This document shows, in pieces, positions 1-64,000 of a DNA stretch of 64,000 nucleotides. This stretch comes from Chitinophaga oryzae (GTDB taxonomy: Bacteria > Bacteroidota > Bacteroidia > Chitinophagales > Chitinophagaceae). Both the position numbers and the translations under genes were made by a program. Within the stretch, counting starts at the first letter, position 1; each line of letters begins with the position of its first letter. The notes under the pieces were generated by a model. It was not told where the DNA came from and did not search any database. It saw only the letters and a list, made by a program, of their open reading frames with translations. The DNA lies in NCBI RefSeq assembly GCF_012516375.2, contig NZ_CP051204.2, positions 1,240,001 to 1,304,000 on the forward strand, read 5' to 3'.

Positions 1-273
1 GACCTGGGACATAAATCGGTGGCAGCCGAAAACCCGCAGCCACGGGTGCATTTTATCAATGCGCCGGAGGCGCAGCCGGTATCCCAGAGCGAAGAACACC
101 TGGTGCTGAAAGTGGCAGATACGGCCGCTTATCCCGTGGGCACGGAGTTCTACGGCGTGCCGTTACATATTTGCCCTACGGTGGCGCTATATGAACGTGC
201 CTATGTGGTGGAAGACCATGCGTGTACAGGCACGTGGAAAGTGATCGCCAGGGACAGGATGATTGCACATTAA
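1..273 (+). CDS. D-threonine aldolase-like PLP enzyme, C-terminal part (partial)
   Basis: The reading frame is open from base 1 (DLGHKSVAAENP...) and ends at TAA 271-273, so only the last 90 codons are present and the start lies outside the window. The visible part matches the C-terminal domain of the alanine racemase-fold D-threonine aldolase/D-serine dehydratase family. The DLGHKS segment and the late HICPTV segment are typical; in this family a His and a Cys in that region bind the divalent metal. Family members cleave or dehydrate D-beta-hydroxy amino acids using PLP plus metal. The exact substrate cannot be told from this fragment. It converges on the GH20 gene and shares a terminator with it. 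Confidence 0.75.
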   Translation, partial: DLGHKSVAAENPQPRVHFINAPEAQPVSQSEEHLVLKVADTAAYPVGTEFYGVPLHICPTVALYERAYVVEDHACTGTWKVIARDRMIAH

Positions 274-290
274 CATTATGAAAGACAATA

Positions 291-327
291 AAAAAGTCCG
301 TCAATTAGCTATTGACGGACTTTTTTT
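291..327. terminator. Bidirectional Rho-independent terminator
   Basis: An 11-bp perfect stem (295-305 with 311-321) and a 5-nt loop are followed by seven T on the plus strand and preceded by a run of A, so it can work in both directions. It lies between the converging aldolase-like gene and the GH20 gene. Confidence 0.85.
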
Positions 328-342
328 ATTGTTACAACAATA

Positions 343-2691
343 TCACGGATGTTGTATTACTTTCAGATTATCGATTTCACCTTTGAACGCATTTACACTG
401 TCGCCGATTGTCTGTAAAGGAAATACCAGCGTCTGGATGATCGCATTTTTGCCTTTGGTGTTGGGAAACGACCGCATGGCGCCTTCCAGTTTTTCGACCA
501 GCTGCCCGTTTATAAAAAGAGATGTCCCTTTGTTGTCACCGGCGATTTTTACATGTGCCACCTTACTGGCGGAGAAACTGTAATTGAAGTGGTAATGATA
601 ACCTTCGCGGGAGAACCCTAACTTGCCACCATCATACTTTACCACGGCGTGTGGAGAAGAAAAAAGCACAGCTCCCGGCTGGTTATCTGCAGCTGGTTTA
701 AGATCGAATTCAATGCTGTAGGGATAACCCACTTCGGTTAGCGGCGTGTTTAAATAACTGTTGCCACCATGCAATACCAGTGTTTTCTGCGGAGAGATGC
801 TTACCTGGTGTTGTTGACCCGCTGTTCTGTTGTTGCCGCTGATATCAATGATGTTGTTGGCGGAGAAATCATATTGCAGGGCAACCGAATCGCGGCTGGT
901 AATTTTAGCGCGCATATTGAGCCCGGGGCCTTCTCCGATCAACCGGCTACGGGTGGAAAATTGTTGATAGTCGCTCTGCGGAGTATGGCCGTTCCACATT
1001 TTTTCCGCCAGTACCTGCATGGAGGGGAATACGCGGTCATGCACGTCCTGTTCGGTGATACCGTTGCCCGAATGATCGTTCCATACTGCGAAAGCGCCGC
1101 CTTTTATCTGTGGATGGCCCATCGGGAATACAGCTTCTCCGATCATATTAGGTTCCCATTGCTGATAAATTTTTGCGACGTCGAGATAGTCGTAGTAATA
1201 CCCTGCTGCCGGAACGATATATAGCCATCCGTCGGGCGTGCTGATGAGATCATATCCCTGGCGCATCATGTCTGCCGGATCGGCGTAGCCGTTGTACCAT
1301 GCGTTCATGGTCACACCAGCCGATTTTACAGGCGTGGTGCCCTGTGCATGGGTGAGGGAGCCCCACATCCGCACTTTTTTACCAAAGCTTTCCACATAAC
1401 GGATATAATGGTCCGTAAACGCCCTGAATTTCTCTGCTTCTTTTTTGGAATACTCATCGGTGCCGATATGCACTTCATCGCCTTTAAACACCGGTTCCGG
1501 CCCTTGCAGGTATTCCCGGAACACTTTATCGATCATATCATAGGAAGCGCTGTCAAGATTGAGGTGGTCCTTTCCATATAAAAGGCTGGCGGTCTGCGGA
1601 ACGGCTTTCGTAAAAGCCAGCGAGTGTGCCGGTACGTCAATCTCTGGAATAATTTTTACGGCGCAGCTGTCAGCCAGGTCCTGCAAAGCGATGAAGGCTT
1701 TTTTGGAGTAGCTGCCGTCTTTTGCCGTAAGGCCGGGGAAAGTATTGTTTTCCAGTCTGAACGCAGCATAGGTGCTGTCCCAGTTGTCGCCGAAAAACTG
1801 TTTAAAGGCGTTATCATTGAGATGAACATGGAAGTCATTCATCTTGTAGTAGGCCATGAATTTGACATAATGCCGGAGGAATTCCATAGAGAAGAACTTA
1901 CGGCCTACATCGAGTACGAAACCACGAACTGCATATTTTGGATAATCACGTGTGATACCTTGCGGGATATGACGATGCTGCCGGTCCTGCTCCAGTATCT
2001 GCAACAAAGTGCGGGTAGCCCAGAAAGCGCCCTGGGCATGCGTTGCCTGAATACGGATATCTCCGGCGATTTCCAGCTGGTAACCTTCTTTTTCCAGTGA
2101 CCGGTCTGGTGAATGTAAACTGAAATAGATGTCGCCTTTACGCGGCTGCCCTGTCCGGATACTGATCTGCCGGCTCCCGGTCAACTGCTGCAGATCTGCT
2201 TTAAAGACGGTTACGCCGGGCAGCAGGGCTGCGGTGTCCCGTGTGTCTATCACCAGTGCCGGGTTGTTGGGCAGGGTGTAATTTCCTTTCCCGCCATACC
2301 ATTCGCGCAGCGCGGGGATGACAAAAGGGGGTGGGTTACCGGCGTTTGCGGCATATTTTCCGGGCACCGTCACGGTGATATTGGGCACGTCCATGGTAGC
2401 GCTGTCCCGGTGGCGCAGCAGTACAAAGTAAAGGCTGACCGGCACATTCACCAGCGGCGTGGTAATACGTCCCTGCCGGTCTATCACCGGTAGCCGGTCG
2501 GTACCTTTCAGTTGTAATGAATAGCCGGCAGGCGCCGTGGGCAGGGGGAGCTGCCGCGTAGTGCTGTGGATGGCGGGAATTGTTTTTACCGAGGCTGCTG
2601 CCAGGGCAAAAGTAGCGGAATCCGCGATGTGCTGGGCCGTGGCTGCCTGCCACAGGAGACCCGACAATACGGCGAGGCATTGATATTTCAT
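343..2691 (-). CDS. Family 20 beta-N-acetylhexosaminidase with C-terminal LamG-like domain
   Basis: A 782-aa secreted or periplasmic glycosidase with a cleavable signal peptide (residues 1-19, ending ATA-Q). An N-terminal GH20b-like domain is followed by a TIM-barrel catalytic domain beginning at RGFVLDVGRKFF. It carries FHVHLND, EIDVPAHS and the signature HIGTDEY, with the Asp-Glu pair at about D412/E413. The family uses that pair for substrate-assisted removal of terminal GlcNAc or GalNAc. The last 170 residues (LQYDFSANN... onward) look like a concanavalin/LamG-type jelly roll, probably for carbohydrate binding. It is the last gene of a sigma/FecR/SusC/SusD locus, so the imported glycan probably contains N-acetylhexosamine, such as chitin oligomers or host-type glycans. 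Exact substrate unknown. Confidence 0.93.
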   Translation of the reverse strand: MKYQCLAVLSGLLWQAATAQHIADSATFALAAASVKTIPAIHSTTRQLPLPTAPAGYSLQLKGTDRLPVIDRQGRITTPLVNVPVSLYFVLLRHRDSATMDVPNITVTVPGKYAANAGNPPPFVIPALREWYGGKGNYTLPNNPALVIDTRDTAALLPGVTVFKADLQQLTGSRQISIRTGQPRKGDIYFSLHSPDRSLEKEGYQLEIAGDIRIQATHAQGAFWATRTLLQILEQDRQHRHIPQGITRDYPKYAVRGFVLDVGRKFFSMEFLRHYVKFMAYYKMNDFHVHLNDNAFKQFFGDNWDSTYAAFRLENNTFPGLTAKDGSYSKKAFIALQDLADSCAVKIIPEIDVPAHSLAFTKAVPQTASLLYGKDHLNLDSASYDMIDKVFREYLQGPEPVFKGDEVHIGTDEYSKKEAEKFRAFTDHYIRYVESFGKKVRMWGSLTHAQGTTPVKSAGVTMNAWYNGYADPADMMRQGYDLISTPDGWLYIVPAAGYYYDYLDVAKIYQQWEPNMIGEAVFPMGHPQIKGGAFAVWNDHSGNGITEQDVHDRVFPSMQVLAEKMWNGHTPQSDYQQFSTRSRLIGEGPGLNMRAKITSRDSVALQYDFSANNIIDISGNNRTAGQQHQVSISPQKTLVLHGGNSYLNTPLTEVGYPYSIEFDLKPAADNQPGAVLFSSPHAVVKYDGGKLGFSREGYHYHFNYSFSASKVAHVKIAGDNKGTSLFINGQLVEKLEGAMRSFPNTKGKNAIIQTLVFPLQTIGDSVNAFKGEIDNLKVIQHP

Positions 2692-2707
2692 TGTTCCTGT
2701 TATTTAT

Positions 2708-2736
2708 AAAGCCCTTTGCGCAGGGCAAAGGGCTTT
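2708..2736 (-). other. Intergenic hairpin between susD and GH20 gene
   Basis: A 12-bp perfect stem (2708-2719 with 2725-2736) and a 5-nt loop sit in the 79-bp gap between the SusD stop and the GH20 start. On the minus strand it lacks a long U tract, so it more likely attenuates or stabilises mRNA than fully terminates; that role is inference. Confidence 0.6.
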
Positions 2737-2770
2737 TTGATAGCGTGAAGTTAATAAATCCGGAGGATGT

Positions 2771-4375
2771 TTACCAGGGTTCGTTTTGGGTCAGCTCCTT
2801 GTTTTTTTCCAGTTCCGTTTTCGGAATCGGAAGCAAATAATAAGCATCCGTAAATACTCTGGGGGAGGAGGCGCCCAGGTCGGCTTCTATGACTTCATAC
2901 TGGTATACACCGTTGTTGAAGGTGATACGCATGCCATGGAATGTTTTGCCATTCAATACGCTGACGGCAGTACGCCAGCGGCGGAGGTCCCAGTAACGGT
3001 GGTTCTCGTAAGCCAGTTCGATTTTTCTTTCATGCATGATGATGTTGCTCATCTGTGCCTGTCCCTGTCCTGCCGGGACTGCCGGCATTTGGGCGCGCGC
3101 ACGGACGAGGTCTACATACGTTTTGGCGGTAGCCGGATCGTTCAGGTTGTTCATGGCTTCTGCATAGTTCAGGAAGATCTCCCCCAACCGGAATTCCACC
3201 CAGCTTTGGGTGCTGCTCCAGATTTTATCCAGCGGCAATGTTTCATCGAGGTATTTACGAATGTAGTACCCGGTTTTTGTATTGTCGTTGGTGGTATTGC
3301 GGCCTACGATTTCATCGGTGCCGCCTACGCGCGTCTGGATCACGCGGCCTTTCCAGGAAGCGCCTTCATACAGGATGGTGGCATAAAACCGTGGATCACG
3401 CCCTTTATACGGTTGCTGTGCATCATAGCCGGAAGCAGGATCGGTGATAGCTTTGCCGGTTGCCTGCATTTCATAGTCGTCTACCATTTCCTGCGTGGGC
3501 TGGGTAAGACTGGTATAGTCACCGGGATTGTCAAAATAAGGCACGTTCATCGCGTCATAATTATGCACACGGCTGGGGTCCAGATACTGTATCTCAAAAA
3601 TGCTTTCTGATGACGCCTGCTGTTTGGTATTGAACAGCGAAGCATAGTTTGGTACCAGGCTAAAGCCACCCTTGTCGATGATCTCTTTGGATGCTTTGGC
3701 GGAAGCGTCCCATCTGCGGGCGTACAGCATAGCGCGGCTTTTCAGTGCGAGTGCGGTCCATCGCGAAGCTAAGCCTGCTTTGGCGCTGGCGGGCAATTTA
3801 GCGGCGGCGTCATCCAGCTCTGTTGCAATGAAATTATATATCACGGTGGTGTCTGTGCGTTTCACCATCAGGTCTTCCGTCAGCGTTTGCGGCTGTGTGA
3901 TCAGCGGCACGCCGCCATATCGTTTCACCAGTTCGAAGTAATAGAAAGCACGCAGGAATTTAACCTGCCCGATAAGATTATTTCTGTCGCTTTCTGACAG
4001 GTTGGGGACGCTCCCTATCTGTTGAAAGAAGACGTTTGTTTTACGGATGCTTTTGTAGGCGCCGCTCCAGATGTTCAGTGGCGCATTGATGGAAGTATAC
4101 TTACCGTTGATCTGCAGCAGGTTGGCTTCCAGCCAGCCGTAGCTTCCCCTTGCTTCGTCTGTGATACAGGCGAGGGTGGCGGTGCCGTCCGGCGAAACAT
4201 CAAAACCGATGGGCAGGTTTTGATAGATGTCTGCGATGTAAAGTTGTACCAGTTTGGGGTCCTTCCAGATGATTTCGTCTGACAGGCTGTTTACCGGCGA
4301 CTGGTCCATTTTTGTGCAGGAGAATAGTCCTGTCACGAATGTCCAAAGTACCAGGTGGATATATATTTTTTTCAT
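2771..4375 (-). CDS. SusD/RagB-family outer membrane nutrient-binding lipoprotein
   Basis: A 534-aa surface lipoprotein that caps a SusC transporter and binds glycan. The start at 4375 is chosen because MKKIYIHLVL... gives a lipoprotein signal ending LFSC (Cys20); the frame runs on upstream to 4573, but that stretch overlaps susC and has no signal. TPR-like helices around LRAFYYFELVKRYGGVPLI and the C-terminal WDLRRWRTA and LLPIPKTELEKNKELTQNEPW segments are typical of SusD. It starts 32 bp after the SusC stop in the same operon. Confidence 0.95.
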   Translation of the reverse strand: MKKIYIHLVLWTFVTGLFSCTKMDQSPVNSLSDEIIWKDPKLVQLYIADIYQNLPIGFDVSPDGTATLACITDEARGSYGWLEANLLQINGKYTSINAPLNIWSGAYKSIRKTNVFFQQIGSVPNLSESDRNNLIGQVKFLRAFYYFELVKRYGGVPLITQPQTLTEDLMVKRTDTTVIYNFIATELDDAAAKLPASAKAGLASRWTALALKSRAMLYARRWDASAKASKEIIDKGGFSLVPNYASLFNTKQQASSESIFEIQYLDPSRVHNYDAMNVPYFDNPGDYTSLTQPTQEMVDDYEMQATGKAITDPASGYDAQQPYKGRDPRFYATILYEGASWKGRVIQTRVGGTDEIVGRNTTNDNTKTGYYIRKYLDETLPLDKIWSSTQSWVEFRLGEIFLNYAEAMNNLNDPATAKTYVDLVRARAQMPAVPAGQGQAQMSNIIMHERKIELAYENHRYWDLRRWRTAVSVLNGKTFHGMRITFNNGVYQYEVIEADLGASSPRVFTDAYYLLPIPKTELEKNKELTQNEPW

Positions 4376-4407
4376 GTCTCTTTCCTTGTTTTCGGTGAAC
4401 CGATAAA

Positions 4408-7400
4408 TTATAATGTCAGGTTTACGCCAATATTTATGCTGCGCTGCTGCGGGTAATATCCGCGCGTTTCGGAAGGTACTTCGGGATCGAGTCCTTTCAG
4501 CCTGGAGATGGTCAGCAGGTTGGCGCCTGCTACGTATAAGCGTGCCTGTTGTATGCGCGCCTGTTTCAGCCATCCGGCAGGAAGGGTGTATCCGATGTTG
4601 AGGCTGCGCAGTTTGAGATAGCTGGCGTCGCGCAGCCAGAAGGAAGAACCTTTCAGGTTGTTGGCGTTACCGTTGATAACTGGCCGGGGGAACTCGGCGC
4701 CGCGGTTATCGGGCGTCCAGTAGTCCAGCATGTAAGTCATCGGGTTGGAGATATTGAAAAAGGGATAAGCCAGTTCCGCACCGATGTAGGTGTTGAAGTT
4801 GGCAGCGCCCTGCCACAGCATGCTGATGTCGAAGCCATTCCAGGAGGCGCCGAGGTTAAGCCCGTACACTACTTCCGGCACTTTGCTGCGGCCGATGATC
4901 GTGCGGTCCAGATCATTGATGACGCCGTCGCCGTTAATATCGGCATAGCGGATGTCGCCGGGTTTGGGTTGGAAGTTATATTGTTTGGGGGCGTTTTTGA
5001 TCTCTTCTTCGCTCTGGAAAAGTCCCATGGCCACCAGGCCGGTATACTGATCAAAGGGCCGTCCTGTTTGGCGTAACGACGCCTGTATATTGGCCGCTTC
5101 ATCCATGAAGATGACCTTGTTGCGGGCGAAGGTAAAGGTACCACGCGCATTGTAGTTTACTTTACCGATACGGTTTTCATGGCCTATTTCCACTTCAAAC
5201 CCCTGGTTGTCCACGATGCCGACATTCTGATACGGAAGTTGTTCTCCGAAAGTGCCGGGCACAGAGGCTGTCCTGGGGCGCAGGATATTGCTGGTACGTT
5301 TGTAGAAGTAGCCTGCATCCAGCGTTAAAAGGCGGTTCCACAGAGACGTTTCAAAACCGATATCGGTGGTAGTGGCTATTTCCCAGCCGATGTTCTGATT
5401 GGGATAACCTGCGGAGAAGATGCCGTTGTAAGGTTTGCCATCGATGATGTACACCGAATTAATGCCGCCGCCGGAACCTGCATAGTAGGAGGGCAGGTAT
5501 TGGAAGGCGCGCACGCTGTCGTTACCCAGTTGACCGTAAGAGGCTTTTATTTTCAGATAGTCGATGGTGCGTACATTGTTTTTAAAGAAGTTTTCTTCTG
5601 ACACTACCCAGCCGGCAGATACGCCCGGGAAGAAGCCCCAGCGTTTGTCGCTGGCGAAGCTCAGGGAGCCGTCGTACCGGAAAGTGGCGGTGAGCAGGTA
5701 TTTGTGGGCATAGGCATAGTTAAAGCGGCCAGCTATACCGGCGCGGGAATACACGTCTGCCGTACCGTCGTTGTTTAAACCGCTTTTGGACCCGGCGAAT
5801 AATTCATCCAGCAACGGGCTGTCGAACTGTTCGCGGTAAGCCTGCATTCTATCCATGCGGTAGTTGTAGGTTTCGTACAGGAGCGTACCGTCCACATCGT
5901 GTTTACCGAAAGAGCGGATGTAGTTCACGATCGCCTGTGTAGTAATGCCCGCCTGTTGTTCGGAGTTTTGTGTCAGGTTGATGTTGCCCGCGCGGGTGAT
6001 TTTATCGTAGTCTTTTGTGGATGCGTTGTATTTATAGTAGGAATATGGTGTGGAGAACTGTTTCTCGTATAACATTCTTTTGTCAAAAGCTGCCACGCCT
6101 TTTATGGAGAGACCTTCCACACCGGGGATGGTATATTTCAGGGCGAAGTTACTCTGGAAGGTGTTCCAGTCCTGCTGCCGGTGACCGCTTGCCGTGGCGT
6201 CCATCATAGGACTGCGTCCGCCGGTGGTACCGCCGGGGAGGCCGTTGGGATAGTAGTCCGGATCCAGTGGGGAAGCGCGTATGATGGAATTGAAGATGGT
6301 GCCGGCATCCACGCCTGGTCCTGTTCTGCGTTCCAGACGCCCTGCGAGGTCTACGGATGCTACCAGGTGTTTGCCGATATTGGCGTCCACATTGGAGCGG
6401 ATGTTATACCGTTTGTAGTTGGTGGACTTATACAGGGAGTTCTGGTCCAGGTAACCGATGGAGACATAATATTTGGCTTTGTCGTTGCCGCCTCTTACAC
6501 TCAGGTCGTGTTGTGTTTGCAGGGCGGCGTTGTTCATGGTGCTTTTCCACCAGTCGGTATTGGCAAGGCCTTTCAGGGGATCGGGATTGTTGCGGATGGT
6601 ATTGATATCTTCTTCGGAATAGCGGGCGGGCTGGCCGTTGGCCGCCAGTCCTGCGTTGTACATCTCTGCATATTGTACCCCATTCAGTTGCTTCATCCGG
6701 ACGCCGGGTTGCTGATACCCTACATACCCGTTGTAAGAAATGGTGGGGACGCCGCTTGTACCACGTTTGGTGGTGATGAGCATAACGCCGTTAGCAGCCC
6801 TGGAACCGTAGATCGCGGCGGAAGAGGCGTCTTTCAGGATGCTGATAGTTTCGATATCTGCAGGGTTCAGTTCACTGAAGCTGCGTTGTATACCGTCTAC
6901 GATCACGAGCATGCTGTTGTAGCCGAAGGTGCTTTTACCTCTGATGCTGAGGGAGGCGCCGTCGTTGCCGGGTTCTCCGCTGTTCTGCCGCGCAATGATG
7001 CCGGGGGCGCGTCCGGCCAGCGTGTTGGAGAGATTGGCGGCGGGCATGGAGCGGATGTCTTTACCGCTAACGGTGGCTACAGAACCGGTAAGGCTGGCTT
7101 TTTTCTGTACGCCGTAACCTACTACGATCACTTCACTGAGTCCTTTGGTATCTTCTGCCAGGATAGCATCAACAGTTGTGCGGTTGTTTACCGGCAGTAT
7201 GAGCTGCTGATAACCGATATACGTGAAAACGAGATGGGCGGTACCGGGCGCTTCCAGTTTGAATTCGCCCTTTTCATTGCTGATGGTGCCTTTCCCGGTT
7301 TTGTCCACTTTTATGCTTACACCGATTAATGGGGTACCATTCTTATCGGTTACCTTTCCCTGTACGGTCAACTCTTGTATAATGGTATTTACAGGCGCTA

Positions 7401-7761
7401 TTACGATGAGGTCATTGTTCAACAAACGGAATGTAAGGCCGGTATTGCTCAGAACGGTGGATAAAACAGTTTCCACCGGTTCGTCATTTACGTTAACAGA
7501 CACGATAAGGTCGGGTGAGATGGCGTCATCATTGTATACAAAGCGACAGTTGGTTTTTTTCTCTACCAGCTTCAACAGCTTCATGAGTCTTACATCAGAT
7601 ACGTTCAGCGTAACCTTGGAGCGCTGTGAGTAGGCGGCGGCAGATACCTGTAAACAGGTGATGAGTGTTATAAAGAACGATAATTTCATTAGAATGATCG
7701 TTTTAAGGATCAGGAAGGGATAAGAGGTCCCCTCATGAAAAAAACTCCTTGATTTTTTCAT
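4408..7761 (-). CDS. SusC/RagA-family TonB-linked outer membrane transporter with STN domain
   Basis: A 1117-aa outer-membrane receptor. Order of parts: leader (1-24, possibly not translated), signal peptide beginning at the internal Met25 (MKLSFFITL...AAAYSQ), STN secretin/TonB N-terminal domain (about 50-122), carboxypeptidase-regulatory-like domain (about 130-210), TonB plug (LSEVIVVGYGVQKK, then LAGRAPGI and VDGIQRS), and a long beta-barrel ending GVNLTL. Translation could begin at 7761 or at Met25 (7689); the latter gives the cleaner signal peptide. The STN domain is the part that, in FecA-like systems, signals to a FecR anti-sigma factor; the two genes upstream encode exactly that pair. 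It works with the downstream SusD protein for energy-dependent glycan uptake. Confidence 0.95.
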   Translation of the reverse strand: MKKSRSFFHEGTSYPFLILKTIILMKLSFFITLITCLQVSAAAYSQRSKVTLNVSDVRLMKLLKLVEKKTNCRFVYNDDAISPDLIVSVNVNDEPVETVLSTVLSNTGLTFRLLNNDLIVIAPVNTIIQELTVQGKVTDKNGTPLIGVSIKVDKTGKGTISNEKGEFKLEAPGTAHLVFTYIGYQQLILPVNNRTTVDAILAEDTKGLSEVIVVGYGVQKKASLTGSVATVSGKDIRSMPAANLSNTLAGRAPGIIARQNSGEPGNDGASLSIRGKSTFGYNSMLVIVDGIQRSFSELNPADIETISILKDASSAAIYGSRAANGVMLITTKRGTSGVPTISYNGYVGYQQPGVRMKQLNGVQYAEMYNAGLAANGQPARYSEEDINTIRNNPDPLKGLANTDWWKSTMNNAALQTQHDLSVRGGNDKAKYYVSIGYLDQNSLYKSTNYKRYNIRSNVDANIGKHLVASVDLAGRLERRTGPGVDAGTIFNSIIRASPLDPDYYPNGLPGGTTGGRSPMMDATASGHRQQDWNTFQSNFALKYTIPGVEGLSIKGVAAFDKRMLYEKQFSTPYSYYKYNASTKDYDKITRAGNINLTQNSEQQAGITTQAIVNYIRSFGKHDVDGTLLYETYNYRMDRMQAYREQFDSPLLDELFAGSKSGLNNDGTADVYSRAGIAGRFNYAYAHKYLLTATFRYDGSLSFASDKRWGFFPGVSAGWVVSEENFFKNNVRTIDYLKIKASYGQLGNDSVRAFQYLPSYYAGSGGGINSVYIIDGKPYNGIFSAGYPNQNIGWEIATTTDIGFETSLWNRLLTLDAGYFYKRTSNILRPRTASVPGTFGEQLPYQNVGIVDNQGFEVEIGHENRIGKVNYNARGTFTFARNKVIFMDEAANIQASLRQTGRPFDQYTGLVAMGLFQSEEEIKNAPKQYNFQPKPGDIRYADINGDGVINDLDRTIIGRSKVPEVVYGLNLGASWNGFDISMLWQGAANFNTYIGAELAYPFFNISNPMTYMLDYWTPDNRGAEFPRPVINGNANNLKGSSFWLRDASYLKLRSLNIGYTLPAGWLKQARIQQARLYVAGANLLTISRLKGLDPEVPSETRGYYPQQRSINIGVNLTL

Positions 7762-7845
7762 ACATTTAGAAAACTTTTGGTCAATAAAAAAGCAACAGGT
7801 CCCTGTCCGCCAAGAGAGGAGCCCTGCAACTGTTGATCAGATGTG

Positions 7846-7869
7846 GGGGAAATGTGTCCGCATTTCCCC
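7846..7869. other. Hairpin between fecR and susC
   Basis: A 9-bp perfect stem (7846-7854 with 7861-7869) and a 6-nt loop lie in the 149-bp spacer. A T run follows only on the plus strand, so on the transcribed minus strand it is not a classic terminator. The rest of this spacer presumably holds the sigma-dependent susC promoter, but no clear box was recognised. Confidence 0.5.
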
Positions 7870-7910
7870 TTTTAGTTTGTTCACTGTGGTAATCAGGTCA
7901 TAAGTGGTGT

Positions 7911-8882
7911 TTACTTGGTGATAAAAATGTCTTGCTGGTTTATCTGGTAATGGAAAGGAGCGGACAGCTGCAGTGCTGTCAGCGTTTGGTCCACTGTTTC
8001 ATTTTCAAAGATGGCGGTGAATAGCAGCTTTTTCAGTGACGGGTCCTGTATATGGATGTTTACACCATACCAGCGTTCCATCTTTACAGCGATTTGTTCA
8101 AATGTTTCGTGACTAAATACCAGCTTGTTTTCTCTCCATAAAGTTTCATTGAGCGTGCTGTCATGGTTGGCTACACTGTTTTTCAGCTCATATGATGCCG
8201 GGTGTTGTTTGGATGATGATGTGTGCAGTATAATTTTTTCGTTGGGCCGCAAGCGTATTTTAGAGGATTGTTGTTCCCGCAGGGTGATTTCTACCGCGCC
8301 GCTTACCAGCAATGTTTCGTCTGATACGTCGTTTTTATATGCTTTTACGTTGAATGAAGTCCCCAATACAGTGATGTCCATACGTGCGGTATGAATGACG
8401 AAAGGATGCCCCGGATTTTTCGCTACGTCAAAAAACGCTTCTCCTTCCAGTGATACGGTCCTGTCATCTCCGGGATAGCAGGTCAGTTTACTTTTTTTAT
8501 TCAGCCATACGGCGGTGCCGTCCGGCAGGCGGTGTTGTACAACGCTGGCGTCGGCGCTGAGGGAGGTGGACCGGTGCTGATAGTGATAGATGGTGCCCCA
8601 TGCGCTGCCTGCTATGAGCGCCACTGCGGCGGCAGCTTTGGACCAGGGCCGCAGGTAAAAGGGTTTGCGTACCGGTGGCGCGGGAGCAATGGCCTGCCAG
8701 CCGGCCGCTTTCAGTACGGCCGCTTCCGGGCTTCCCGGCAGGGTATCGGATTTCTCTCCGGATACATCCAGTTGCTCATACCATTCCCTGATCTGTGCTA
8801 ATTCTGCTTCTGTGCACTGGTTTCTGCTGTGTTTTTCCAGCAACAACAGCAGCTGTTTGTTGTTGAGCGCATTGTTTTCCAT
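7911..8882 (-). CDS. FecR-family anti-sigma factor
   Basis: A 323-aa inner-membrane protein. The N-terminal cytosolic part (about 1-80) has the usual conserved 'IREWYEQLD' type segment that binds the ECF sigma factor. A single membrane segment (about 84-103, KAAAAVALIAGSAWG) is followed by the periplasmic FecR domain (VVQHRLPDGTAVWLNKKSKL, LEGEAFFDVAKNPGHPFVI) and a DUF4974-type C-terminal domain (LVFSHETFEQIAVKMERWYGV). By analogy with FecA-FecR-FecI it receives a signal from the STN domain of the SusC protein and releases or activates the sigma factor. It lies 54 bp downstream of that sigma gene. Confidence 0.94.
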   Translation of the reverse strand: MENNALNNKQLLLLLEKHSRNQCTEAELAQIREWYEQLDVSGEKSDTLPGSPEAAVLKAAGWQAIAPAPPVRKPFYLRPWSKAAAAVALIAGSAWGTIYHYQHRSTSLSADASVVQHRLPDGTAVWLNKKSKLTCYPGDDRTVSLEGEAFFDVAKNPGHPFVIHTARMDITVLGTSFNVKAYKNDVSDETLLVSGAVEITLREQQSSKIRLRPNEKIILHTSSSKQHPASYELKNSVANHDSTLNETLWRENKLVFSHETFEQIAVKMERWYGVNIHIQDPSLKKLLFTAIFENETVDQTLTALQLSAPFHYQINQQDIFITK

Positions 8883-8936
8883 AACTCGTACTTAAAGGGT
8901 CGGTTGAAAGGGAAGGATATACCAGATGAAAAAAAA

Positions 8937-9503
8937 TTATTTTTCGCTTCCGGGAAAAAGATAGGTATTGGCCAGCTTGTTACGCAGGCGGGCAAGCGCG
9001 TTACTGATCTGGTTTCTGACGGTTTGCTCGGAGATAGCGAGCTGACTGGCAATTTGTGCGGCGCTCATACCTTTGTCACGGCTCAGCAGAAAAACTTCCT
9101 GCATTTTCGAAGGCATGGCCTGTACTTCCTGTTGTATAAGAGATTCCAGCTCACGGAACTGAACGGTATCTGTCACCGGATGATGCGGTTCATCCGGTGC
9201 TTCCAGGTATTGCTGGTAGTAGTTGATCCGCACAGCACGGGCGCGGTAATAGTCTATAATTTTGTAGTCCAGCGCTGTCAACAGGTAATTTACCAAAGTG
9301 GACTTCAGGACAAGCGTTTGACGGTTTTTCCAGAGATAGGCAAAAATCTCCTGGAGTATATCAGAGATATCTGCGGTGGCTTGTATCTTTTTGAAGGCCC
9401 GGCTGTAAAGCAAATCCCAATGCCGGTCGTACAGGATACGGAAGGCATCTTCCCGATCCTGCTGCAATGCAGACACCAGCGCTTTATCTGACCAATCCTC
9501 CAA
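8937..9503 (-). CDS. ECF-type RNA polymerase sigma factor
   Basis: A 188-aa sigma-70-family protein of the Bacteroidota PUL type. Region 2 lies at about 10-75 (LVSALQQDREDAFRILYDRHW, DILQEIFAYLWKNR). Region 4 lies at about 130-175 (MPSKMQEVFLLSRDKGMSAAQIA, then QTVRNQISNALARLR). The start is TTG at 9501-9503: an in-frame stop precedes it directly and there is no in-frame ATG before region 2. It heads the locus, probably controls susC-susD-GH20 transcription, and is itself held by the FecR protein encoded next. Confidence 0.93.
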   Translation of the reverse strand: MEDWSDKALVSALQQDREDAFRILYDRHWDLLYSRAFKKIQATADISDILQEIFAYLWKNRQTLVLKSTLVNYLLTALDYKIIDYYRARAVRINYYQQYLEAPDEPHHPVTDTVQFRELESLIQQEVQAMPSKMQEVFLLSRDKGMSAAQIASQLAISEQTVRNQISNALARLRNKLANTYLFPGSEK

Positions 9504-9519
9504 TTAGTTACTTTTCGTA

Positions 9520-9527
9520 CAAACATA
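9520..9527 (-). promoter_or_regulatory. Candidate -7 box for the ECF sigma gene
   Basis: TATGTTTG on the minus strand fits the Bacteroidota -7 consensus TAnnTTTG and lies 16 bp before the TTG start. No good TTG -33 box was seen at the usual distance, so this is a weak call. Confidence 0.4.
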
Positions 9528-9563
9528 ACAAAGTTCACTGGCTTTATAGAGGGGGAAGTACGC

Positions 9564-9962
9564 TTAGTAATACAATTGTGACAAAACATTTGTCTCATCA
9601 AATGTTTTGGGTTTCAGTCCCGTAAATTCAGTGTACTGTGAAGGGGTGAGTAACGCTTTCAGCTTGTTGTGCAGGCCGTTCTGCATGCTGTTGAGCTTTG
9701 TGGCATAGGCTTTTGAGTTGGTTTGCTGTAGCGGCTGAATGTTTACTTTCTGTTGCAGGTAAGCGGCGACGATGGTGAGCAGCCTTGGTTTTTGTTTGTC
9801 TGTCAGCCGGAGGGATTTATCGAGTTTGGAAACGATTGAGCTGGCGGTCCCCTCTACGTTCATGGTGGGCGCCTGTGGCAGTATTAAGTTGGCAGCGGCG
9901 TTTACGTTGCTGCAAACAACAGCTGCCAACATCAGGAGGAGGACTAATTTTTTCATACGCAT
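9564..9962 (-). CDS. Small secreted protein of unknown function
   Basis: A 132-aa protein with a signal peptide (MRMKKLVLLLMLAAVVCSNVNA). The mature part is helical and includes LRLTDKQKPRLLTIVAAYLQQK and LKALLTPSQYTEF, two LTxxQ-like segments that faintly resemble Spy/CpxP-type periplasmic proteins. That resemblance is weak and no function is assigned. A second Met two codons in (9956) could also be the start. It lies alone between the sigma gene and a lipoprotein gene. Confidence 0.7.
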   Translation of the reverse strand: MRMKKLVLLLMLAAVVCSNVNAAANLILPQAPTMNVEGTASSIVSKLDKSLRLTDKQKPRLLTIVAAYLQQKVNIQPLQQTNSKAYATKLNSMQNGLHNKLKALLTPSQYTEFTGLKPKTFDETNVLSQLYY

Positions 9963-10020
9963 CGGATCGATTTGGGTTACGGTTACTAAATATACTAAAT
10001 AGGCCGTAACAAACGCTCCG

Positions 10021-10773
10021 TTACTGCATCACCAGTTTCACGTAACGGTGACGGTCGCTCGCAATATCATCATGCGTCTGGTAGATTGCGATCAGCGTTT
10101 TATTGTCTATCCACTGCATATCACTCAGTCCATATTTTTCAATACCGGCTTCGCCTACCAGTTTGATATTCTTGTTGTTGATTTCGAACAGTTGGAAGCC
10201 GTTGGGATTGAAACCGGCTTCTATATCCATGCTGGGACAGATAAAATACTTTTTGTCGGGAGACGGAACGGGGGCTGTCCAGGTATATAACGTATCGCCA
10301 TTATCGGGATTCAGCAGTTCAAAGCCGTCGGCTTCATAATAGGTAATGAACAGGCCGTGTCTTTGCAATTCAGGGTAGTAGCCGGCGTAGCGGTAACGGG
10401 CATAATCCTCGCCATCATCTTCCGGGTTGTCGGTACGTATTTTCTGTCCGCCGTTGGCGAGATTAAAAACCAGCTGAGGGCCATTCCGCTTTACGTTCGT
10501 CACTTTAGACAGGGCGTTGGTTTCTGATGTATCTCCGGAAGGCTCATAGGCAGGATATTGCTCATAGGTCGCTTTGTCAATAAAGTAGACGAGGAACTTT
10601 TTGTCGCCTGCTTCCAGCGTGTCGATGTACGCAGGGGTAACGCTGACGGCGGTTTCGGGCGCTGTCGTGTCAGCGGCTGCCTGCGTGCTGTCTGCGCCTG
10701 ATGGTTTACCGTTGTTGTTACACGCGTACATCAAGTGAACAATCGCCAACAGGAATAGGATCTTTTTTATCAT
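10021..10773 (-). CDS. Hypothetical lipoprotein
   Basis: A 250-aa protein with a lipoprotein signal (MIKKILFLLAIVHLMYAC, Cys18) followed by a Ser/Ala/Thr-rich linker (SGADSTQAAADTTAPETA) and a beta-rich domain. I do not recognise the family. The C-terminal part (PSPDKKYFICPSMD, WIDNKTLIAIYQTHDD) resembles one or two beta-propeller-like blades, which is tentative. The frame runs on to a GTG at 10824 overlapping the rhomboid gene, but the ATG at 10773 gives the proper signal and follows a candidate promoter. Confidence 0.75.
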   Translation of the reverse strand: MIKKILFLLAIVHLMYACNNNGKPSGADSTQAAADTTAPETAVSVTPAYIDTLEAGDKKFLVYFIDKATYEQYPAYEPSGDTSETNALSKVTNVKRNGPQLVFNLANGGQKIRTDNPEDDGEDYARYRYAGYYPELQRHGLFITYYEADGFELLNPDNGDTLYTWTAPVPSPDKKYFICPSMDIEAGFNPNGFQLFEINNKNIKLVGEAGIEKYGLSDMQWIDNKTLIAIYQTHDDIASDRHRYVKLVMQ

Positions 10774-10792
10774 AGTACGGAATTTAGGAATA

Positions 10793-10800
10793 CAAATGTA
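10793..10800 (-). promoter_or_regulatory. Candidate -7 box for the lipoprotein gene
   Basis: TACATTTG on the minus strand matches TAnnTTTG and lies 19 bp upstream of the ATG at 10773. No strong -33 box was seen. Confidence 0.4.
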
Positions 10801-10820
10801 GGTATTTATCAAAGGCAAAA

Positions 10821-11447
10821 TCACCTGTGCGGCAGACGTAAACCGTCGGCGGGAGTAAGGGTAAAATAGAGAACATAGCCCATCAGCATACCGCTGAGAA
10901 ACCCTGTCAGATGGGCGGCATTGTCAATGTCCTGGGAGAAACCGGCTACGAGGAGGTTCAGCAGGATAAACAGGCTGATATAACCGAGAAAATTATGGCG
11001 GGCTATGGGAGGGAAAAGGCGGGTGGTGAGCAGCGCGAAAAATACGCCATAGATACCGAAGATGGCGCCGGATGCGCCTACGCCCACCATATTGCGATGA
11101 AACAATACGCTGGCATAATCGGCTATCAGCCCGGTTACCAGGTACGCGATGATGAAGCGAAGCGGCCGGATGACCGGCTCCAGGAAAACGCCTGCAATAA
11201 AAAGTCCCAGCATGTTGGTCAGCAAATGCCACCAGCCGGCGTGCAGAAACATGCTGGTCAGCAGCCGCCAGTATTCACCATGGCCAATGGTGAGCGGCCA
11301 GTAGTTGGCGCCCCAGTGCAGCAACTGTTCCCCATTGCCCCACCAGAGATTCATACCGGCCATAACCGTCAGCGCATACACCAGTATATTGGCGGCTATC
11401 ACTAACAGGGTGACGGGCATTTGTCTGGATCCGGAGCGTTTATACAT
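10821..11447 (-). CDS. Rhomboid-family intramembrane serine protease
   Basis: A 208-aa polytopic inner-membrane protein with about six hydrophobic segments. The catalytic dyad is visible: Ser126 in GVGASGAIFG and His179 in DNAAHLTGFLSG. The family's HAGWWHLLTNM segment lies at about 69-79. Members cleave single-pass membrane proteins inside the bilayer; the substrate is unknown. Followed closely by the lipoprotein gene, which may be co-transcribed. Confidence 0.93.
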   Translation of the reverse strand: MYKRSGSRQMPVTLLVIAANILVYALTVMAGMNLWWGNGEQLLHWGANYWPLTIGHGEYWRLLTSMFLHAGWWHLLTNMLGLFIAGVFLEPVIRPLRFIIAYLVTGLIADYASVLFHRNMVGVGASGAIFGIYGVFFALLTTRLFPPIARHNFLGYISLFILLNLLVAGFSQDIDNAAHLTGFLSGMLMGYVLYFTLTPADGLRLPHR

Positions 11448-11480
11448 CCGTTAAAAGGTACGGATAATTCCCGAATGGGT

Positions 11481-12353
11481 TTATTGATAGATATAGTCGA
11501 GGTTCACCTGGGTGTCTGACCCCAGTTTGGTGTATCCTTCACAATGCAGGTGTACGCGGGCTCTCTGCGGGTAGCCGTCTTTATAGGCGTAGAAGAACTG
11601 CACGGTGGTGTTACGATGATATTGCTGGGAGGTATTTTTGTAAACAGCCGTTTGTTGTTCATCCATTTTGATCAGTGTGGGATTGTTGATACTCACCGGC
11701 AGCAGGAAGGTGGCCAGGTTTGGCATTGGCGTGGGCTCCAGTACCGGCGCTATCCCCGGGCCCAATACCAGCTGGTTGGCCAGCGGCCGCAGCGGGTTGA
11801 TGGTATCGTCCCATTCATACCGGGCGGAGCGCACATAAAAACCGGTATCCTGGTGCCGGCCGGCAAATGTATCGGTACAGATGCTTTTCCAGTCGGGGTT
11901 GCCATTGGTATAGCTCCAGCTCATCGCCTGTGAGGAGTCGATGTATTTCAGGGCCGACGGCATTCCCTTTTTCCAGGCGAGGCGGGCGGTGCGCAGCGGT
12001 GTGCTGTCTGCCGCGTAATACTGTACTTCCGTGATATTGCCCAGTGCGTCCCACGCTTTAACGGTCGCCTTTTGCAGCAATGTTTTCTGTTGATGGCTTT
12101 CGAAGGCCGATTCCATACCCGTAAGGCGGTGGGAACTGTCGTAGAAAAAGGTGGTGACGTTCGTGTCCTGGCGGCTGTAATGTTTCACCAGCTTGAGAAG
12201 ATGCCCGGCCGGGTCGTATTGAAAAGTGTACTGAGGAATACTGTCACCTTGTATGGTGATGGCTGTCAGCCGCACCGGCGTTTTTTTGGCCCGGTGGGTA
12301 CTGCAGGCGGTAAAGAGAATGGGTATCAGCAAACAGTAAAGGTACTTTTTCAT
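11481..12353 (-). CDS. Hypothetical lipoprotein with RHS/YD-like N-terminal strand repeats
   Basis: A 290-aa protein with lipoprotein signal MKKYLYCLLIPILFTAC (Cys17). The mature part has short repeats such as YTFQYDPAGHLLKLVKHYS, FFYDSSHRLTGMESAF and AWDALGNITEVQYYAAD, which resemble YD/RHS-type or DUF4595-like beta strands. Function unknown. The start at 12353 is preferred over 12410 because it gives the lipoprotein signal. It lies downstream of the ribosomal operon terminator. Confidence 0.75.
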   Translation of the reverse strand: MKKYLYCLLIPILFTACSTHRAKKTPVRLTAITIQGDSIPQYTFQYDPAGHLLKLVKHYSRQDTNVTTFFYDSSHRLTGMESAFESHQQKTLLQKATVKAWDALGNITEVQYYAADSTPLRTARLAWKKGMPSALKYIDSSQAMSWSYTNGNPDWKSICTDTFAGRHQDTGFYVRSARYEWDDTINPLRPLANQLVLGPGIAPVLEPTPMPNLATFLLPVSINNPTLIKMDEQQTAVYKNTSQQYHRNTTVQFFYAYKDGYPQRARVHLHCEGYTKLGSDTQVNLDYIYQ

Positions 12354-12389
12354 ACAATTGATGGAAATAGATGATGTATGAAAATAACA

Positions 12390-12420
12390 AAAAAAATCCC
12401 GGACTGTCACCAGTCCGGGA
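12390..12420 (-). terminator. Terminator of the rpsF-rpsR-rplI operon
   Basis: A 10-bp GC-rich perfect stem (12397-12406 with 12411-12420) with a 4-nt loop, followed on the minus strand by a run of T. It lies 30 bp past the rplI stop. Confidence 0.88.
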
Positions 12421-12450
12421 AATATTTTATTCCGGTTGTCCGGAAAAAGA

Positions 12451-12897
12451 CTACTCAGCCACTACTTCAAACTCCATTTCGGTTTCGTTGCCTTTACCGA
12501 AATCCAGGCGTGCTTTGTAAGTACCTAATTCTTTTACATCATCCAGGATGTGGATGCGGCGACGGTCAATTTCGTAACCTTTCTGTTCTTTGATCGCACG
12601 GGCAATCTGAACACCGGTAACGCTACCGAAGATTTTACCGGAAGTACCGGTTTTAGCGCCGATTTTAACAGGAGAAGCTTTCAGAACTTCCACCACTTTC
12701 GCGATTTCAGCCAGCAGTTTCTCTTCTTTCACTTTCTGCACTTTCAGGCGTTCCTGAAGTTGCTTCATGTTGGAAGGACTTGCTTCTACCGCGAATTTCT
12801 GCGGAATCAGGAAGTTCCTGGCGTAACCATTCTTTACGTTAACCAGTTCATTCTTCTGACCCAGGTTATCTACGTCTTGTATTAAGATAATTTGCAT
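12451..12897 (-). CDS. rplI: 50S ribosomal protein L9
   Basis: A 148-aa protein, the usual length for bL9. The N-terminal domain carries the family signature NLGQKNELVNVKNGYARNFL, followed by the long connecting helix (MKQLQERLKVQKVKEEKLLAEI) and the C-terminal RNA-binding domain (SGKIFGSVTGVQIARAI). It binds 23S rRNA at the base of the L1 stalk. Third gene of a three-gene ribosomal operon, 6 bp after rpsR. Confidence 0.98.
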   Translation of the reverse strand: MQIILIQDVDNLGQKNELVNVKNGYARNFLIPQKFAVEASPSNMKQLQERLKVQKVKEEKLLAEIAKVVEVLKASPVKIGAKTGTSGKIFGSVTGVQIARAIKEQKGYEIDRRRIHILDDVKELGTYKARLDFGKGNETEMEFEVVAE

Positions 12898-12903
12898 AAC
12901 TTC

Positions 12904-13179
12904 TTACTTTAAAAGGTCAGTAACATAAGGCAATAAAGCCATTTGACGAGCTTTCTTAATAGCCTGGGCTACTTTACGCTGAAATTTCAGGGAGTTACCT
13001 GTGATACGGCGGGGCAACATTTTACCCTGGTCGTTCAAAAATTTCTTCAAAAACTCACCGTCTTTGTAATCTACGTACCTGATGCCCATTTTCTTGAAAC
13101 GGCAGTATTTCTTCTGACGTTTCTCGGTTTTTACGGCTGTTAAGTACTTAATTTCTTGTTTTTTCGGTTTAACTGCCAT
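12904..13179 (-). CDS. rpsR: 30S ribosomal protein S18
   Basis: A 91-aa bS18 protein with the typical [31 protein letters not shown] and [16 protein letters not shown] segments. It partners S6 on the 30S platform, which fits the adjacent rpsF. It starts 5 bp after the rpsF stop. Confidence 0.98.
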
Positions 13180-13184
13180 AATAA

Positions 13185-13535
13185 TTAAGCTTCAGTGGTT
13201 TTAGATTCTGCATTTACACCATGTCTTTTGCGGTTGTTGTACTCAACAGCGTGTTTGTCGAGCGCAGTGATCATGTGGCGTAATACATTTTCATCACGGT
13301 TAAGCTGGATTTTCAGCTTCTCATTGAGGTCGGATGGCGCACTGTATTCCAGAACCAGGTACATGCCTGTAGTCTTTTTCCGGATAGGATACGCCAGTGA
13401 TCTTAATCCCCAGGGATTTTCGTGCGTTACATTTCCGCCGTTATCTTTAACGATGTCAGCGAATTTTTTCTGAGCCGCTTTGTATTCGTCTTCAGAAAGC
13501 ACAGGGGTAAAGATCACCATCAATTCGTAGTTCAT
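13185..13535 (-). CDS. rpsF: 30S ribosomal protein S6
   Basis: A 116-aa bS6 protein. The start at 13535 ([13 protein letters not shown]) is chosen; the frame stays open to 13580, but the extra residues are not family-like and lie at or upstream of the expected transcription start. The C-terminal tail after [14 protein letters not shown] is short and basic/polar. First gene of the rpsF-rpsR-rplI operon. Unlike in many bacteria, no ssb lies between rpsF and rpsR. Confidence 0.97.
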
Positions 13536-13577
13536 AATTCCCTGTTTAAATGGTTTTAAATAAAAAAAATTGGAGTG

Positions 13578-13585
13578 CAAAGATA
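13578..13585 (-). promoter_or_regulatory. Candidate -7 box for rpsF operon
   Basis: TATCTTTG on the minus strand fits TAnnTTTG and lies 42 bp before the rpsF ATG. The -33 region is not clear. It supports the shorter rpsF start. Confidence 0.5.
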
Positions 13586-13681
13586 CAGAACTATTGATAA
13601 TTTCCGCGTTCTGTTGACTTTTAATCCCTAAATATCTTGCCTTTTCTCCTGTTTAATGTATAAATTATTGTAAATCAATAT

Positions 13682-13720
13682 GAAAACAGCCACCCCGATA
13701 TCACCGGAACGGCTGTTTTC
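13682..13720 (-). terminator. Terminator-like hairpin after the nuclease-like gene
   Basis: A 10-bp stem (13682-13691 with 13711-13720) with a 19-nt loop that can form further pairs. The minus-strand 3' arm ends in four T. It lies 20 bp beyond the stop of the 13741 gene. Confidence 0.6.
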
Positions 13721-13740
13721 CACAAGTTTGCGGCGAAATA

Positions 13741-16278
13741 TTATGGGTTCACCATCACCTTCGTCACTTGTACGTCCAGTCCGGACTGTACCCGCAGGAA
13801 ATAAACTCCTGCCGGCAACCGGCTCACATCCAGCGACCGGGTGTTTTTACCCTTGATCAGCGTGGTCTGCTCCTGATGGCGCACTCTGCCTTGCATATCG
13901 ATCAGCTGTATCGCTGCCGGCCCGTTCTTGCTCCATTCGATCCAGTATTGCAGCTGATGGCCCAAAATACACCACCAGAACCGCCACCACAGGTCCTTGC
14001 CTGTCAGCCATACGGTTTTCACCGGGCTGTATTTAACAGTACCGTCCAGCCCGGTGTATTTTAACCGGTATTGGGCGATGCCCGGCCATGGGGTTTCATC
14101 ATACCACAGGTAGGAATGCGCTTCCCCGGTAGTGCCATAGGCGGCCATCGTGTCTGCCGGCGTAAAATGTACCAGGTTACGGGAACGCTCTATCACGAAT
14201 GTGCCGCTGTTGATTTCATAAGGCGTGTTCCAGGTCAGCTGCACCTTGCCGCCATCGGCTTTGGCATCAAAACTGTTCAGCGGCAACGGATTGCCCAGTA
14301 TCCGCAGATCGTAACGGCTTAATACCGGATAATGGTCAGTGGTAGTGGAACTGTAGCTGCTGACCAGCTGCTGTACCTGCTGCATCACCCTCGCAGAGCC
14401 AGGCAGATAGGCCACGCCGGCTTCGTCAGACCCGATCACGTTGTCGATCACGGAAGAGAAACTGGCGGTGGAACGTTCGCCTGCAAGGCTCAGCGGTAAG
14501 GTCAACGGCTTGTAATGCAGGGTGTCATTCATAAAATCAATATAGGAGGTCGTAGTGTCCGGCGCTCTTTCGGTGGTAATGGTCCGGGCCAGGTCGTCAT
14601 TGAAATCCCCCAGCACGATCAGGTTACTGTACGGATACTGCGCATCCAGCGTGTCTTTCAGCTCTTTGGCCCCGTTCTTACGGCGGTCCCAGGAAACCAG
14701 TTTCTCGGGTTTGGTACCGGTATTGGCCTTGGCGTGCAGTAATATAAAGTTGATCCTGGCGGAATCATTCTCCAGTTTGGCGGTCGCCTCCATCAGGTAA
14801 GGGAAGCGGCCGGATGACCAGTTGTAATAGGCCGTGCTGCTGCCGCCCTGCCGCAATACACCATAGGTGCGGATCTTACGGATAACAGATGTCTTGTAGA
14901 CAAAGGCCAGCTTTTGCGCCAGCGCATAATCCGCATCGGTGAGACTATCGGCATAAGAACTGAAATCAGATATTACATAGCTGTAGCCGGGCAACTGGCT
15001 TACGACAGCCCGGAAACGGGCGGTATCCACCACTTCCGCCAGCGCGAAAATGTCGGCGTCGAGATATTGCATAATGCGGGTCACGTTGGCCTGCTGCAGA
15101 CTGTCATTGGCCGGGTTCTGCGCCGGACTGCCAAACCACTCAATGTTCCAGTTCACCACTTTCAGGGAGCGGAGGGAAGTACCGCTCAACCGGATATGAT
15201 TGTCGCTGAAGCCGGGCGCGCTGAAGGACAGCGTGCCGTTGTACGCTGTGTTGGCGGCGGAGGGAACGAATTTTATCCACAGCTGCTGCGGGCCGGCGTT
15301 GAGCGTGGACAGCGGGATGGTGAGCTGCGTGCTGTAAGTGCTGCTGTCGGCAGACAACCGGAAGCCTGCCGGCGCACTGATTTGCAGGTCGCCGGTGAAG
15401 TCGTTGGCCCAATAGCTGACAGGTTGCGGCACAGACTCCTGACCGGATTTTACATAGTCGAAGTCTACGGCCGCCGAACTGCTCGTGAGCGTGGGCGCGG
15501 GCGCCGCCGTGGTATCCTTCAGCCCCAAGTCGTCGATGGTCCAGCGGGCTGCCTGCAGGGCAGGGGATGACGTGTATACAAAGGCAATGTAAACATTGGC
15601 TGCTTTGTAACCGGAAAGGTTAATACCGTTGCTGCTGGTCCATACGTCGCTGCCGGTGGCCGGAAAGCGGCCGTTCAGCGTATGCCAGGTGGCGGTGCGG
15701 GGATCGCCGCTGCCACTGTAATCGGTGGATACTTTCAGCACAAGGGCCGGACCGCTGAAAGCGGCGCGACTGCTGAAATGAAGCAGCGGCACCTGGAAGC
15801 CGGTCAGATCGAAAGCCGGGGATATCAGCCAGTCTTCATTTTGCTGGGCGCCTCCGCTAAAACCGTTGATCTGCACGCCATTACTGTTATTTTGTCCGAA
15901 AGTGGTGCAGGCCCATGTCTGTGCGCCGGTGACGCTGTATTGGCTGAAACCGCCGCTCAGCGCCGTGTTCCCGGCGGGCGTGCAGTTGTTGAAGTCGAAA
16001 TTCAGCTGCTGTGCGCCGGTGCTGAAATGCCATTGCGCACTGTCGGGAATACCGACAAAGTCGTTACCGGAGAGGTCTTTCACAAACGCACTGTCAATAG
16101 TGACATAGTAACTGCTGTAAGGCTGCAGTATTTTATTCAGCGTGAGCTGGTTGTTGCTGATGGCAAGGGCAGGATGGCCAATGGCAAATGTGTCGGTTTG
16201 ACCGTTACTGCTGTTGTGCAGGTAAAGACGGCCCTGGTTCGCTGCCACATTTTCGCTGAAGATGATTTGCAGGGGGGG
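13741..16278 (-). CDS. Secreted endonuclease/exonuclease/phosphatase-family protein, main C-terminal part (frameshifted from 16277-17027)
   Basis: This frame continues the ORF that starts at 17027 after a shift at the G8 (minus C8) tract 16272-16279. Order from the shift: an SbsA-type Ig-like domain (LQIIFSENVAANQGRLYLHN), a choice-of-anchor J/cleaved-adhesin-like domain (LNFDFNNCTPAGN...WTIDDLGL), an Ig-like segment, and an EEP nuclease/phosphatase domain (VVNWNIEWFG, FALAEVV, ILLHAKANTG, VLGDFND, TTDHYPVL, the usual metal and catalytic positions). The last 80 residues resemble a type IX secretion sorting domain (IQLIDMQGRVRHQ, LDVSRLPAGVYFLRV, KVMVNP), but the usual PNP entry motif is replaced by WCILG. 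The frame is open up to 16455 but has no plausible start there. Probable role: extracellular DNA or phosphoester hydrolysis. Confidence 0.8.
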   Translation of the reverse strand, partial: PPLQIIFSENVAANQGRLYLHNSSNGQTDTFAIGHPALAISNNQLTLNKILQPYSSYYVTIDSAFVKDLSGNDFVGIPDSAQWHFSTGAQQLNFDFNNCTPAGNTALSGGFSQYSVTGAQTWACTTFGQNNSNGVQINGFSGGAQQNEDWLISPAFDLTGFQVPLLHFSSRAAFSGPALVLKVSTDYSGSGDPRTATWHTLNGRFPATGSDVWTSSNGINLSGYKAANVYIAFVYTSSPALQAARWTIDDLGLKDTTAAPAPTLTSSSAAVDFDYVKSGQESVPQPVSYWANDFTGDLQISAPAGFRLSADSSTYSTQLTIPLSTLNAGPQQLWIKFVPSAANTAYNGTLSFSAPGFSDNHIRLSGTSLRSLKVVNWNIEWFGSPAQNPANDSLQQANVTRIMQYLDADIFALAEVVDTARFRAVVSQLPGYSYVISDFSSYADSLTDADYALAQKLAFVYKTSVIRKIRTYGVLRQGGSSTAYYNWSSGRFPYLMEATAKLENDSARINFILLHAKANTGTKPEKLVSWDRRKNGAKELKDTLDAQYPYSNLIVLGDFNDDLARTITTERAPDTTTSYIDFMNDTLHYKPLTLPLSLAGERSTASFSSVIDNVIGSDEAGVAYLPGSARVMQQVQQLVSSYSSTTTDHYPVLSRYDLRILGNPLPLNSFDAKADGGKVQLTWNTPYEINSGTFVIERSRNLVHFTPADTMAAYGTTGEAHSYLWYDETPWPGIAQYRLKYTGLDGTVKYSPVKTVWLTGKDLWWRFWWCILGHQLQYWIEWSKNGPAAIQLIDMQGRVRHQEQTTLIKGKNTRSLDVSRLPAGVYFLRVQSGLDVQVTKVMVNP

Positions 16279-17027
16279 GCAGGAGATACGTCGGCCGACT
16301 GGTTCGCGGGTACGAGGCTGTTGGCAACAGGCGGCGTTATGTCTCCGCCGGCGCCTGCCACAACGATGTTGTCTACCGCAAAGGACGGCCGGGAGCCGGC
16401 GCCGCTGATCTGCCGGTTTACCCAGCGCAGCTGCACCAGCGGCTGGTTGTTGCATTCGGCGGGCAGGACGATACTGACGGCTAACAGTTGCTGCGGCTGC
16501 GTAATACCGGACCCTGTCTGGGTAACGGTATTGTTCTGATAGGCAGTGCCGCCGACATTGACGAAACTACCGGTGGCGCCTATACGATATTGCAGCCCCA
16601 TTTCGTTGATACGGGTATTGCTGTTACCATCGTATGGATTCCTGATGGTCATGGCGTCGTAGCTGACGGTAACATTCACCTGCCCGCTGGTATTCACCGC
16701 CAGTACCAGTGAGTTGTCCACGGAACCGCTGTTCAGGAACCCCAGTTTACCGCTGTAATTGTATACGCCGTTGGCCGTTCCGGAGGCGCTGCCGTTGGGT
16801 GTCAGCGCTTTATCGGCAGACGGCGCCGCTGTGTTGAAATTGCTGCCGGGAGCGCCGCTCAGCGTCCAGCCCTGCCATCCGTCAGGATATACGGTGGCAG
16901 CGGCCGACAGCGCGTCGAAATTCTCCTGGTAGGGTAGTGGCCGCGGCTGTGGCTGCGTCTGCGCTGTTGCACCGCCACTGTAAATAAAGCCCAGTAAAAG
17001 AAAAAGATAGCGTAAAGGTTTACTCAT
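16137..17027 (-). CDS. N-terminal part of the frameshifted secreted nuclease-like protein
   Basis: The ORF starts with a signal peptide (MSKPLRYLFLLLGFIYSGGATAQ) and continues as a secreted beta-rich domain (NFDALSAAATVYPDGWQGWTL...ISGAGSRPSFAVDNIVVAG), typical of the N-terminus of large Bacteroidota EEP/T9SS proteins. Up to SLVPANQSADVSPAPP it reads as authentic. After the C8 tract (plus 16272-16279) it turns into unrelated sequence and stops at 16137. With one more C the frame would run on smoothly into LQIIFSENV of the downstream ORF, so the two are most likely one gene of about 1090 codons. The break may be a real null or phase-off allele or a sequencing error. Confidence 0.75.
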   Translation of the reverse strand: MSKPLRYLFLLLGFIYSGGATAQTQPQPRPLPYQENFDALSAAATVYPDGWQGWTLSGAPGSNFNTAAPSADKALTPNGSASGTANGVYNYSGKLGFLNSGSVDNSLVLAVNTSGQVNVTVSYDAMTIRNPYDGNSNTRINEMGLQYRIGATGSFVNVGGTAYQNNTVTQTGSGITQPQQLLAVSIVLPAECNNQPLVQLRWVNRQISGAGSRPSFAVDNIVVAGAGGDITPPVANSLVPANQSADVSPAPPCKSSSAKMWQRTRAVFTCTTAVTVKPTHLPLAILPLPSATTSSR

Positions 17028-17127
17028 AGATGAGATTTAAGGTTAAAAAGGGGTATCAGATTCAGTATTTTGGCAGGTTAAATCTACTAAATTGCCGCCG
17101 CCTGAAAATGTTTTTATATGATTTATA

Positions 17128-17139
17128 CGTTAATTAACG
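17128..17139. other. 12-bp perfect palindrome in the divergent spacer before htpG
   Basis: CGTTAATTAACG is self-complementary and lies in the AT-rich 269-bp gap (17028-17296) between the divergent nuclease-like gene and htpG. It could be an operator, but nothing else supports that. No convincing TAnnTTTG promoter was found for htpG; TATCGTTTG at about 17258-17266 has one extra base. Confidence 0.3.
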
Positions 17140-17296
17140 GAGATTGATAATATTATATTTTTATGCAATGTTATTGTTGTTGTGATGACTATGGTTGTAT
17201 ATCGGGTAAAATTTTATACGATGATTGACATCTTGTCAGCCGCCATCCGACTGGCATATCGTTTGAAAAAAGTGAGCTGAAAAAATCAGATAATCA

Positions 17297-19129
17297 ATGC
17301 AAAAAGGAGCAATACGTGTTCAAACAGAGAACATTTTCCCCATCATCAAAAAATTCCTCTACTCAGACCACGAAATCTTTATCCGCGAACTGGTAAGCAA
17401 CGCGGTAGATGCCACGCAGAAACTGAGAACCCTGGCCAGTGTCGGTGAATACAAAGGCGAACTGGGCAATATTGACATTGAAGTAAGACTGGACAAGGAA
17501 AAAAAGACGATCACCATTGCCGATCATGGCATTGGTATGACTGCTGAAGAAGTAGATAAATACATCAACCAGGTAGCTTTTTCCGGCGCGGAAGAGTTTC
17601 TGAAAAAATACAAAGGCCAGGAGAGCGGCACCAACATCATCGGTCACTTCGGTCTCGGTTTTTACTCCTCCTTCATGGTGAGCAGCAAGGTGGAAATCTT
17701 CAGTAAATCATGGAAAGACGGCGCCGCGGCAGTACGCTGGGAGTGCGACGGCAGCCCGGAATATGAACTGGAAGAAGTGGCCAAAGAAGACAGAGGCACC
17801 GAAATCGTGATGCATATCAACGAAGAAAGTGAAGAATTCCTCGATGAAGGCCGCATCCGCTCTATCCTCACCAAGTTCTGTAAATTCCTGCCGGTACCGG
17901 TTAAATTCGAAGACCAGCAGATCAACAATACCAACCCTGCGTGGACTAAAAAGCCCAGCGAACTGACAACGGAAGATTATCAGAATTTCTACAAGGAATT
18001 ATATCCCTTTGCAGAACCGCCGCTGTTCTGGATCCACCTGAACGTGGATTATCCGTTCAACCTCACCGGTATCCTCTACTTCCCGAAAATCACCAAGAGC
18101 TACGAAATACAGAAAGATAAAATCAACCTGTATTCCAACCAGGTATACGTGACCGATGAAGTAAAAGACATCGTACCGGAATTCCTGATGCTGCTGCATG
18201 GTGTGATCGACAGCCCGGATATCCCGCTGAACGTAAGCCGCAGCTACCTCCAGGGCGATCCCAACGTGAAAAAAATCAACGCCCACATCACCAAAAAAGT
18301 AGCGGACAAACTGGACGAAATGTTCCGTAACGACCGCAAAGGTTTTGAAGAGAAATGGGAATCCATCGGCCTGTTCGTGAAATACGGCATGATGACCGAT
18401 GATAAATTCATGGACAAAGCCAACAAATTCCTCGTACTTGAAAACGTGGATGGTGGCACTTTCTACACCCGTGAAGAATATAAAACCGCTGCGGAAGCAC
18501 TGCAAACCAATAAAGAAGGCAAACTGGTCATCCTGTACGCTACCAACCCGGTGCAACAGGACAGCTATGTGCAAGCCGCTAAAAACAAAGGGTTTGTCGT
18601 AGTGAAAATGGAAACCCTGGTGGATGCCGCTTTCATCAGCAACATTGAAGCGAAATGGGAGAACGTGCAGTTCACCCGTGTGGATGCCGATATTGCCGAT
18701 AACCTGATCGATAAAGACGAAAACAATAACACTGTACTGACAGAAGATCAGGAAGGTAAACTGAAGGAAATCTTCACTGCACAGGTAACGCAGCCGAATA
18801 TCAAAGTGGAACTGAAAGGCCTGAGCGCTGAAGCACAACCGGTGATCGTCACCCGTCCCGAATTCATGCGCCGTATGAAAGATATGGCCAGCATGGGCGG
18901 CGGCGGTATGAGCTGGTACGCAGCCATGCCCGACGAAATCAATATGACCGTCAATGCCAATCACCCGGTATACCTGAACATCCTCGACGAAAAAGACAAT
19001 GCATTGCAGGAAAAACAGGTGAAAAACCTGGCGGACCTGGCGTTGTTGTCCCAGAATCTGCTGACCGGCGCCGACCTGACTGCCTTCGTCAACAGAAGCG
19101 TGGAACTGATGGCGGGTGCAAAAAAATAA
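17297..19129 (+). CDS. htpG: Chaperone HtpG (Hsp90)
   Basis: A 610-aa ATP-dependent cytosolic chaperone. The N-terminal GHKL ATPase domain shows the Hsp90 signatures IRELVSNAVDA, TIADHGIGMT and IGHFGLGFYS; the middle domain includes the conserved VSRSYLQ segment. The C-terminal dimerisation domain ends at SVELMAGAKK. Compared with other HtpG proteins the length is normal. It is monocistronic, running into a strong terminator shared with recJ. Confidence 0.98.
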   Translation: MQKGAIRVQTENIFPIIKKFLYSDHEIFIRELVSNAVDATQKLRTLASVGEYKGELGNIDIEVRLDKEKKTITIADHGIGMTAEEVDKYINQVAFSGAEEFLKKYKGQESGTNIIGHFGLGFYSSFMVSSKVEIFSKSWKDGAAAVRWECDGSPEYELEEVAKEDRGTEIVMHINEESEEFLDEGRIRSILTKFCKFLPVPVKFEDQQINNTNPAWTKKPSELTTEDYQNFYKELYPFAEPPLFWIHLNVDYPFNLTGILYFPKITKSYEIQKDKINLYSNQVYVTDEVKDIVPEFLMLLHGVIDSPDIPLNVSRSYLQGDPNVKKINAHITKKVADKLDEMFRNDRKGFEEKWESIGLFVKYGMMTDDKFMDKANKFLVLENVDGGTFYTREEYKTAAEALQTNKEGKLVILYATNPVQQDSYVQAAKNKGFVVVKMETLVDAAFISNIEAKWENVQFTRVDADIADNLIDKDENNNTVLTEDQEGKLKEIFTAQVTQPNIKVELKGLSAEAQPVIVTRPEFMRRMKDMASMGGGGMSWYAAMPDEINMTVNANHPVYLNILDEKDNALQEKQVKNLADLALLSQNLLTGADLTAFVNRSVELMAGAKK

Positions 19130-19136
19130 GAAACCT

Positions 19137-19186
19137 CCTTATAAAAAGAAACCCCGGGTTTACGCCCGGGGTTTCTTTTTATAAGG
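19137..19186. terminator. Strong bidirectional terminator between htpG and recJ
   Basis: A 22-bp perfect stem (19137-19158 with 19165-19186) with a GC-rich inner part and A/T-rich outer part closes a 6-nt loop. It serves both converging genes; its right arm ends 15 bp from the recJ stop. Confidence 0.93.
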
Positions 19187-19200
19187 TGTTATACCTTGTT

Positions 19201-20907
19201 CTAATTGGAAGCCCTGATGTCAATAACTTTCAGTTGCAGGCTGGTCTGACCGTTCCATTCGTTTTCATCAATATTAAATACGATATCGAACGGCTTCTTG
19301 CTGTTGACGATGGGAAACTTGTCAGCCATATAAAACCCGATGCCGGAAAGGGTAGGGCCGCTACGGCCTTGTCTCACAGAAAATTTGATATGCTCTTCTT
19401 TCACCAGTTTGGAATAGCCGGTATCGGTAATATTCCGGGCCAGGAAAACAGGGCGAAGGTTGTCGGGCCCCAGAGGCTCAAACTGTTTAAGGATATTGTA
19501 AAACGCCGGTGTGATGTCCGTGAAGTAAATCTCCGTGTCGATAACTATTTCAGGGACAAGCTGGTCGGGCCGGATACTGTTGGCCACCACTTCTTCGAAG
19601 CGTTGCTGGAAGGCCGCTACATTCTCCGGTTTCAGTGTCATGCCGGCCGCATAAAAATGGCCGCCATAGTTCACCAGCAGGTCTTTACACTGATGGATGG
19701 CCTCATACACGTTAAACCCGTTCACAGACCGGGCCGATCCTGCCACCACATCATTGGATTGAGTGAGGATGATGGTGGGACGGTAGTAGTATTTGTCAAT
19801 CAGCCGGGAGGCTACGATGCCTACCACACCCTTGTGCCAGTGCGCCTGGTACAAGACGGTGGATTTTCTGTGGCCGACGGATTCATCATTTTGCAGCAGG
19901 GACACCGCTTCCTGAGTGATGGTATTGTCTATTTCCTTCCGGTCGAAGTTGTCGGCGTGCAGTACGGCCGCTATGGCTGCCGCCTTTTCCACGTCGTTTT
20001 CGATGAACAGGTTCACCGCCTTGCGGGCGTCGTCCATCCTGCCGGCTGCATTTACGCGGGGGGCAATTACGAACACGAGGTTGGAAATGGTGAGCTGTTC
20101 TTTCAGTTCGCTGAGGGTGATCAGCGCCTGGATGCCGGGCAGGGGGCTGCTGTTCACCTTTTTCAGCCCGTGAAACGCCAGCACCCTGTTTTCTCCTGTC
20201 ATGGGCACAATATCGGCCGCGATGCTGGTGGCTACCAGATCGAGGTACTGGTTGGCTTCCTCCATCGGGATGCCTCTTTTCTGAGCGAAGGCGCAGATCA
20301 GTTTGTAGCCGATGCCGCAGCCGCTCAGTTCTTTATATGGATAAGGACAGTCGTATTGTTTCGGGTTGAGGATGGCTACCGCCGGGGGAACAACGGCATC
20401 CGGCAGGTGGTGGTCGCAGATGATGAAGTCAATCCCCATCTCTTTGGCCATTGAGATCAGTTCCACGGATTTAATGCCGCAGTCCAGCGCTATAACGAGG
20501 CTGAAATCGTTGTCGCGCGCGTAGGCGATACCTTCCGCGGAAATGCCGTATCCTTCCCGGTAACGGTGCGGGATATAAAACTCGATATTATTGTAGAGTT
20601 TGTGTAGAAAAGCGTACACAGTAGCTACAGCCGTACAGCCGTCCACATCATAATCTCCATATATTAATATTTTTTCATGGCGAAAAAATGCCAGTTCAAT
20701 ACGGGAGATGGCTTTGTCCATGTCCTTCATCAGCCATGGATCGTGGAGATCGTCGAGCGTAGGGCGAAAAAACTGACGGGCAGCCTCATAAGTGTGTACA
20801 TGCCGTTGTACGAGCAGCCGGCACAGCAAAGGATGTATGCGGAGTGAGGATTGAAGCGCTTTTTCCTGGTTTGGTTGATATGCTTTGACTGTCCAGCGTT
20901 TTTGCAT
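19201..20907 (-). CDS. recJ: Single-stranded-DNA-specific exonuclease RecJ
   Basis: A 568-aa DHH-family 5'-3' ssDNA exonuclease of recombination and mismatch repair. The catalytic motifs are visible: GDYDVDGCTA (motif I), ALDCGIK, ICDHHLPD (DHH), and PRVNAAGRMDDA. The DHHA1 domain contains GVVGIVASRL and the GG(H/G) stretch VNYGGHFYAAGMTL. The length is normal. A 138-bp spacer with a long inverted repeat separates it from the prenyl synthase gene upstream. Confidence 0.97.
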   Translation of the reverse strand: MQKRWTVKAYQPNQEKALQSSLRIHPLLCRLLVQRHVHTYEAARQFFRPTLDDLHDPWLMKDMDKAISRIELAFFRHEKILIYGDYDVDGCTAVATVYAFLHKLYNNIEFYIPHRYREGYGISAEGIAYARDNDFSLVIALDCGIKSVELISMAKEMGIDFIICDHHLPDAVVPPAVAILNPKQYDCPYPYKELSGCGIGYKLICAFAQKRGIPMEEANQYLDLVATSIAADIVPMTGENRVLAFHGLKKVNSSPLPGIQALITLSELKEQLTISNLVFVIAPRVNAAGRMDDARKAVNLFIENDVEKAAAIAAVLHADNFDRKEIDNTITQEAVSLLQNDESVGHRKSTVLYQAHWHKGVVGIVASRLIDKYYYRPTIILTQSNDVVAGSARSVNGFNVYEAIHQCKDLLVNYGGHFYAAGMTLKPENVAAFQQRFEEVVANSIRPDQLVPEIVIDTEIYFTDITPAFYNILKQFEPLGPDNLRPVFLARNITDTGYSKLVKEEHIKFSVRQGRSGPTLSGIGFYMADKFPIVNSKKPFDIVFNIDENEWNGQTSLQLKVIDIRASN

Positions 20908-20942
20908 TATGTTTTCAGGTAAGAGGAACCGTTTTAAAAGTG

Positions 20943-21034
20943 AAAAATGTAAAATAATAATGTAAGTGGTAGCGGCTGTTGGCTTTCGTGCGACCTATTA
21001 CAGCTACAGTTTACATTTATTATTTTACATTTTT
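20943..21034. repeat. AT-rich inverted repeat between recJ and the prenyl synthase gene
   Basis: Arms 20943-20965 and 21011-21034 pair over 23 bp with one single-base indel, and pairing continues inward with a few mismatches to about 20974/21002. The loop is about 28 nt. No T-run terminator structure on either side. It resembles in style the AT-rich repeats near 26011 and 29871. Confidence 0.75.
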
Positions 21035-21045
21035 AATTTTTTCTT

Positions 21046-22011
21046 CTAAAATGTTCGGTCGGTCGTAAATCTTACCAGCGATTCCAGACCGTCCCGGATA
21101 TCGCTCTGGGGGAGTTTATGCAGGATGGCGAGCGCCTCGTCGCGGTACTGCAGCATTTTTTGTTTGGTGTAGTCGATACCGCCGGAAGCTTTGACCAGCT
21201 GGATGACTTCTTCCACCCGGTCTTTTTCCGTATTATGGTTTTTAACGATGTTGATGATCCTGCGCCGGGTGTCTGGTGTTGCGTGTTCGAGGGTGTAGAT
21301 CAGTGGCAGCGTCATTTTCTTTTCGCGGATATCGATGCCGGTAGGCTTGCCGATTTTGGCAGACCCATAGTCAAACAGGTCGTCCTTGATCTGGAAGGCG
21401 ATGCCTACTTTTTCGCCGAACAGCCGCATCTGTTCCGTGGCATGATCGTCGTTGCTGGAGCTCCATGCGCCGGCAGCGCAGGCAGAGGCGAGGAGGGAGG
21501 CTGTTTTCCGCCGGATGATTTCGAAGTAGATATCTTCCTTGATGTTCAGTTTCCGGGTTTTTTCGATCTGCAGCAGTTCCCCTTCACTCATTTCTTTCAC
21601 GGCTTCAGAGAGGATCTTTAAGGACCGGAAGTCATTATTATTTAATGACAGCAGCAATCCTTTGGATAATAAGTAGTCGCCCACGAGGACAGCTATTTTA
21701 TTTTTCCATAATGCGTTGATGGAAAACAGTCCCCTGCGCTGATTGGCATCATCCACTACGTCATCGTGCACCAGGGTGGCAGTATGCAGCAGTTCCACCA
21801 GGGCGGCGGCCCGGTAGGTGCTTTCCCCGATTTCCGTACTGAAAAGCCGGGCTGACAACAGCACAAACATCGGCCGGATCTGTTTCCCTTTCCGTTTTAC
21901 AATGTAGTGCATGATGCGGTCCAGCAGCGGTACGTGACTTTTTACCGAATCCGCAAATTTGTCTTCAAAATCCTGTAATTCCTTACCTATCAGTTGCTTG
22001 ATATCGTCCAT
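21046..22011 (-). CDS. Polyprenyl diphosphate synthase (trans-isoprenyl)
   Basis: A 321-aa class I trans-prenyltransferase. Both aspartate-rich motifs are present: HDDVVDDANQRRG (first, with the spaced DDxxD pattern) and FQIKDDLFDYG (second). KRKGKQIRPMFVLLSARL near the N-terminus binds IPP. It condenses IPP units onto allylic diphosphates, probably to make the octaprenyl/heptaprenyl tail of menaquinone, which fits the mqnB and mqnD genes elsewhere in the window. Chain length cannot be read from the sequence alone. Confidence 0.94.
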   Translation of the reverse strand: MDDIKQLIGKELQDFEDKFADSVKSHVPLLDRIMHYIVKRKGKQIRPMFVLLSARLFSTEIGESTYRAAALVELLHTATLVHDDVVDDANQRRGLFSINALWKNKIAVLVGDYLLSKGLLLSLNNNDFRSLKILSEAVKEMSEGELLQIEKTRKLNIKEDIYFEIIRRKTASLLASACAAGAWSSSNDDHATEQMRLFGEKVGIAFQIKDDLFDYGSAKIGKPTGIDIREKKMTLPLIYTLEHATPDTRRRIINIVKNHNTEKDRVEEVIQLVKASGGIDYTKQKMLQYRDEALAILHKLPQSDIRDGLESLVRFTTDRTF

Positions 22012-22324
22012 GTATAAAAATAAAAGGATTGCTAAGCTAGGTTTTAAATGGGAAATTTTAACATTTTGGCCTTGAATTTGTATATGAAGTATAACATTCC
22101 TTTAACACAGGTGAAGGAATCCTTTAACAAGGGCTAAACAATACTTTAACTTAACGTAGAAATAAGGTATATAAATACTTTCAGTTAAGCTCTAATATTG
22201 AAGCACTTATCAATGAAAATAATATTGCAAGAAAAATTTGTATATTCATTTATGATATTTACCTTTGCTAGGTAAAAAACGGGTTATTAGTAAATTTTTA
22301 ACAGTTTTTAAATAAAACACAATT
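22012..22324. other. Divergent AT-rich spacer of 313 bp
   Basis: No ORF. It separates the prenyl synthase (-) from the OmpA gene (+). It contains three nearby CTTTAAC-containing segments (about 22098-22155) and the OmpA promoter at 22237-22267. Nothing else was recognised. Confidence 0.6.
22237..22267 (+). promoter_or_regulatory. Bacteroidota sigma-A type promoter of the OmpA gene
   Basis: TTTG (22237-22240), a 19-bp spacer, then TACCTTTG (22260-22267): a full match to the Bacteroidota TTTG/TAnnTTTG consensus. The transcript would start about 50 bp before the ATG at 22325. Confidence 0.8.
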
Positions 22325-23872
22325 ATGGCAAGCAAAAAGTACTTATTACTGGCAGGCGCTGTGGGTTTACTATCAGCATCTACCGGTTTTGCACAGGTTC
22401 AACCAACCGGCTATGATGCATTGGATTCTTCCAAAGTGTCAGGCAAGCGGTTGGTACAACAAAATAACTTCCTGAACCATCAATCTAACTTCCCTGCTAA
22501 ACCAAGGGATATGTGGGAACTGGGTCTTCATGGTGGTTTGCACCTGATCAGCGGAACCGTTCCTCCTCAGCCTGGTTTCGGTGGTGGTATCTCCCTGAGA
22601 AAAGCACTGGGTCATACATTCTCACTGAGAGCTGAGTACATCGGTTCCATTGACAAAGGCCAGGACTACAAACTGCGTCCAACCTTTGCTTCTGCAGGTA
22701 ACCCATGGGCTGCTACCGCTGCAAGAAATGGTGGTATGATCGTTCCTAACTACCGTTCTCAGAACCACCAGCTGTCTTTGGACGTGATCGCTTCTCTGAG
22801 CAACATCCTGTTCTACAGAGCAGAACCTAAAGTTAACTGGTACGTACTGGCTGGTTACTCTATCGTAGCTGCTGACGTTGACGTAGACGCAACTGATGCT
22901 AACGGTAACGGTTACGATTACAGCTCCATCAACTTCGGTGCTAAACGCAGCGACATCAGAAAACAACTGAACAACCTGAGAGACAAGAAATACGAGCAAA
23001 ATGCTCCTTCTCAGGGTAACAGGATCTCTATCGGTCGTAACGACGACAACCAGCTGATCCGTCACGCACTGGACCTGGGTACTGGCGTAGCGTTTAAAGT
23101 TTCCAAACGCTTTAACATCGGTATCGAAGAGAAAATTACCATGCCTTTTGACGCTTACCTGGATGGTTATCCTGGTCCTGGCGGTTCTACAAAAGACTTC
23201 TACTCTTACACCAGCCTGCGTCTGAACTTCAACCTGGGCAACGCTTCCAAACGCGTACAGCCGCTCTGGTGGATCAACCCGCTGGAATACGCTTACAGCG
23301 AGCTGAGCAACCCTCGTCACATGAAACTGCCTACTCCGGTTCTGCCTGATGCTGACGGTGATGGCGTAACTGATCAGTTCGACCGCGAACCTAACACTCC
23401 TGCAGGTGCACCTGTTGATTCTCATGGTGTAGCTAAAGATACAGACGGTGACGGCGTTCCTGATTACAAAGACAAACAACTGATCACTCCGACTTACTGC
23501 CAGCCAGTTGACGCTGACGGTGTTGGTAAATGCCCGGATCCTGAGTGCTGCAAAAACAGAGTAGAAACTTCTTGCGCTTCTCTGGTTCTGCCCAGCGTTT
23601 CCTTCAAAGGTTCTTCTACCAAAGTTGGTCGCGATCAGGAAGCTATCCTGGCTTCTGTTGCCTCTACCCTGAAAGCTAACCCTTCCTGCAACGTGCTGGT
23701 TACTGGCCACGCTGGTGCAAAAGGTAAAAAAGGTGGTGTTGACCTGAGCAGCCGTCGTGTTGACTCTGTGATTGACTACCTGGCTGACAAACAAGGCATC
23801 GACCGCGGTCGTTTCATCAAACAAAACACTCCTGGTGAATCCGGTACTGTTGACTTAGCTCCTGCTAACTAA
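22325..23872 (+). CDS. OmpA-family outer membrane protein with thrombospondin type 3 repeats
   Basis: A 515-aa protein with signal peptide MASKKYLLLAGAVGLLSASTGFAQ, an N-terminal beta-barrel region (HGGLHLISGTVPP... to about 330), acidic calcium-binding type 3 repeats (DADGDGVTDQFD, DTDGDGVPDYKD), a Cys-rich turn (CPDPECCKNRVETSC), and a C-terminal OmpA-like peptidoglycan-binding domain (VLVTGHAGAKG, LSSRRVDSVIDYLADKQGI). The C-terminal domain lacks some usual OmpA consensus residues. Codon use is strongly restricted (CTG, GGT, CGT, AAC, GAC), unlike neighbours, and the promoter is consensus. Both suggest a very abundant envelope protein that anchors outer membrane to cell wall. Confidence 0.92.
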   Translation: MASKKYLLLAGAVGLLSASTGFAQVQPTGYDALDSSKVSGKRLVQQNNFLNHQSNFPAKPRDMWELGLHGGLHLISGTVPPQPGFGGGISLRKALGHTFSLRAEYIGSIDKGQDYKLRPTFASAGNPWAATAARNGGMIVPNYRSQNHQLSLDVIASLSNILFYRAEPKVNWYVLAGYSIVAADVDVDATDANGNGYDYSSINFGAKRSDIRKQLNNLRDKKYEQNAPSQGNRISIGRNDDNQLIRHALDLGTGVAFKVSKRFNIGIEEKITMPFDAYLDGYPGPGGSTKDFYSYTSLRLNFNLGNASKRVQPLWWINPLEYAYSELSNPRHMKLPTPVLPDADGDGVTDQFDREPNTPAGAPVDSHGVAKDTDGDGVPDYKDKQLITPTYCQPVDADGVGKCPDPECCKNRVETSCASLVLPSVSFKGSSTKVGRDQEAILASVASTLKANPSCNVLVTGHAGAKGKKGGVDLSSRRVDSVIDYLADKQGIDRGRFIKQNTPGESGTVDLAPAN

Positions 23873-23902
23873 TCAGTCCCATCTCACTAAGATGAATAAT
23901 TG

Positions 23903-23938
23903 AAAAAGCCTCTCCCATTACTCCGGGAGAGGCTTTTT
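23903..23938 (+). terminator. Terminator after the OmpA gene
   Basis: A 14-bp perfect stem (23903-23916 with 23925-23938) with an 8-nt loop and a run of T at the 3' side, 30 bp after the stop codon. Confidence 0.9.
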
Positions 23939-23985
23939 TACTGTCAAGCACCCCCCAAACAGCCTCTTCCTCTGTCACCTTTTTA

Positions 23986-24016
23986 TTGCTGATCTCAATA
24001 TTTACTCCTAATTTTG
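23986..24016 (+). promoter_or_regulatory. Promoter of kup
   Basis: TTG (23986-23988), a 20-bp spacer and TAATTTTG (24009-24016) match the Bacteroidota consensus. This places the transcript start near 24023 and makes translation from the in-frame TTG at 23986 impossible. Confidence 0.7.
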
Positions 24017-24042
24017 GAGGCTTTTTTAAAAATTTTATTTAC

Positions 24043-25998
24043 GTGGGCATAAACATTAACAGGGTCTCCCTGGCAGGTTTAGTAGTAGCGCTGGGTATCA
24101 TCTACGGCGACATCGGAACTTCTCCGCTCTATGTTTTTAAAGCCATTGTTGGCGGTAACCCCATCAGCGACCTACTCGTTATCGGCGGTATTTCCTGTAT
24201 TATCTGGACGCTGACCTTACAAACCACCGTTAAATACGTTATCCTTACCCTTCGGGCAGATAATAAAGGAGAAGGTGGTATCTTCTCCCTCTATGCACTT
24301 GTCAGGCGGCATGCCAAATGGACGGTTATTTTTGGCATGATCGGCGGCGCTGCCCTCCTGGCAGACGGGATCATCACCCCGCCCATCACCGTTACCTCCG
24401 CCATCGAGGGTTTGCGTACCCTCGAAGTGTTTAAGGACCTGAGTCAACTCACCATTGTTAAAATCGTATTGACCATCATCACCGGCCTGTTTATCATGCA
24501 ACAGTTCGGGACCGTGTCTATCGGCCGCATGTTCGGCCCCATCATGGTATTATGGTTCTCTATGCTGGGCATCCTCGGCATCTCCCATATCACAGACGAT
24601 CTGAGCATCTTCCGGGCCTTCAGTCCGCACTATGCCATCGAACTGCTGACCACTTACCCGAAAGGATTCCTGATCCTCGGCGCAGTATTCCTCTGTACAA
24701 CGGGAGCAGAGGCGCTTTACTCCGACCTAGGGCACTGCGGCCGCGGAAATATCCGCGTATCCTGGATCTTTGTGAAATCCTGCCTGATACTGAACTACCT
24801 CGGCCAGGGCGCATGGCTCCTGAGCCAGAAAGGACAAATCCTGCCAAAAGATCAGAACCCCTTCTTTATGATCATGCCGGAATGGTTTATCATCTTCGGC
24901 GTACTGATCGCCACCATGGCCTCTATCATCGCCAGCCAGGCCCTGATATCCGGATCTTTTACCCTCATCGCTGAAGCCATGCGGCTCAACCTCTGGCCTA
25001 AAATGCGGGTGAACTATCCCACAGAAATGCGCGGACAGCTCTATATCCCCGGTATCAACACCATGCTGTTCGTGGGCTGCGCGGCTATCGTGATCCTCTT
25101 CCAGGAATCGTCCCATATGGAAGCGGCCTACGGCCTGTCCATCACCATCTGTATGCTGATGACATCCTGTCTGTTCGCCTTCTACCTCTATACCCGAAGG
25201 GTCTGGACAGGCTGGATACTACTCTATCTCGTCGTATACCTCTCGATCGAATTCTCGTTCCTCTTTGCCAACCTCGTGAAGTTTATGCACGGCGGCTATG
25301 TTACCGTGGTCGTGGCAGGAGCCCTCTTCCTCGTCATGATCGTTTGGTTCAAATCCCGCAAAATCAAGAACCGCTACGTGGAATTTGTGCGGCTGGAAGA
25401 TTATCTGCCCATTATCCAGGAGCTCAGCAATGACACCTCTATTCCCAAATATGCCACGCACCTGGTATATATGAGCAGTGCCGACAATCCTAAAGAGATA
25501 GAACACAAAATCATCTACTCCATTCTCAATAAAAAGCCGAAAAGAGCCGATATATACTGGTTCGTACACGTCGATGTGGTAGATGAACCCTACCTCAGCG
25601 AATACTCGGTCCAAACTATTATTCCTAACGAAGTCATCCGGGTAGAATTCAGACTGGGCTTTAAAGTAGAACAAAGGATCAACCTGATGTTCAGAATGGT
25701 GGTGGAAGATATGGTGAGAAATAAAGAAGTGAACATCACCAGCCGTTACGAATCACTGAGTAAAAACAACGTGGTGGGCGACTTCCAGTTTATCGTCATG
25801 GAGAAATTCCTTTCACATGATAATGACCTGCCGTTATATGAAAGAATGGTCATGAAGATGTATTTCTTCCTGAAAAAAATCAGCCTGTCGGAAGAGCGGG
25901 GCTTCGGACTGGATTCCAGTTACGTAACCATCGAGAAATACCCGCTGGTAGTGGCTCCGGTTACCAACCTGCAGTTAAAACGTATAATTCACCACTAA
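24043..25998 (+). CDS. kup: KUP-family potassium uptake transporter
   Basis: A 651-aa inner-membrane K+ symporter. The conserved GIIYGDIGTSPLYVFKAI near the N-terminus, GEGGIFSLYALV, and TTGAEALYSDLGHCG identify the family. About 12 hydrophobic segments fill the first 430 residues, followed by a cytosolic C-terminal domain. The start is taken as GTG at 24043 (VGININRVSLAG), because it follows the promoter and matches the family N-terminus; no ATG is available nearby. No obvious Shine-Dalgarno precedes it, as is common in this phylum. Confidence 0.94.
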   Translation: MGININRVSLAGLVVALGIIYGDIGTSPLYVFKAIVGGNPISDLLVIGGISCIIWTLTLQTTVKYVILTLRADNKGEGGIFSLYALVRRHAKWTVIFGMIGGAALLADGIITPPITVTSAIEGLRTLEVFKDLSQLTIVKIVLTIITGLFIMQQFGTVSIGRMFGPIMVLWFSMLGILGISHITDDLSIFRAFSPHYAIELLTTYPKGFLILGAVFLCTTGAEALYSDLGHCGRGNIRVSWIFVKSCLILNYLGQGAWLLSQKGQILPKDQNPFFMIMPEWFIIFGVLIATMASIIASQALISGSFTLIAEAMRLNLWPKMRVNYPTEMRGQLYIPGINTMLFVGCAAIVILFQESSHMEAAYGLSITICMLMTSCLFAFYLYTRRVWTGWILLYLVVYLSIEFSFLFANLVKFMHGGYVTVVVAGALFLVMIVWFKSRKIKNRYVEFVRLEDYLPIIQELSNDTSIPKYATHLVYMSSADNPKEIEHKIIYSILNKKPKRADIYWFVHVDVVDEPYLSEYSVQTIIPNEVIRVEFRLGFKVEQRINLMFRMVVEDMVRNKEVNITSRYESLSKNNVVGDFQFIVMEKFLSHDNDLPLYERMVMKMYFFLKKISLSEERGFGLDSSYVTIEKYPLVVAPVTNLQLKRIIHH

Positions 25999-26010
25999 TC
26001 ATTTACGATT

Positions 26011-26141
26011 TAGAGATTTTGATATTTAGATATTTGTGACTGGTAAATCCCGGTTTTTTTTAAGATCTTGGGAGTCATGGATTTTGTAATGGGTTTGTGC
26101 TGACAGCAAAATAGCCAAATATCAAAATATCAAAATTTCTA
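26011..26141. repeat. AT-rich inverted repeat upstream of the GH123 gene
   Basis: Arms 26011-26036 and 26116-26141 are complementary at 24 of 26 positions, with a spacer of about 79 bp. The left-arm core (26015-26034) recurs exactly, inverted, at 33911-33930 and with one mismatch at 56985-57006. It fills most of the 151-bp gap between kup and the GH123 gene. Confidence 0.75.
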
Positions 26142-26149
26142 AATTTAGT

Positions 26150-27907
26150 ATGGTGAACAAATTTTTTGGCGTGCTGGTATTACTGGCACTGCAACAAAAC
26201 GTATGGGCCCAAAGCGGTCCGGCCGGCGACTATCAGGAGAAACCCGATCCCAGACCGGTCAACAAAGCTTCCTGGGAAGCAGTAAAAGGCGACGAGCTCC
26301 ATGTCGCTTTCGGTTCCACAGACATCCGTTATGAAAAAAGAAATGCGCCCGATCAGCAAAGCCTGGCAACCTCCTGGAATGCCAAAGCCTGGAGAGGTGA
26401 GCGGGTACATACCCAGTTCCTGATCTGGACCACCCGGACGCTTAATGGCGTGAGCGTCGCCACCGGCGCATTGCAGGGCAGTAAAGGCGCTACCATCCCC
26501 ACCAGCGCCATTACCACCGGTTTTGTGAGATATGTGATGACCGATGAGCTGAATAAAGACGGCAGCGGCTGCGGCTACCGCAAACCCGAAAATTTTGACT
26601 CCTCCCTGGTGGCAGATGGTATTGATATTCAACGTACCAAAGACATCGCCGCCCACCAGACGCAGCCGGTGTGGCTGAGCATACAGGTACCTGCCGGCAC
26701 CACTCCCGGCGTGTACAAAGGCACCGTGAAAATCAACGCCGGCGGCGCCGTGAGCAGCCTTCCCTACGAGATAGAAGTGCTGGACCGCACCTTGCCTGCG
26801 CCGAAGGACTGGAAATTCCACCTGGACCTCTGGCAGAGTCCCGACGCCGTGGCCCGTATGTACAACGTAAAGCCATGGAGCGACGCGCATTTCAAGGCGA
26901 TGAAGCCATATATGCAGATGCTGGCGAACGCCGGTCAGAAATGCATCACCGCTACGCTTATTTACGACCCGTGGAACAGCCAGACGGAAGATGTATACAG
27001 CACCATGATCAAATGGACCAAAAAGAAAAACGGTACCTGGTCTTACGACTATACTATCTTCGATAAATGGGTGGAATTCATGATGGGCCTGGGCATCAAA
27101 AAGGAAATCAACTGCTACAGCATGATTCCCTGGAACCTGAAGTTCTTTTATTATGATGAAGCGAAAGGCAAAGACACCCTGCTGATCGCCAAACCGGGAT
27201 CTCCGGAGTATGCGGCGCATTGGCAGCCTATGCTCAATGATTTCGTCAAACACCTGAAAGCCAAAGGCTGGTTCAATATTACCACCATCGCGATGGACGA
27301 ACGCCCGATGGCGGACATGCAACAGGCGCTGGCGCTGATCCGCAAGGCGGACAAGGACTTCAAACTGTCGCTGGCAGGCAGCTATCACGCGCCGCTGGAC
27401 AAGGATATTTATGATTTCTGCGTGGCTTCCAAAGAGCCGTTCCCCGATGAAGTGTTGCAGGCAAGACTGAAGAAAGGCTGGCCTACCACCTTCTATACCT
27501 GCTGCACGGAAGGTTTCCCTAACACCTTCACTTTTTCGCCTCCGGGAGAATCTGCCTTTATGGGCTGGCACGCCGCCTATAAAGGATATACGGGGTATCT
27601 GCGCTGGGCATTTAACTGCTGGGTGAAAGCGCCGCTGCAGGATAGCCGTTTCCGTGCATGGGCAGCAGGCGATACCTATTTCGTATACCCCGGACCGCGG
27701 TCGTCTATCCGGTTTGAACGACTGGTAGAAGGTGTACAGGATTATGAGAAGGTCCGCATCCTGCGCGAGGAGTTTACCAAAAACAATAACCGTGAAGGAC
27801 TGGACAAGCTGAAGCAGCTATTGTCTCCGTTTGATATCAACGCGCCGAAAGCCACGCCTGCGGGCAACCTGGTGAGGCAAGCGCAGGAAACGCTGAATAC
27901 CTTATAA
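26150..27907 (+). CDS. DUF4091/GH123-family glycoside hydrolase
   Basis: A 585-aa secreted enzyme with signal peptide MVNKFFGVLVLLALQQNVWAQ. An N-terminal beta-sandwich (GERVHTQFLIWTTRTLNGVSV...VPAGTTPGVYKGTVKI) precedes a TIM-barrel DUF4091 domain (WKFHLDLWQSPDAVARMYNV). The Asp-Glu pair in IAMDERPM (D383/E384) matches the substrate-assisted catalytic pair of GH123 beta-N-acetylgalactosaminidases. The GH123 assignment comes from the domain family; the natural substrate is not shown. It is a stand-alone gene with its own terminator. Confidence 0.85.
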   Translation: MVNKFFGVLVLLALQQNVWAQSGPAGDYQEKPDPRPVNKASWEAVKGDELHVAFGSTDIRYEKRNAPDQQSLATSWNAKAWRGERVHTQFLIWTTRTLNGVSVATGALQGSKGATIPTSAITTGFVRYVMTDELNKDGSGCGYRKPENFDSSLVADGIDIQRTKDIAAHQTQPVWLSIQVPAGTTPGVYKGTVKINAGGAVSSLPYEIEVLDRTLPAPKDWKFHLDLWQSPDAVARMYNVKPWSDAHFKAMKPYMQMLANAGQKCITATLIYDPWNSQTEDVYSTMIKWTKKKNGTWSYDYTIFDKWVEFMMGLGIKKEINCYSMIPWNLKFFYYDEAKGKDTLLIAKPGSPEYAAHWQPMLNDFVKHLKAKGWFNITTIAMDERPMADMQQALALIRKADKDFKLSLAGSYHAPLDKDIYDFCVASKEPFPDEVLQARLKKGWPTTFYTCCTEGFPNTFTFSPPGESAFMGWHAAYKGYTGYLRWAFNCWVKAPLQDSRFRAWAAGDTYFVYPGPRSSIRFERLVEGVQDYEKVRILREEFTKNNNREGLDKLKQLLSPFDINAPKATPAGNLVRQAQETLNTL

Positions 27908-27911
27908 AAGA

Positions 27912-27939
27912 AAAATCCTCCGGGGAACCGGAGGATTTT
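27912..27939 (+). terminator. Terminator after the GH123 gene
   Basis: A 12-bp perfect stem (27912-27923 with 27928-27939), a 4-nt loop and a T-rich 3' tail, a few bases after the stop; A-rich 5' side could serve the converging ftsZ gene too. Confidence 0.85.
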
Positions 27940-27995
27940 CTTTTTAACACAACTAAAAAACAATCAAATGTCCGAATGGAATATCTCTGTGTTCA

Positions 27996-29843
27996 TCAAT
28001 CGGGCTTCTTCCCATCTAAAAATGTATTGATAGTATTTATTTCAGTGTGATTGTTCTGGCCCGGATCGCTCACCGTGTAGTTGGAGTAAAAGTGTTCGGC
28101 GGAGCCGGCACCATTGTCCAGGGTTACATTGCGGCGCAGGTAAGCCGGAACGTTCTCTATTTCCGCGTTGTTGTCCATGTTTTTCACGTTGAAGCTGATG
28201 CTGCGCAGTTTAGCGACTCTTTCAGCCTGTTTACGTTTTTGTTCTTCCAGTTCTTCGTAGGAAGTCTGTTGCATGGGCACTTCCGGAGGCAGCGGATTAC
28301 CGGGTTCTTCTTCCCGGTATACCATTTTCATTTCCGGTGTGGCGGGCGTACCTGGTTCCACGTAGATATTGGTGGGACGGTTCAGGTAACCGCCTGCAGC
28401 GCTGCCGCCCTGTGGCTGTATGATATTCACATTAGGCTGTGCAGGTTGTTGCATATGTGGCTGTTGCGGCGGCATATGCTGCTGCACATGCTGCTGTTGT
28501 GGCGGCATATGTTGTTGTTGTTGCTGCGGCTGCTGCACGTGTTGCTGCACTGGCTGTTGTACCGGTTGTGGTTCAGGAGCCGGCTGCGGTTGCTGGGCAG
28601 GCACCTGTTGTATGTTCAGTACATAGTTCTGCCGTGCAGGCGCGATCGGCGCCTGTTGCTGTGGCTGCGGAGGGGTGTATCCGGTAACAGGTTCAGGGTG
28701 GGACACTACAGGTTCCATCAGGCGGGGGGCCATCAGGTCCTGAGGTTCCTGGAACAGGACGCCCTGTGACTGCTGCAGGTTCATTTTTTTCTCGTCGCCG
28801 TCTTTACCCAGCTGCATCACGATTTTAGGTTCGGTGCGTTCCGGGGTGGAAGGGGTCATTTTCATCTGCTGGATAGGTTTCTGTTCAAAACCGGTAGCGA
28901 TGATGGTAACACCCAGTTTGCGGTCCAGTGTCTGGTCATAGCCCACACCGAGGATCACGTCGCAATCCTCGCCGGCCTGGCTCTGAACATAGGCCTGGAT
29001 GATATCCATTTCATCGAGGGTGTGTTCGAATTCACCTTCAGAAGAAGAGATATTGATCAGGATCCATTTGGCGCCGCGGATATCGTTGTCGTTCAGCAAC
29101 GGAGAAGTCAGTGCATCTTCGATGGCACGTTGTGCACGGTTTTCACCTTCCGCGATAGAAGCGCCGAGGATAGCCACGCCACCGTTACGCATAACGGTGC
29201 ACACATCGGCAAAATCCACGTTGATCTGACCGGTGGAGTTGATAACGTCCGTGATACATTTGGCAGCGGTGGCCAGTACGTTGTCCGCTTTTTCGAAAGC
29301 GGCCTTGAACTTCAGGTCACCGAACTTCTGTCTTAATTTATCATTGGAGATGATCAGCAGGGTATCTACATACTCTTTCAGGCGTTGTACGCCTTCATCG
29401 GCCTGCAGCATTCTCTTTTTTCCTTCGTAAGAAAACGGGGTGGTAACAATACCAACGGTCAGGATACCCAGTTCCTTGCATATCCGCGCGATGATGGGAG
29501 CGCCACCGGTACCGGTGCCACCGCCCATACCGGCAGTGATGAAGGCCATTTTGGTATTCACCTCCAGTATTTTTTTGATTTCTTCAAAGGATTCTTCTGT
29601 TGCCTGCTTACCAATTTCGGGATTGGCGCCGGCACCAAGGCCCTGTGTGAGGTGCGGTCCCAACTGGATTTTGTTGGGCACAGGACTGTTGGCAATAGCC
29701 TGAGCATCGGTATTGCAGATAATAAAATTCACCCCTTCAATGCGCTGGCTATACATATGATTCACCGCATTACTTCCACCGCCACCTATGCCGATGACCT
29801 TGATGATAGAAGATTTTTCCTTAGGAAGATCAAAATGTATCAT
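27996..29843 (-). CDS. ftsZ: Cell division protein FtsZ
   Basis: A 615-aa tubulin-like GTPase forming the Z ring. The N-terminal core shows IGIGGGGSNAVNHM and the tubulin signature GMGGGTGTGGAP. It is much longer than common FtsZ proteins (about 380-400 aa) because of a long linker: a Gln/Pro/His-rich low-complexity stretch (roughly 395-480) and then NVPAYLRRNVTLD, a recognisable FtsZ C-terminal peptide. About 50 further residues follow, ending NTFLDGKKPD. Last gene of the dcw cluster, separated from ftsA by 172 bp containing an inverted repeat. Confidence 0.97.
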   Translation of the reverse strand: MIHFDLPKEKSSIIKVIGIGGGGSNAVNHMYSQRIEGVNFIICNTDAQAIANSPVPNKIQLGPHLTQGLGAGANPEIGKQATEESFEEIKKILEVNTKMAFITAGMGGGTGTGGAPIIARICKELGILTVGIVTTPFSYEGKKRMLQADEGVQRLKEYVDTLLIISNDKLRQKFGDLKFKAAFEKADNVLATAAKCITDVINSTGQINVDFADVCTVMRNGGVAILGASIAEGENRAQRAIEDALTSPLLNDNDIRGAKWILINISSSEGEFEHTLDEMDIIQAYVQSQAGEDCDVILGVGYDQTLDRKLGVTIIATGFEQKPIQQMKMTPSTPERTEPKIVMQLGKDGDEKKMNLQQSQGVLFQEPQDLMAPRLMEPVVSHPEPVTGYTPPQPQQQAPIAPARQNYVLNIQQVPAQQPQPAPEPQPVQQPVQQHVQQPQQQQQHMPPQQQHVQQHMPPQQPHMQQPAQPNVNIIQPQGGSAAGGYLNRPTNIYVEPGTPATPEMKMVYREEEPGNPLPPEVPMQQTSYEELEEQKRKQAERVAKLRSISFNVKNMDNNAEIENVPAYLRRNVTLDNGAGSAEHFYSNYTVSDPGQNNHTEINTINTFLDGKKPD

Positions 29844-29870
29844 GACTCTATACTTTTATGGGTTAGTACG

Positions 29871-29957
29871 GATAATTAATAATGAACGTGTTCGGTGTTA
29901 TAAGCGTGTATTCTTTGCCGTTAATATGGTTCATTTGTCCTGTCATTATTAATTATC
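29871..29957. repeat. Inverted repeat in the ftsA-ftsZ spacer
   Basis: Two perfect complementary 15-bp arms (29871-29885 and 29943-29957) with a 57-bp spacer, in the presumed ftsZ leader. There is no T run, so termination is unlikely; an RNA structure or a protein site is possible. Confidence 0.7.
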
Positions 29958-30015
29958 GTTCTTTGTTCTTATATAATAAACGTTTGCAGTTCACAACAAT
30001 TGCGCCATTTCACAT

Positions 30016-31422
30016 TTACAGTTTTGCGTCTTCTTCTTCTGTAAACATGTCAATGATCTTCGTTTTCATTTTATCCAGGAAGTTCTTCAGGGAAGCGTTC
30101 CTTTCTTTGGCTTTTCTGTCCTGTATTTCCTGGGTGCTGGGCGCTTCTTCTACCCATTCTTCTTCCTGTTGGGCTACCGACTGGGCGGCTTGTTCTTTCG
30201 CGAGGTAACTGGTATTAATTTTTATGTAATTTTCTTCCAGTGTTTTACGGTCATTTTCAAAATCGTTGTAGCCTTTGAGGATCAATCCTACGCAGGTGGC
30301 GTACATGGGCTTGGTCAGTTCTTCATCGAACAGGCCGCTGGCCAGGTGTTCGTTGGGGAAACCGATGCGGGCGCTGGCGCCGGTAGTGTATTCCGTGAGC
30401 TGGATCAGGTGTTTCAGCTGGGAACCGCCACCGGTCAGGATAATACCACCATTCAGCATTTTGTTGTCCATGCCGATTTGTTTGAGGTGATATACTACGA
30501 AATCGAGTATTTCACTCATACGGGCCTGGATAATATGCGCCAGGTTTTTCACGGAGATTTCTTTGGGGCTCTGTCCGCGTAAACCGGGAATAGTGATATA
30601 GGCGTTGCTTTTCGCTTCATCGGCCAGTGCATAACCGAATTGTACCTTCATCTGTTCGGCCTGTGTTTTCAATACACCGAGGCCATTTTTGATATCGTTG
30701 GTAATGTTTTCGCCACCATAGGGAATAACGGCTGTGTGTTTCAGGATGCCTTCGTAGAACACCGCCAGGTCGGTGGTACCACCACCAATGTCTACAATGG
30801 CTACTCCTGCTTCGAAGTCCATATCGCACATTACCGCTGCGGCAGATGCCAGCGGCTGCAGCACGAGATCGCGGATTTTAAGGCCGGATTTCTCCACGCT
30901 GCGGTTAATGTTTCGGATGGCGTTCTTGTCGCCGGTGATGATATGGAAGTTTGCGCCCACCTTCACACCGGACATACCGATGGGATAGGTGATGTTCTGC
31001 AGACTGTCCACAATATATTGCTGCGGGATCACATCGATGATCTGATCGCTCGCGGGGATAACGGTTTTATATTGATCGTTGATCAGCTGGTCAATATCTT
31101 TCTGGGATATTTCCGCGTCAACATCATTGCGGACAATATCACCACGGGTTTGCAAACTTTTGATATGATGACCGGCGATGCCGACATATACTTCATTGAT
31201 TTCCAGGTGGGGGCTGGAAGCATAACAGTTTTCCAGGGCTTGCCTGATGGCTTTGATCGTCTGGTCAATGTTCAGCACCATACCGTGCTGCACACCAAAC
31301 GATGTAGCTTTACCGAATCCCAGGATTTCCAGTTTCCCGTATTCATTCTTCCGTCCTGCTATGGCAGCAATCTTCGTAGTTCCGATATCGAGACCTACAA
31401 TGATGGGAGCTTCCTGATTCAT
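30016..31422 (-). CDS. ftsA: Cell division protein FtsA
   Basis: A 468-aa actin-fold ATPase that tethers FtsZ to the membrane. Phosphate-binding motifs IVGLDIGTTKIAAIAG (residues 8-23) and VAIVDIGGGTTDLAVF are present, as is IILTGGGSQLKHL. The C-terminus (FLDKMKTKIIDMFTEEED) can form the membrane-targeting amphipathic helix. The start overlaps the ftsQ stop by 4 bp, which suggests translational coupling. Confidence 0.97.
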   Translation of the reverse strand: MNQEAPIIVGLDIGTTKIAAIAGRKNEYGKLEILGFGKATSFGVQHGMVLNIDQTIKAIRQALENCYASSPHLEINEVYVGIAGHHIKSLQTRGDIVRNDVDAEISQKDIDQLINDQYKTVIPASDQIIDVIPQQYIVDSLQNITYPIGMSGVKVGANFHIITGDKNAIRNINRSVEKSGLKIRDLVLQPLASAAAVMCDMDFEAGVAIVDIGGGTTDLAVFYEGILKHTAVIPYGGENITNDIKNGLGVLKTQAEQMKVQFGYALADEAKSNAYITIPGLRGQSPKEISVKNLAHIIQARMSEILDFVVYHLKQIGMDNKMLNGGIILTGGGSQLKHLIQLTEYTTGASARIGFPNEHLASGLFDEELTKPMYATCVGLILKGYNDFENDRKTLEENYIKINTSYLAKEQAAQSVAQQEEEWVEEAPSTQEIQDRKAKERNASLKNFLDKMKTKIIDMFTEEEDAKL

Positions 31423-32531
31423 GGCGTTGTTTGTTTTTTTGATGTGTTAACAGATTTATTCCCTGGCTTATACACTGCTTTAGGTTGTTGCTTCGGCGGC
31501 GTCGCTTTTTCCGTTTTCGTTTTTTTCGCGGGCGCTTTTGCCGTTGCTTTGTCTTTGTGGGCAGCCGCAGGTTTTACCGCTGTCCTGGCTGCCGGTTTTT
31601 CGGCTGGTTTGGCGGCCACCGTTGGATGTTCCGGTGGTTTGACTGCCGTTGTTTTCTCCGCGCTGTCTTCACTCTCTGCAATGGGTGGCTCGTCTGCTAC
31701 CAGCTGTCTGACCGTATCTTTGGGTATCGCCGGTTGTAACGGCGGTACACCATCCTTACGCGTACATACGACTTCATTCTCAAAAGCGATGTTGATGCGC
31801 GAATAATTATTCCAACCTACCTTATTCAGTCCTTCCTTGTAAAAAGCCAGCAGTTTGGTGAATTTTTTTTCAATATCGGCGCCTTCTCCGAACACGATCA
31901 CCTGGTCGCCCAGTTTGGGAATGAACTCAAACTTGCGGTCGGTGGTGATCATCAGCTGTTCTACCTGTGCCATCCAGAAAGCGTCTTTGCCGATGAAACG
32001 GCCCATGTCCACTATCTGTGCCGCCAGCAGGCTGTCTGTCCGTTGCAGCTTGTCCGCATCGGTGGGAAAACCGGTAAATACCGGCACCCTGGCGGCGTAC
32101 CGGGATGATACCGGTATACGCTCCGCTGCTTCGTCGAGGTAAAAGCTGTTGCCCGAAAAGGTAAACACCCTTGCTACCGGTTCCCGCTGTGTTACTTTGA
32201 TATGCAGCTCCTGTTTGCCGTTGAAATAGATCTCTGCATTTTTCACCCAGGGGTCCTGGTCTACCACTGCTTCCAGTGTACGGATGTTGATGTCCCGGAT
32301 CGGTTTGCCTACCGGGTTCAGCGCCTTGTCTTTGGTCAACAATGACCGGATATCCTTGGCTTCAATGAAGAAGTTATCATCCTTCCCTTCAAACTTCACC
32401 TGAATACCTTTACAGACACCTGATTCCTTGTCGTTATTGGCTGCCACGAGGAGGATAATAAAGCCCGTCACCGCTGTCACCCAGAGGATCAGCGCGCCCA
32501 GTCTCTTTAGTATCGTCGTGGTTTTAGCCAA
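31419..32531 (-). CDS. ftsQ: Cell division protein FtsQ with Lys/Ala-rich C-terminal tail
   Basis: A 370-aa bitopic protein. It has a membrane segment at about 13-30 (LILWVTAVTGFIILLVA), a POTRA-like domain (VKFEGKDDNFFIEAKDIRSLL) and an FtsQ beta domain (RVFTFSGNSFYLDEAAERIPV). FtsQ links early and late divisome proteins in the periplasm. The last 90 or so residues are unusual: a low-complexity, highly basic Lys/Ala/Pro/Thr tail (EKPAARTAVKPAAAHKDK and similar) that resembles histone-H1-type sequence. The assignment rests on position in dcw plus the POTRA-like region. Confidence 0.92.
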   Translation of the reverse strand: MAKTTTILKRLGALILWVTAVTGFIILLVAANNDKESGVCKGIQVKFEGKDDNFFIEAKDIRSLLTKDKALNPVGKPIRDINIRTLEAVVDQDPWVKNAEIYFNGKQELHIKVTQREPVARVFTFSGNSFYLDEAAERIPVSSRYAARVPVFTGFPTDADKLQRTDSLLAAQIVDMGRFIGKDAFWMAQVEQLMITTDRKFEFIPKLGDQVIVFGEGADIEKKFTKLLAFYKEGLNKVGWNNYSRINIAFENEVVCTRKDGVPPLQPAIPKDTVRQLVADEPPIAESEDSAEKTTAVKPPEHPTVAAKPAEKPAARTAVKPAAAHKDKATAKAPAKKTKTEKATPPKQQPKAVYKPGNKSVNTSKKQTTP

Positions 32532-32542
32532 AGTTTTTGTTT

Positions 32543-33892
32543 TTAGTGAAGCAGCTGACTGATCGGTTCTTTTAACTGGTCAATGTCGCCTGCTCCGGCT
32601 GTTATTAATAACGGGACGGGTGTTTTCTTCAGCCAGTCCAGTACTTCTTCTTTTTGCATGATCTGCACGGGTACGGTGATCTTCTCTGCCAGGATTCCGC
32701 TGGTCACCCCTTCGATAGGCAGTTCCCTCGCCGGGTAGATAGGCAGCAGTATCACTTCGTCCGCCAGGGAGAGGCTTTCTGCAAAGCCCTCCGCCAGGTC
32801 GCGGGTGCGGGTGAACAGGTGCGGCTGGAATATCACGGTGCAGCGCCTGCCGGGGAACAATGCCTTCGCACTGGTGATCAGTGCGCGCAGCTCTTCCGGG
32901 TGGTGGGCGTAATCGTCGATATACACCTGGTGATCGTTTTTGATCACGTATTCAAAGCGCCTTTTGATGCCTTTGAAACTTTCTACCGCCGCTCTGATCT
33001 TCGCTGCGTCGATGCCCAGCAGATGTGCTACGGTAATAGCTGCCACCGCGTTTTCCACGTTGTGCATACCGCCGATGTGCAACCGGATGTTATCGATCAT
33101 CCAGTCCTGCTGCATCACGTCAAATTCATATCCGCCGTTGATCATCCGTATGTTGGCAGCGTATGCATTGGCGGCATCGTTTTGTAAACTGTACAGCAGT
33201 TTGTTGTCTGCTTTCAGCTCGTTTCCGCGATGCAGGCCGAACTTAGCAATCAGCGTGCCATTGGGCTTGATATTGTGCGTATACGTGATAAATGCTTCCT
33301 CCATGGCTTCCGGTGTGCCGTAAATGTCCAGGTGGTCTGCATCCATGGCAGTCAGGACGGCGATATCCGGACTTAATTTCAGAAAAGAGCGGTCATACTC
33401 ATCTGCCTCAATCACCGCCACCGCCTTGTTGCTGCTCCAGAAATTACGGTCGTAGTTCACGCTGATGCCGCCGAGGAAAGCGTTGCAACCATAGCCGCTG
33501 TCTGTGAGCAGATGCGCGATCATGGTGGAAACGGTCGTTTTACCATGGGTGCCTGCAACGGTAATGGCGAACAGTGAACGGGTGATTTCCTGCAGCACAT
33601 CGCTGCGTTTTACCACTTCAAAGCCATTGTCCCGGTACCATTTCAGTTCTTCATGGGTGGCGGGAATGGCCGGCGTGTATACAACGAGGTTAGTTTCCCT
33701 GTCTAATGCGTTAATATCGTCTGTATAATGGATCTGCATACCTTCGGCTTCCAGCTGCTTTGTGAGCGGGGTGGAAGTACGGTCATAACCGCTGACTGCC
33801 ACTCCTTTCTCATTGAAGAAGCGGGCGATGGCACTCATGCCGATGCCGCCGATGCCGATGAAATAAACCCGTTGTATGTTGTTCAAATCCAT
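32543..33892 (-). CDS. murC: UDP-N-acetylmuramate-L-alanine ligase
   Basis: A 449-aa Mur ligase adding L-Ala to UDP-MurNAc in the cytosol. The N-terminal dinucleotide-like motif FIGIGGIGMSAIA and the ATP P-loop AGTHGKTT (Lys118) are visible, along with IEADEYDRSFL and YDDYAHHPEEL-like (IDDYAHHPEEL). Normal length. 11 bp upstream of ftsQ. Confidence 0.98.
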   Translation of the reverse strand: MDLNNIQRVYFIGIGGIGMSAIARFFNEKGVAVSGYDRTSTPLTKQLEAEGMQIHYTDDINALDRETNLVVYTPAIPATHEELKWYRDNGFEVVKRSDVLQEITRSLFAITVAGTHGKTTVSTMIAHLLTDSGYGCNAFLGGISVNYDRNFWSSNKAVAVIEADEYDRSFLKLSPDIAVLTAMDADHLDIYGTPEAMEEAFITYTHNIKPNGTLIAKFGLHRGNELKADNKLLYSLQNDAANAYAANIRMINGGYEFDVMQQDWMIDNIRLHIGGMHNVENAVAAITVAHLLGIDAAKIRAAVESFKGIKRRFEYVIKNDHQVYIDDYAHHPEELRALITSAKALFPGRRCTVIFQPHLFTRTRDLAEGFAESLSLADEVILLPIYPARELPIEGVTSGILAEKITVPVQIMQKEEVLDWLKKTPVPLLITAGAGDIDQLKEPISQLLH

Positions 33893-33910
33893 ATAAATCC
33901 TAAATCCCTT

Positions 33911-33930
33911 AATATCTAAATATCAAAATC
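33911..33930. repeat. Dispersed AT-rich 20-bp motif in the murG-murC spacer
   Basis: This 20-bp stretch is the exact reverse complement of 26015-26034 and overlaps the murG stop codon by two bases. A closely similar copy lies at 56985-57006. Confidence 0.6.
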
Positions 33931-35020
33931 AAAAAATGCTGATCACTTCTTTGGCAATCACCATATCCGCGTTGGGATTGCCCAGTTCGCCGATATTTTT
34001 CTCCAGTTGCTCCATCAGCGCCCTGTTTTGCAGAAGGCTGAACAGTACGTTGGAGAGTTGTGCGCCCACTTCGTCGTTTTTGATCATCAGGCCCGCCTTT
34101 TTATTCACCAGGTTCATGGCGTTGGAAGTCTGATGGTCTTCCGCTGCAAAAGGATACGGTACAAAAATGACCGGCTTTTTCACCACGCATAGCTCTGCGA
34201 TGGCCAGTGCGCCTGCACGGGAGAGCACTACGTCTGCAGCTTTGTAGGCAAAGTCCATCACGTTGATGAACTCGTGCACTTTGATATGGCTGCTGTAGGG
34301 CGCCGCTGCGGCTTTCGCGGTTTCATAGTACGGTTTGCCGGTTTGCCAGATCAGCTGCAGGTCTTTCTGCACCAGCGTGGGCAGCAACGGCTGCAACGCT
34401 TCGTTGATCGATTTGGCGCCCAGGCTGCCGCCTACGGCGAAGATGGTTTGTTTCTGACTGCTCAGTCCAAAGTGTTGCAGGGCGTCTTCTTTAGTGACGG
34501 CGGATTGCGTGATGTTGTTCCTGACAGGATTGCCGGTGAAAACAATCTTGTCTGCCGGGAAAAATTTATCCATGCCATCATAAGCCACGCAGATTTTCTT
34601 TGCTTTTTTTCCCAGTATTTTGTTGGTTTTGCCTGCAAAGGAATTCTGTTCCTGTATGAGCGTCGGGATACCATTTTTCTGCGCCCTTCTCAGCATAGGG
34701 AAGCTGGCATAACCGCCAACGCCTACGACTGCGTCCGGATTGAATTCGGCGAGGATGTTTTTGGCCTGCCGGAGACTTTTCCAGATTTTGAAAGGCAGCA
34801 GTATGTTTTTAAAAATATTGCTGCGGTTAAAACCGGCTATTTCCAGTCCTTTGATGGGATAGCCCGCCTGCGGTACTTTTTCCATTTCCATTTTACCGGT
34901 GGCGCCTACAAAGAGGATGTCAATATCCGGCTGGATTTTCTTCAACGCATTGGCAATCGCTATCGCCGGGAAGATATGTCCTCCCGTGCCACCACCTGCT
35001 ATAATCACTTTGCGTTGCAT
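33929..35020 (-). CDS. murG: UDP-GlcNAc:lipid I GlcNAc transferase (MurG)
   Basis: A 363-aa GT28 glycosyltransferase converting lipid I to lipid II at the inner face of the membrane. Gly-rich loop GGGTGGHIFPAIAIA (residues 9-23), second loop VGGYASFP, and the donor-site segment VLSRAGALAIAEL are typical. The length is normal. It lies between murC and ftsW. Confidence 0.98.
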   Translation of the reverse strand: MQRKVIIAGGGTGGHIFPAIAIANALKKIQPDIDILFVGATGKMEMEKVPQAGYPIKGLEIAGFNRSNIFKNILLPFKIWKSLRQAKNILAEFNPDAVVGVGGYASFPMLRRAQKNGIPTLIQEQNSFAGKTNKILGKKAKKICVAYDGMDKFFPADKIVFTGNPVRNNITQSAVTKEDALQHFGLSSQKQTIFAVGGSLGAKSINEALQPLLPTLVQKDLQLIWQTGKPYYETAKAAAAPYSSHIKVHEFINVMDFAYKAADVVLSRAGALAIAELCVVKKPVIFVPYPFAAEDHQTSNAMNLVNKKAGLMIKNDEVGAQLSNVLFSLLQNRALMEQLEKNIGELGNPNADMVIAKEVISIF

Positions 35021-35067
35021 GTTCTTCAGTTACGATTGATTGTCTGTTCCTTTTATATAGATACGCA

Positions 35068-36267
35068 TTAAGCTACCGCAGCGTTTTCTGCATTGGCGGC
35101 CATGACGCGTTCCAGTCTTTCTTTTTCTGCCTGTTTACCTTCCATTTCCTCCACATTGCGGGCCACGCTCAGGATAATCCCGATGGCCATGCTGGTGAAA
35201 AGGACGGAAGAACCACCCATGCTGACCAGCGGCAGCGGCAACCCTGTAACGGGGAACAGCTGTACGTTTACCGCCATATTGGTCAGCGCCTGTATCACCA
35301 GCGTTACGCTGAGTCCCAGCGCCAGGAAGGCGCCGAAGGCATACGGACATTTTTTGTAGATCCGGATGCAGCGCAGCAGCAACAGCATATATGCCGCCAG
35401 TATCAGGAAAGCGCCTACCAGTCCGTATTCTTCGATGATGGTGGCGTAGATGTAATCGGAGTAGGCGTGTGGCAGAAAGTTACGTTGTGTACTGTTGCCG
35501 GGGCCTTTCCCGAGAATACCGCCGCCTGCGATGGCGATGTTGGCCTGTTGCACCTGGTAGGGCACTTCTGTATGATCGTCATTCATGAAGCTGTCCAGCC
35601 GCTTTTCCCAGGTTTTGGTACGCATCTCCATACCGGATATTTTGGCGATGGCAAACATCAGTACGATCGCCAGCGCTCCTGCCGCCACCATGCCGGCGAG
35701 GAACCTCACCGGTACCCTGCCAATGAAACAGAGCAGCATGCAGCTGGCCATTAACAGCAAAGCCGTGCTCATATTGGCCGGCATAATGAGTACGCAGATA
35801 ATGCCTACTGGTATGATGATGGGCAGAAACCCTTTCTTGAAATCGTTGATCACATGCTGCCTTCTGGACAACTGCCGGCTGACATACATGAAGATGGCCA
35901 GTTTGGCGACGTCCGATGTCTGGAAGGTCAGGTTGATGATCGGCAGCCTTATCCATCTGCTGGCGTCGTTGATATGCGAACCGAAAGCCAGCGTATAAAT
36001 GAGCAGCGGTATCGACACCAGGAAGCCTACCTGCGCCACCCGCGAGTAAATGGTATAGTTCACCCGGTGTGCGAAGTAGATGATCACCAGGCCCATACCG
36101 AGTACAATGAGCTGCTTCAGGAGATAGTACTCCGTATGGCCGCCCCGTTCGCGGTAGGCGAGCGAGCCGGTTGCGCTATACACGGCCAGCAGGCTCACCA
36201 GCGATAGAAATATCACTATCGTCCAGATGACCTTATCGCCTTTTGTTCTATAGAGCAATCCGTTCAT
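35068..36267 (-). CDS. ftsW: SEDS-family peptidoglycan glycosyltransferase FtsW
   Basis: A 399-aa polytopic membrane protein with about ten hydrophobic segments. Typical SEDS segments are visible: YADYIYATIIEEYGLVGAF-like (YSDYIYATIIEEYGLVGA), and the C-terminal TGLPLPLVSMGGSS. It polymerises glycan strands with FtsI at the septum. Assigned FtsW rather than RodA from its position in dcw. Confidence 0.97.
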   Translation of the reverse strand: MNGLLYRTKGDKVIWTIVIFLSLVSLLAVYSATGSLAYRERGGHTEYYLLKQLIVLGMGLVIIYFAHRVNYTIYSRVAQVGFLVSIPLLIYTLAFGSHINDASRWIRLPIINLTFQTSDVAKLAIFMYVSRQLSRRQHVINDFKKGFLPIIIPVGIICVLIMPANMSTALLLMASCMLLCFIGRVPVRFLAGMVAAGALAIVLMFAIAKISGMEMRTKTWEKRLDSFMNDDHTEVPYQVQQANIAIAGGGILGKGPGNSTQRNFLPHAYSDYIYATIIEEYGLVGAFLILAAYMLLLLRCIRIYKKCPYAFGAFLALGLSVTLVIQALTNMAVNVQLFPVTGLPLPLVSMGGSSVLFTSMAIGIILSVARNVEEMEGKQAEKERLERVMAANAENAAVA

Positions 36268-36329
36268 ATTGTTAATAATTTCGTTTTTTCGTTCCCGTTA
36301 TTCAACCCTTTTACCTGCAACCCCGGTAT

Positions 36330-37670
36330 TTACAATGCTTTCACCGCTTCTTTGAATTTCCGGCCCCTGTCTTCGTAATTTTTAAACAGGTCGAAGCTGG
36401 CGCAGGCGGGGGAGAGCATTACCACGTCCCCTTTGGTGGCCTGGGCGAACGCTTCGCGTACCGCGTCCATCATGCCGGACGTGCTGATCATGACAGGCGT
36501 ATCTTTTGATAACGCATCAATGATCGGTGTGTTGTCCACCCCCATACAAATAATGGCTTTTACTTTTTCCTTCACCAGGTCGCGGATAGCGGAGTAGTCG
36601 TTGCCTTTGTCCACACCGCCCATGATCAGTACAATGGGCTTTTCGATGCTTTCGAGGGCAAACCATACGGAATTCACATTGGTAGCTTTGCTGTCATTGA
36701 TAAAATCCACGCCTTTCACGGTTGTCACATATTCCATCCGGTGTTCGAGGCTTTTGAAGGAAGCCAGGCTTTCGCGGATTTTTTCCTTTCTAATATCCAT
36801 GGTTCTGCCTGCAATTGCTGCTGCCATCGAATTATACAGATTGTGTTTCCCTTTTAGCGCCAGGTCATACATCGACATGATGACCGGCTCTCCGTCAACC
36901 AGTATTTGCAACTGCTCGTTGGCGATAGAACCGCCTTCTTTCAGTGGTTTCATGATGGTAAAAGGTATTAATGTTGAATAAATGGGTTGCTGCGCCAAAT
37001 GCTGCATGATCTCGGGATCATCCATACAGTAGACGAAATAGTCTTCTTTTGTCTGGTTCATCGCAATCCTGAACTTGGAGGCTACATAATTTTCCATTTT
37101 GTAGTCGTACCGGTCCAGGTGATCAGGCGTAATGTTGAGCAGGATGGCTACGTTGGGTTTGAATTCCACGATGTCATCCAGCTGAAAGCTGCTGATTTCA
37201 ATCACATAATACTCCGCTGGTGCGGTTGCCACCTGCCTGGCATAACTAACGCCAATGTTGCCGACCATGGCCACGTCCAGTCCTGCCGTTTTGAAAATAT
37301 GGTAGGTGAGGGCGGTGGTGGTGCTTTTGCCGTTGCTGCCGGTGATGGCAATAATCTTTTTACCTTTTGAAAAACGGTAGGCCAGTTCGATTTCGGAGAT
37401 GACAGCCACGCCTTTTTCGCGTACTTTTTTCATCAGCTCTGTTTTTTCAGGGATACCCGGACTTTTGACGATTTCGTCTGCGCCCAGTATGACATCCCAG
37501 GAGTGATGGCCTTCTTCGAAAGGAATATGGTTTACCGCCAGTTCCTGTTTATAGTTGTCTTTGATAGTGCCGCCTTCGGACACAAAAACATCATACCCCT
37601 GCTGTTTGCCCAGCAAGGCTGCCCCTATCCCGCTTTCTCCTGCTCCTAATATGATGAGTTTATGCGCCAT
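36330..37670 (-). CDS. murD: UDP-N-acetylmuramoylalanine-D-glutamate ligase
   Basis: A 446-aa Mur ligase adding D-Glu. N-terminal LGAGESGIGAALL, ATP P-loop GSNGKSTT (residues 111-118), and the central INDSKATNVNSV segment identify MurD. The length is normal. It lies 62 bp upstream of ftsW. Confidence 0.98.
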   Translation of the reverse strand: MAHKLIILGAGESGIGAALLGKQQGYDVFVSEGGTIKDNYKQELAVNHIPFEEGHHSWDVILGADEIVKSPGIPEKTELMKKVREKGVAVISEIELAYRFSKGKKIIAITGSNGKSTTTALTYHIFKTAGLDVAMVGNIGVSYARQVATAPAEYYVIEISSFQLDDIVEFKPNVAILLNITPDHLDRYDYKMENYVASKFRIAMNQTKEDYFVYCMDDPEIMQHLAQQPIYSTLIPFTIMKPLKEGGSIANEQLQILVDGEPVIMSMYDLALKGKHNLYNSMAAAIAGRTMDIRKEKIRESLASFKSLEHRMEYVTTVKGVDFINDSKATNVNSVWFALESIEKPIVLIMGGVDKGNDYSAIRDLVKEKVKAIICMGVDNTPIIDALSKDTPVMISTSGMMDAVREAFAQATKGDVVMLSPACASFDLFKNYEDRGRKFKEAVKAL

Positions 37671-37709
37671 TTTCGTATATACTTCTTTGTTAGTTCTTTG
37701 GTTTTTTGA

Positions 37710-38969
37710 TTATCTCATTTTCAGTGTCGCGATCGCAAATGCCACACACATGATGGTCACGATCCAGAAGCGAACGGATATTTTGCTTTCATGATATCCG
37801 AGTTTCTGATAGTGGTGGTGCAGCGGTGACATTTTCAGTAAACGCCGGCCTTCTCCGTATTTCTTTTTGGTGTATTTGAAATAGGACACCTGCAGCATGA
37901 CTGACAGGTTTTCGACCAGGAACACACCGCAGAAGATGGGTATCAGCAGTTCTTTGCGCACAATAAACGCCAGCGCTGCGATGATACCTCCCAGCGCCAG
38001 GCTGCCGGTATCTCCCATGAAAACCTGCGCCGGATAAGCGTTGTACCAGAGGAAGCCCACACAGGCGCCCACAAAGGCGGCAATGAAGATGGACAGTTCG
38101 CCCAGGTTGGGGATGTACATGATATTGAGGTACTCCGCAAACTGAATGTTACCGGACACATAAGCAAAAATGCCGAGACATATTCCTATGATACCCGACA
38201 CCCCTGTGGCCAGCCCGTCCAGTCCGTCCGTTATGTTTGCGCCGTTGGACACGGCGGTGATGATAAAGATGACGATCAGGATATAGACGATGAACGTGTA
38301 TTTTTCTGCGCCGGGAATCCAGGAAATCAGCTTGGCGTAGTTGAATTCGTGGTTCTTGACGAACGGGATGGTGGTGATGGGTGTTTTCACGTCCACAAAC
38401 CGTTGTCCGTCTCGGGTCACTCTTTCCGGGTGATTCGTAAGGCGTCTTTCGTAGGGCGCCAGCTTGCCGCTGTTCATCAGCTCGCGTGATACCACCACAT
38501 CGTTATTGAAATACAGGGTGGTGCCTACAATGAGGCCCAGTCCTATCTGTCCGAGTATTTTAAAGCGGCCGGCCAGCCCTTCCTTGTTCTTTTTGAATAC
38601 TTTGATGTAATCGTCCAGAAATCCGATGAGGCCCAGCCAGATGGTACAAAGCAGTACCAGCCAGATATACACATTGGCCACCTGTGCAAACAGGAGGGTG
38701 GGAATGAGGATGGCAGCGAGGATGATGAGGCCGCCCATGGTGGGGGTGCCCTTCTTGGTGTTTTCACCCTGAAGGCCCAGCTCACGGATCGTTTCACCGA
38801 TTTGTTTGCGCTGCAGGAATTTGATAATACGTTTACCCAACAACAGGGAGATGACCAGCGACAGCAACAGGGCCATCGTCACGCGGAAGGTGATAAACTG
38901 GAACATACCACCACCGATGATGCTGATCTTGAATTCTGTTTTCAGGTAATTTAAAAAATAATATAACAT
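37710..38969 (-). CDS. mraY: Phospho-N-acetylmuramoyl-pentapeptide transferase (MraY)
   Basis: A 419-aa integral membrane enzyme that makes lipid I from UDP-MurNAc-pentapeptide and undecaprenyl phosphate. The motifs [31 protein letters not shown] and the late [12 protein letters not shown] are visible. The start at 38969 (MLYYFLNYL) is chosen over the frame's upstream GTG/ATG-like codon at 39002 because it matches the family N-terminus. An insertion after the second cytosolic loop ([22 protein letters not shown]) makes it longer than the E. coli protein (360 aa), as in other Bacteroidota. Confidence 0.97.
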
Positions 38970-38982
38970 ATGTTTTAGTCGG

Positions 38983-39020
38983 AGCCTCCCCGTCCGCCTC
39001 ATTCGGAGGGGGGCTGTTAA
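38983..39020 (-). other. GC-rich hairpin in the murE-mraY spacer
   Basis: Complementary C-rich/G-rich segments (around 38984-38992 and 39004-39015) can pair across a short loop. No T run follows on the minus strand, so it more likely shapes the mRNA than ends it. Exact stem ends are approximate. Confidence 0.4.
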
Positions 39021-39060
39021 GTCATTGAGTTATTAAGTATTTAGTTTCGTTCCGTTTTAG

Positions 39061-40527
39061 TTATTTATCGAGCAGCCTCATTACTTCATCCAGCACTTGT
39101 TTATCGTCGAAGGGATGTTTCACCCCTTTGATTTCCTGGTATTTCTCGTGTCCTTTTCCGGCCACGAGGATGATGTCTTCTTTTCCGGCGAGGGTAACGG
39201 CGGTTTTAATCGCTTCCCTGCGGTCGGTAATGGAGATCACTCTTTTTTTCTGGTGCACGGGCACGCCGGCTTCCATTTCGCGGATAATCGCGTCCGGATC
39301 TTCGGAGCGGGGATTATCGGAAGTGAGGATCACGCGGTCGCTGCTGTCGGCCGCTACTGCCGCCATGACCGGTCTTTTCGCTGTGTCGCGGTCGCCGCCG
39401 CAGCCTACCACTGTGATGACCTGTTCATGTCCTTTGCGCAGGTTTTTGATGGTAGCGAGCACGTTTTTCAGGGCATCGGGGGTGTGGGCGTAGTCCACGA
39501 TAGCGATGATCTGGTCGTGTGCGGACACGATATATTCGAAGCGGCCTTCCGCACCCTGCGTATTGCTGAGGGTGCGCAGCACCGCGGCTTTGTCCTGTCC
39601 GAGCAACACAGCAGCGCCGTATACCGCCAGCAGGTTGTAGGCGTTGAACTCACCGATCAGGCGGAAGTGCACTTCTGTGTCGCCTACCTGCATGATCAGC
39701 CCGGTGAGGTTGTTTTCCAGGATTTTTCCTTTGAAATCGGCCAGTGTACGCAGGCTATAGGTGGCCTTGCGGGCTTTGGTGTTTTGCAGCATTACCATAC
39801 CTCTTTTATCGTCGAGATTGGTAAGGGCGAAAGCCGAAGCGGGCAGGCTGTCAAAGAACGATTTTTTGACCCGGATGTATTCATCAAATGTTTTGTGATA
39901 ATCCAGGTGATCATGGGTGATATTGCTGAAGATGCCTCCGGCGAATTTCAGTCCTGCGATCCGTTGCTGGTGGATGGCGTGGGAGCTTACTTCCATGAAG
40001 GCGTACAGGCATCCTTCTTCCACCATCCGTGCCAGCAGCGCGTTGAGGCTGATGGGGTCCGGGGTGGTATGGGTAGAAGGTATGACGGTATCGCCGATCT
40101 GGTTTTGCACAGTGGACAGCAGTCCGCAGTGGTAGCCCAGCCGGGAGAACAAACGGAACAGGATGGTAGCGATGGTGGTTTTACCGTTGGTGCCGGTAAC
40201 GCCTACCAGCTGCAGTTTGTGGGAAGGGTTATCATAGAAGTTGCCTGCCATGATACCGCTTGCCGTGGCGCTGTTGTCTGCCTGTACGTAGGTCACCGTG
40301 TCGAGCAGCACTTCCGGCAGGGTTTCGCAGATGATGGCAGCGGCGCCTTGAGCGATGGCTTTATCGATATACTGATGGCCATCGGTGTGTACTCCTCTCA
40401 CGGCAATGAAGGCGTCGCCGGGCCCGACGGACCTGGAATCAATGGCGGGTGCGTTCACGGGGATGTCGGTATTTCCGTGTACGGCCCTGATGCCTACATT
40501 GTATAATATGTCGCGCAGCGTCTTCAT
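39061..40527 (-). CDS. murE: UDP-MurNAc-L-Ala-D-Glu:meso-diaminopimelate ligase
   Basis: A 488-aa Mur ligase adding the third peptide residue. ATP P-loop GTNGKTT lies at 112-118, EVSSHAIHQQRI follows, and the DNPR motif (about residues 403-406, in LTSDNPRSEDP) is the hallmark of meso-diaminopimelate specificity. The peptidoglycan is therefore probably of the DAP type. Its start codon directly abuts the ftsI stop. murF, the next step in the pathway, is not in this cluster. Confidence 0.98.
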   Translation of the reverse strand: MKTLRDILYNVGIRAVHGNTDIPVNAPAIDSRSVGPGDAFIAVRGVHTDGHQYIDKAIAQGAAAIICETLPEVLLDTVTYVQADNSATASGIMAGNFYDNPSHKLQLVGVTGTNGKTTIATILFRLFSRLGYHCGLLSTVQNQIGDTVIPSTHTTPDPISLNALLARMVEEGCLYAFMEVSSHAIHQQRIAGLKFAGGIFSNITHDHLDYHKTFDEYIRVKKSFFDSLPASAFALTNLDDKRGMVMLQNTKARKATYSLRTLADFKGKILENNLTGLIMQVGDTEVHFRLIGEFNAYNLLAVYGAAVLLGQDKAAVLRTLSNTQGAEGRFEYIVSAHDQIIAIVDYAHTPDALKNVLATIKNLRKGHEQVITVVGCGGDRDTAKRPVMAAVAADSSDRVILTSDNPRSEDPDAIIREMEAGVPVHQKKRVISITDRREAIKTAVTLAGKEDIILVAGKGHEKYQEIKGVKHPFDDKQVLDEVMRLLDK

Positions 40528-42633
40528 CTAGCTCAGTTCTATTACGATCGTTTGTTCGTTTCCAATTTTAGCGCCGCCGGGCAGTGATTGTGTTTTCACT
40601 TTGCCGGCGCCTTTTATGACAACGCGCAGTCCTGCGTTTTCGAGCAGGTACAGCGCATCTTTGAGTCCCATGCCTGTTACGTCGGGCACGGCGCCTTTTG
40701 CGTGCGTGAGCGGCTGGAAGCTGACTTTCCTGTTGCTCACGCTGGGACTTACCCAGCTGTTATTGGCGATGGTGCCGTTCATGGGCATCTGCAGGGTATT
40801 GAGTATCTGTTTCCATTCGCCGCCTTTTCCGTTTTTCAGGGCCAGGAGGGTGTCCAGTTGTACGTTTGCCTGCATGGGTTTCTGTTTTTCCACAGCGATG
40901 GCATAGAGTTTATCAGCCACTTCGCGGAACACAGGTCCTGCCACGTTTGCGCCGTAAAAGCGCAGGGCATGCGGTTTGTTTTTGATCACCACTACGCAGG
41001 TGTACTGCGGGTCATTGGCGGGGAAGTACCCGGCAAATGAGGATTGGTAGATCTTGTCGGCATAACCGCGGCTGCCGTTGGCCACCAGGGCGGTACCGGT
41101 TTTAGCTGCGAAGCTGTAATAGGGGTTGCGCAGTTTCCTGGCGGTGCCGTCTATTGCCACTCCTTCGAGCATGGCCTGTACCTGTTTCAGGGTACTGTTG
41201 GAGCAGATGCTGTCCAGCAGTACGGTAGGCTCAAACTGTTTAACTACCTGGCCATATTCCTGTACGGAATTGACGAGGTAGGGTTTCATCATTTTACCGT
41301 TGTTGGCCACTGCGTTGTATAGCATACAGGTTTGCAGCGGGCTTATCAGCACTTCATACCCGAATGCCATCCAGGGTAGGGAAGTGTTGCTCCATGTTTT
41401 GGAGCTGGTGGTTTTAATCACCGGATGGCCTTCCCCCACCAGGTCGATGCCCGTGTTCTGGTCCATTCTGAGTCTTTTCAGGTGGGCCACGAACTTGTTG
41501 GGCTGTCTGCCATAGTGTTGGACGGCCAGTTTAGCCATTGCCACATTGGAGCTGAGCTCAAATGCGTGTTTGATGGTCACGTTCTGGGGGCCGGGATGCG
41601 GTTCGGAGTCGAATACCGTTCTGCGTCCTACCTGCCAGCGTCCGCCGTCCATGTTGACCATGGTGTTCATGGTGGCGAATTTATCTTCCAGCACAGAGAT
41701 GACGGTGGCCAGTTTAAAAGTGGAACCTGGTTCACCTACCTGCAGTGCGTAGTTCATGTCTTCCCAGTAGCTGCCATCGGGTTGTCTGCCCAGGTTGGCG
41801 ATTGCTTTGATTTTACCTGTCTTCACTTCCATCAGGATACAGGTGCCGTGGGTGGCTTCGTTTTGCACCATCATGTTCATGAGGGCGGTTTCCACGATGT
41901 CCTGCATGTTTACGTCGAGGGTAGTAACGATATCGCGGCCGTTTTCCGGTTCGATGTCATATCCTTCCACGGGAACGTATGTTCCGCCGGCGATGCGGCG
42001 CATGAGCCTTTTGCCGGTCACCCCTTTCAGGTAGTCGTTATAGGTCCTTTCCAGGCCTACGCTTTGTGAATTTTCGCGGGGCAGCCCGATGGTCCTGTTG
42101 GCCAGGAGTTTAAAGGGGTTGATGCGTTTGCTTTTGCTTTCCGCGATCATGCCGCCTTTGTTTTTGCCGAGCCGGAACATGGGGAAGGTGCGCATTTGCT
42201 GGTACTGGTTAAAGGGCACGTTTCTTTTCAGGAGAAAGTAGCGGTCCTTTGTTTTGTAACCTTCCTGCAGCATTTGTGCGTATCCTGCTTTGCTGCGGTC
42301 GCCGAACATCTGGGAGAGGCAGAGGGAGAGGGAATCGAGATTTTCCCGGAACACTTTCCCTTTTTTATCCCGCAGGCCGTCGGCGGCGAAGTCTATCCGT
42401 ATGTCAAAATACGGGATAGAGGTAGACAGCATTCTGCCTTCCTCCGAATAGATGGTGCCTCTTTCCGCGTCGAGGGCTACGTAGCCGGTATGCAGACTGT
42501 CGGCCATATTGCGCCAGTAGTTGCCTTTTACATTCTGGATGTAAAAGACCTTGACCAGGATGGCGACGCCGAAGAGCGCCATGCCGATCAGGCACAGATA
42601 CACACGCCACAATATGTCTTTTTTTACGTCCAC
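40528..42633 (-). CDS. ftsI: Penicillin-binding protein / septal transpeptidase FtsI with PASTA domain
   Basis: A 701-aa bitopic transpeptidase. It has a membrane anchor at about 10-32 (RVYLCLIGMALFGVAILVKVF) and a pedestal region beginning RGTIYSEEGRMLSTS. The three active-site motifs are SxxK in GEPGSTFKLA, SxN in ELSSNVAM, and KTG in AAKTGTALV. A single C-terminal PASTA domain (AVPDVTGMGLKDALYLLENAGLRVVI...) is typical of Bacteroidota FtsI and absent in E. coli. It cross-links septal peptidoglycan with FtsW. A 211-bp gap without a gene separates it from ftsL. Confidence 0.97.
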   Translation of the reverse strand: MDVKKDILWRVYLCLIGMALFGVAILVKVFYIQNVKGNYWRNMADSLHTGYVALDAERGTIYSEEGRMLSTSIPYFDIRIDFAADGLRDKKGKVFRENLDSLSLCLSQMFGDRSKAGYAQMLQEGYKTKDRYFLLKRNVPFNQYQQMRTFPMFRLGKNKGGMIAESKSKRINPFKLLANRTIGLPRENSQSVGLERTYNDYLKGVTGKRLMRRIAGGTYVPVEGYDIEPENGRDIVTTLDVNMQDIVETALMNMMVQNEATHGTCILMEVKTGKIKAIANLGRQPDGSYWEDMNYALQVGEPGSTFKLATVISVLEDKFATMNTMVNMDGGRWQVGRRTVFDSEPHPGPQNVTIKHAFELSSNVAMAKLAVQHYGRQPNKFVAHLKRLRMDQNTGIDLVGEGHPVIKTTSSKTWSNTSLPWMAFGYEVLISPLQTCMLYNAVANNGKMMKPYLVNSVQEYGQVVKQFEPTVLLDSICSNSTLKQVQAMLEGVAIDGTARKLRNPYYSFAAKTGTALVANGSRGYADKIYQSSFAGYFPANDPQYTCVVVIKNKPHALRFYGANVAGPVFREVADKLYAIAVEKQKPMQANVQLDTLLALKNGKGGEWKQILNTLQMPMNGTIANNSWVSPSVSNRKVSFQPLTHAKGAVPDVTGMGLKDALYLLENAGLRVVIKGAGKVKTQSLPGGAKIGNEQTIVIELS

Positions 42634-42844
42634 GTTCCAGCTGTTTAGCTTTATGCTTTTAGCGGATAACTTCCAGGATTTTAGTTGCCGGGAAAGCGAC
42701 TAAGGCTAAAAGCTATGGGCCAAGAGCTATAAAAAGATACCTGACACTGGCTGCGATTTATAGGTGATGCTTGCCATTTTATTTTACCAGCATCCCCGTC
42801 CTGTAATAGTTTCAGGCGGGCAGCATCAGGTACCAGTATTCATG
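42634..42844. other. Gene-free 211-bp spacer inside the dcw cluster
   Basis: No ORF or promoter was recognised. It contains short complementary copies of an AGCTTTTAGC-like motif (about 42653-42663 and 42705-42716) and repeated AGCTA/AGAGCTA words. The spacer is unusual in an otherwise compact operon. Confidence 0.4.
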
Positions 42845-43228
42845 TCATTTTTCGTTTTCCTTTTTCAGCACTATTTTCTGCGGAGGGGAACTGAGTTGTT
42901 TGAGGCCCAGTTGTTCCACGGATTTGCTGACTTCGCTCATTTTACTGCGAAACATGAGCTCACTCTTCACATTGAGATATTCCCACTTAAGCTCTTTTAT
43001 TTCTTTGCCAAGCTGATTAATGCGGCGTATTTTTTTTTCGGCGAGGTGGCTGTTAGCGATATAGACCAGTGCCAGTACGGCGAGGAAACCGATATAGGGC
43101 AGGTTTTGTACCAACGCTCTGTAGTTGATACGCAGCCGCCATTCCCTTTTCGGTTCTTTTGCCGGAGTACTTTCTGTACCGGCAGGTTCTTCTTCCTGGT
43201 TTGTTTCTATAACTTCTTCCTGCAACAC
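42845..43228 (-). CDS. ftsL: FtsL-like cell division protein
   Basis: A 127-aa bitopic protein: an acidic, Glu/Pro-rich cytosolic N-terminus, one membrane segment (about 45-62, YIGFLAVLALVYIANSHL) and a periplasmic coiled coil with heptad-like spacing (IRRINQLGKEIKELKWEYLNVKSELMF). This matches Bacteroidota FtsL in size, topology and position between rsmH and ftsI; sequence alone is poorly conserved. The start is GTG at 43226-43228, since no in-frame ATG precedes the membrane segment. Confidence 0.8.
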   Translation of the reverse strand: MLQEEVIETNQEEEPAGTESTPAKEPKREWRLRINYRALVQNLPYIGFLAVLALVYIANSHLAEKKIRRINQLGKEIKELKWEYLNVKSELMFRSKMSEVSKSVEQLGLKQLSSPPQKIVLKKENEK

Positions 43229-43330
43229 GCGCTATGCCTTTTTAATAATTGACAATATAAAACTGAAAGCAAATCACAACAGATGTGTATAGGATAGGAT
43301 AGGAGCTGGATGATACGGTGTACGGCAGTA

Positions 43331-44242
43331 TCATGCTTTTTTTTCGGCCACCCGCAGTTTTGCGCTTCTCGATCTGCTGTTGAGCTTTAATTCTGCATCG
43401 CTGGCGGTCACCGGTTTTTTTGTGATTAATCTGAACAATTTAGGGGGTGTTTCCTTTCCAAACGGATCTTCCGGTGCTTCCTCGAAACTGCCTGTCTTCA
43501 TAAAATTCTTTACCAGTCTGTCTTCCAGCGAGTGGAAGGTGATGATGGCTAGCCTGCCTCCCGGTTTCAGCGCATTGGCGGATTGGGTAAGCAAATCTTT
43601 TAGGGCGCCCAGTTCATCGTTGACGGCTATCCGGAGTGCCTGAAACACCTGTGCGAGGTATTTCTGCGGGTTGCCTTTGACGATGGGCTGGATCACGGAT
43701 TTAAATTCCGCGATGGTGCGCATGGGGTGTGTTTTTCTTTGCCGTACAATGGTTTGTGCCAGGGTTTTGGCGTTGGTCACTTCTCCGTATTCCTGGAAGA
43801 GGAGTTGTAACCGGGATTCGCCCCAGGTGGCCAGAATCTGGGCCGCAGTGAGGGTTGTCCGGGTGTCCATCCGCATGTCCATGTCGCCGTTAAACCGGAT
43901 GCTGAATCCTCTGTCGGCGGTATCGAACTGGTGTGAAGACACGCCCAGGTCTGCCAGTATGCCGTCTGCCTGTTCCGCTTTGTGTAATTTCAGAAAGCGT
44001 TGCAGGTGCCGGAAATTTTGTTGTACAAATGTTACGCGGTCATCGATGATTCTGTTACGGTATGCATCCTCATCCTGATCAAATACGATCAGTCGTCCTT
44101 TTTCGCCCAGTTTCTCCAGTATGGCCCGGGAATGTCCTCCGCCTCCGAACGTGGCGTCCACATATGTCCCTTCGGGGTTAATGTGTAACAGCTCCGTTGT
44201 CTCCTGCAGCAGAACGGGTAGGTGATATTGTTGTTCGCCCAT
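43331..44242 (-). CDS. rsmH: 16S rRNA (cytosine1402-N4)-methyltransferase
   Basis: A 303-aa SAM-dependent methyltransferase (older name mraW). N-terminal HLPVLLQETTELL, the SAM loop VDATFGGGGHS (residues 28-38), ILADLGVSSHQFD and IITFHSLEDRLVK are diagnostic. It methylates C1402 in the ribosomal P site. It lies 11 bp after mraZ, the usual dcw arrangement. Confidence 0.98.
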   Translation of the reverse strand: MGEQQYHLPVLLQETTELLHINPEGTYVDATFGGGGHSRAILEKLGEKGRLIVFDQDEDAYRNRIIDDRVTFVQQNFRHLQRFLKLHKAEQADGILADLGVSSHQFDTADRGFSIRFNGDMDMRMDTRTTLTAAQILATWGESRLQLLFQEYGEVTNAKTLAQTIVRQRKTHPMRTIAEFKSVIQPIVKGNPQKYLAQVFQALRIAVNDELGALKDLLTQSANALKPGGRLAIITFHSLEDRLVKNFMKTGSFEEAPEDPFGKETPPKLFRLITKKPVTASDAELKLNSRSRSAKLRVAEKKA

Positions 44243-44253
44243 GTTGCTCCAGT

Positions 44254-44721
44254 TTAAATTGATATGTTGTTGTCTCCTCCTCCCATTACCTGTTGAGCCA
44301 GATCACTGAAGGCCCCTGGTGAGAAATTTTCAAAGAACTCCTGGTATTTACCTTTATCCCAGATCTCGATTTTATTGGATGCTGCTGCCAGCACAATGTC
44401 TTTTTCCATATTTGCGTACGACAGCAGGTTTTTCGGTACCAGCAGTCTTCCTGCGCTATCCAGTTCCAGAATGGTGGCCCCGTTGAGGAAGTAGCGCCTA
44501 AATTCCCGTACTTTCGGGTCAAAATCGTTCAGCTTGCTGATACGTTCGAAAATGGGCTGCCACTCATTCATGGGATACAATGACAAGCATTTTTCAAAGC
44601 CTCTGTTGATGACAAACTGCCCCCCGGCGGTCTCTGACAACTGCTTTTTGAATCCGGCAGGTAACAGAAAACGTCCTTTTGCGTCCAGCGTAGCCTCATA
44701 TTCGCCTAGAAAACCTGTCAT
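44254..44721 (-). CDS. mraZ: Transcriptional regulator MraZ
   Basis: A 155-aa protein with two AbrB-like repeats, each with the DxxxR motif: DAKGR at residues 13-17 and DSAGR in the second half. MraZ forms a ring-shaped oligomer, binds tandem repeats upstream of its own gene and controls dcw transcription. The ATG at 44721 (MTGFLGEYEATLD) is chosen; the frame stays open to a GTG at 44760, but that start would lie inside the operator repeats and adds a non-family extension. First gene of the dcw cluster. Confidence 0.97.
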   Translation of the reverse strand: MTGFLGEYEATLDAKGRFLLPAGFKKQLSETAGGQFVINRGFEKCLSLYPMNEWQPIFERISKLNDFDPKVREFRRYFLNGATILELDSAGRLLVPKNLLSYANMEKDIVLAAASNKIEIWDKGKYQEFFENFSPGAFSDLAQQVMGGGDNNISI

Positions 44722-44743
44722 ACCATGGGGCAAAGTATTTGAA

Positions 44744-44783
44744 AAACCATTTTCTAACACAAAATAACACTTTTTCCCACTTT
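44744..44783 (-). promoter_or_regulatory. Candidate MraZ operator: four 10-bp direct repeats
   Basis: On the minus strand, upstream of mraZ, four contiguous 10-bp units read AAAGTGGGAA, AAAGTGTTAT, TTTGTGTTAG and AAAATGGTTT. The 10-bp period and the AAAGTGK/GTGGG core match the known MraZ boxes. The set ends 22 bp before the ATG. The first two units are the best matches; the last is the most diverged. Confidence 0.75.
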
Positions 44784-45214
44784 TTAACGAAAAAATACTT
44801 TATAAATTTTTTCCACAGGAGCACAGACCACGACAGAAAGGCTTTGGCATGTCTTTATCCCCCTTTTTTACGCCCGGGATGCGGGATTGTGTGGATAAGA
44901 TGTGAATGAGTGTTAATATTGTGTTTATAACCTGTGAAAAACGCACCAGCATTGACATTGAAGCGAATAAAATAACTGCGGCTTTTTTTCAGTTTGCGGG
45001 ATGAAACTGCTTTTACGAATGGTATTTATTTGTAATCCGACACTTTTGCCCGGATTTTTTTTGACATTATCAGCCGGTTTTTTATTTTCGGCAGGTAAGC
45101 GGCAAAAGGAATCATTTCTTCGGTAAAATGCCCGGGTTCAGCGATTTGACGGCCTCTTTTGCAAAATTTTAACAGCAATGAAAATCTCTTCGCCTTACAT
45201 TTACATTTAATTCT

Positions 45215-45222
45215 TAATTTTG
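45215..45222 (+). promoter_or_regulatory. Candidate -7 box for bamD
   Basis: TAATTTTG fits TAnnTTTG but lies only 10 bp before the ATG, which would leave a very short leader; no TTG -33 box was seen. Confidence 0.4.
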
Positions 45223-45232
45223 CCACTCTTTT

Positions 45233-46066
45233 ATGCGGAAATTTTTATTGTATACCAGTGTCCTTGCGCTGATCGTGGTCGCTTCTTCCTGTAATAACGA
45301 ACTGAGAAGAATCGAAAAAAGCAACAACTTCGAAAAGAAGCTGGCGTATGCTGACAAATTGTACCAGAAGAAAAAATACAATACGGCGCAGACACTTTAC
45401 CAGGACCTTTTACAGGTGTACAAAGGCACTGAAAAGTTCGAAGGCCTGTATTACAACTACGCATACTGTTCCTACTACGTGAAGGATTATGTTCAGGCAG
45501 CTTTCCACTTCAAAAACTACCTCGACGTATTCCCCAACAGTCCCAGAGCGGTGGAAATTGACTATATGCAGGCCTACTGCTATTACAAACAATCTCCCAA
45601 GGTTTCACTGGACCAGACCAATACCATGAAGGCCATCGCACAGATGCAGACCTTCATTAACAACTACCCGCAGGCAGACAAGGTGCCGGAAGCCAACCTG
45701 GTAATCGAACTCTGCCGCAGAAAGCTGGAACTCAAAGAGTTCAACAGCGCCGAACTGTACTACAACCTGGGCTTTTACAAAGCGGCCGGTATCGCCTTCA
45801 AAAACCTGATGCGCAACTACCCCGACTCTGACAAAAGCGACAGCTACAAGATAATGGCCATCCGCGCCTACTACAATTATGCTAAAAACAGCATAGAAGA
45901 GAAACAAAAAGAACGCTACGAGACAGTTGTCACCGAATACATGGACTTCGCAGACCACTATCCCAACAGCAAATTGAAGGCGGATGCCGAAAAATTTTAT
46001 ACCTTAGCGCAAAACAACATTAAATCACTGGAAAATGAGCAAAATAAAGAGAAGTCTAACCAGTAG
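45233..46066 (+). CDS. bamD: Outer membrane assembly lipoprotein BamD
   Basis: A 277-aa lipoprotein (signal ending VVASSC, Cys20) built of TPR-like helical repeats (KLAYADKLYQKKKYNTAQTLYQDLL, YVKDYVQAAFHFKNYLDVFPNS, AAGIAFKNLMRNYPDSD). It belongs to the BamD/YfiO family, part of the BAM complex that inserts beta-barrel proteins into the outer membrane. Its 3' end overlaps rpoZ by 32 bp. It is divergent from the dcw cluster. Confidence 0.93.
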   Translation: MRKFLLYTSVLALIVVASSCNNELRRIEKSNNFEKKLAYADKLYQKKKYNTAQTLYQDLLQVYKGTEKFEGLYYNYAYCSYYVKDYVQAAFHFKNYLDVFPNSPRAVEIDYMQAYCYYKQSPKVSLDQTNTMKAIAQMQTFINNYPQADKVPEANLVIELCRRKLELKEFNSAELYYNLGFYKAAGIAFKNLMRNYPDSDKSDSYKIMAIRAYYNYAKNSIEEKQKERYETVVTEYMDFADHYPNSKLKADAEKFYTLAQNNIKSLENEQNKEKSNQ

Positions 46067-46376
46067 TCTTAATCCCTGGGTAGAAACCAAAAATACTACC
46101 GATATTAAGAACAGGACCGGTAATTTATATGAGTCTATTGCCGTGATAGCCAAACGCGCCAATCAGATCAATATTTCCGTGAAAGAGGAGCTCCATTCCA
46201 AGCTGGAAGAGTTTGCCAGCCATACTGACAACCTCGAAGAAGTACACGAAAACAAGGAGCAGATCGAGATTTCCCGCTTTTATGAAAGGCTGGCAAATCC
46301 TGCTATCCAGGCCACGCAGGAATTCCTGGACAATAAAATTTATTTCCGCAAGAACGACGACGACCTGTTCAGCTAA
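46035..46376 (+). CDS. rpoZ: DNA-directed RNA polymerase omega subunit (Bacteroidota type)
   Basis: A 113-aa protein. The segment TGNLYESIAVIAKRANQINISVKEELHSKLEEF matches the omega/RPB6 core (xxNxYExxxxxAxRA). The C-terminal half differs from proteobacterial omega, as usual in this phylum. It overlaps the end of bamD by 32 bp in another frame, suggesting translational coupling, and precedes a terminator-like hairpin. Confidence 0.85.
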   Translation: MSKIKRSLTSSLNPWVETKNTTDIKNRTGNLYESIAVIAKRANQINISVKEELHSKLEEFASHTDNLEEVHENKEQIEISRFYERLANPAIQATQEFLDNKIYFRKNDDDLFS

Positions 46377-46436
46377 ACCGCCACACATTATTTTGTGAGG
46401 TGCGTGATTGCGAAAAATAAAAACATTAATTTCATG

Positions 46437-46465
46437 GCGGCAGATTCAATTCTGCCGCTTTTTTT
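46437..46465 (+). terminator. Terminator-like hairpin just before coaBC
   Basis: An 8-bp perfect GC-rich stem (46437-46444 with 46451-46458), a 6-nt loop and seven T. It ends the bamD-rpoZ unit but lies only 6 bp before the coaBC ATG, so it could also act as an attenuator in the coaBC leader. Confidence 0.8.
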
Positions 46466-46471
46466 ATATCT

Positions 46472-47695
46472 ATGGACGATATCAAAATATTACAAGGAAA
46501 GAAAATCCTGTTAGGCGTCTCCGGCAGCATCGCCGCCTATAAAGCCGCTACCCTCACCCGTCTGCTCGTGAAGGAAGGCGCGTCCGTAAAGGTGGTCATG
46601 ACGCCCGCTGCGGCCGATTTTATCACGCCGCTGACACTCGCTACTCTCTCCAAACACGAAGTACCTCTTCATATCAGCGATCATAACAGCTGGAACAACC
46701 ACGTCATGCTGGGCCGCTGGGCCGACGTCATGCTGATTGCACCAGCCTCCGCCAATACCATCGCCAAAATGGCCAACGGCCTGTGCGATAACCTCCTGAT
46801 GGCCACCTACCTCTCCGCTACCTGCCCGGTCCTCTACGCACCGGCCATGGACGAAGACATGTGGAAACACCCTGCCACCCGCGCCAATGTGGCCCGCCTC
46901 CGCGAATACGGGCATACCCAGATACCGGTCGCAGCCGGAGAACTGGCAAGCGGCCTCGTCGGTGAAGGACGCATGGCGGAACCGGAGAATATTGTCGCCC
47001 TGCTGCGCCGCCACTTCAGCGTGGCCGCCGGCGCCCGTAAACCGCTCAACGGCAAAATAGCCGTCGTGACCGCCGGTCCCACCATCGAACACATAGACCC
47101 TGTCAGGTACATCAGCAACCACTCCAGCGGTAAAATGGGCATCGCCATCGCCGAAGCCCTCGCCGACGCGGGCGCCCAGGTGAAACTGGTGCTGGGGCCC
47201 ACCAACCAGACCACTCACCACAGCGGTATCCAGGTCATCCCGGTACAGTCTGCCGAAGACATGTTCCGCAGCGTGATCGCCGTATACCCGCTGTCCGACA
47301 TCGTAGTGGCCGCCGCCGCCGTGGCAGACTACCGTCCCACCCAGGTGGCGGATAAAAAAATCAAAAAAGGAGAGGACAAGTTCAGCATCGCCCTCGAAAA
47401 AACACACGACATCCTCCGCACACTGGGCAATAACAAAGGTCCGCAGCAACTGCTGGTGGGCTTCTCCCTGGAAACCAACAACGAAAGGGAGTATGCACTG
47501 AAAAAACTGCGTGACAAAAATCTGGATATGATCGTTATGAACTCCCTCGCCGATCCGGGAGCAGGGTTCAACTACGATACCAATAAGGTGACCCTGTTCG
47601 ATAACAAGGGAAAAGAACGTGACATCCCCCTCAAATCCAAACAGGAAGTTGCCCGGGATATTGTTTCCGCCATAATTGAACTGCAACATGCGTAA
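46472..47695 (+). CDS. coaBC: Phosphopantothenoylcysteine decarboxylase / phosphopantothenate-cysteine ligase
   Basis: A 407-aa bifunctional enzyme of coenzyme A synthesis. The N-terminal FMN-dependent CoaC part starts [15 protein letters not shown] and contains [20 protein letters not shown] and APAMDEDMW. The C-terminal CoaB part starts around residue 190 ([30 protein letters not shown]) and carries the [11 protein letters not shown] stretch. Together they turn 4'-phosphopantothenate and cysteine into 4'-phosphopantetheine. The last codons overlap the next gene by 8 bp. Confidence 0.98.
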
Positions 47696-48614
47696 CTGTT
47701 TCCGCTTCACCCTGCTGCTGGCAGGTATATTCGTTTTCATGGCCGACTGCCTGCAGGCGCAGGAGATCAGGGCTAATGTGACCGTCGTAGCCAACCAGGT
47801 CCAGGGGGTTGACCGGAAAGTGTTTACCACGCTGCAGACTGCCCTCAGGGAATTCCTGAACAACCGCCACTGGACAGACGATGCGTTTACGCCGGCCGAA
47901 AGGATCGAGTGTAACTTCCTGCTCAATATCACCGGTGTCACCGGTGAAAATATGTACAAGGCGTCCCTCACCATACAGGCCACCCGCCCGGTGTTTAACA
48001 GCAGCTATGTGACCAGCCTGCTGAATACGCAGGACAACAACGTGGCTTTCCGTTACGTCGAATTCCAGCAGCTGGAGTTCAGCGATACCCGCGTGGTGGG
48101 CAACGACCCGATGGCGTCCAATCTCACCGCCATCATGGCCTATTATGTGAACATCATCCTCGGACTGGATTATGATTCCTTCTCTCCCCGCGGCGGCGAT
48201 GCCTACTTCAAAAAAGCCCTGAATATCGTTAATAACGCACCGGACGGAAAAGACATCTCCGGATGGAAAGCTTATGAGGGTAACCGTAACCGTTACTGGC
48301 TGCAGGATAACCTCCTGAATGCCAAGTTCCTCAACTTCCACGATGTCATGTACCAGTACCACCGCAACGGGCTGGACGTTATGTATGAGGATGTGAACAG
48401 GGGCCGCGCGTCGATTATGAACTGCCTCAACCTGCTGTATGCCATTCACCAGGACATACCCAACTCCATGTTGATGCAGACATTTTACTCCGCCAAAGCC
48501 GACGAACTGCAGAAGATATTTTCCAAAGCTATGCCGCAGGAGAAAATGAGGGCGGCCGAATTGCTGGCCCAGATGGATGTGCCCAACGCACAGAAATATC
48601 AGCAGATGAAATAA
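47688..48614 (+). CDS. DUF4835 family protein (possible PorD-like envelope protein)
   Basis: A 308-aa secreted protein with signal peptide [25 protein letters not shown]. The conserved start of the mature part (EIRANVTVVANQVQGVDRKVFTTLQTALREFLN) and the later NRGRASIMNCLNLLYAIHQDIPNSMLMQTFYSAKADEL mark the Bacteroidota-specific DUF4835 family. From memory, this family has been linked to PorD of the type IX secretion system; I could not check that link here. The ATG at 47688 is preferred to a TTG at 47676. It is usually found beside coaBC in this phylum, as here. Confidence 0.85.
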   Translation: MRNCFRFTLLLAGIFVFMADCLQAQEIRANVTVVANQVQGVDRKVFTTLQTALREFLNNRHWTDDAFTPAERIECNFLLNITGVTGENMYKASLTIQATRPVFNSSYVTSLLNTQDNNVAFRYVEFQQLEFSDTRVVGNDPMASNLTAIMAYYVNIILGLDYDSFSPRGGDAYFKKALNIVNNAPDGKDISGWKAYEGNRNRYWLQDNLLNAKFLNFHDVMYQYHRNGLDVMYEDVNRGRASIMNCLNLLYAIHQDIPNSMLMQTFYSAKADELQKIFSKAMPQEKMRAAELLAQMDVPNAQKYQQMK

Positions 48615-48656
48615 CAGCCGGTGAACAGCTCCGGCAACACAATTTTTTAGAAAAGA

Positions 48657-49139
48657 ATGAATAACCGTTTTAAAGCGCTCGTAACAGGACTTGTATTTTT
48701 AATGGCAGCTTGTGGTGATCCGGGCAATGTCCCCAAGGAGTATATCCAGAAGGATAAGATGAGCAAAATCCTGGTGGACATGACCCTGGCAGACGCCTAT
48801 GGCAACGAAGTAAGCGCGCTGACAGCAGGAGCCGTGACAGACTCCGTCAGACAGGAAAAAGTAAAGATATACTACAAACAGATACTGGACCTGCACCAGG
48901 TGTCCGTGAAAGACTTCATGGCCAGCTATAACTGGTATGAAAGTCACCCGGACCGTATGAAAGACGTGTTCGAAAAAGTGCAGGCGGATATCGCCGCAAG
49001 AAAAAATATACTGGGCAACCCTGTGGAAGAAAATGCGCCCGTGAAATTCCGTATGAAAAGCTTTTTCCCCAATGCCGAGAAAGCTTTCCTGTTACCCGCT
49101 TCCGACACGGTACGCCCCTTTATCAAGCGACAGCCATAA
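48657..49139 (+). CDS. DUF4296 family lipoprotein
   Basis: A 160-aa lipoprotein (signal ending LVFLMAAC, Cys19). The segments [27 protein letters not shown] and [23 protein letters not shown] are typical of DUF4296, a Bacteroidota envelope family of unknown function. The gene lies 42 bp after the DUF4835 gene and 22 bp before the CoA-transferase genes, so it is likely co-transcribed. Confidence 0.85.
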
Positions 49140-49161
49140 GATCAACATAAAACACCAAAAC

Positions 49162-49854
49162 ATGAACAAAGTAGTAGCAAATGCAGACGAAGCCATACAG
49201 GACATCCGGGATGGCGCGGTGGTAATGCTGGGGGGATTTGGTTTGTGTGGTATTCCCGAGAATTGTATCGCAGCGCTGGTCAGAAAGGGCGTAAAAGAAC
49301 TGACCTGTATTTCCAACAACGCCGGGGTTGATGACTTCGGACTGGGCCTGTTGCTGAAAACCCGCCAGATCCGCAAAATGATGTCTTCCTATGTCGGCGA
49401 AAACGCAGAATTTGAAAGACAGCTGCTGGCCGGCGAGCTGGAAGTAGACCTGATCCCGCAGGGCACTCTCGCCACCCGCATACAGATGGCCGGTATGGGC
49501 ATTCCCGCCTTTTTCACCCCCGCCGGTTACGGCACCGAAGTGGCCACCGGTAAAGAAACCCGTGAATTCAACGGCAAACATTATCTCATGGAGATGGCAC
49601 TGCATGCCGACTTCTCTATCGTGAAAGCCTGGAAGGGCGATACCATGGGCAACCTGGTATTCCGCAAAACAACCCGCAATTTCAGCACTTCCATGGCCAA
49701 AGCCGGTAATATCACCATCGCTGAAGTGGAAGAGCTGGTACAGCCCGGTGAGCTGGACCCTGACCATATCCATGTGCCGGGTATTTATGTGCATCGCATC
49801 TTTGCGGGCGCCGGTTATGAAAAACGGATAGAACGCAGGACGGTACAGATGTAA
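49162..49854 (+). CDS. 3-oxoacid CoA-transferase subunit A
   Basis: A 230-aa alpha subunit. The family signature [16 protein letters not shown] lies near the N-terminus, and [14 protein letters not shown] and [23 protein letters not shown] follow. With subunit B it moves CoA from succinyl-CoA (or another acyl-CoA) to a 3-oxoacid such as acetoacetate; the donor cannot be told from sequence. The frame is open back to 49072, but the start at 49162 ([14 protein letters not shown]) matches the family. Confidence 0.95.
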
Positions 49855-49901
49855 CGCTCACGCCTACACGTCATTATTCCACTTTCCAAAATCAGTATGT
49901 T

Positions 49902-50558
49902 ATGCCTCTCGATAAATTTGGTATCGCCAAAAGAATAGCAAAGGAGTTAAAAGACGGTATGTATGTCAACCTGGGTATCGGTATCCCTACGCTGGTAGCC
50001 AACTACATCCCCGCCGGTATTTCCATCATGCTGCAGTCTGAAAACGGTATGCTCGGTATGGGACCGTACCCGTCTGCTGATGATATAGATCCGGACCTTA
50101 TCAATGCCGGTAAAGAAACGGTTACCCTTCTGCCCGGCGGCAGCTTTTTCGATTCTGCCGAAAGTTTCGGTATGATCCGTGCCGGTAAGGTAGACCTCAC
50201 CGTACTGGGCGCCATGGAAGTGGCCGACAACGGCGATATCGCCAACTGGAAAATACCTGGCAAAATGGTAAAAGGCATGGGTGGCGCTATGGACCTCGTC
50301 GCCTCCGCGCAGAACATTATCGTGGCCATGATGCACACCAACCCGAAAGGTGAAAGCAAACTGCTCTCTGCCTGTACGTTGCCCCTCACCGGCGTCCATT
50401 GTGTGAAAAAGATCGTGACCGATCTTGCCGTGATGGAAGTCACGCCCGACGGGTTCCGCCTGCTGGAACGCGCTCCGGATGTTAGCGTGGAAGAAATCAA
50501 AGCTAAAACTGCCGGCAGATTGATCGTTGAAGGTGATATACCCGTTGTGGCAGTTTAA
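49902..50558 (+). CDS. 3-oxoacid CoA-transferase subunit B
   Basis: A 218-aa beta subunit. [19 protein letters not shown] and the catalytic-Glu segment [14 protein letters not shown] are diagnostic; the Glu forms the covalent CoA thioester. [17 protein letters not shown] follows. It lies 47 bp after subunit A and ends the operon at a terminator. Confidence 0.96.
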
Positions 50559-50570
50559 ATAACGGACTAC

Positions 50571-50608
50571 AAAAAGCCCCGCCTGACAACAAACAGGCGG
50601 GGCTTTTT
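50571..50608 (+). terminator. Terminator after the CoA-transferase genes
   Basis: A 15-bp perfect stem (50571-50585 with 50594-50608) with an 8-nt loop and a T run, 12 bp past the stop codon. Confidence 0.93.
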
Positions 50609-50787
50609 CATGCTACGTTATTACAGGGGTTTGCAAACGTTTTTTACCGGAAGCTGTTGTTTTTTAACGTTTTCTTTTTGTGGTAATAACAGTGGTACGC
50701 CGCTATGGTTGCGGTTACTCCCTGAAAAGAGGTCGCTGAAATGACAAAATAATTGGGTAACTTACAACTTGCTAAATACAGATCGAG

Positions 50788-51627
50788 GTGCAAGTTGGTT
50801 TTCTCTGTTATAATGGTAAATTTTTTCCTTCCGGTGACCCGATTTTTACGGCGGACAACCGTTCCTTCCGTTATGGAGACGGCTGCTTCGAGACAATGCG
50901 GGTAGCGCAGGGTGAAGTGGTATTGGGCGATTTGCATTTTGAACGCCTGCTGGCCAGCCTTCATCTCCTCCATTTTGACGTTCCGGCGCATTTCACCAAA
51001 ACCTTTTTTCTCCGGCAGATAGCGGACCTGTGCCTTAAAAATGACCTGATGGACATGGCACGGGTAAGGTTCACTGTATTCCGTGCCGATGGCGGATTGT
51101 ACGAACCGGTCAATAACCTGCCTTCGTATCTCATACAGGCATGGGAACTGAGCAGCACAGTACTGGAACTGAACGAAAACGGCCTGGTGCTGGACATCTT
51201 CCCCGACGCCAGGAAAACCAGTGATAAATTCTCTTCCATAAAATCCAACAACTGCCTCCCTTATGTAATGGGCGCCATGTACGGCAAGCAACATGGCTTC
51301 AATGAAGTGCTGCTGCTCAATCAGTACGGCCGTGTGGCAGACAGTACCATCGCCAATGTTTTTATGGTACATCATAAAACCATTTACACACCACCGCTGA
51401 CGGAAGGCGGCGTATGCGGCGTGATGCGCAAACACCTGCTGAGGTCAGAACTACCCTTTAAAATTGAAGAGAAACCACTTACTGCAGAAGATCTGGAAAA
51501 CGCAGATGAGATATTCCTGACGAACGCCATACAGGGCATACGCTGGGTCGGTCTCTTCCGGGACAGCAGCTATGGCAATGCCACGGCCGCCATTTTACAC
51601 GAACTATTATTCGATGGCAAAGTCTAG
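50788..51627 (+). CDS. Aminotransferase class IV, PabC-like (aminodeoxychorismate lyase)
   Basis: A 279-aa fold-type IV PLP enzyme. ADNRSFRYGDGCFETMRV near the N-terminus, the Schiff-base Lys in SSIKSNNCLPYV, and LTEGGVCGVMRKHLL with FLTNAIQGIRWV are typical. Closest in style to 4-amino-4-deoxychorismate lyase, which makes p-aminobenzoate for folate; branched-chain or D-amino acid aminotransferase activity cannot be excluded. The start is GTG at 50788. The photolyase gene follows directly, suggesting coupling. Confidence 0.85.
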   Translation: MQVGFLCYNGKFFPSGDPIFTADNRSFRYGDGCFETMRVAQGEVVLGDLHFERLLASLHLLHFDVPAHFTKTFFLRQIADLCLKNDLMDMARVRFTVFRADGGLYEPVNNLPSYLIQAWELSSTVLELNENGLVLDIFPDARKTSDKFSSIKSNNCLPYVMGAMYGKQHGFNEVLLLNQYGRVADSTIANVFMVHHKTIYTPPLTEGGVCGVMRKHLLRSELPFKIEEKPLTAEDLENADEIFLTNAIQGIRWVGLFRDSSYGNATAAILHELLFDGKV

Positions 51628-51628
51628 T

Positions 51629-52933
51629 ATGAAACCTGTTGTTAACCTTTGCTGGTTCCGCCGCGATCTGCGGCTGCACGACCAGGCTGCTTTATATCAT
51701 GCTTTAAAAGACGAACACCCTGTCGTGCCCGTGTTTGTGTTTGATACAGCCATACTCAGCGACCTGGAAAATAAGACAGACCGCCGCGTACAATTCATTC
51801 ATCAGACACTGGAAACGATGCAGCTGCAGCTGGCTGCTGCAGGGGCCACGCTGGATGTTTTTTACGGAACACCCGAAGCTGCCTTTCAGCACTGGACTTC
51901 CAGGTATGACGTCCGGAAAGTATTTACGAACAATGATTACGAACCGTATGCCCGCGACCGTGATACGGCCATCGCTAAATGGCTGAAATCACACGGTATT
52001 TCTTTTCATAGTTATAAAGACCAGGTAATCTTTGAAAAGAAAGAAGTCGTGAAGGATAACGGTGACCCATATACGATATTTACACCCTATAGTAAAAGAT
52101 GGCTGGCCACGCTAACGCCCTTTTATTACAAGCCTTACCCGGTGGAGAAGTACACAGGCAACTGGCACCGGCAGGCGGCGCTGAAAATACCTTCGCTGAA
52201 AACGATGGGGTTCACCGCTGAACAAACGGCTTTTCCTCCGGCAGACATCCCGGGGAAAATTATCCGGCATTATGACGAATCCCGCGATATTCCTGCCATA
52301 CAGGGCACTTCCCGTTTGGGGATACATCTGCGGTTTGGCACGCTCAGTATCCGTGAGCTGGTAAAGGCGGCGCTGAAGGATAATGAAACATTCCTGAAAG
52401 AGTTGATCTGGCGGGAGTTTTTCCAGATGGTCCTATGGCATTTTCCGGAGGTAACACATAGCTCGTTTAAGAAAGAATATGACCGCATCGTATGGCGGAA
52501 TAATGAAAAGGATTTTGAGCGCTGGTGCCAGGGACAGACAGGTTATCCCATCGTGGATGCGGGGATGCGGGAACTGAATGCCACCGGCTTTATGCATAAC
52601 CGGGTGCGGATGATCACCGCCAGTTTTCTGACCAAACATCTGTTGATCGACTGGCGCTGGGGAGAAGCTTATTTTGCTGCCAAATTGTTGGATTACGATC
52701 TGGCCTCCAACAACGGCAACTGGCAATGGGCGGCAGGCTGCGGTTGTGATGCCGCGCCTTATTTCCGGGTGTTTAACCCATCCTTGCAGACACAGAAGTT
52801 TGATAAAGCGTTGCAATACGTCCGCCGTTGGGTGCCGGAGCTGGATGAGTTTTCTTATCCGTCGCCTATGGTAGAACATGATATGGCGAGGAAGCGGGCG
52901 CTGGAAGTGTATGGAAAGGCGGTTTCACGCTGA
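51629..52933 (+). CDS. Deoxyribodipyrimidine photolyase / cryptochrome family
   Basis: A 434-aa class I-type photolyase-fold protein. N-terminal antenna-binding domain CWFRRDLRLHDQAALYHAL; C-terminal FAD domain with LIWREFFQMVLWHFPEV, GYPIVDAGMRELNATGFMHNR and LLDYDLASNNGNWQWAAGCGCDAAPYFRVFNP. The Asn/Trp-rich FAD and DNA-lesion region is intact, so it is probably an active light-dependent CPD repair enzyme, possibly using the folate antenna. A start at 51614 is also possible, overlapping the preceding gene; 51629 is one base after that gene's stop. Confidence 0.93.
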   Translation: MKPVVNLCWFRRDLRLHDQAALYHALKDEHPVVPVFVFDTAILSDLENKTDRRVQFIHQTLETMQLQLAAAGATLDVFYGTPEAAFQHWTSRYDVRKVFTNNDYEPYARDRDTAIAKWLKSHGISFHSYKDQVIFEKKEVVKDNGDPYTIFTPYSKRWLATLTPFYYKPYPVEKYTGNWHRQAALKIPSLKTMGFTAEQTAFPPADIPGKIIRHYDESRDIPAIQGTSRLGIHLRFGTLSIRELVKAALKDNETFLKELIWREFFQMVLWHFPEVTHSSFKKEYDRIVWRNNEKDFERWCQGQTGYPIVDAGMRELNATGFMHNRVRMITASFLTKHLLIDWRWGEAYFAAKLLDYDLASNNGNWQWAAGCGCDAAPYFRVFNPSLQTQKFDKALQYVRRWVPELDEFSYPSPMVEHDMARKRALEVYGKAVSR

Positions 52934-53189
52934 GGATTTTTTTCTCGCAAAGCGCGCAGAGAACATGGTTTGTTTTAAGCTCGCCAAGAAGCGAAGATCA
53001 GCAGCTCCTGCTCGTTTTTTATTTTTTCTCTCTCTTGTTTCTTTTTTTCTCTCTTTTTCCTTTGCTTTTTTCATAATATCAAAGTCATGACTTAGCAGGC
53101 AGGTGGTTAATGTGAGCAACATTGATAAATCTCCGCCCTTGGCGAGCTTAAAACAAACCATGTTCTCTGCGCGCTTTGCGAGAAAAAAC
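52934..53189. repeat. Element with 50-bp perfect terminal inverted repeat
   Basis: Arms 52939-52988 and 53138-53187 are perfectly complementary over 50 bp. They flank about 149 bp that contain a long pyrimidine tract (about 53014-53072). The left arm begins 6 bp after the photolyase stop and the right arm ends 2 bp before the mqnD stop, so the element fills the whole gap between converging genes. No transposase ORF. Confidence 0.9.
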
Positions 53190-53990
53190 TCACCTTGCAA
53201 TGACCTTTTCCGCGGCTGTCATCAGCGCATCCACTGCTGCGTGCCCTTCCTGGCCAAGATCGAGGCTGAAGTCGTTGACATACAGATCTATATGCTGGCG
53301 CATCACCTGTTCGTCCATTTCCTGTGCGTGCGACTTGATGTAGTCGGACAGCTGCGGGTATTCGCTATAGGCATGCTGCAGGCTCTGATGGATCAGTGCA
53401 TCTACCTGGGCGCGTGTTTCGGCGGGGATATCTTTACGGATGAAGATACCGCCGAGAGGGATAGGGTTGCCGGTGGTGGATTCCCAGTATTCGCCCATGT
53501 CCATAAGTTTCACGAGGCCTTTGAGCTGATAGGTGAAGCGATTTTCATGGATGATGACGCCTGCGTCCACGTCGCCGTTGAGCACTGCATTTTCGATGTC
53601 TGAAAACACCATCACTTTTTTGTTGGTCGCTTCCGGGAAAGCGATGGAAAAGAGGAGGTTAGCGGTGGTATTTTCGCCCGGGATGGCTATGGTCAGATTT
53701 TTTATTTCTTCCCGCGGGATATCTTTCTTCGCGATGAGCAGGGGACCGCAGCCACGGCCCAGGGCGCTGCCGCTGTTGAGCAGGTCATATTTGTCCCTTA
53801 CTTTCAGGTATACGGCAAAACTCAGCTTGGTGACAGGCAGTTTCCCTTCGAGGGCCCAGCGGTTGAGCGTTTCCACATCTTCCAGTTGTGTATCAAATGT
53901 CAGTCCTTGCGTATCGATCTTGTTATTAACCATGGCATCGAAGATAAAAGTATCGTTCGGGCAGGGTGAGAAACCTAATAATAAGTGCAT
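53190..53990 (-). CDS. mqnD: 1,4-dihydroxy-6-naphthoate synthase (MqnD)
   Basis: A 266-aa enzyme of the futalosine pathway to menaquinone. LGFSPCPNDTFIFDAMV at the N-terminus, VTKLSFAVYLKV, GSALGRGCGPLLIA and the catalytic-His region AGVIIHENRFTYQLKGL are typical of MqnD, which turns cyclic dehypoxanthinylfutalosine into 1,4-dihydroxy-6-naphthoate. It lies 21 bp after mqnB. Confidence 0.95.
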   Translation of the reverse strand: MHLLLGFSPCPNDTFIFDAMVNNKIDTQGLTFDTQLEDVETLNRWALEGKLPVTKLSFAVYLKVRDKYDLLNSGSALGRGCGPLLIAKKDIPREEIKNLTIAIPGENTTANLLFSIAFPEATNKKVMVFSDIENAVLNGDVDAGVIIHENRFTYQLKGLVKLMDMGEYWESTTGNPIPLGGIFIRKDIPAETRAQVDALIHQSLQHAYSEYPQLSDYIKSHAQEMDEQVMRQHIDLYVNDFSLDLGQEGHAAVDALMTAAEKVIAR

Positions 53991-54011
53991 ATACTTAGAA
54001 AATTTTATTTG

Positions 54012-54698
54012 TTAACATAAGCCGGCCAGTGACTTGACAACCGATACCAGTTCATCGTTCAGTTGTTTGACGGCCAGCGGGATATTCCATTTGCTCTTAT
54101 CCCGTATTTCCACATAGTTGGAGATACTGCGGAGCTGGAGGAAGGGAATATTTTCCGAGAGGCAGGCGTAGTGGAAGGCGGCGCCTTCCATGCTTTCCAC
54201 ATCGGGCATGTATTTGCTTTCCAGCCGGGTGATGGTGGGGATGCTGCCGCTGACCATATTCACGCTGACGCCGGTGGCTTTGGGCAGGTGGGGCAGGTAA
54301 GGCAGGCCGGCGAAAGTATTGACCAGGGCGTTGCCGGTGAAAGGCGGCTGGGAGGCTTGCCAGAGCTGTATATCAAATAAATCTTTAAACTGATCCTGAT
54401 CTTCCGCGCCGAGATCGGCGAGGTATTCGCGTTCTACCATCACGAGGGAGCCCAGGGGCCATTCATGGCGGAAAGAGCCGGCGATACCGGCCTGCAGGGC
54501 CACATCAGGGCGGTGAGCGGCGAGGTAACGGCCAAGGCTATAGGCGTAATGCATCATGCCGATGCCGGCAATCAGCAGCTGAATGTCGCAGTTGGCCAGG
54601 CGGTATTGGTGGGCAGATACTTTTTGGCTTTCACGGTCAAGGAATTGCAAAAAAGGCTGGACTTCCAGTATGGTCGCAGCGGTAACCAATAATTTCAT
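54012..54698 (-). CDS. mqnB: Futalosine hydrolase (MqnB)
   Basis: A 228-aa nucleoside-phosphorylase-fold enzyme that hydrolyses futalosine (or aminofutalosine) to release the base. IGMMHYAYSLGRYLA, LQAGIAGSFRHEWPLGSLV, and VESMEGAAFHYACL (the Glu/Asp substrate loop) are characteristic. The ATG at 54698 (MKLLVTAAT) is chosen over a TTG at 54716. It is the first gene of a two-gene operon with mqnD and divergent from the queD-like gene. Confidence 0.93.
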   Translation of the reverse strand: MKLLVTAATILEVQPFLQFLDRESQKVSAHQYRLANCDIQLLIAGIGMMHYAYSLGRYLAAHRPDVALQAGIAGSFRHEWPLGSLVMVEREYLADLGAEDQDQFKDLFDIQLWQASQPPFTGNALVNTFAGLPYLPHLPKATGVSVNMVSGSIPTITRLESKYMPDVESMEGAAFHYACLSENIPFLQLRSISNYVEIRDKSKWNIPLAVKQLNDELVSVVKSLAGLC

Positions 54699-54763
54699 GC
54701 GGTAAAAGTACGGCAAAAATGATCGCTGGCAGTGTAAAACAATTGACAGGAATAAGGATAAAC

Positions 54764-54795
54764 TTGGGACTACTCAGAGAATAGTGGTATTTTTG
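54764..54795 (+). promoter_or_regulatory. Promoter of the 6-carboxytetrahydropterin synthase-like gene
   Basis: TTG (54764-54766), a 21-bp spacer and TATTTTTG (54788-54795) fit the Bacteroidota consensus and place transcript start just before the ATG at 54814. Confidence 0.65.
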
Positions 54796-54813
54796 CGAAA
54801 ATTTTTTGCAATA

Positions 54814-55227
54814 ATGATTTATTTAACGCGAGTAGAGAACTTTAATGCAGCGCATAAGTTGTCTAACCCGGCATGGAGCAAAGAAAAGAACGAGGAAGTA
54901 TTCGGAAAATGTGCCAATGACAACTGGCATGGTCATAACTACGAATTGCATGTAACCATAAAAGGTAACCCTGATCCGGAAACCGGCTTTGTGTTTAATG
55001 CCAAGACTTTGGGTGTGATTATCCGGGATGCTGTTATTGAGAAGATAGACCATCGGAACCTCAATCTGGACGTGGATTTTATGGCGGGCAAATTTACCTC
55101 GGCCGAAAATCTGGCGATCGCTATCTGGGACCAGTTGACCCCGCATTTACCTGCCGAGGTACAGCTGCATTGCATCAAGCTGTATGAAACTCCCCGTATA
55201 TATGTAGAATATTACGGCGGCAAATAA
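54814..55227 (+). CDS. queD: 6-carboxy/6-pyruvoyl-tetrahydropterin synthase family (QueD-like)
   Basis: A 137-aa enzyme using 7,8-dihydroneopterin triphosphate. FNAAHKL supplies one zinc His; KCANDNWHGHNYELHV supplies the catalytic Cys and two further His. DHRNLNLDVDF and PRIYVEYYGGK complete the fold. QueD makes the queuosine precursor, while PTPS makes a biopterin precursor; the neighbouring folE supplies the substrate for either. The ATG at 54814 is chosen over an upstream start. Confidence 0.88.
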   Translation: MIYLTRVENFNAAHKLSNPAWSKEKNEEVFGKCANDNWHGHNYELHVTIKGNPDPETGFVFNAKTLGVIIRDAVIEKIDHRNLNLDVDFMAGKFTSAENLAIAIWDQLTPHLPAEVQLHCIKLYETPRIYVEYYGGK

Positions 55228-55312
55228 TATTGCCCACGCCTAACGGTATGACTTTGTGCAGTATTGGCAGGTGCGGGATAAGCATTTGGAATTTGAATAA
55301 AATCATATAAGA

Positions 55313-55900
55313 ATGGCGTATAATAAGGTTGAAAGTTACGATGAAAAGATCACGTCCGGTCTTGTAAAGAACTATAAAGAATGCCTCGAGCTGCTGGGAG
55401 AAGATGCTGAAAGGGAAGGATTGCTGAAAACACCTGAAAGGATGGCGAAAGCCATGCAATTCCTGACGCAGGGATACCAGCTCGATGCACGGGAAATCCT
55501 GAATGGCGCCAAATTTACGGAAGCCTACAGTGAAATGGTGATCGTAAAAGATATAGAGCTGTATTCCATGTGCGAGCATCATATGCTGCCTTTCTTCGGT
55601 AAAGCGCATGTGGCTTATATCCCCAACGGCTATATTACCGGCCTGAGCAAACTGGCCCGCGTGGTGGACGTATATGCCCGCCGGCTCCAGGTACAGGAAC
55701 GCATGACCCACCAGATACTGGACGCTATCCAGGAAACGCTGCAGCCACAGGGGGTAGCGGTGGTGATCGAAGCACAGCACCTCTGTATGATGATGCGCGG
55801 CGTGTCCAAACAAAACTCCGTTACCACCACTTCCGCTTTCAGCGGCCAGTTCCAGGATGGTACCACCAGGAGCGAGTTCATGAAACTGATTAAAAATTAA
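55313..55900 (+). CDS. folE: GTP cyclohydrolase I
   Basis: A 195-aa enzyme that converts GTP to 7,8-dihydroneopterin triphosphate, entry to folate and queuosine. Zinc and catalytic residues are visible in MCEHHMLPF (Cys87, His89/His90) and in [23 protein letters not shown] and QERMTHQI are typical. It lies 85 bp after the queD-like gene and ends at a hairpin terminator. Confidence 0.97.
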
Positions 55901-55917
55901 GTCCCCCCGGACATTAA

Positions 55918-55956
55918 AAAAAATGGTTTAGCCAGCAACTGGTTAAACCATTTTTT
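55918..55956 (+). terminator. Terminator after folE
   Basis: A 13-bp AT-rich stem (55918-55930 with 55944-55956) whose 3' arm runs into T residues, 18 bp past the folE stop. Confidence 0.8.
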
Positions 55957-56024
55957 GTTTTAATGCTTTTTTGACGCAGCTTTGCAGCACCTGTAATAAT
56001 TCTTTATTAAATTCTAATTGATTG

Positions 56025-56032
56025 TATATTTG
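56025..56032 (+). promoter_or_regulatory. Candidate -7 box for fabD
   Basis: TATATTTG fits TAnnTTTG, 43 bp before the ATG. No TTG at the -33 position. Confidence 0.4.
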
Positions 56033-56075
56033 AATTATTTTTATATCTGATATAAACACTACAATATAAGCAACC

Positions 56076-56966
56076 ATGAAGCATGCATATGTATTTCCCG
56101 GGCAGGCATCGCAATTTCCGGGTATGGGTAAGAACCTGTATGACACCAATGAGAAAGCAAAGGAACTGTTTGAGAAAGCCAACGAAATCCTGGGATTTCG
56201 CATCTCTGATGTCATGTTTACCGGCACTGAGGAAGACCTGAAACAAACCAAAGTAACGCAGCCTGCCGTATTTTTGCATGCTGTGATCGCTTTTATGACT
56301 ACAGAACATTCCCAACCAGACATGGTAGCTGGCCACTCCCTGGGAGAATTTTCCGCCCTCGTTGCCAACGGGGTACTGTCTTTCGAAGAAGCGTTGCGCC
56401 TGGTAGCCATCAGGGCGAATGCCATGCAGAAAGCATGCGAACAGCAACCCTCTACCATGGCCGTGATCCTGGGTATGGAAGATGCCAAAGTAGAAGAAAT
56501 CTGTGCCAAAGTAGCCGCTGAAACCAATGAAGTGGTGGTACCGGCCAACTATAACAGCCCGGGGCAACTGGTGATCTCCGGCACCGTGAAGGCGGTGGAG
56601 ACTGCCTGTGCGGAATTAAAAGCTGCCGGCGCTAAAAGAGCGATGGTACTGCCGGTAGGCGGCGCCTTCCATTCTCCGCTGATGGAATCTGCCCGTGAAG
56701 AACTGAAAGCAGCTATCGAAAAAGCAGTCTTCAACACACCTGCCTGCCCGGTATACCAAAACGTGGTAGCCGCCGCAGTGACAGAACCGGCACAGATCAA
56801 ACAAAACCTGATCGACCAGCTCACCGGCCCGGTAAAATGGAGCCAGTCCGTACTGGCCATGGTAGCCGACGGCGCAACTGCATTCACCGAAGTAGGTCCG
56901 GGTAAAGTGTTACAGGGACTGGTGCAGAAAATAGCGAAAGAGGTATCTGTTAATGGAATCAGCTAA
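56076..56966 (+). CDS. fabD: Malonyl-CoA:ACP transacylase
   Basis: A 296-aa enzyme that loads malonate on acyl carrier protein for fatty acid synthesis. VFPGQASQFPGMG at the N-terminus, the nucleophile elbow AGHSLGE (Ser88), the Arg-containing LVAIRANAM and the His in VGGAFHSPLM form the active site. Normal length. It stands alone, followed by a hairpin. Confidence 0.97.
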   Translation: MKHAYVFPGQASQFPGMGKNLYDTNEKAKELFEKANEILGFRISDVMFTGTEEDLKQTKVTQPAVFLHAVIAFMTTEHSQPDMVAGHSLGEFSALVANGVLSFEEALRLVAIRANAMQKACEQQPSTMAVILGMEDAKVEEICAKVAAETNEVVVPANYNSPGQLVISGTVKAVETACAELKAAGAKRAMVLPVGGAFHSPLMESAREELKAAIEKAVFNTPACPVYQNVVAAAVTEPAQIKQNLIDQLTGPVKWSQSVLAMVADGATAFTEVGPGKVLQGLVQKIAKEVSVNGIS

Positions 56967-56984
56967 CTGATTTGCGGATTTCCT

Positions 56985-57006
56985 GATTTTGATATTTAGA
57001 AATTTG
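56985..57006. repeat. Copy of the dispersed AT-rich motif
   Basis: It matches 26015-26036 at 21 of 22 positions and directly precedes the terminator-like hairpin after fabD. Confidence 0.6.
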
Positions 57007-57052
57007 AAATGCAGCGGAGAGCTCACTCTATGATGTGATCTCCGCTGCATTT
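57007..57052. terminator. Hairpin between fabD and the GNAT gene
   Basis: A 14-bp perfect stem (57007-57020 with 57039-57052) with an 18-nt loop that can extend the stem. T residues follow on the plus strand and A-rich sequence precedes it. Suits converging genes. Confidence 0.75.
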
Positions 57053-57085
57053 TTCATATTCCAAAATCCGTAAATCAAAAAATCT

Positions 57086-57937
57086 CTATATCTCTATTCC
57101 CATTTCGTATTGTGACAGATAGTGCCCGAGCCCCGATTTCTCCAGGAAAGCACTGATCTCCGGATTTTTTTCATCAATGTTGATAATGCTCATGGGCCCA
57201 TCCAGTGCGGCGGATACGTGCTGCAGCAGCGTGCTGGCGATGCCCCGGCGGCGGAAGCCCGGATGTACGCCGATATTGCGGATACGCCGGCTGTCTTTGT
57301 GCACGGTGATATAACCGACGGTCTGCCCGTCCAGCTGCGCTTCCCAGGTGGTGGTCACCGGGTACTCCCTTTCTATACTGGCTGCATTGTTGCTCCAGGC
57401 GGGTTCCATGTCCATGAAAGTAGAAAGAAGGTTCCAGTCCGGCCGCGCCGCTTCCCGGATAGTGACATCGGGATTGGTGGCAGTAACGGCGACGGTGCCT
57501 TTGTAGCAGTGGAACGTGCGCAGCTTGTGAAAGCCACTGTTCGTATAGGCTTTAATGGCGGGGAGATTGGAGGTGATCACTTCCAGCAGTATTTTCCGGA
57601 TGCCGGCCTGCTGATAACGAGGGATGAATTGGTGATACATTTTTTGTATCAGGTGTTGTCCGCGATAGGCGGGCGTTACACCGGTGCCGCCATTATACAG
57701 TACCGTAGGGTGGGTGTCATGGTTGGCGCCATGCAGGATAAAGGCGCCGAGATCGTTGCCGTTGAAAGCGCCGACAGACCATTCACGCCGTAGGTTTTCA
57801 GCTTTCATCTTCTGTTCAAGGATGGAAGGAGTGAGGTGCATCGGTACGATATAATCGCTGAATGCGTTATTGAACGTATGGCTGAGGGTTTCGGTCGATT
57901 CTCCCCGGAGGTCTCTGAAATCGTGAAGAAAAATCAT
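57086..57937 (-). CDS. GNAT-family N-acetyltransferase, two GNAT modules
   Basis: A protein of about 283 aa. The first module contains YNGGTGVTPAYRGQHLIQKMYHQF (acetyl-CoA loop of the RGxxL type) and IKAYTNSGFHKLRTFHCYKG. The second contains IRNIGVHPGFRRRGIASTLL and SAFLEKSGLGHYLSQYEM. The acceptor is unknown. Several start codons are possible (57967, 57955, 57937); 57937 (MIFLHDFRDL) is chosen because the upstream residues are only hydrophobic and not family-like. Confidence 0.85.
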   Translation of the reverse strand: MIFLHDFRDLRGESTETLSHTFNNAFSDYIVPMHLTPSILEQKMKAENLRREWSVGAFNGNDLGAFILHGANHDTHPTVLYNGGTGVTPAYRGQHLIQKMYHQFIPRYQQAGIRKILLEVITSNLPAIKAYTNSGFHKLRTFHCYKGTVAVTATNPDVTIREAARPDWNLLSTFMDMEPAWSNNAASIEREYPVTTTWEAQLDGQTVGYITVHKDSRRIRNIGVHPGFRRRGIASTLLQHVSAALDGPMSIINIDEKNPEISAFLEKSGLGHYLSQYEMGIEI

Positions 57938-58009
57938 GATAAAAATGTATGTCATCAATATTAACAATGATTGATGACATACCGGATGAGAATATTATAA
58001 GCGGGAAGT

Positions 58010-58480
58010 TTAGGATAACTCTACGCTGACATTTACCCATTCTGCGTCAAACTTCGCTGCGTACTTTTTGTAGAAATTGATGGCTGGTTCGTTCCACTCG
58101 AGCACCTGCCAGAGAACGCCGCTGTACTGCCTTTCCTTCGCTTCTTCAATGATGCGGTCCAGCAGCAGTTTGCCAATGCCTTTACCGCGCCATTGTTCTG
58201 TCACGATGAGGTCTTCCAGGTACAAACGGCAACCTTTCCAGGTAGAGTAGCGGACATAAAACAGGGCAAAACCCACTATCAGCTCCTGGCCGTCCGCGCC
58301 GGAAGTGGTGGCCACAAAAGCTTTCCATACCGGGCTTACGCCGAAGCCGGCATCTTCAAAGTGGGCAAGGCTTACGGTTACTTCCTGCGGCGCGTTTTCA
58401 TATTCGGCCAGCTCCCGGATCAGTTCCATCAGCCGGGGGCAATCTTCTTTTCGTGCAATCCTTAACGTTATATCTGCCAT
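58010..58480 (-). CDS. GNAT-family N-acetyltransferase
   Basis: A 156-aa single-domain acetyltransferase. ITLRIARKEDCPRLMELIRELAEYE at the N-terminus, YLEDLIVTEQWRGKGIGKLLLDRII (acetyl-CoA binding RGKGIG) and VLEWNEPAINFYKKYAAKFDAEW resemble the diamine/spermidine acetyltransferase subgroup. The acceptor cannot be settled from sequence. It lies just upstream of the other GNAT gene (about 72 bp) and may be transcribed with it. Confidence 0.9.
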   Translation of the reverse strand: MADITLRIARKEDCPRLMELIRELAEYENAPQEVTVSLAHFEDAGFGVSPVWKAFVATTSGADGQELIVGFALFYVRYSTWKGCRLYLEDLIVTEQWRGKGIGKLLLDRIIEEAKERQYSGVLWQVLEWNEPAINFYKKYAAKFDAEWVNVSVELS

Positions 58481-58755
58481 GTTGTGTTTGTTTATGCAGG
58501 TGGACCGGCTGCTTGTTTCTGAACCGCCGCAGTTTCACCTGTTGCAAAATAATCAAAATTACGGGGATCTGTTTGGTGTCCGCACCAAAGGAGCAGCAAC
58601 GGGTTGATGATTGCCGGGAAGGTGGCTGGCCATACCAGGCCGCTGCCTTCCGGAAAGCTGCGGACATCATTTTTTCCGGCGCCGCAGGCAAATTGACAAA
58701 CAATATTGTAATTTGTTGGAGAATCATTAGGATTTGATTAATTAACCTTTTGTCC

Positions 58756-59247
58756 ATGAAAGAAATCCTGGTGCGGTTCGCATCTTATAACCACTGGGCT
58801 AACCAACAGCTGGTGGCGGTCATGTTGAAGCTGAATGCGGAGCAGGTCATGCAGGACCCTGGAGACACTTTCCCTTCCCTGTTTAAAACGGTATGTCATC
58901 TATGGCAGGGAGAGAGTATCTGGTATCAGCGGTTGCAGCTGACGGAACAGCCGGTAGACCCCACAGCATCGTTTAGCGGAAGCTTTACAGAAGCCTGCGA
59001 GGCATGGCTGCGGCAGTCGCTCCGGCTGCAGGAGTGGGTGAAGCAGGCTACCGAAGCGAGGTTGAACCACACCATCGCCTTTGCGCCCCGCAAAGGAGAA
59101 CAGGTGAAGCTGCCGGTACGGGATGCTGTCATGGATTCCTGCAACCACAGTACCTTTTATCGCGGGCAACTGGTGCGTATGTTGCAACAGCTGGGGGTGA
59201 AACGGGTACCTGCTACCGACTACCACCGTTTTAAGCCTAAAAAGTAG
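58756..59247 (+). CDS. DinB-family (YfiT-like) metal-binding protein
   Basis: A 163-aa four-helix bundle protein. Three metal-ligand His are in the family positions: YNHWANQQL, CHLWQGES and CNHSTFYRGQLVRML. Family members include thiol-dependent transferases; the activity here is unknown. The ATG at 58756 is chosen over a TTG two codons earlier. The 275-bp gap before it (58481-58755) holds no recognisable feature. Confidence 0.85.
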   Translation: MKEILVRFASYNHWANQQLVAVMLKLNAEQVMQDPGDTFPSLFKTVCHLWQGESIWYQRLQLTEQPVDPTASFSGSFTEACEAWLRQSLRLQEWVKQATEARLNHTIAFAPRKGEQVKLPVRDAVMDSCNHSTFYRGQLVRMLQQLGVKRVPATDYHRFKPKK

Positions 59248-59295
59248 GCGATTTATATTATTTTTACCTCATATACGCAGGAAAAACTCCCTTTT

Positions 59296-59991
59296 ATGAA
59301 TGCAGCTTCTTTTTATGGGCAGGCCCCGAAACACCTGGTAGCGGTAGATTGTATCATCTTTGGTTTCGATGAAGGCAAGCTGAAGTTGTTGGTGATGAAG
59401 CGGAAGCTGGCTCCCATGGCCGGCGAATGGTCGCTGGTAGGCGGCTTTGTGCAGGCGGAGGAGAGTACTGACGATGCTGCGGCGAGGGTCCTCAAACTGA
59501 CCACCGGCCTGGAAGACATTTATATGGACCAGCTGCATTGTTACGGAGAGGTAAACCGTGATACGGGCGCACGCGTAATATCCGTGGCCTACTATGCACT
59601 GATCCGCATCAAAGACCATGACCGCCCGCTGGCCCAGGAACATGGCGCTCACTGGCTGGAGCTGCATGAAATCCCCACGCTCATATTCGACCACAACAGA
59701 ATGATCAACGACGCGCTGGTGCAACTGCGTAATAACGCGCATTTCCATCCTATCGGGTTTGAACTGCTGCCGGAGAAATTTACGCTGTCGCAACTCAGAA
59801 GCCTCTACGAGGAAATATACCAAAAGACACTTGATAAGCGTAACTTTAGAAAGAAAATACTGTCACTGGACGTGATGGAGAAGCTGGAGGAAAAGGACAA
59901 GACCTCCTCCAAAAAAGGCGCACACCTGTATCGTTTTGATCCCGCACGGTATGAGGTACTGATGCGGAAGGGACTGGTGTTCGAGATATAG
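59296..59991 (+). CDS. Nudix-related transcriptional regulator (NrtR/AraR type)
   Basis: A 231-aa protein: an N-terminal Nudix fold (about 12-150) and a C-terminal winged helix-turn-helix (about 155-231, PEKFTLSQLRSLYEEIYQK, KRNFRKKILSLDVMEKLEEK, GAHLYRFD). The Nudix box begins GGFVQAEES but the REUxEExGU part reads RVLKLTTGL, so the metal-binding glutamates are gone. This is the pattern of Nudix proteins turned into ligand sensors, such as NAD-related NrtR or the arabinose regulator AraR of Bacteroidota. The ligand is unknown; no sugar or NAD gene is next to it. Confidence 0.88.
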   Translation: MNAASFYGQAPKHLVAVDCIIFGFDEGKLKLLVMKRKLAPMAGEWSLVGGFVQAEESTDDAAARVLKLTTGLEDIYMDQLHCYGEVNRDTGARVISVAYYALIRIKDHDRPLAQEHGAHWLELHEIPTLIFDHNRMINDALVQLRNNAHFHPIGFELLPEKFTLSQLRSLYEEIYQKTLDKRNFRKKILSLDVMEKLEEKDKTSSKKGAHLYRFDPARYEVLMRKGLVFEI

Positions 59992-60075
59992 CCGGCGCCG
60001 GGTGAAAATGAACAAAATGAACGACCGCCGGCGGTGAAGGGTTCGCTGTATTATTTTTACTTTTCCGGTTGAATT

Positions 60076-62004
60076 ATGATGATCCTCAGACGATATATGC
60101 TGTTGCATATGTGCTGGTTGTTGTTTGTTTTCCCGACATTGCTGCATGGGCAGCATAAAGAGATCGGCAGGATTAAATCACAACTGCCGCACATTGGCGA
60201 CAGCGTGACTTATGTAGACGCCCTTAACAGACTGGCGGCGGTATATCAGGCCTGCCAGCTGGACAGCTGCGGTCGTTATGCGTCCATGGCGAGGGATATG
60301 GCCGTCCGTATCGGTTACCCCTCCGGCAAGGCCCGGGCACTGCGCAACCTGGGAAACTACTATGCCCTCCGTCCTCATCGTTACCTCTCTTATCTCTTTT
60401 ATAACGACGCCCTGGAAGAAAGCCGTAAAGCCGGCGATTCGGTCAATGTATCACAGGTGATGATGAACATTGGCATCTATCACTATTTTACAGGTAAACT
60501 GGCTTCGGCCAACGATTACGTGGCACAATCGCTGAAGCTGACACGGCACCTGAAGGAAGACTCGCTGCACGCCCTCGGGCTGGGCAACTATTACGCCATC
60601 AACTATACCGACAGCAGTACCCGGGCTGCAGCCGCTACCGCATTGTCCGAAGCCACCACGCTGGCAGAACGTTACCACGATACCCGTGAACTGCTCTATA
60701 TCCGGTTGCTGCTGGCCAATGAAGACTACGTGGCCGAACGTTTTGAAGCTGCAAAGAAAAGAGTGCGGCAGGTGCTGGACACGGCCATCAGGGAAGGGTT
60801 TGCGTATTATGCCATGCGCGCCTCGATGGAACTGTCGGAGTACAAAAGCCGGCTCGGGGAGCCGGACTCGCTGGCACATCTTCAGGATGCTGTATCACAT
60901 GCCGTCGCGGGCGGATATATCGGGCTGCTGCTGCCGCAGGTAACACAACTGTACCATTATTTCCAGCAACAGAAAGACACGCTGCAGGCCGCCCGCTACA
61001 GCCGCATTGCACTGAATATCATGCAACAGCAACAGGACGATATGCAACAGGGAGAAATGGATTATATCGCCTACTCGCTGCAGGACCAGACACTGGATTC
61101 CCTGAAAATGCAGTCGGACCTGCAGCAGGCAGCGCTGCAAAAGACGAGGCTGGCGCAGCGCTACTCGCAATACCTGTTTATTTTCGTGGTGGCCATTATC
61201 CTGCTGCTGATCGTGCTCACATGGTTCCTGGTGCGCTCCTACCGCTCTTCCCGCCTCCGCTCCCAGCGCCTTGCCCGCGTGAAAACAGAGATAGCCGCGG
61301 CCAATGAAGTGCTGAAAAAAAACGATGACTTCAAAAATAAACTGATCTCGTTGATTGCACATGACTTCAGGACGCCGCTGTATAACATTATCGATATTAC
61401 CGGATTTGTCAATGAAGATATCCTCACCCCTGAAGATGCTACCGGCATGGTGATGGAAGTGGAGCAAACCGCCACCGCCACCCTGTCTGTTTTTGAAGAA
61501 ATACTCAGCTGGATGCGGACGCAGCTGTCGGGATTTGTATACCGGCCGCATTCCTTTGTGCTGGCCGATATGCTGGAGATGTCCGCCCGCAATGTGCAGC
61601 ATCTGATGCGCGAAAAAAATATCCGGCTGGAGCAACAGGTGCCCGAAGGGTTGACGGTGCAGGGCGACTTTGAGATGCTGCAGTTTATCCACCGTAATTT
61701 CCTGCATAACGCTATCAAGTTTTCCCCGGAGAATGGAGTTATAACGATAACGGCTATACGTAAAGATGGTTATGTTGAAGTTTTTTTCCGGGACCAGGGG
61801 CCGGGCATTGACCCGGAGGTACTGCCGGGATTGTTTACCTACAACAGTGAAAGCTATGCGCGGAAGGGGGCCGGCAAGGGAGCAGGCCTGGCATTGATCA
61901 TCTGTCGTGACTTCATAGATAAAATGAATGGAAATGCGGGCGCACAGAATAATGAAGAAGGCGGAAGCACCTTCTTTTACCGGGTGCCGGAAATAGACGT
62001 TTAA
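60076..62004 (+). CDS. TPR-containing sensor histidine kinase (intact)
   Basis: A 642-aa protein: signal peptide or anchor (MMILRRYMLLHMCWLLFVFPTLLHG), an N-terminal periplasmic region of TPR-like helices (about 25-355), one membrane segment (about 362-387), a short coiled coil, HisKA with the phosphoacceptor His429 in LIAHDFRTPL, and a HATPase_c domain. The ATPase motifs are complete: N box NFLHNAIKFSPENG (Asn545), G1 box FRDQGPGIDPEVL, G2 box GKGAGLALIICRDF. It is predicted to sense an envelope cue and to phosphorylate a response regulator, which is not in the window. A paralogue follows 15 bp downstream. Confidence 0.92.
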   Translation: MMILRRYMLLHMCWLLFVFPTLLHGQHKEIGRIKSQLPHIGDSVTYVDALNRLAAVYQACQLDSCGRYASMARDMAVRIGYPSGKARALRNLGNYYALRPHRYLSYLFYNDALEESRKAGDSVNVSQVMMNIGIYHYFTGKLASANDYVAQSLKLTRHLKEDSLHALGLGNYYAINYTDSSTRAAAATALSEATTLAERYHDTRELLYIRLLLANEDYVAERFEAAKKRVRQVLDTAIREGFAYYAMRASMELSEYKSRLGEPDSLAHLQDAVSHAVAGGYIGLLLPQVTQLYHYFQQQKDTLQAARYSRIALNIMQQQQDDMQQGEMDYIAYSLQDQTLDSLKMQSDLQQAALQKTRLAQRYSQYLFIFVVAIILLLIVLTWFLVRSYRSSRLRSQRLARVKTEIAAANEVLKKNDDFKNKLISLIAHDFRTPLYNIIDITGFVNEDILTPEDATGMVMEVEQTATATLSVFEEILSWMRTQLSGFVYRPHSFVLADMLEMSARNVQHLMREKNIRLEQQVPEGLTVQGDFEMLQFIHRNFLHNAIKFSPENGVITITAIRKDGYVEVFFRDQGPGIDPEVLPGLFTYNSESYARKGAGKGAGLALIICRDFIDKMNGNAGAQNNEEGGSTFFYRVPEIDV

Positions 62005-62019
62005 AAAGATACCGTCAGG

Positions 62020-63924
62020 ATGATAAAAACGTTGATGCGTAAAGGTTATATAGCAGCAGGCGTGATATTATGCTGTTTATTGTTGCCGCTGCCGGAAAGC
62101 AGCGGTCAGGCAGCTATATTGCCCCGTTTGCAGCGTGACCTGGCGCAACAGCATGACAGCGCCGGTTATGTATCGGTATTAGGCAAGATCGGCGCGTTGT
62201 ATGCCAGCGTCCACCTCGACAGCTCCTTCTACTATGCCCGCCAGGTGCTGGAAATCGCCAGCCGCCGCCGGGACCTTAAAGGCATGGCAGACGCCAATAA
62301 TATGCTGGGATGGTATTATACCGCTAAAACAGACTATAACGTAGGTATCCAGTATGCGTATAAGGCGCTGCTGCTCAATGCGCAGCTGGGGGATTCCGCG
62401 CAGATGGTCCGTTCGCTGAACATTATTTACGGCTGTTACAAAAACTCGGGCCACCCTGAGGAAGCCAATAATTATTTCTACCGTGCTTTTCATATGGCCA
62501 ACCGCCTCCCGCCGGATAAAGACTCTATGGCAGCCACCATGCTGGTCAACTACGCATGGCGTTTTTTCGGCGACAGCACTAAAACAGACTCTGTCCGCCT
62601 GGTGTTGCGCAGGGCCGGCGCCATCCTGAAGAAATATCCCGACAGCAGGGCTGCTTTTTATGTCGCCGCATTTGAGGCCGACCTCATGGTGCAGGCGGGT
62701 AAAGGGAAAGCGGCAGAAGAGCGCATCTACGCCCTTGCTGACCTGGCCCGGAAAAAAGGAATGCCTTACGTAGCCATGGACATGTATGGCCGGCTGTACG
62801 ACTTTCAGCGCCTGGGTTACTTTGCCGATTCCACCCGTTACCAGGAGCAGGCGTACGAAGTGGCGCGGCAATCCGCCAGCATGGAACTGAACCTCTACTG
62901 GCTGGGACGGTTGTACGATTATTACCGCCATCATCGGCAGCCGGAACGGGTAGTGTATTATGGTAATGAAATTATGCGGCTGGCGGCAAAAGACCGCTAT
63001 CACAACAATCAGCCTCAGGCGGCCTACATCGATTTTTTCCTGAAGGAAAAAAAACTGGAGGCGCTGTCCCTCTCCACCCGGATGCAACAGCAGGAGCTGG
63101 AAAAAGAACTGGCGGAGAAAAAGAACCGCTCCCTCATTGTGGCGGGGCTGCTGATCATCATATTCCTGTTGCTGGCACTGCTGACCAGCAGGTATCTGCA
63201 TTACCGCCGCTGGAAACAACAGGAAAACGCGCTGGCCTTCAGTTATGTGCAGCTGGCTAAAAACAATACTGCCCTGACGGAGAACGATCTCTTTAAGACC
63301 AGGCTGATCAGTATGCTGGCTACCGACTTCAGAACGCCGCTGCACCATATCATTGCGGTGGCCGACCAGCTGAAGACCGGTACGCTCACGCAACCGGAGG
63401 TGGTAAGCCTGTTAAAACAGATCGGTAATGCATCCCGGAAAACGCTGGACGCCTTTAACAACATCCTGAAATGGCTGAAGCTACAGTTGTCAGGCTTCGT
63501 TTACAAGCCGGCCACCACGGAGTTACTGCCGGTGATCGCGGAAGCGCTGGAGCCGCTGCAGACGGAAATCAGGGATAAGCAGCTGACCATTGTGAACAGG
63601 GTAGGACCACGGCTCACGGTGATTGCAGACAGGGAGATACTGCAGCTGGTGAATGTGCAGTTGTTGCAGGTGGCAGTCACCACCGCCCGGCCCGGCACCC
63701 TGCTCCTCATCTCCTCTTACGGGGAAAAGGGAAAAGTAACCGTACGGTTCATGGCCGATGGTGGCGCCTCCACCCGTAAGTTGCTCGAAGAACTGAAAGA
63801 CAAAGAACACAATATTTTCGCGTTAGGGATTATTATCAGCCGGGACTTTATGCAAAAGATGAAAGGAGGCCTCGTCGTGGAAGAAGAAGCGGAAGGGTTT
63901 CTCATGATGGAGTACACGATTTAA
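62020..63924 (+). CDS. TPR-containing histidine kinase paralogue, apparent pseudokinase
   Basis: A 634-aa protein with the same layout as its upstream neighbour: signal peptide (MIKTLMRKGYIAAGVILCCLLLPLPESSGQ), TPR-like periplasmic part, a membrane segment (about 373-395, SLIVAGLLIIIFLLLALLTSRYL) and a kinase-like region. But the phosphoacceptor His is Thr435 (LATDFRTPLHH), the N-box Asn is lost (VQLLQVAVTTARPG), the G1 DxGxG is replaced (FMADGGAST), and the G2 glycines are changed (NIFALGIIISRDF). The fold seems kept, without catalysis. It may act as a sensor or allosteric partner of the intact kinase, or as a phosphate-independent scaffold; that is inference. Confidence 0.9.
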   Translation: MIKTLMRKGYIAAGVILCCLLLPLPESSGQAAILPRLQRDLAQQHDSAGYVSVLGKIGALYASVHLDSSFYYARQVLEIASRRRDLKGMADANNMLGWYYTAKTDYNVGIQYAYKALLLNAQLGDSAQMVRSLNIIYGCYKNSGHPEEANNYFYRAFHMANRLPPDKDSMAATMLVNYAWRFFGDSTKTDSVRLVLRRAGAILKKYPDSRAAFYVAAFEADLMVQAGKGKAAEERIYALADLARKKGMPYVAMDMYGRLYDFQRLGYFADSTRYQEQAYEVARQSASMELNLYWLGRLYDYYRHHRQPERVVYYGNEIMRLAAKDRYHNNQPQAAYIDFFLKEKKLEALSLSTRMQQQELEKELAEKKNRSLIVAGLLIIIFLLLALLTSRYLHYRRWKQQENALAFSYVQLAKNNTALTENDLFKTRLISMLATDFRTPLHHIIAVADQLKTGTLTQPEVVSLLKQIGNASRKTLDAFNNILKWLKLQLSGFVYKPATTELLPVIAEALEPLQTEIRDKQLTIVNRVGPRLTVIADREILQLVNVQLLQVAVTTARPGTLLLISSYGEKGKVTVRFMADGGASTRKLLEELKDKEHNIFALGIIISRDFMQKMKGGLVVEEEAEGFLMMEYTI

Positions 63925-63949
63925 GACCACAGTGTTCCATTCAACGTAT

Positions 63950-64000
63950 ATGCGTAAGTGTTATTTCACTGCTTTACTGTCCCTGTTGGGCTGGCGCGTG
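63950..64000 (+). CDS. N-terminal start of a further secreted/membrane protein (partial)
   Basis: The ATG at 63950 opens MRKCYFTALLSLLGWRV, a plausible signal peptide, and the frame runs off the end of the window. It is 25 bp after the pseudokinase stop, so it may belong to the same operon, and could be a third paralogue. Seventeen codons are too few to tell. Confidence 0.4.
   Translation, partial: MRKCYFTALLSLLGWRV

Follow-up and report, generated by a model that had tools for sequence, protein, structure and literature searches.

A catalytic TPR sensor histidine kinase of Chitinophaga and its co-inherited pseudokinases, candidate regulatory subunits of a heteromeric receptor

Here, we describe a set of tandem genes at the end of the window (the whole 64,000-nucleotide stretch of Chitinophaga oryzae DNA analysed), i.e., a catalytic sensor histidine kinase (gene A) followed by two relatives that lack the catalytic motifs (genes B and C). 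The features are as follows.

60076..62004, + strand: gene A, catalytic TPR sensor histidine kinase, 642 aa; periplasmic TPR domain at about residues 26-363, transmembrane helix 368-386, DHp domain about 406-490, CA domain 491-642
61360..61362, + strand: codon of A His429, the phosphoacceptor (His in 58/58 As)
61708..61710, + strand: codon of A Asn545, N box (Asn in 58/58 As)
62020..63924, + strand: gene B, histidine pseudokinase with the architecture of A, 634 aa
63253..63507, + strand: DHp-like domain of B, about residues 412-496
63322..63324, + strand: codon of B Thr435 at the phosphoacceptor His position, within MLATDFRTPL
63508..63921, + strand: degenerate CA domain of B, predicted to have the CA fold, with the ATP-site motifs gone and a shorter lid region
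63932..64000 in the window, + strand: start of gene C, second pseudokinase, 631 aa, running on to about 65827 (L013:4932-6827)

The stop codon of A and the start of B are 15 bp apart. An N-terminal signal was recognised by eye in A, and the topology of B has one transmembrane helix after the signal. Besides His429 and Asn545, A carries DQGPGI at residue 573 (G1 box) and GKGAGLALI at residue 600 (G2 box), and Pfam HATPase_c matches it with 65.9 bits; for B this profile is unlisted even at E up to 10, and HisKA is weak in both (14.8 bits in A, 19.2 bits in B). In B, Thr435 takes the place of the phosphoacceptor, Asn is missing from the N-box position, FMADGGAS replaces DxGxG and ALGIII replaces the G2 box, with the frame intact over 634 aa; the DHp-like domain is its best-conserved part, the His position excepted. 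The initial annotation, made from the window alone, had claimed the common architecture and the 15-bp gap, the four motifs in A, and their loss from B in an open frame, and the coordinates, domains and residues bear it out. It had also described an A-B pair with a further ORF right behind. That ORF is real, and it is gene C, 48% identical to B, also degenerate and with Arg at the phosphoacceptor position; the pair therefore stands, but as part of a triplet in the C. oryzae genome, i.e., one kinase plus two pseudokinases.

We surveyed 79 Chitinophaga genomes and obtained 58 A-B clusters with 67 B/C genes. The As have DxGxG in 58/58 and the G2 pattern in 57/58, in addition to the invariant His and Asn; HATPase_c was found in all 18 As scanned (of 58), and traces of it at E<=0.01 in 7 of the 21 B/C scanned (of 67). 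Please note that Asn was counted from aligned columns, as the N-box string pattern was so strict that it missed true occurrences. The aligned Asn occurs in 0/67 B/C and the GxGLxL (G2) pattern in 0/67, so that no B/C gene has the full catalytic set, even though the DxGxG string is present in 4/67 and the phosphoacceptor position, which holds five different residues (N 25, R 22, H 12, T 6, S 2), has retained His in 12. The surroundings of this variable site are nearly invariant: A-1 and D+1 in 66/67, F+2 and P+5 in 67/67, L+6 in 66/67, and, later in the DHp, one W and one Q in 67/67 each. Therefore, the fold was kept and the chemistry was not. With a kinase fold kept, catalytic residues lost and purifying selection (see below), the B/C proteins have the features of pseudokinases, and judging from their sequences they seem to be lookalikes unable to act as kinases. 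Their source annotations read "sensor histidine kinase", "HAMP domain-containing histidine kinase" or "hypothetical protein"; kinase counts in these genomes are inflated by the Bs annotated as histidine kinases.

The B/C proteins form one clade in the kinase tree, in a TPR-only tree (with 10 rows omitted) and in a tree without the catalytic columns, which rules out several independent losses of function, each from a different A. The distances of A and B correlate (r 0.953; the highest value in 2000 permutations was 0.250), a mirroring that neighbouring genes with a common history would also show. An A and its own B resemble each other no more than non-partners do (DHp 0.443 vs 0.439), and only three columns are common to A and B but absent from single kinases; hence there is no partner-specific signature, and the comparison gave no sign of gene conversion between A and B. 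A tree of the neighbouring gene places the set inside one 54-row clade. In the rooted tree (53 chosen rows, 11 single kinases used), B falls outside A plus 8/11 singles (97/94), with the singles G005 and G049 deeper still and G020 among the outgroup; the fast branch of B may have been drawn toward the root. If this tree is right and most singles, from other Chitinophaga, are sisters of A, then B disappeared from those lineages while their A-like gene stayed, and such a loss in an older single-kinase lineage would run counter to strict inseparability of the two genes.

Receiver domains match 121 times in the genome, 120 of them above the cut-off; the closest ones lie 97 kb upstream and 173 kb downstream. 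No response regulator is thus linked within 97 kb, which extends what had been noted for the window itself, and inspection by eye of the start sequences of neighbouring genes at the five extra loci (see below) revealed none either. Beyond this survey, we searched 344 genomes of the family, which include some Chitinophaga, and 395 of the class, with three candidates scored per genome. No tandem kinase-pseudokinase pair was seen in the examined loci (26, including two of Chitinophaga, plus four), an absence that is weakly supported because the locus flanks were 1.5 kb, and some of the motif patterns used on these loci, being overly strict, left motifs unrecorded; two of the four had another kinase-like frame nearby with catalytic-type motifs.

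All 58 A-clade genes have a B behind them and all 67 B/C genes follow an A; in 60/67 B/C the start lies between -23 and +25 bp relative to the preceding stop codon, an operon-like spacing. Five extra clusters at other loci each hold A and B together, and G033 and G073, two genomes inside the clade of bearers, have neither, i.e., losses of A and B look joint. It could be argued that B is a decaying duplicate on its way out, since its kinase region diverges 1.8 times faster than that of A and its CA-like part is its least conserved domain; against this, dN/dS of B is far below 1 (0.04-0.14 in 19/20 comparisons, similar to A; 0.03-0.26 in the CA-like part where defined), the frames are open in all 58 clusters and no A-clade member is without B. 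We consider decay ruled out by dN/dS and co-conservation and give it next to no credence. Because the dead copies are kept intact and seemingly come and go with A, they probably regulate the live kinase. Selection for a non-catalytic role of B, proposed in the initial annotation, is therefore well supported; the co-sensor version of that proposal has weakened, given the genomes in which B is kept with its sensor nearly gone (see below). A rival reading makes B an independent periplasmic co-sensor: its TPR domain would bind a ligand or partner there, and the portion in the cytoplasm would be a passive leftover. The TPR of B is indeed as conserved as that of A (mean entropy, where present, 1.77 vs 1.86; equal rate, slope 0.95), and so B usually does sense something. 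However, seven genomes, in two lineages, retain a B without nearly all of the TPR but with the membrane helix, DHp and CA-like parts, and the constraint on the CA-like part given above does not suit a leftover either; we regard such a co-sensor as improbable.

Two further rivals assign the cytoplasmic part a task of its own. If B were an RcsD-like phosphotransfer partner, the CA domain of A would phosphorylate it in trans. The His kept in 12/67 B/C on several branches would fit, but the site holds N, R, T or S in 55/67 and its state changed at least 4 times on the tree; because those 55 have no His, this cannot be the general mechanism, and we rate it as very unlikely. Alternatively, B may pair with itself and use a repurposed DHp/CA to bind a (phosphorylated) response regulator, either relaying that state to A or sequestering the regulator. 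The almost invariant DHp core beside the His is in favor of this reader. Not so H+11 (D/N/S/E in A, R/E/A/K in B) and H+15 (F/L in A, L/Q/R/M in B), helix-1 positions which we take to be those that usually set regulator choice, where B is the more variable, nor the missing linked regulator. DivL has been proposed to act so, according to the part of PMC4211667 used here; for B we hold this mode unlikely, less so than the other rivals.

We favor a role of B and C as regulatory, non-catalytic subunits of A and believe this to be somewhat probable, together with the following scenario of pairing and origin. B and C would have originated by tandem duplication of an A-like gene; ATP binding would have been lost before the sampled clade radiated, and the phosphoacceptor His afterwards, more than once. 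B is probably in a heterodimer with A, most likely through the conserved DHp four-helix bundle and the adjoining membrane helix; the DHp is of low confidence in both predicted models, A and B (pLDDT ~40-70). A membrane-DHp mode is suggested since the sensor of B was deleted in two lineages and the gene was kept. In such a pair, A alone would bind ATP and, where B has no His, A alone would carry the phosphate; B would set the kinase/phosphatase balance of A, whose response regulator would be encoded elsewhere, unlinked. More tentatively, and with somewhat less than even confidence, we suggest a genus-wide obligate heteromeric receptor kinase, A:B (or A+B+C), whose dead subunit acts through membrane helix and DHp, is no less indispensable than the live one, and is gained, copied and lost with A.

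To our knowledge, histidine pseudokinases are known from only a handful of single examples. The 58 kinase-pseudokinase sets form a comparative series on the role of a dead kinase subunit, with natural variants in the His and the sensor (each retained in some sets and missing from others), in the number of dead copies (one or two) and in the presence or absence of the set as a whole. If the heterodimer is true, then the degree of asymmetry in a two-component receptor becomes directly testable.

Sensor kinases are generally taken as homodimers (PMC9491836), and the comparisons below rest on the cited parts of each source. As analogies, RocA-CovS and DivL-CckA are precedents for a pseudokinase partnered with a catalytic kinase. 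RocA of group A Streptococcus is a membrane protein of sensor-kinase descent with a dispensable His and a CA domain without kinase residues, and it interacts with and tunes the catalytic kinase CovS (PMC7028121, PMC7380576), whereas A and B are tied by genetic linkage only; RocA is reported to act via its N-terminal membrane domains (PMC7380576) and has six putative transmembrane helices, in contrast to the TPR domain and single helix of B, the N-terminal sensor of which can be lost. DivL of Caulobacter is a pseudo-histidine kinase with a replaced His that controls a catalytic kinase (PMC4211667, PMC12189002), but it has Tyr at the phosphoacceptor site (0/67 B/C), PAS sensors and weak ATP-analogue binding, while B has no ATP motifs; a structural match to DivL is no sign of a DivL-like role, as DivL 4q20 also ranks first when the kinase part of the catalytic A model is matched. 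RetS of Pseudomonas controls the sensor kinase GacS through heterodimers, yet it is a hybrid kinase, reported to siphon phosphate and to dephosphorylate GacS (PMC12189002), and no Response_reg match was obtained in A, B or C. FimS of Porphyromonas shares the periplasmic TPR sensor and histidine kinase domain (PMC11053733), and its family NF053520 gives A, B and C their highest NCBIfam scores (135.8, 64.0 and 57.5 bits), all far under the 600-bit cut-off; FimS is a proposed homodimer in the FimS-FimR system, with no pseudokinase twin described in that part of the source (PMC11053733). Finally, a CA-dead ChrS variant of Corynebacterium still boosts the signalling of its paralogue HrrS, although the truncated form made no two-hybrid contact there (PMC9491836); this variant arose by a frameshift in laboratory evolution, whereas the dead form of B is old and conserved.

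The kinase set of the window comprises A, the catalytic TPR sensor histidine kinase gene, B, the adjoining histidine pseudokinase gene, and C, a second pseudokinase gene, all in a genome of 8.36 Mb on one contig:

59296-59991, Nudix protein carrying a winged helix of the NrtR type (domain scan), just upstream of the kinase set
60076-62004, A, open reading frame of 642 aa
62020-63924, B, open reading frame of 634 aa, 15 bp from A
63932 to ~65827 (window coordinates), C, directly downstream of B, 48% identity to B

fabH follows C on the opposite strand, then ruvA and an sprA-like gene of great length; these names were assigned by eye from translations. A has His429, Asn545, DQGPGI and GKGAGLALI; the His is replaced by Thr435 in B and by Arg in C, and 0/3 ATP-site motifs are present in either. 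The Pfam HATPase_c profile gives 65.9 bits against A; B has no listed match to it up to E = 10. The coordinates and residues thus agree with the initial annotation, i.e., two frames 15 bp apart, catalytic motifs in the first and lost from the second with Thr at the His site. The further ORF it mentioned after B is real and is C, and it was also right that no response regulator lies nearby: a genome-wide profile scan gave 121 receiver matches, none of them within 97 kb of the kinase set.

We searched 79 Chitinophaga genomes with B as query (E <= 1e-30, 15 candidates scored per genome) and, outside the genus, only a sample of genomes with 3 candidates scored in each. Matches were found in 72/79 Chitinophaga genomes; five near relatives (C. 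varians, fulva, eiseniae, solisilvae and qingshengii) come from a named collection. Matches within 5 kb were grouped into 79 clusters (9 three-gene, 50 two-gene, 20 one-gene), all of which were fetched, giving 148 kinase-like frames with starts assigned mechanically by longest frame. Two loci were set aside: a lone broken gene of G064, whose genome is 65% complete, and a two-gene cluster of genome G065 (locus L115, G065:C1:2941493-2945322), a TPR kinase tandem of a different branch with His and ATP-site motifs in both genes, which reads as a duplicate pair without degeneration. The final sample holds 58 A-B clusters (58 A and 67 B/C, both pseudokinase types pooled) and 19 singles, i.e., related lone kinases without B.

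In the aligned columns, His, Asn and G1 Asp are each present in 58/58 A. The His site of B/C is H in 12/67, N in 25, R in 22, T in 6 and S in 2, and aligned Asn and G1 Asp are both found in 0/67. Alignment-independent pattern searches gave a GxGLxL-type box in 57/58 A versus 0/67 B/C, and a DxGxG string in 58/58 A versus 4/67 B/C. These four, including those of G014, G038 and G039 where the string sits one residue off the aligned G1 column, are evidence against complete G1 loss; none of the four has the aligned Asn or the G2 pattern. At E <= 0.01, HATPase_c was detected in 18/18 A scanned (of 58) and 7/21 B scanned (of 67). Motif counts and scans together leave every B short of a complete ATP site, with traces persisting in some; an orthologue with a complete restored set of motifs, which would speak against a non-catalytic role, was not seen among the 67 B/C. 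The His site, with five residue types, requires at least 8 residue changes and at least 4 His-state changes on the tree, and the residues on either side of it scarcely vary in B: A in 66/67, D in 66/67, F in 67/67, P in 67/67 and L in 66/67. Selection on B preserves the fold of the phosphoacceptor/dimerisation domain (DHp), not its chemistry.

B/C form one clade with SH-aLRT of 98 (kinase region), 98 (TPR alone) and 89 (kinase without catalytic columns), and A a separate clade with 93, 97 and 97, respectively; 10 rows that were short or broken were left out of the TPR-only tree. The window's group (8 genomes) and G010 each arrived at a triplet by its own expansion of B. Distances among As track those among their second genes, with a correlation of 0.953 over 58 pairs for the kinase region (2000 permutations reached at most 0.250) and of 0.946 over 51 pairs for the TPR; this supports co-inheritance, not contact, as vertical descent in common would by itself give high values too. 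Pairwise Nei-Gojobori dN/dS over 20 locus pairs (dS approaches or exceeds 1 in some) was 0.04-0.18 for A and 0.04-0.14 for the second gene in 19/20 pairs, the remaining pair giving 0.21 with dS of only 0.02; it was 0.06-0.12 for C in six pairs and 0.03-0.26, where defined, for the part of B resembling the ATP-binding domain (CA-like). The second gene is thus far from the decay that the initial annotation had named as the alternative.

In 53 genomes the set lies at a main locus between the Nudix gene and fabH; fabH was seen in 52/53 (the contig ends in one), and a few loci carry extra genes before it. Five extra A-B clusters lie elsewhere (G010, G020, G029, G030, G050), with A and B together in each and one of them three-gene. 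For the 26 genomes without the set, the corresponding place was retrieved by way of ruvA: 24/26 showed both Nudix and fabH (the G071 stretch is only 1.1 kb, and G002 shows no Nudix), a few hold another gene instead, and none of the 26 stretches contains a kinase of the A/B family at E <= 1e-8. Because Nudix is retained at 24/26 of these loci, its protein is not an obligate partner. In a 77-row tree of Nudix, FabH and RuvA the set occurs only within one clade of 54 rows (SH-aLRT 96), where 52 have it and G033 and G073, both single-contig genomes, are without both genes. Its presence needs three changes on that tree, for which the simplest reading is a single gain plus joint loss in two lineages; a count of this kind does not by itself tell gains and losses apart. 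The A clade contains none of the singles, no B/C among 67 stands without A, and 58/58 A have B, so that frequent loss of the second gene beside the first is not seen in this clade. About 70 bp after the extra G029 pair (L079:4841-7346) lies an ECF sigma factor-like gene (by eye), a possible output.

In one clade (G012, G051, G057, G062, G063, G078) B has only 353-382 aa: a signal-like N terminus, a short remnant, a TM helix, DHp and a CA-like part, with almost no TPR, and the adjacent A is full length. On a separate branch, A (438 aa) and B (351 aa) of G074 (L122) are each without most of the periplasmic TPR, frames intact. Short Bs are still constrained (dN/dS 0.07, G012 versus G063). The part kept by every B is the membrane-cytoplasmic one rather than the sensor. 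In 2/6 genomes of the short-B clade (G012; G063, L112) a hybrid histidine kinase lies between B and fabH, with HisKA, HATPase_c and Response_reg in the scanned G012 copy (L060:2130-4298).

Gene junctions are short or overlapping, with 60/67 falling between -23 and +25 bp when starts are taken from the longest frame. Given co-inheritance, tight junctions, DHp conserved without its His and a dispensable sensor, the simplest account makes B a subunit of A; the pattern is observed up to selection, and from it we infer contact and effect. In an A:B dimer, ATP would be bound by A only, and where B is without His the dimer would carry no more than a single phosphate, which would sit on A. B could lock A in one state, or render A responsive to a second signal.

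The singles, mostly at a different locus from the main one, bear against strict inseparability of A and B. A rooted tree built from 53 selected rows includes 11 singles, of which 8 group as sisters of A, B branching outside both (97/94). If the root is right, the duplication predates the clade that bears the set, and these lineages have retained an A-like gene and no B; alternatively, B is drawn to the root by its faster evolution, its kinase part evolving 1.82 times faster than A's and its TPR at about A's rate. The placement of the singles slightly weakened the stronger form of the subunit account, i.e., an obligate A:B (or A with B/C) receptor unit across the genus with an indispensable dead subunit, which we had put a little short of even and now hold somewhat more tentatively. 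The singles retain His, N-box Asn and the G2 box, and 18/19 have Asn for the G1-box Asp (loci L050, L052-L056, L059, L074-L077, L084, L086, L091, L097, L104, L105, L121). The G1-box Asp is the adenine-binding residue, and Asn there is an unusual change. Many singles lie near pyrH-, tsf- and rpsB-like genes (by eye).

We recognised no description of the A-B pair in searches of an open-licence library, subscription papers being outside its scope; PMC9441710 contains both 'Chitinophaga' and 'pseudokinase' and is, per its abstract, a plant-response study. The closest named TPR kinase is FimS, with matches far below the cut-off. Among pseudokinases, the ChrS example is a product of laboratory evolution (PMC9491836). 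DivL is presented in PMC4211667 as a pseudo-histidine kinase with Tyr, and PMC12189002 has DivL acting on CckA and RetS forming heterodimers with GacS.
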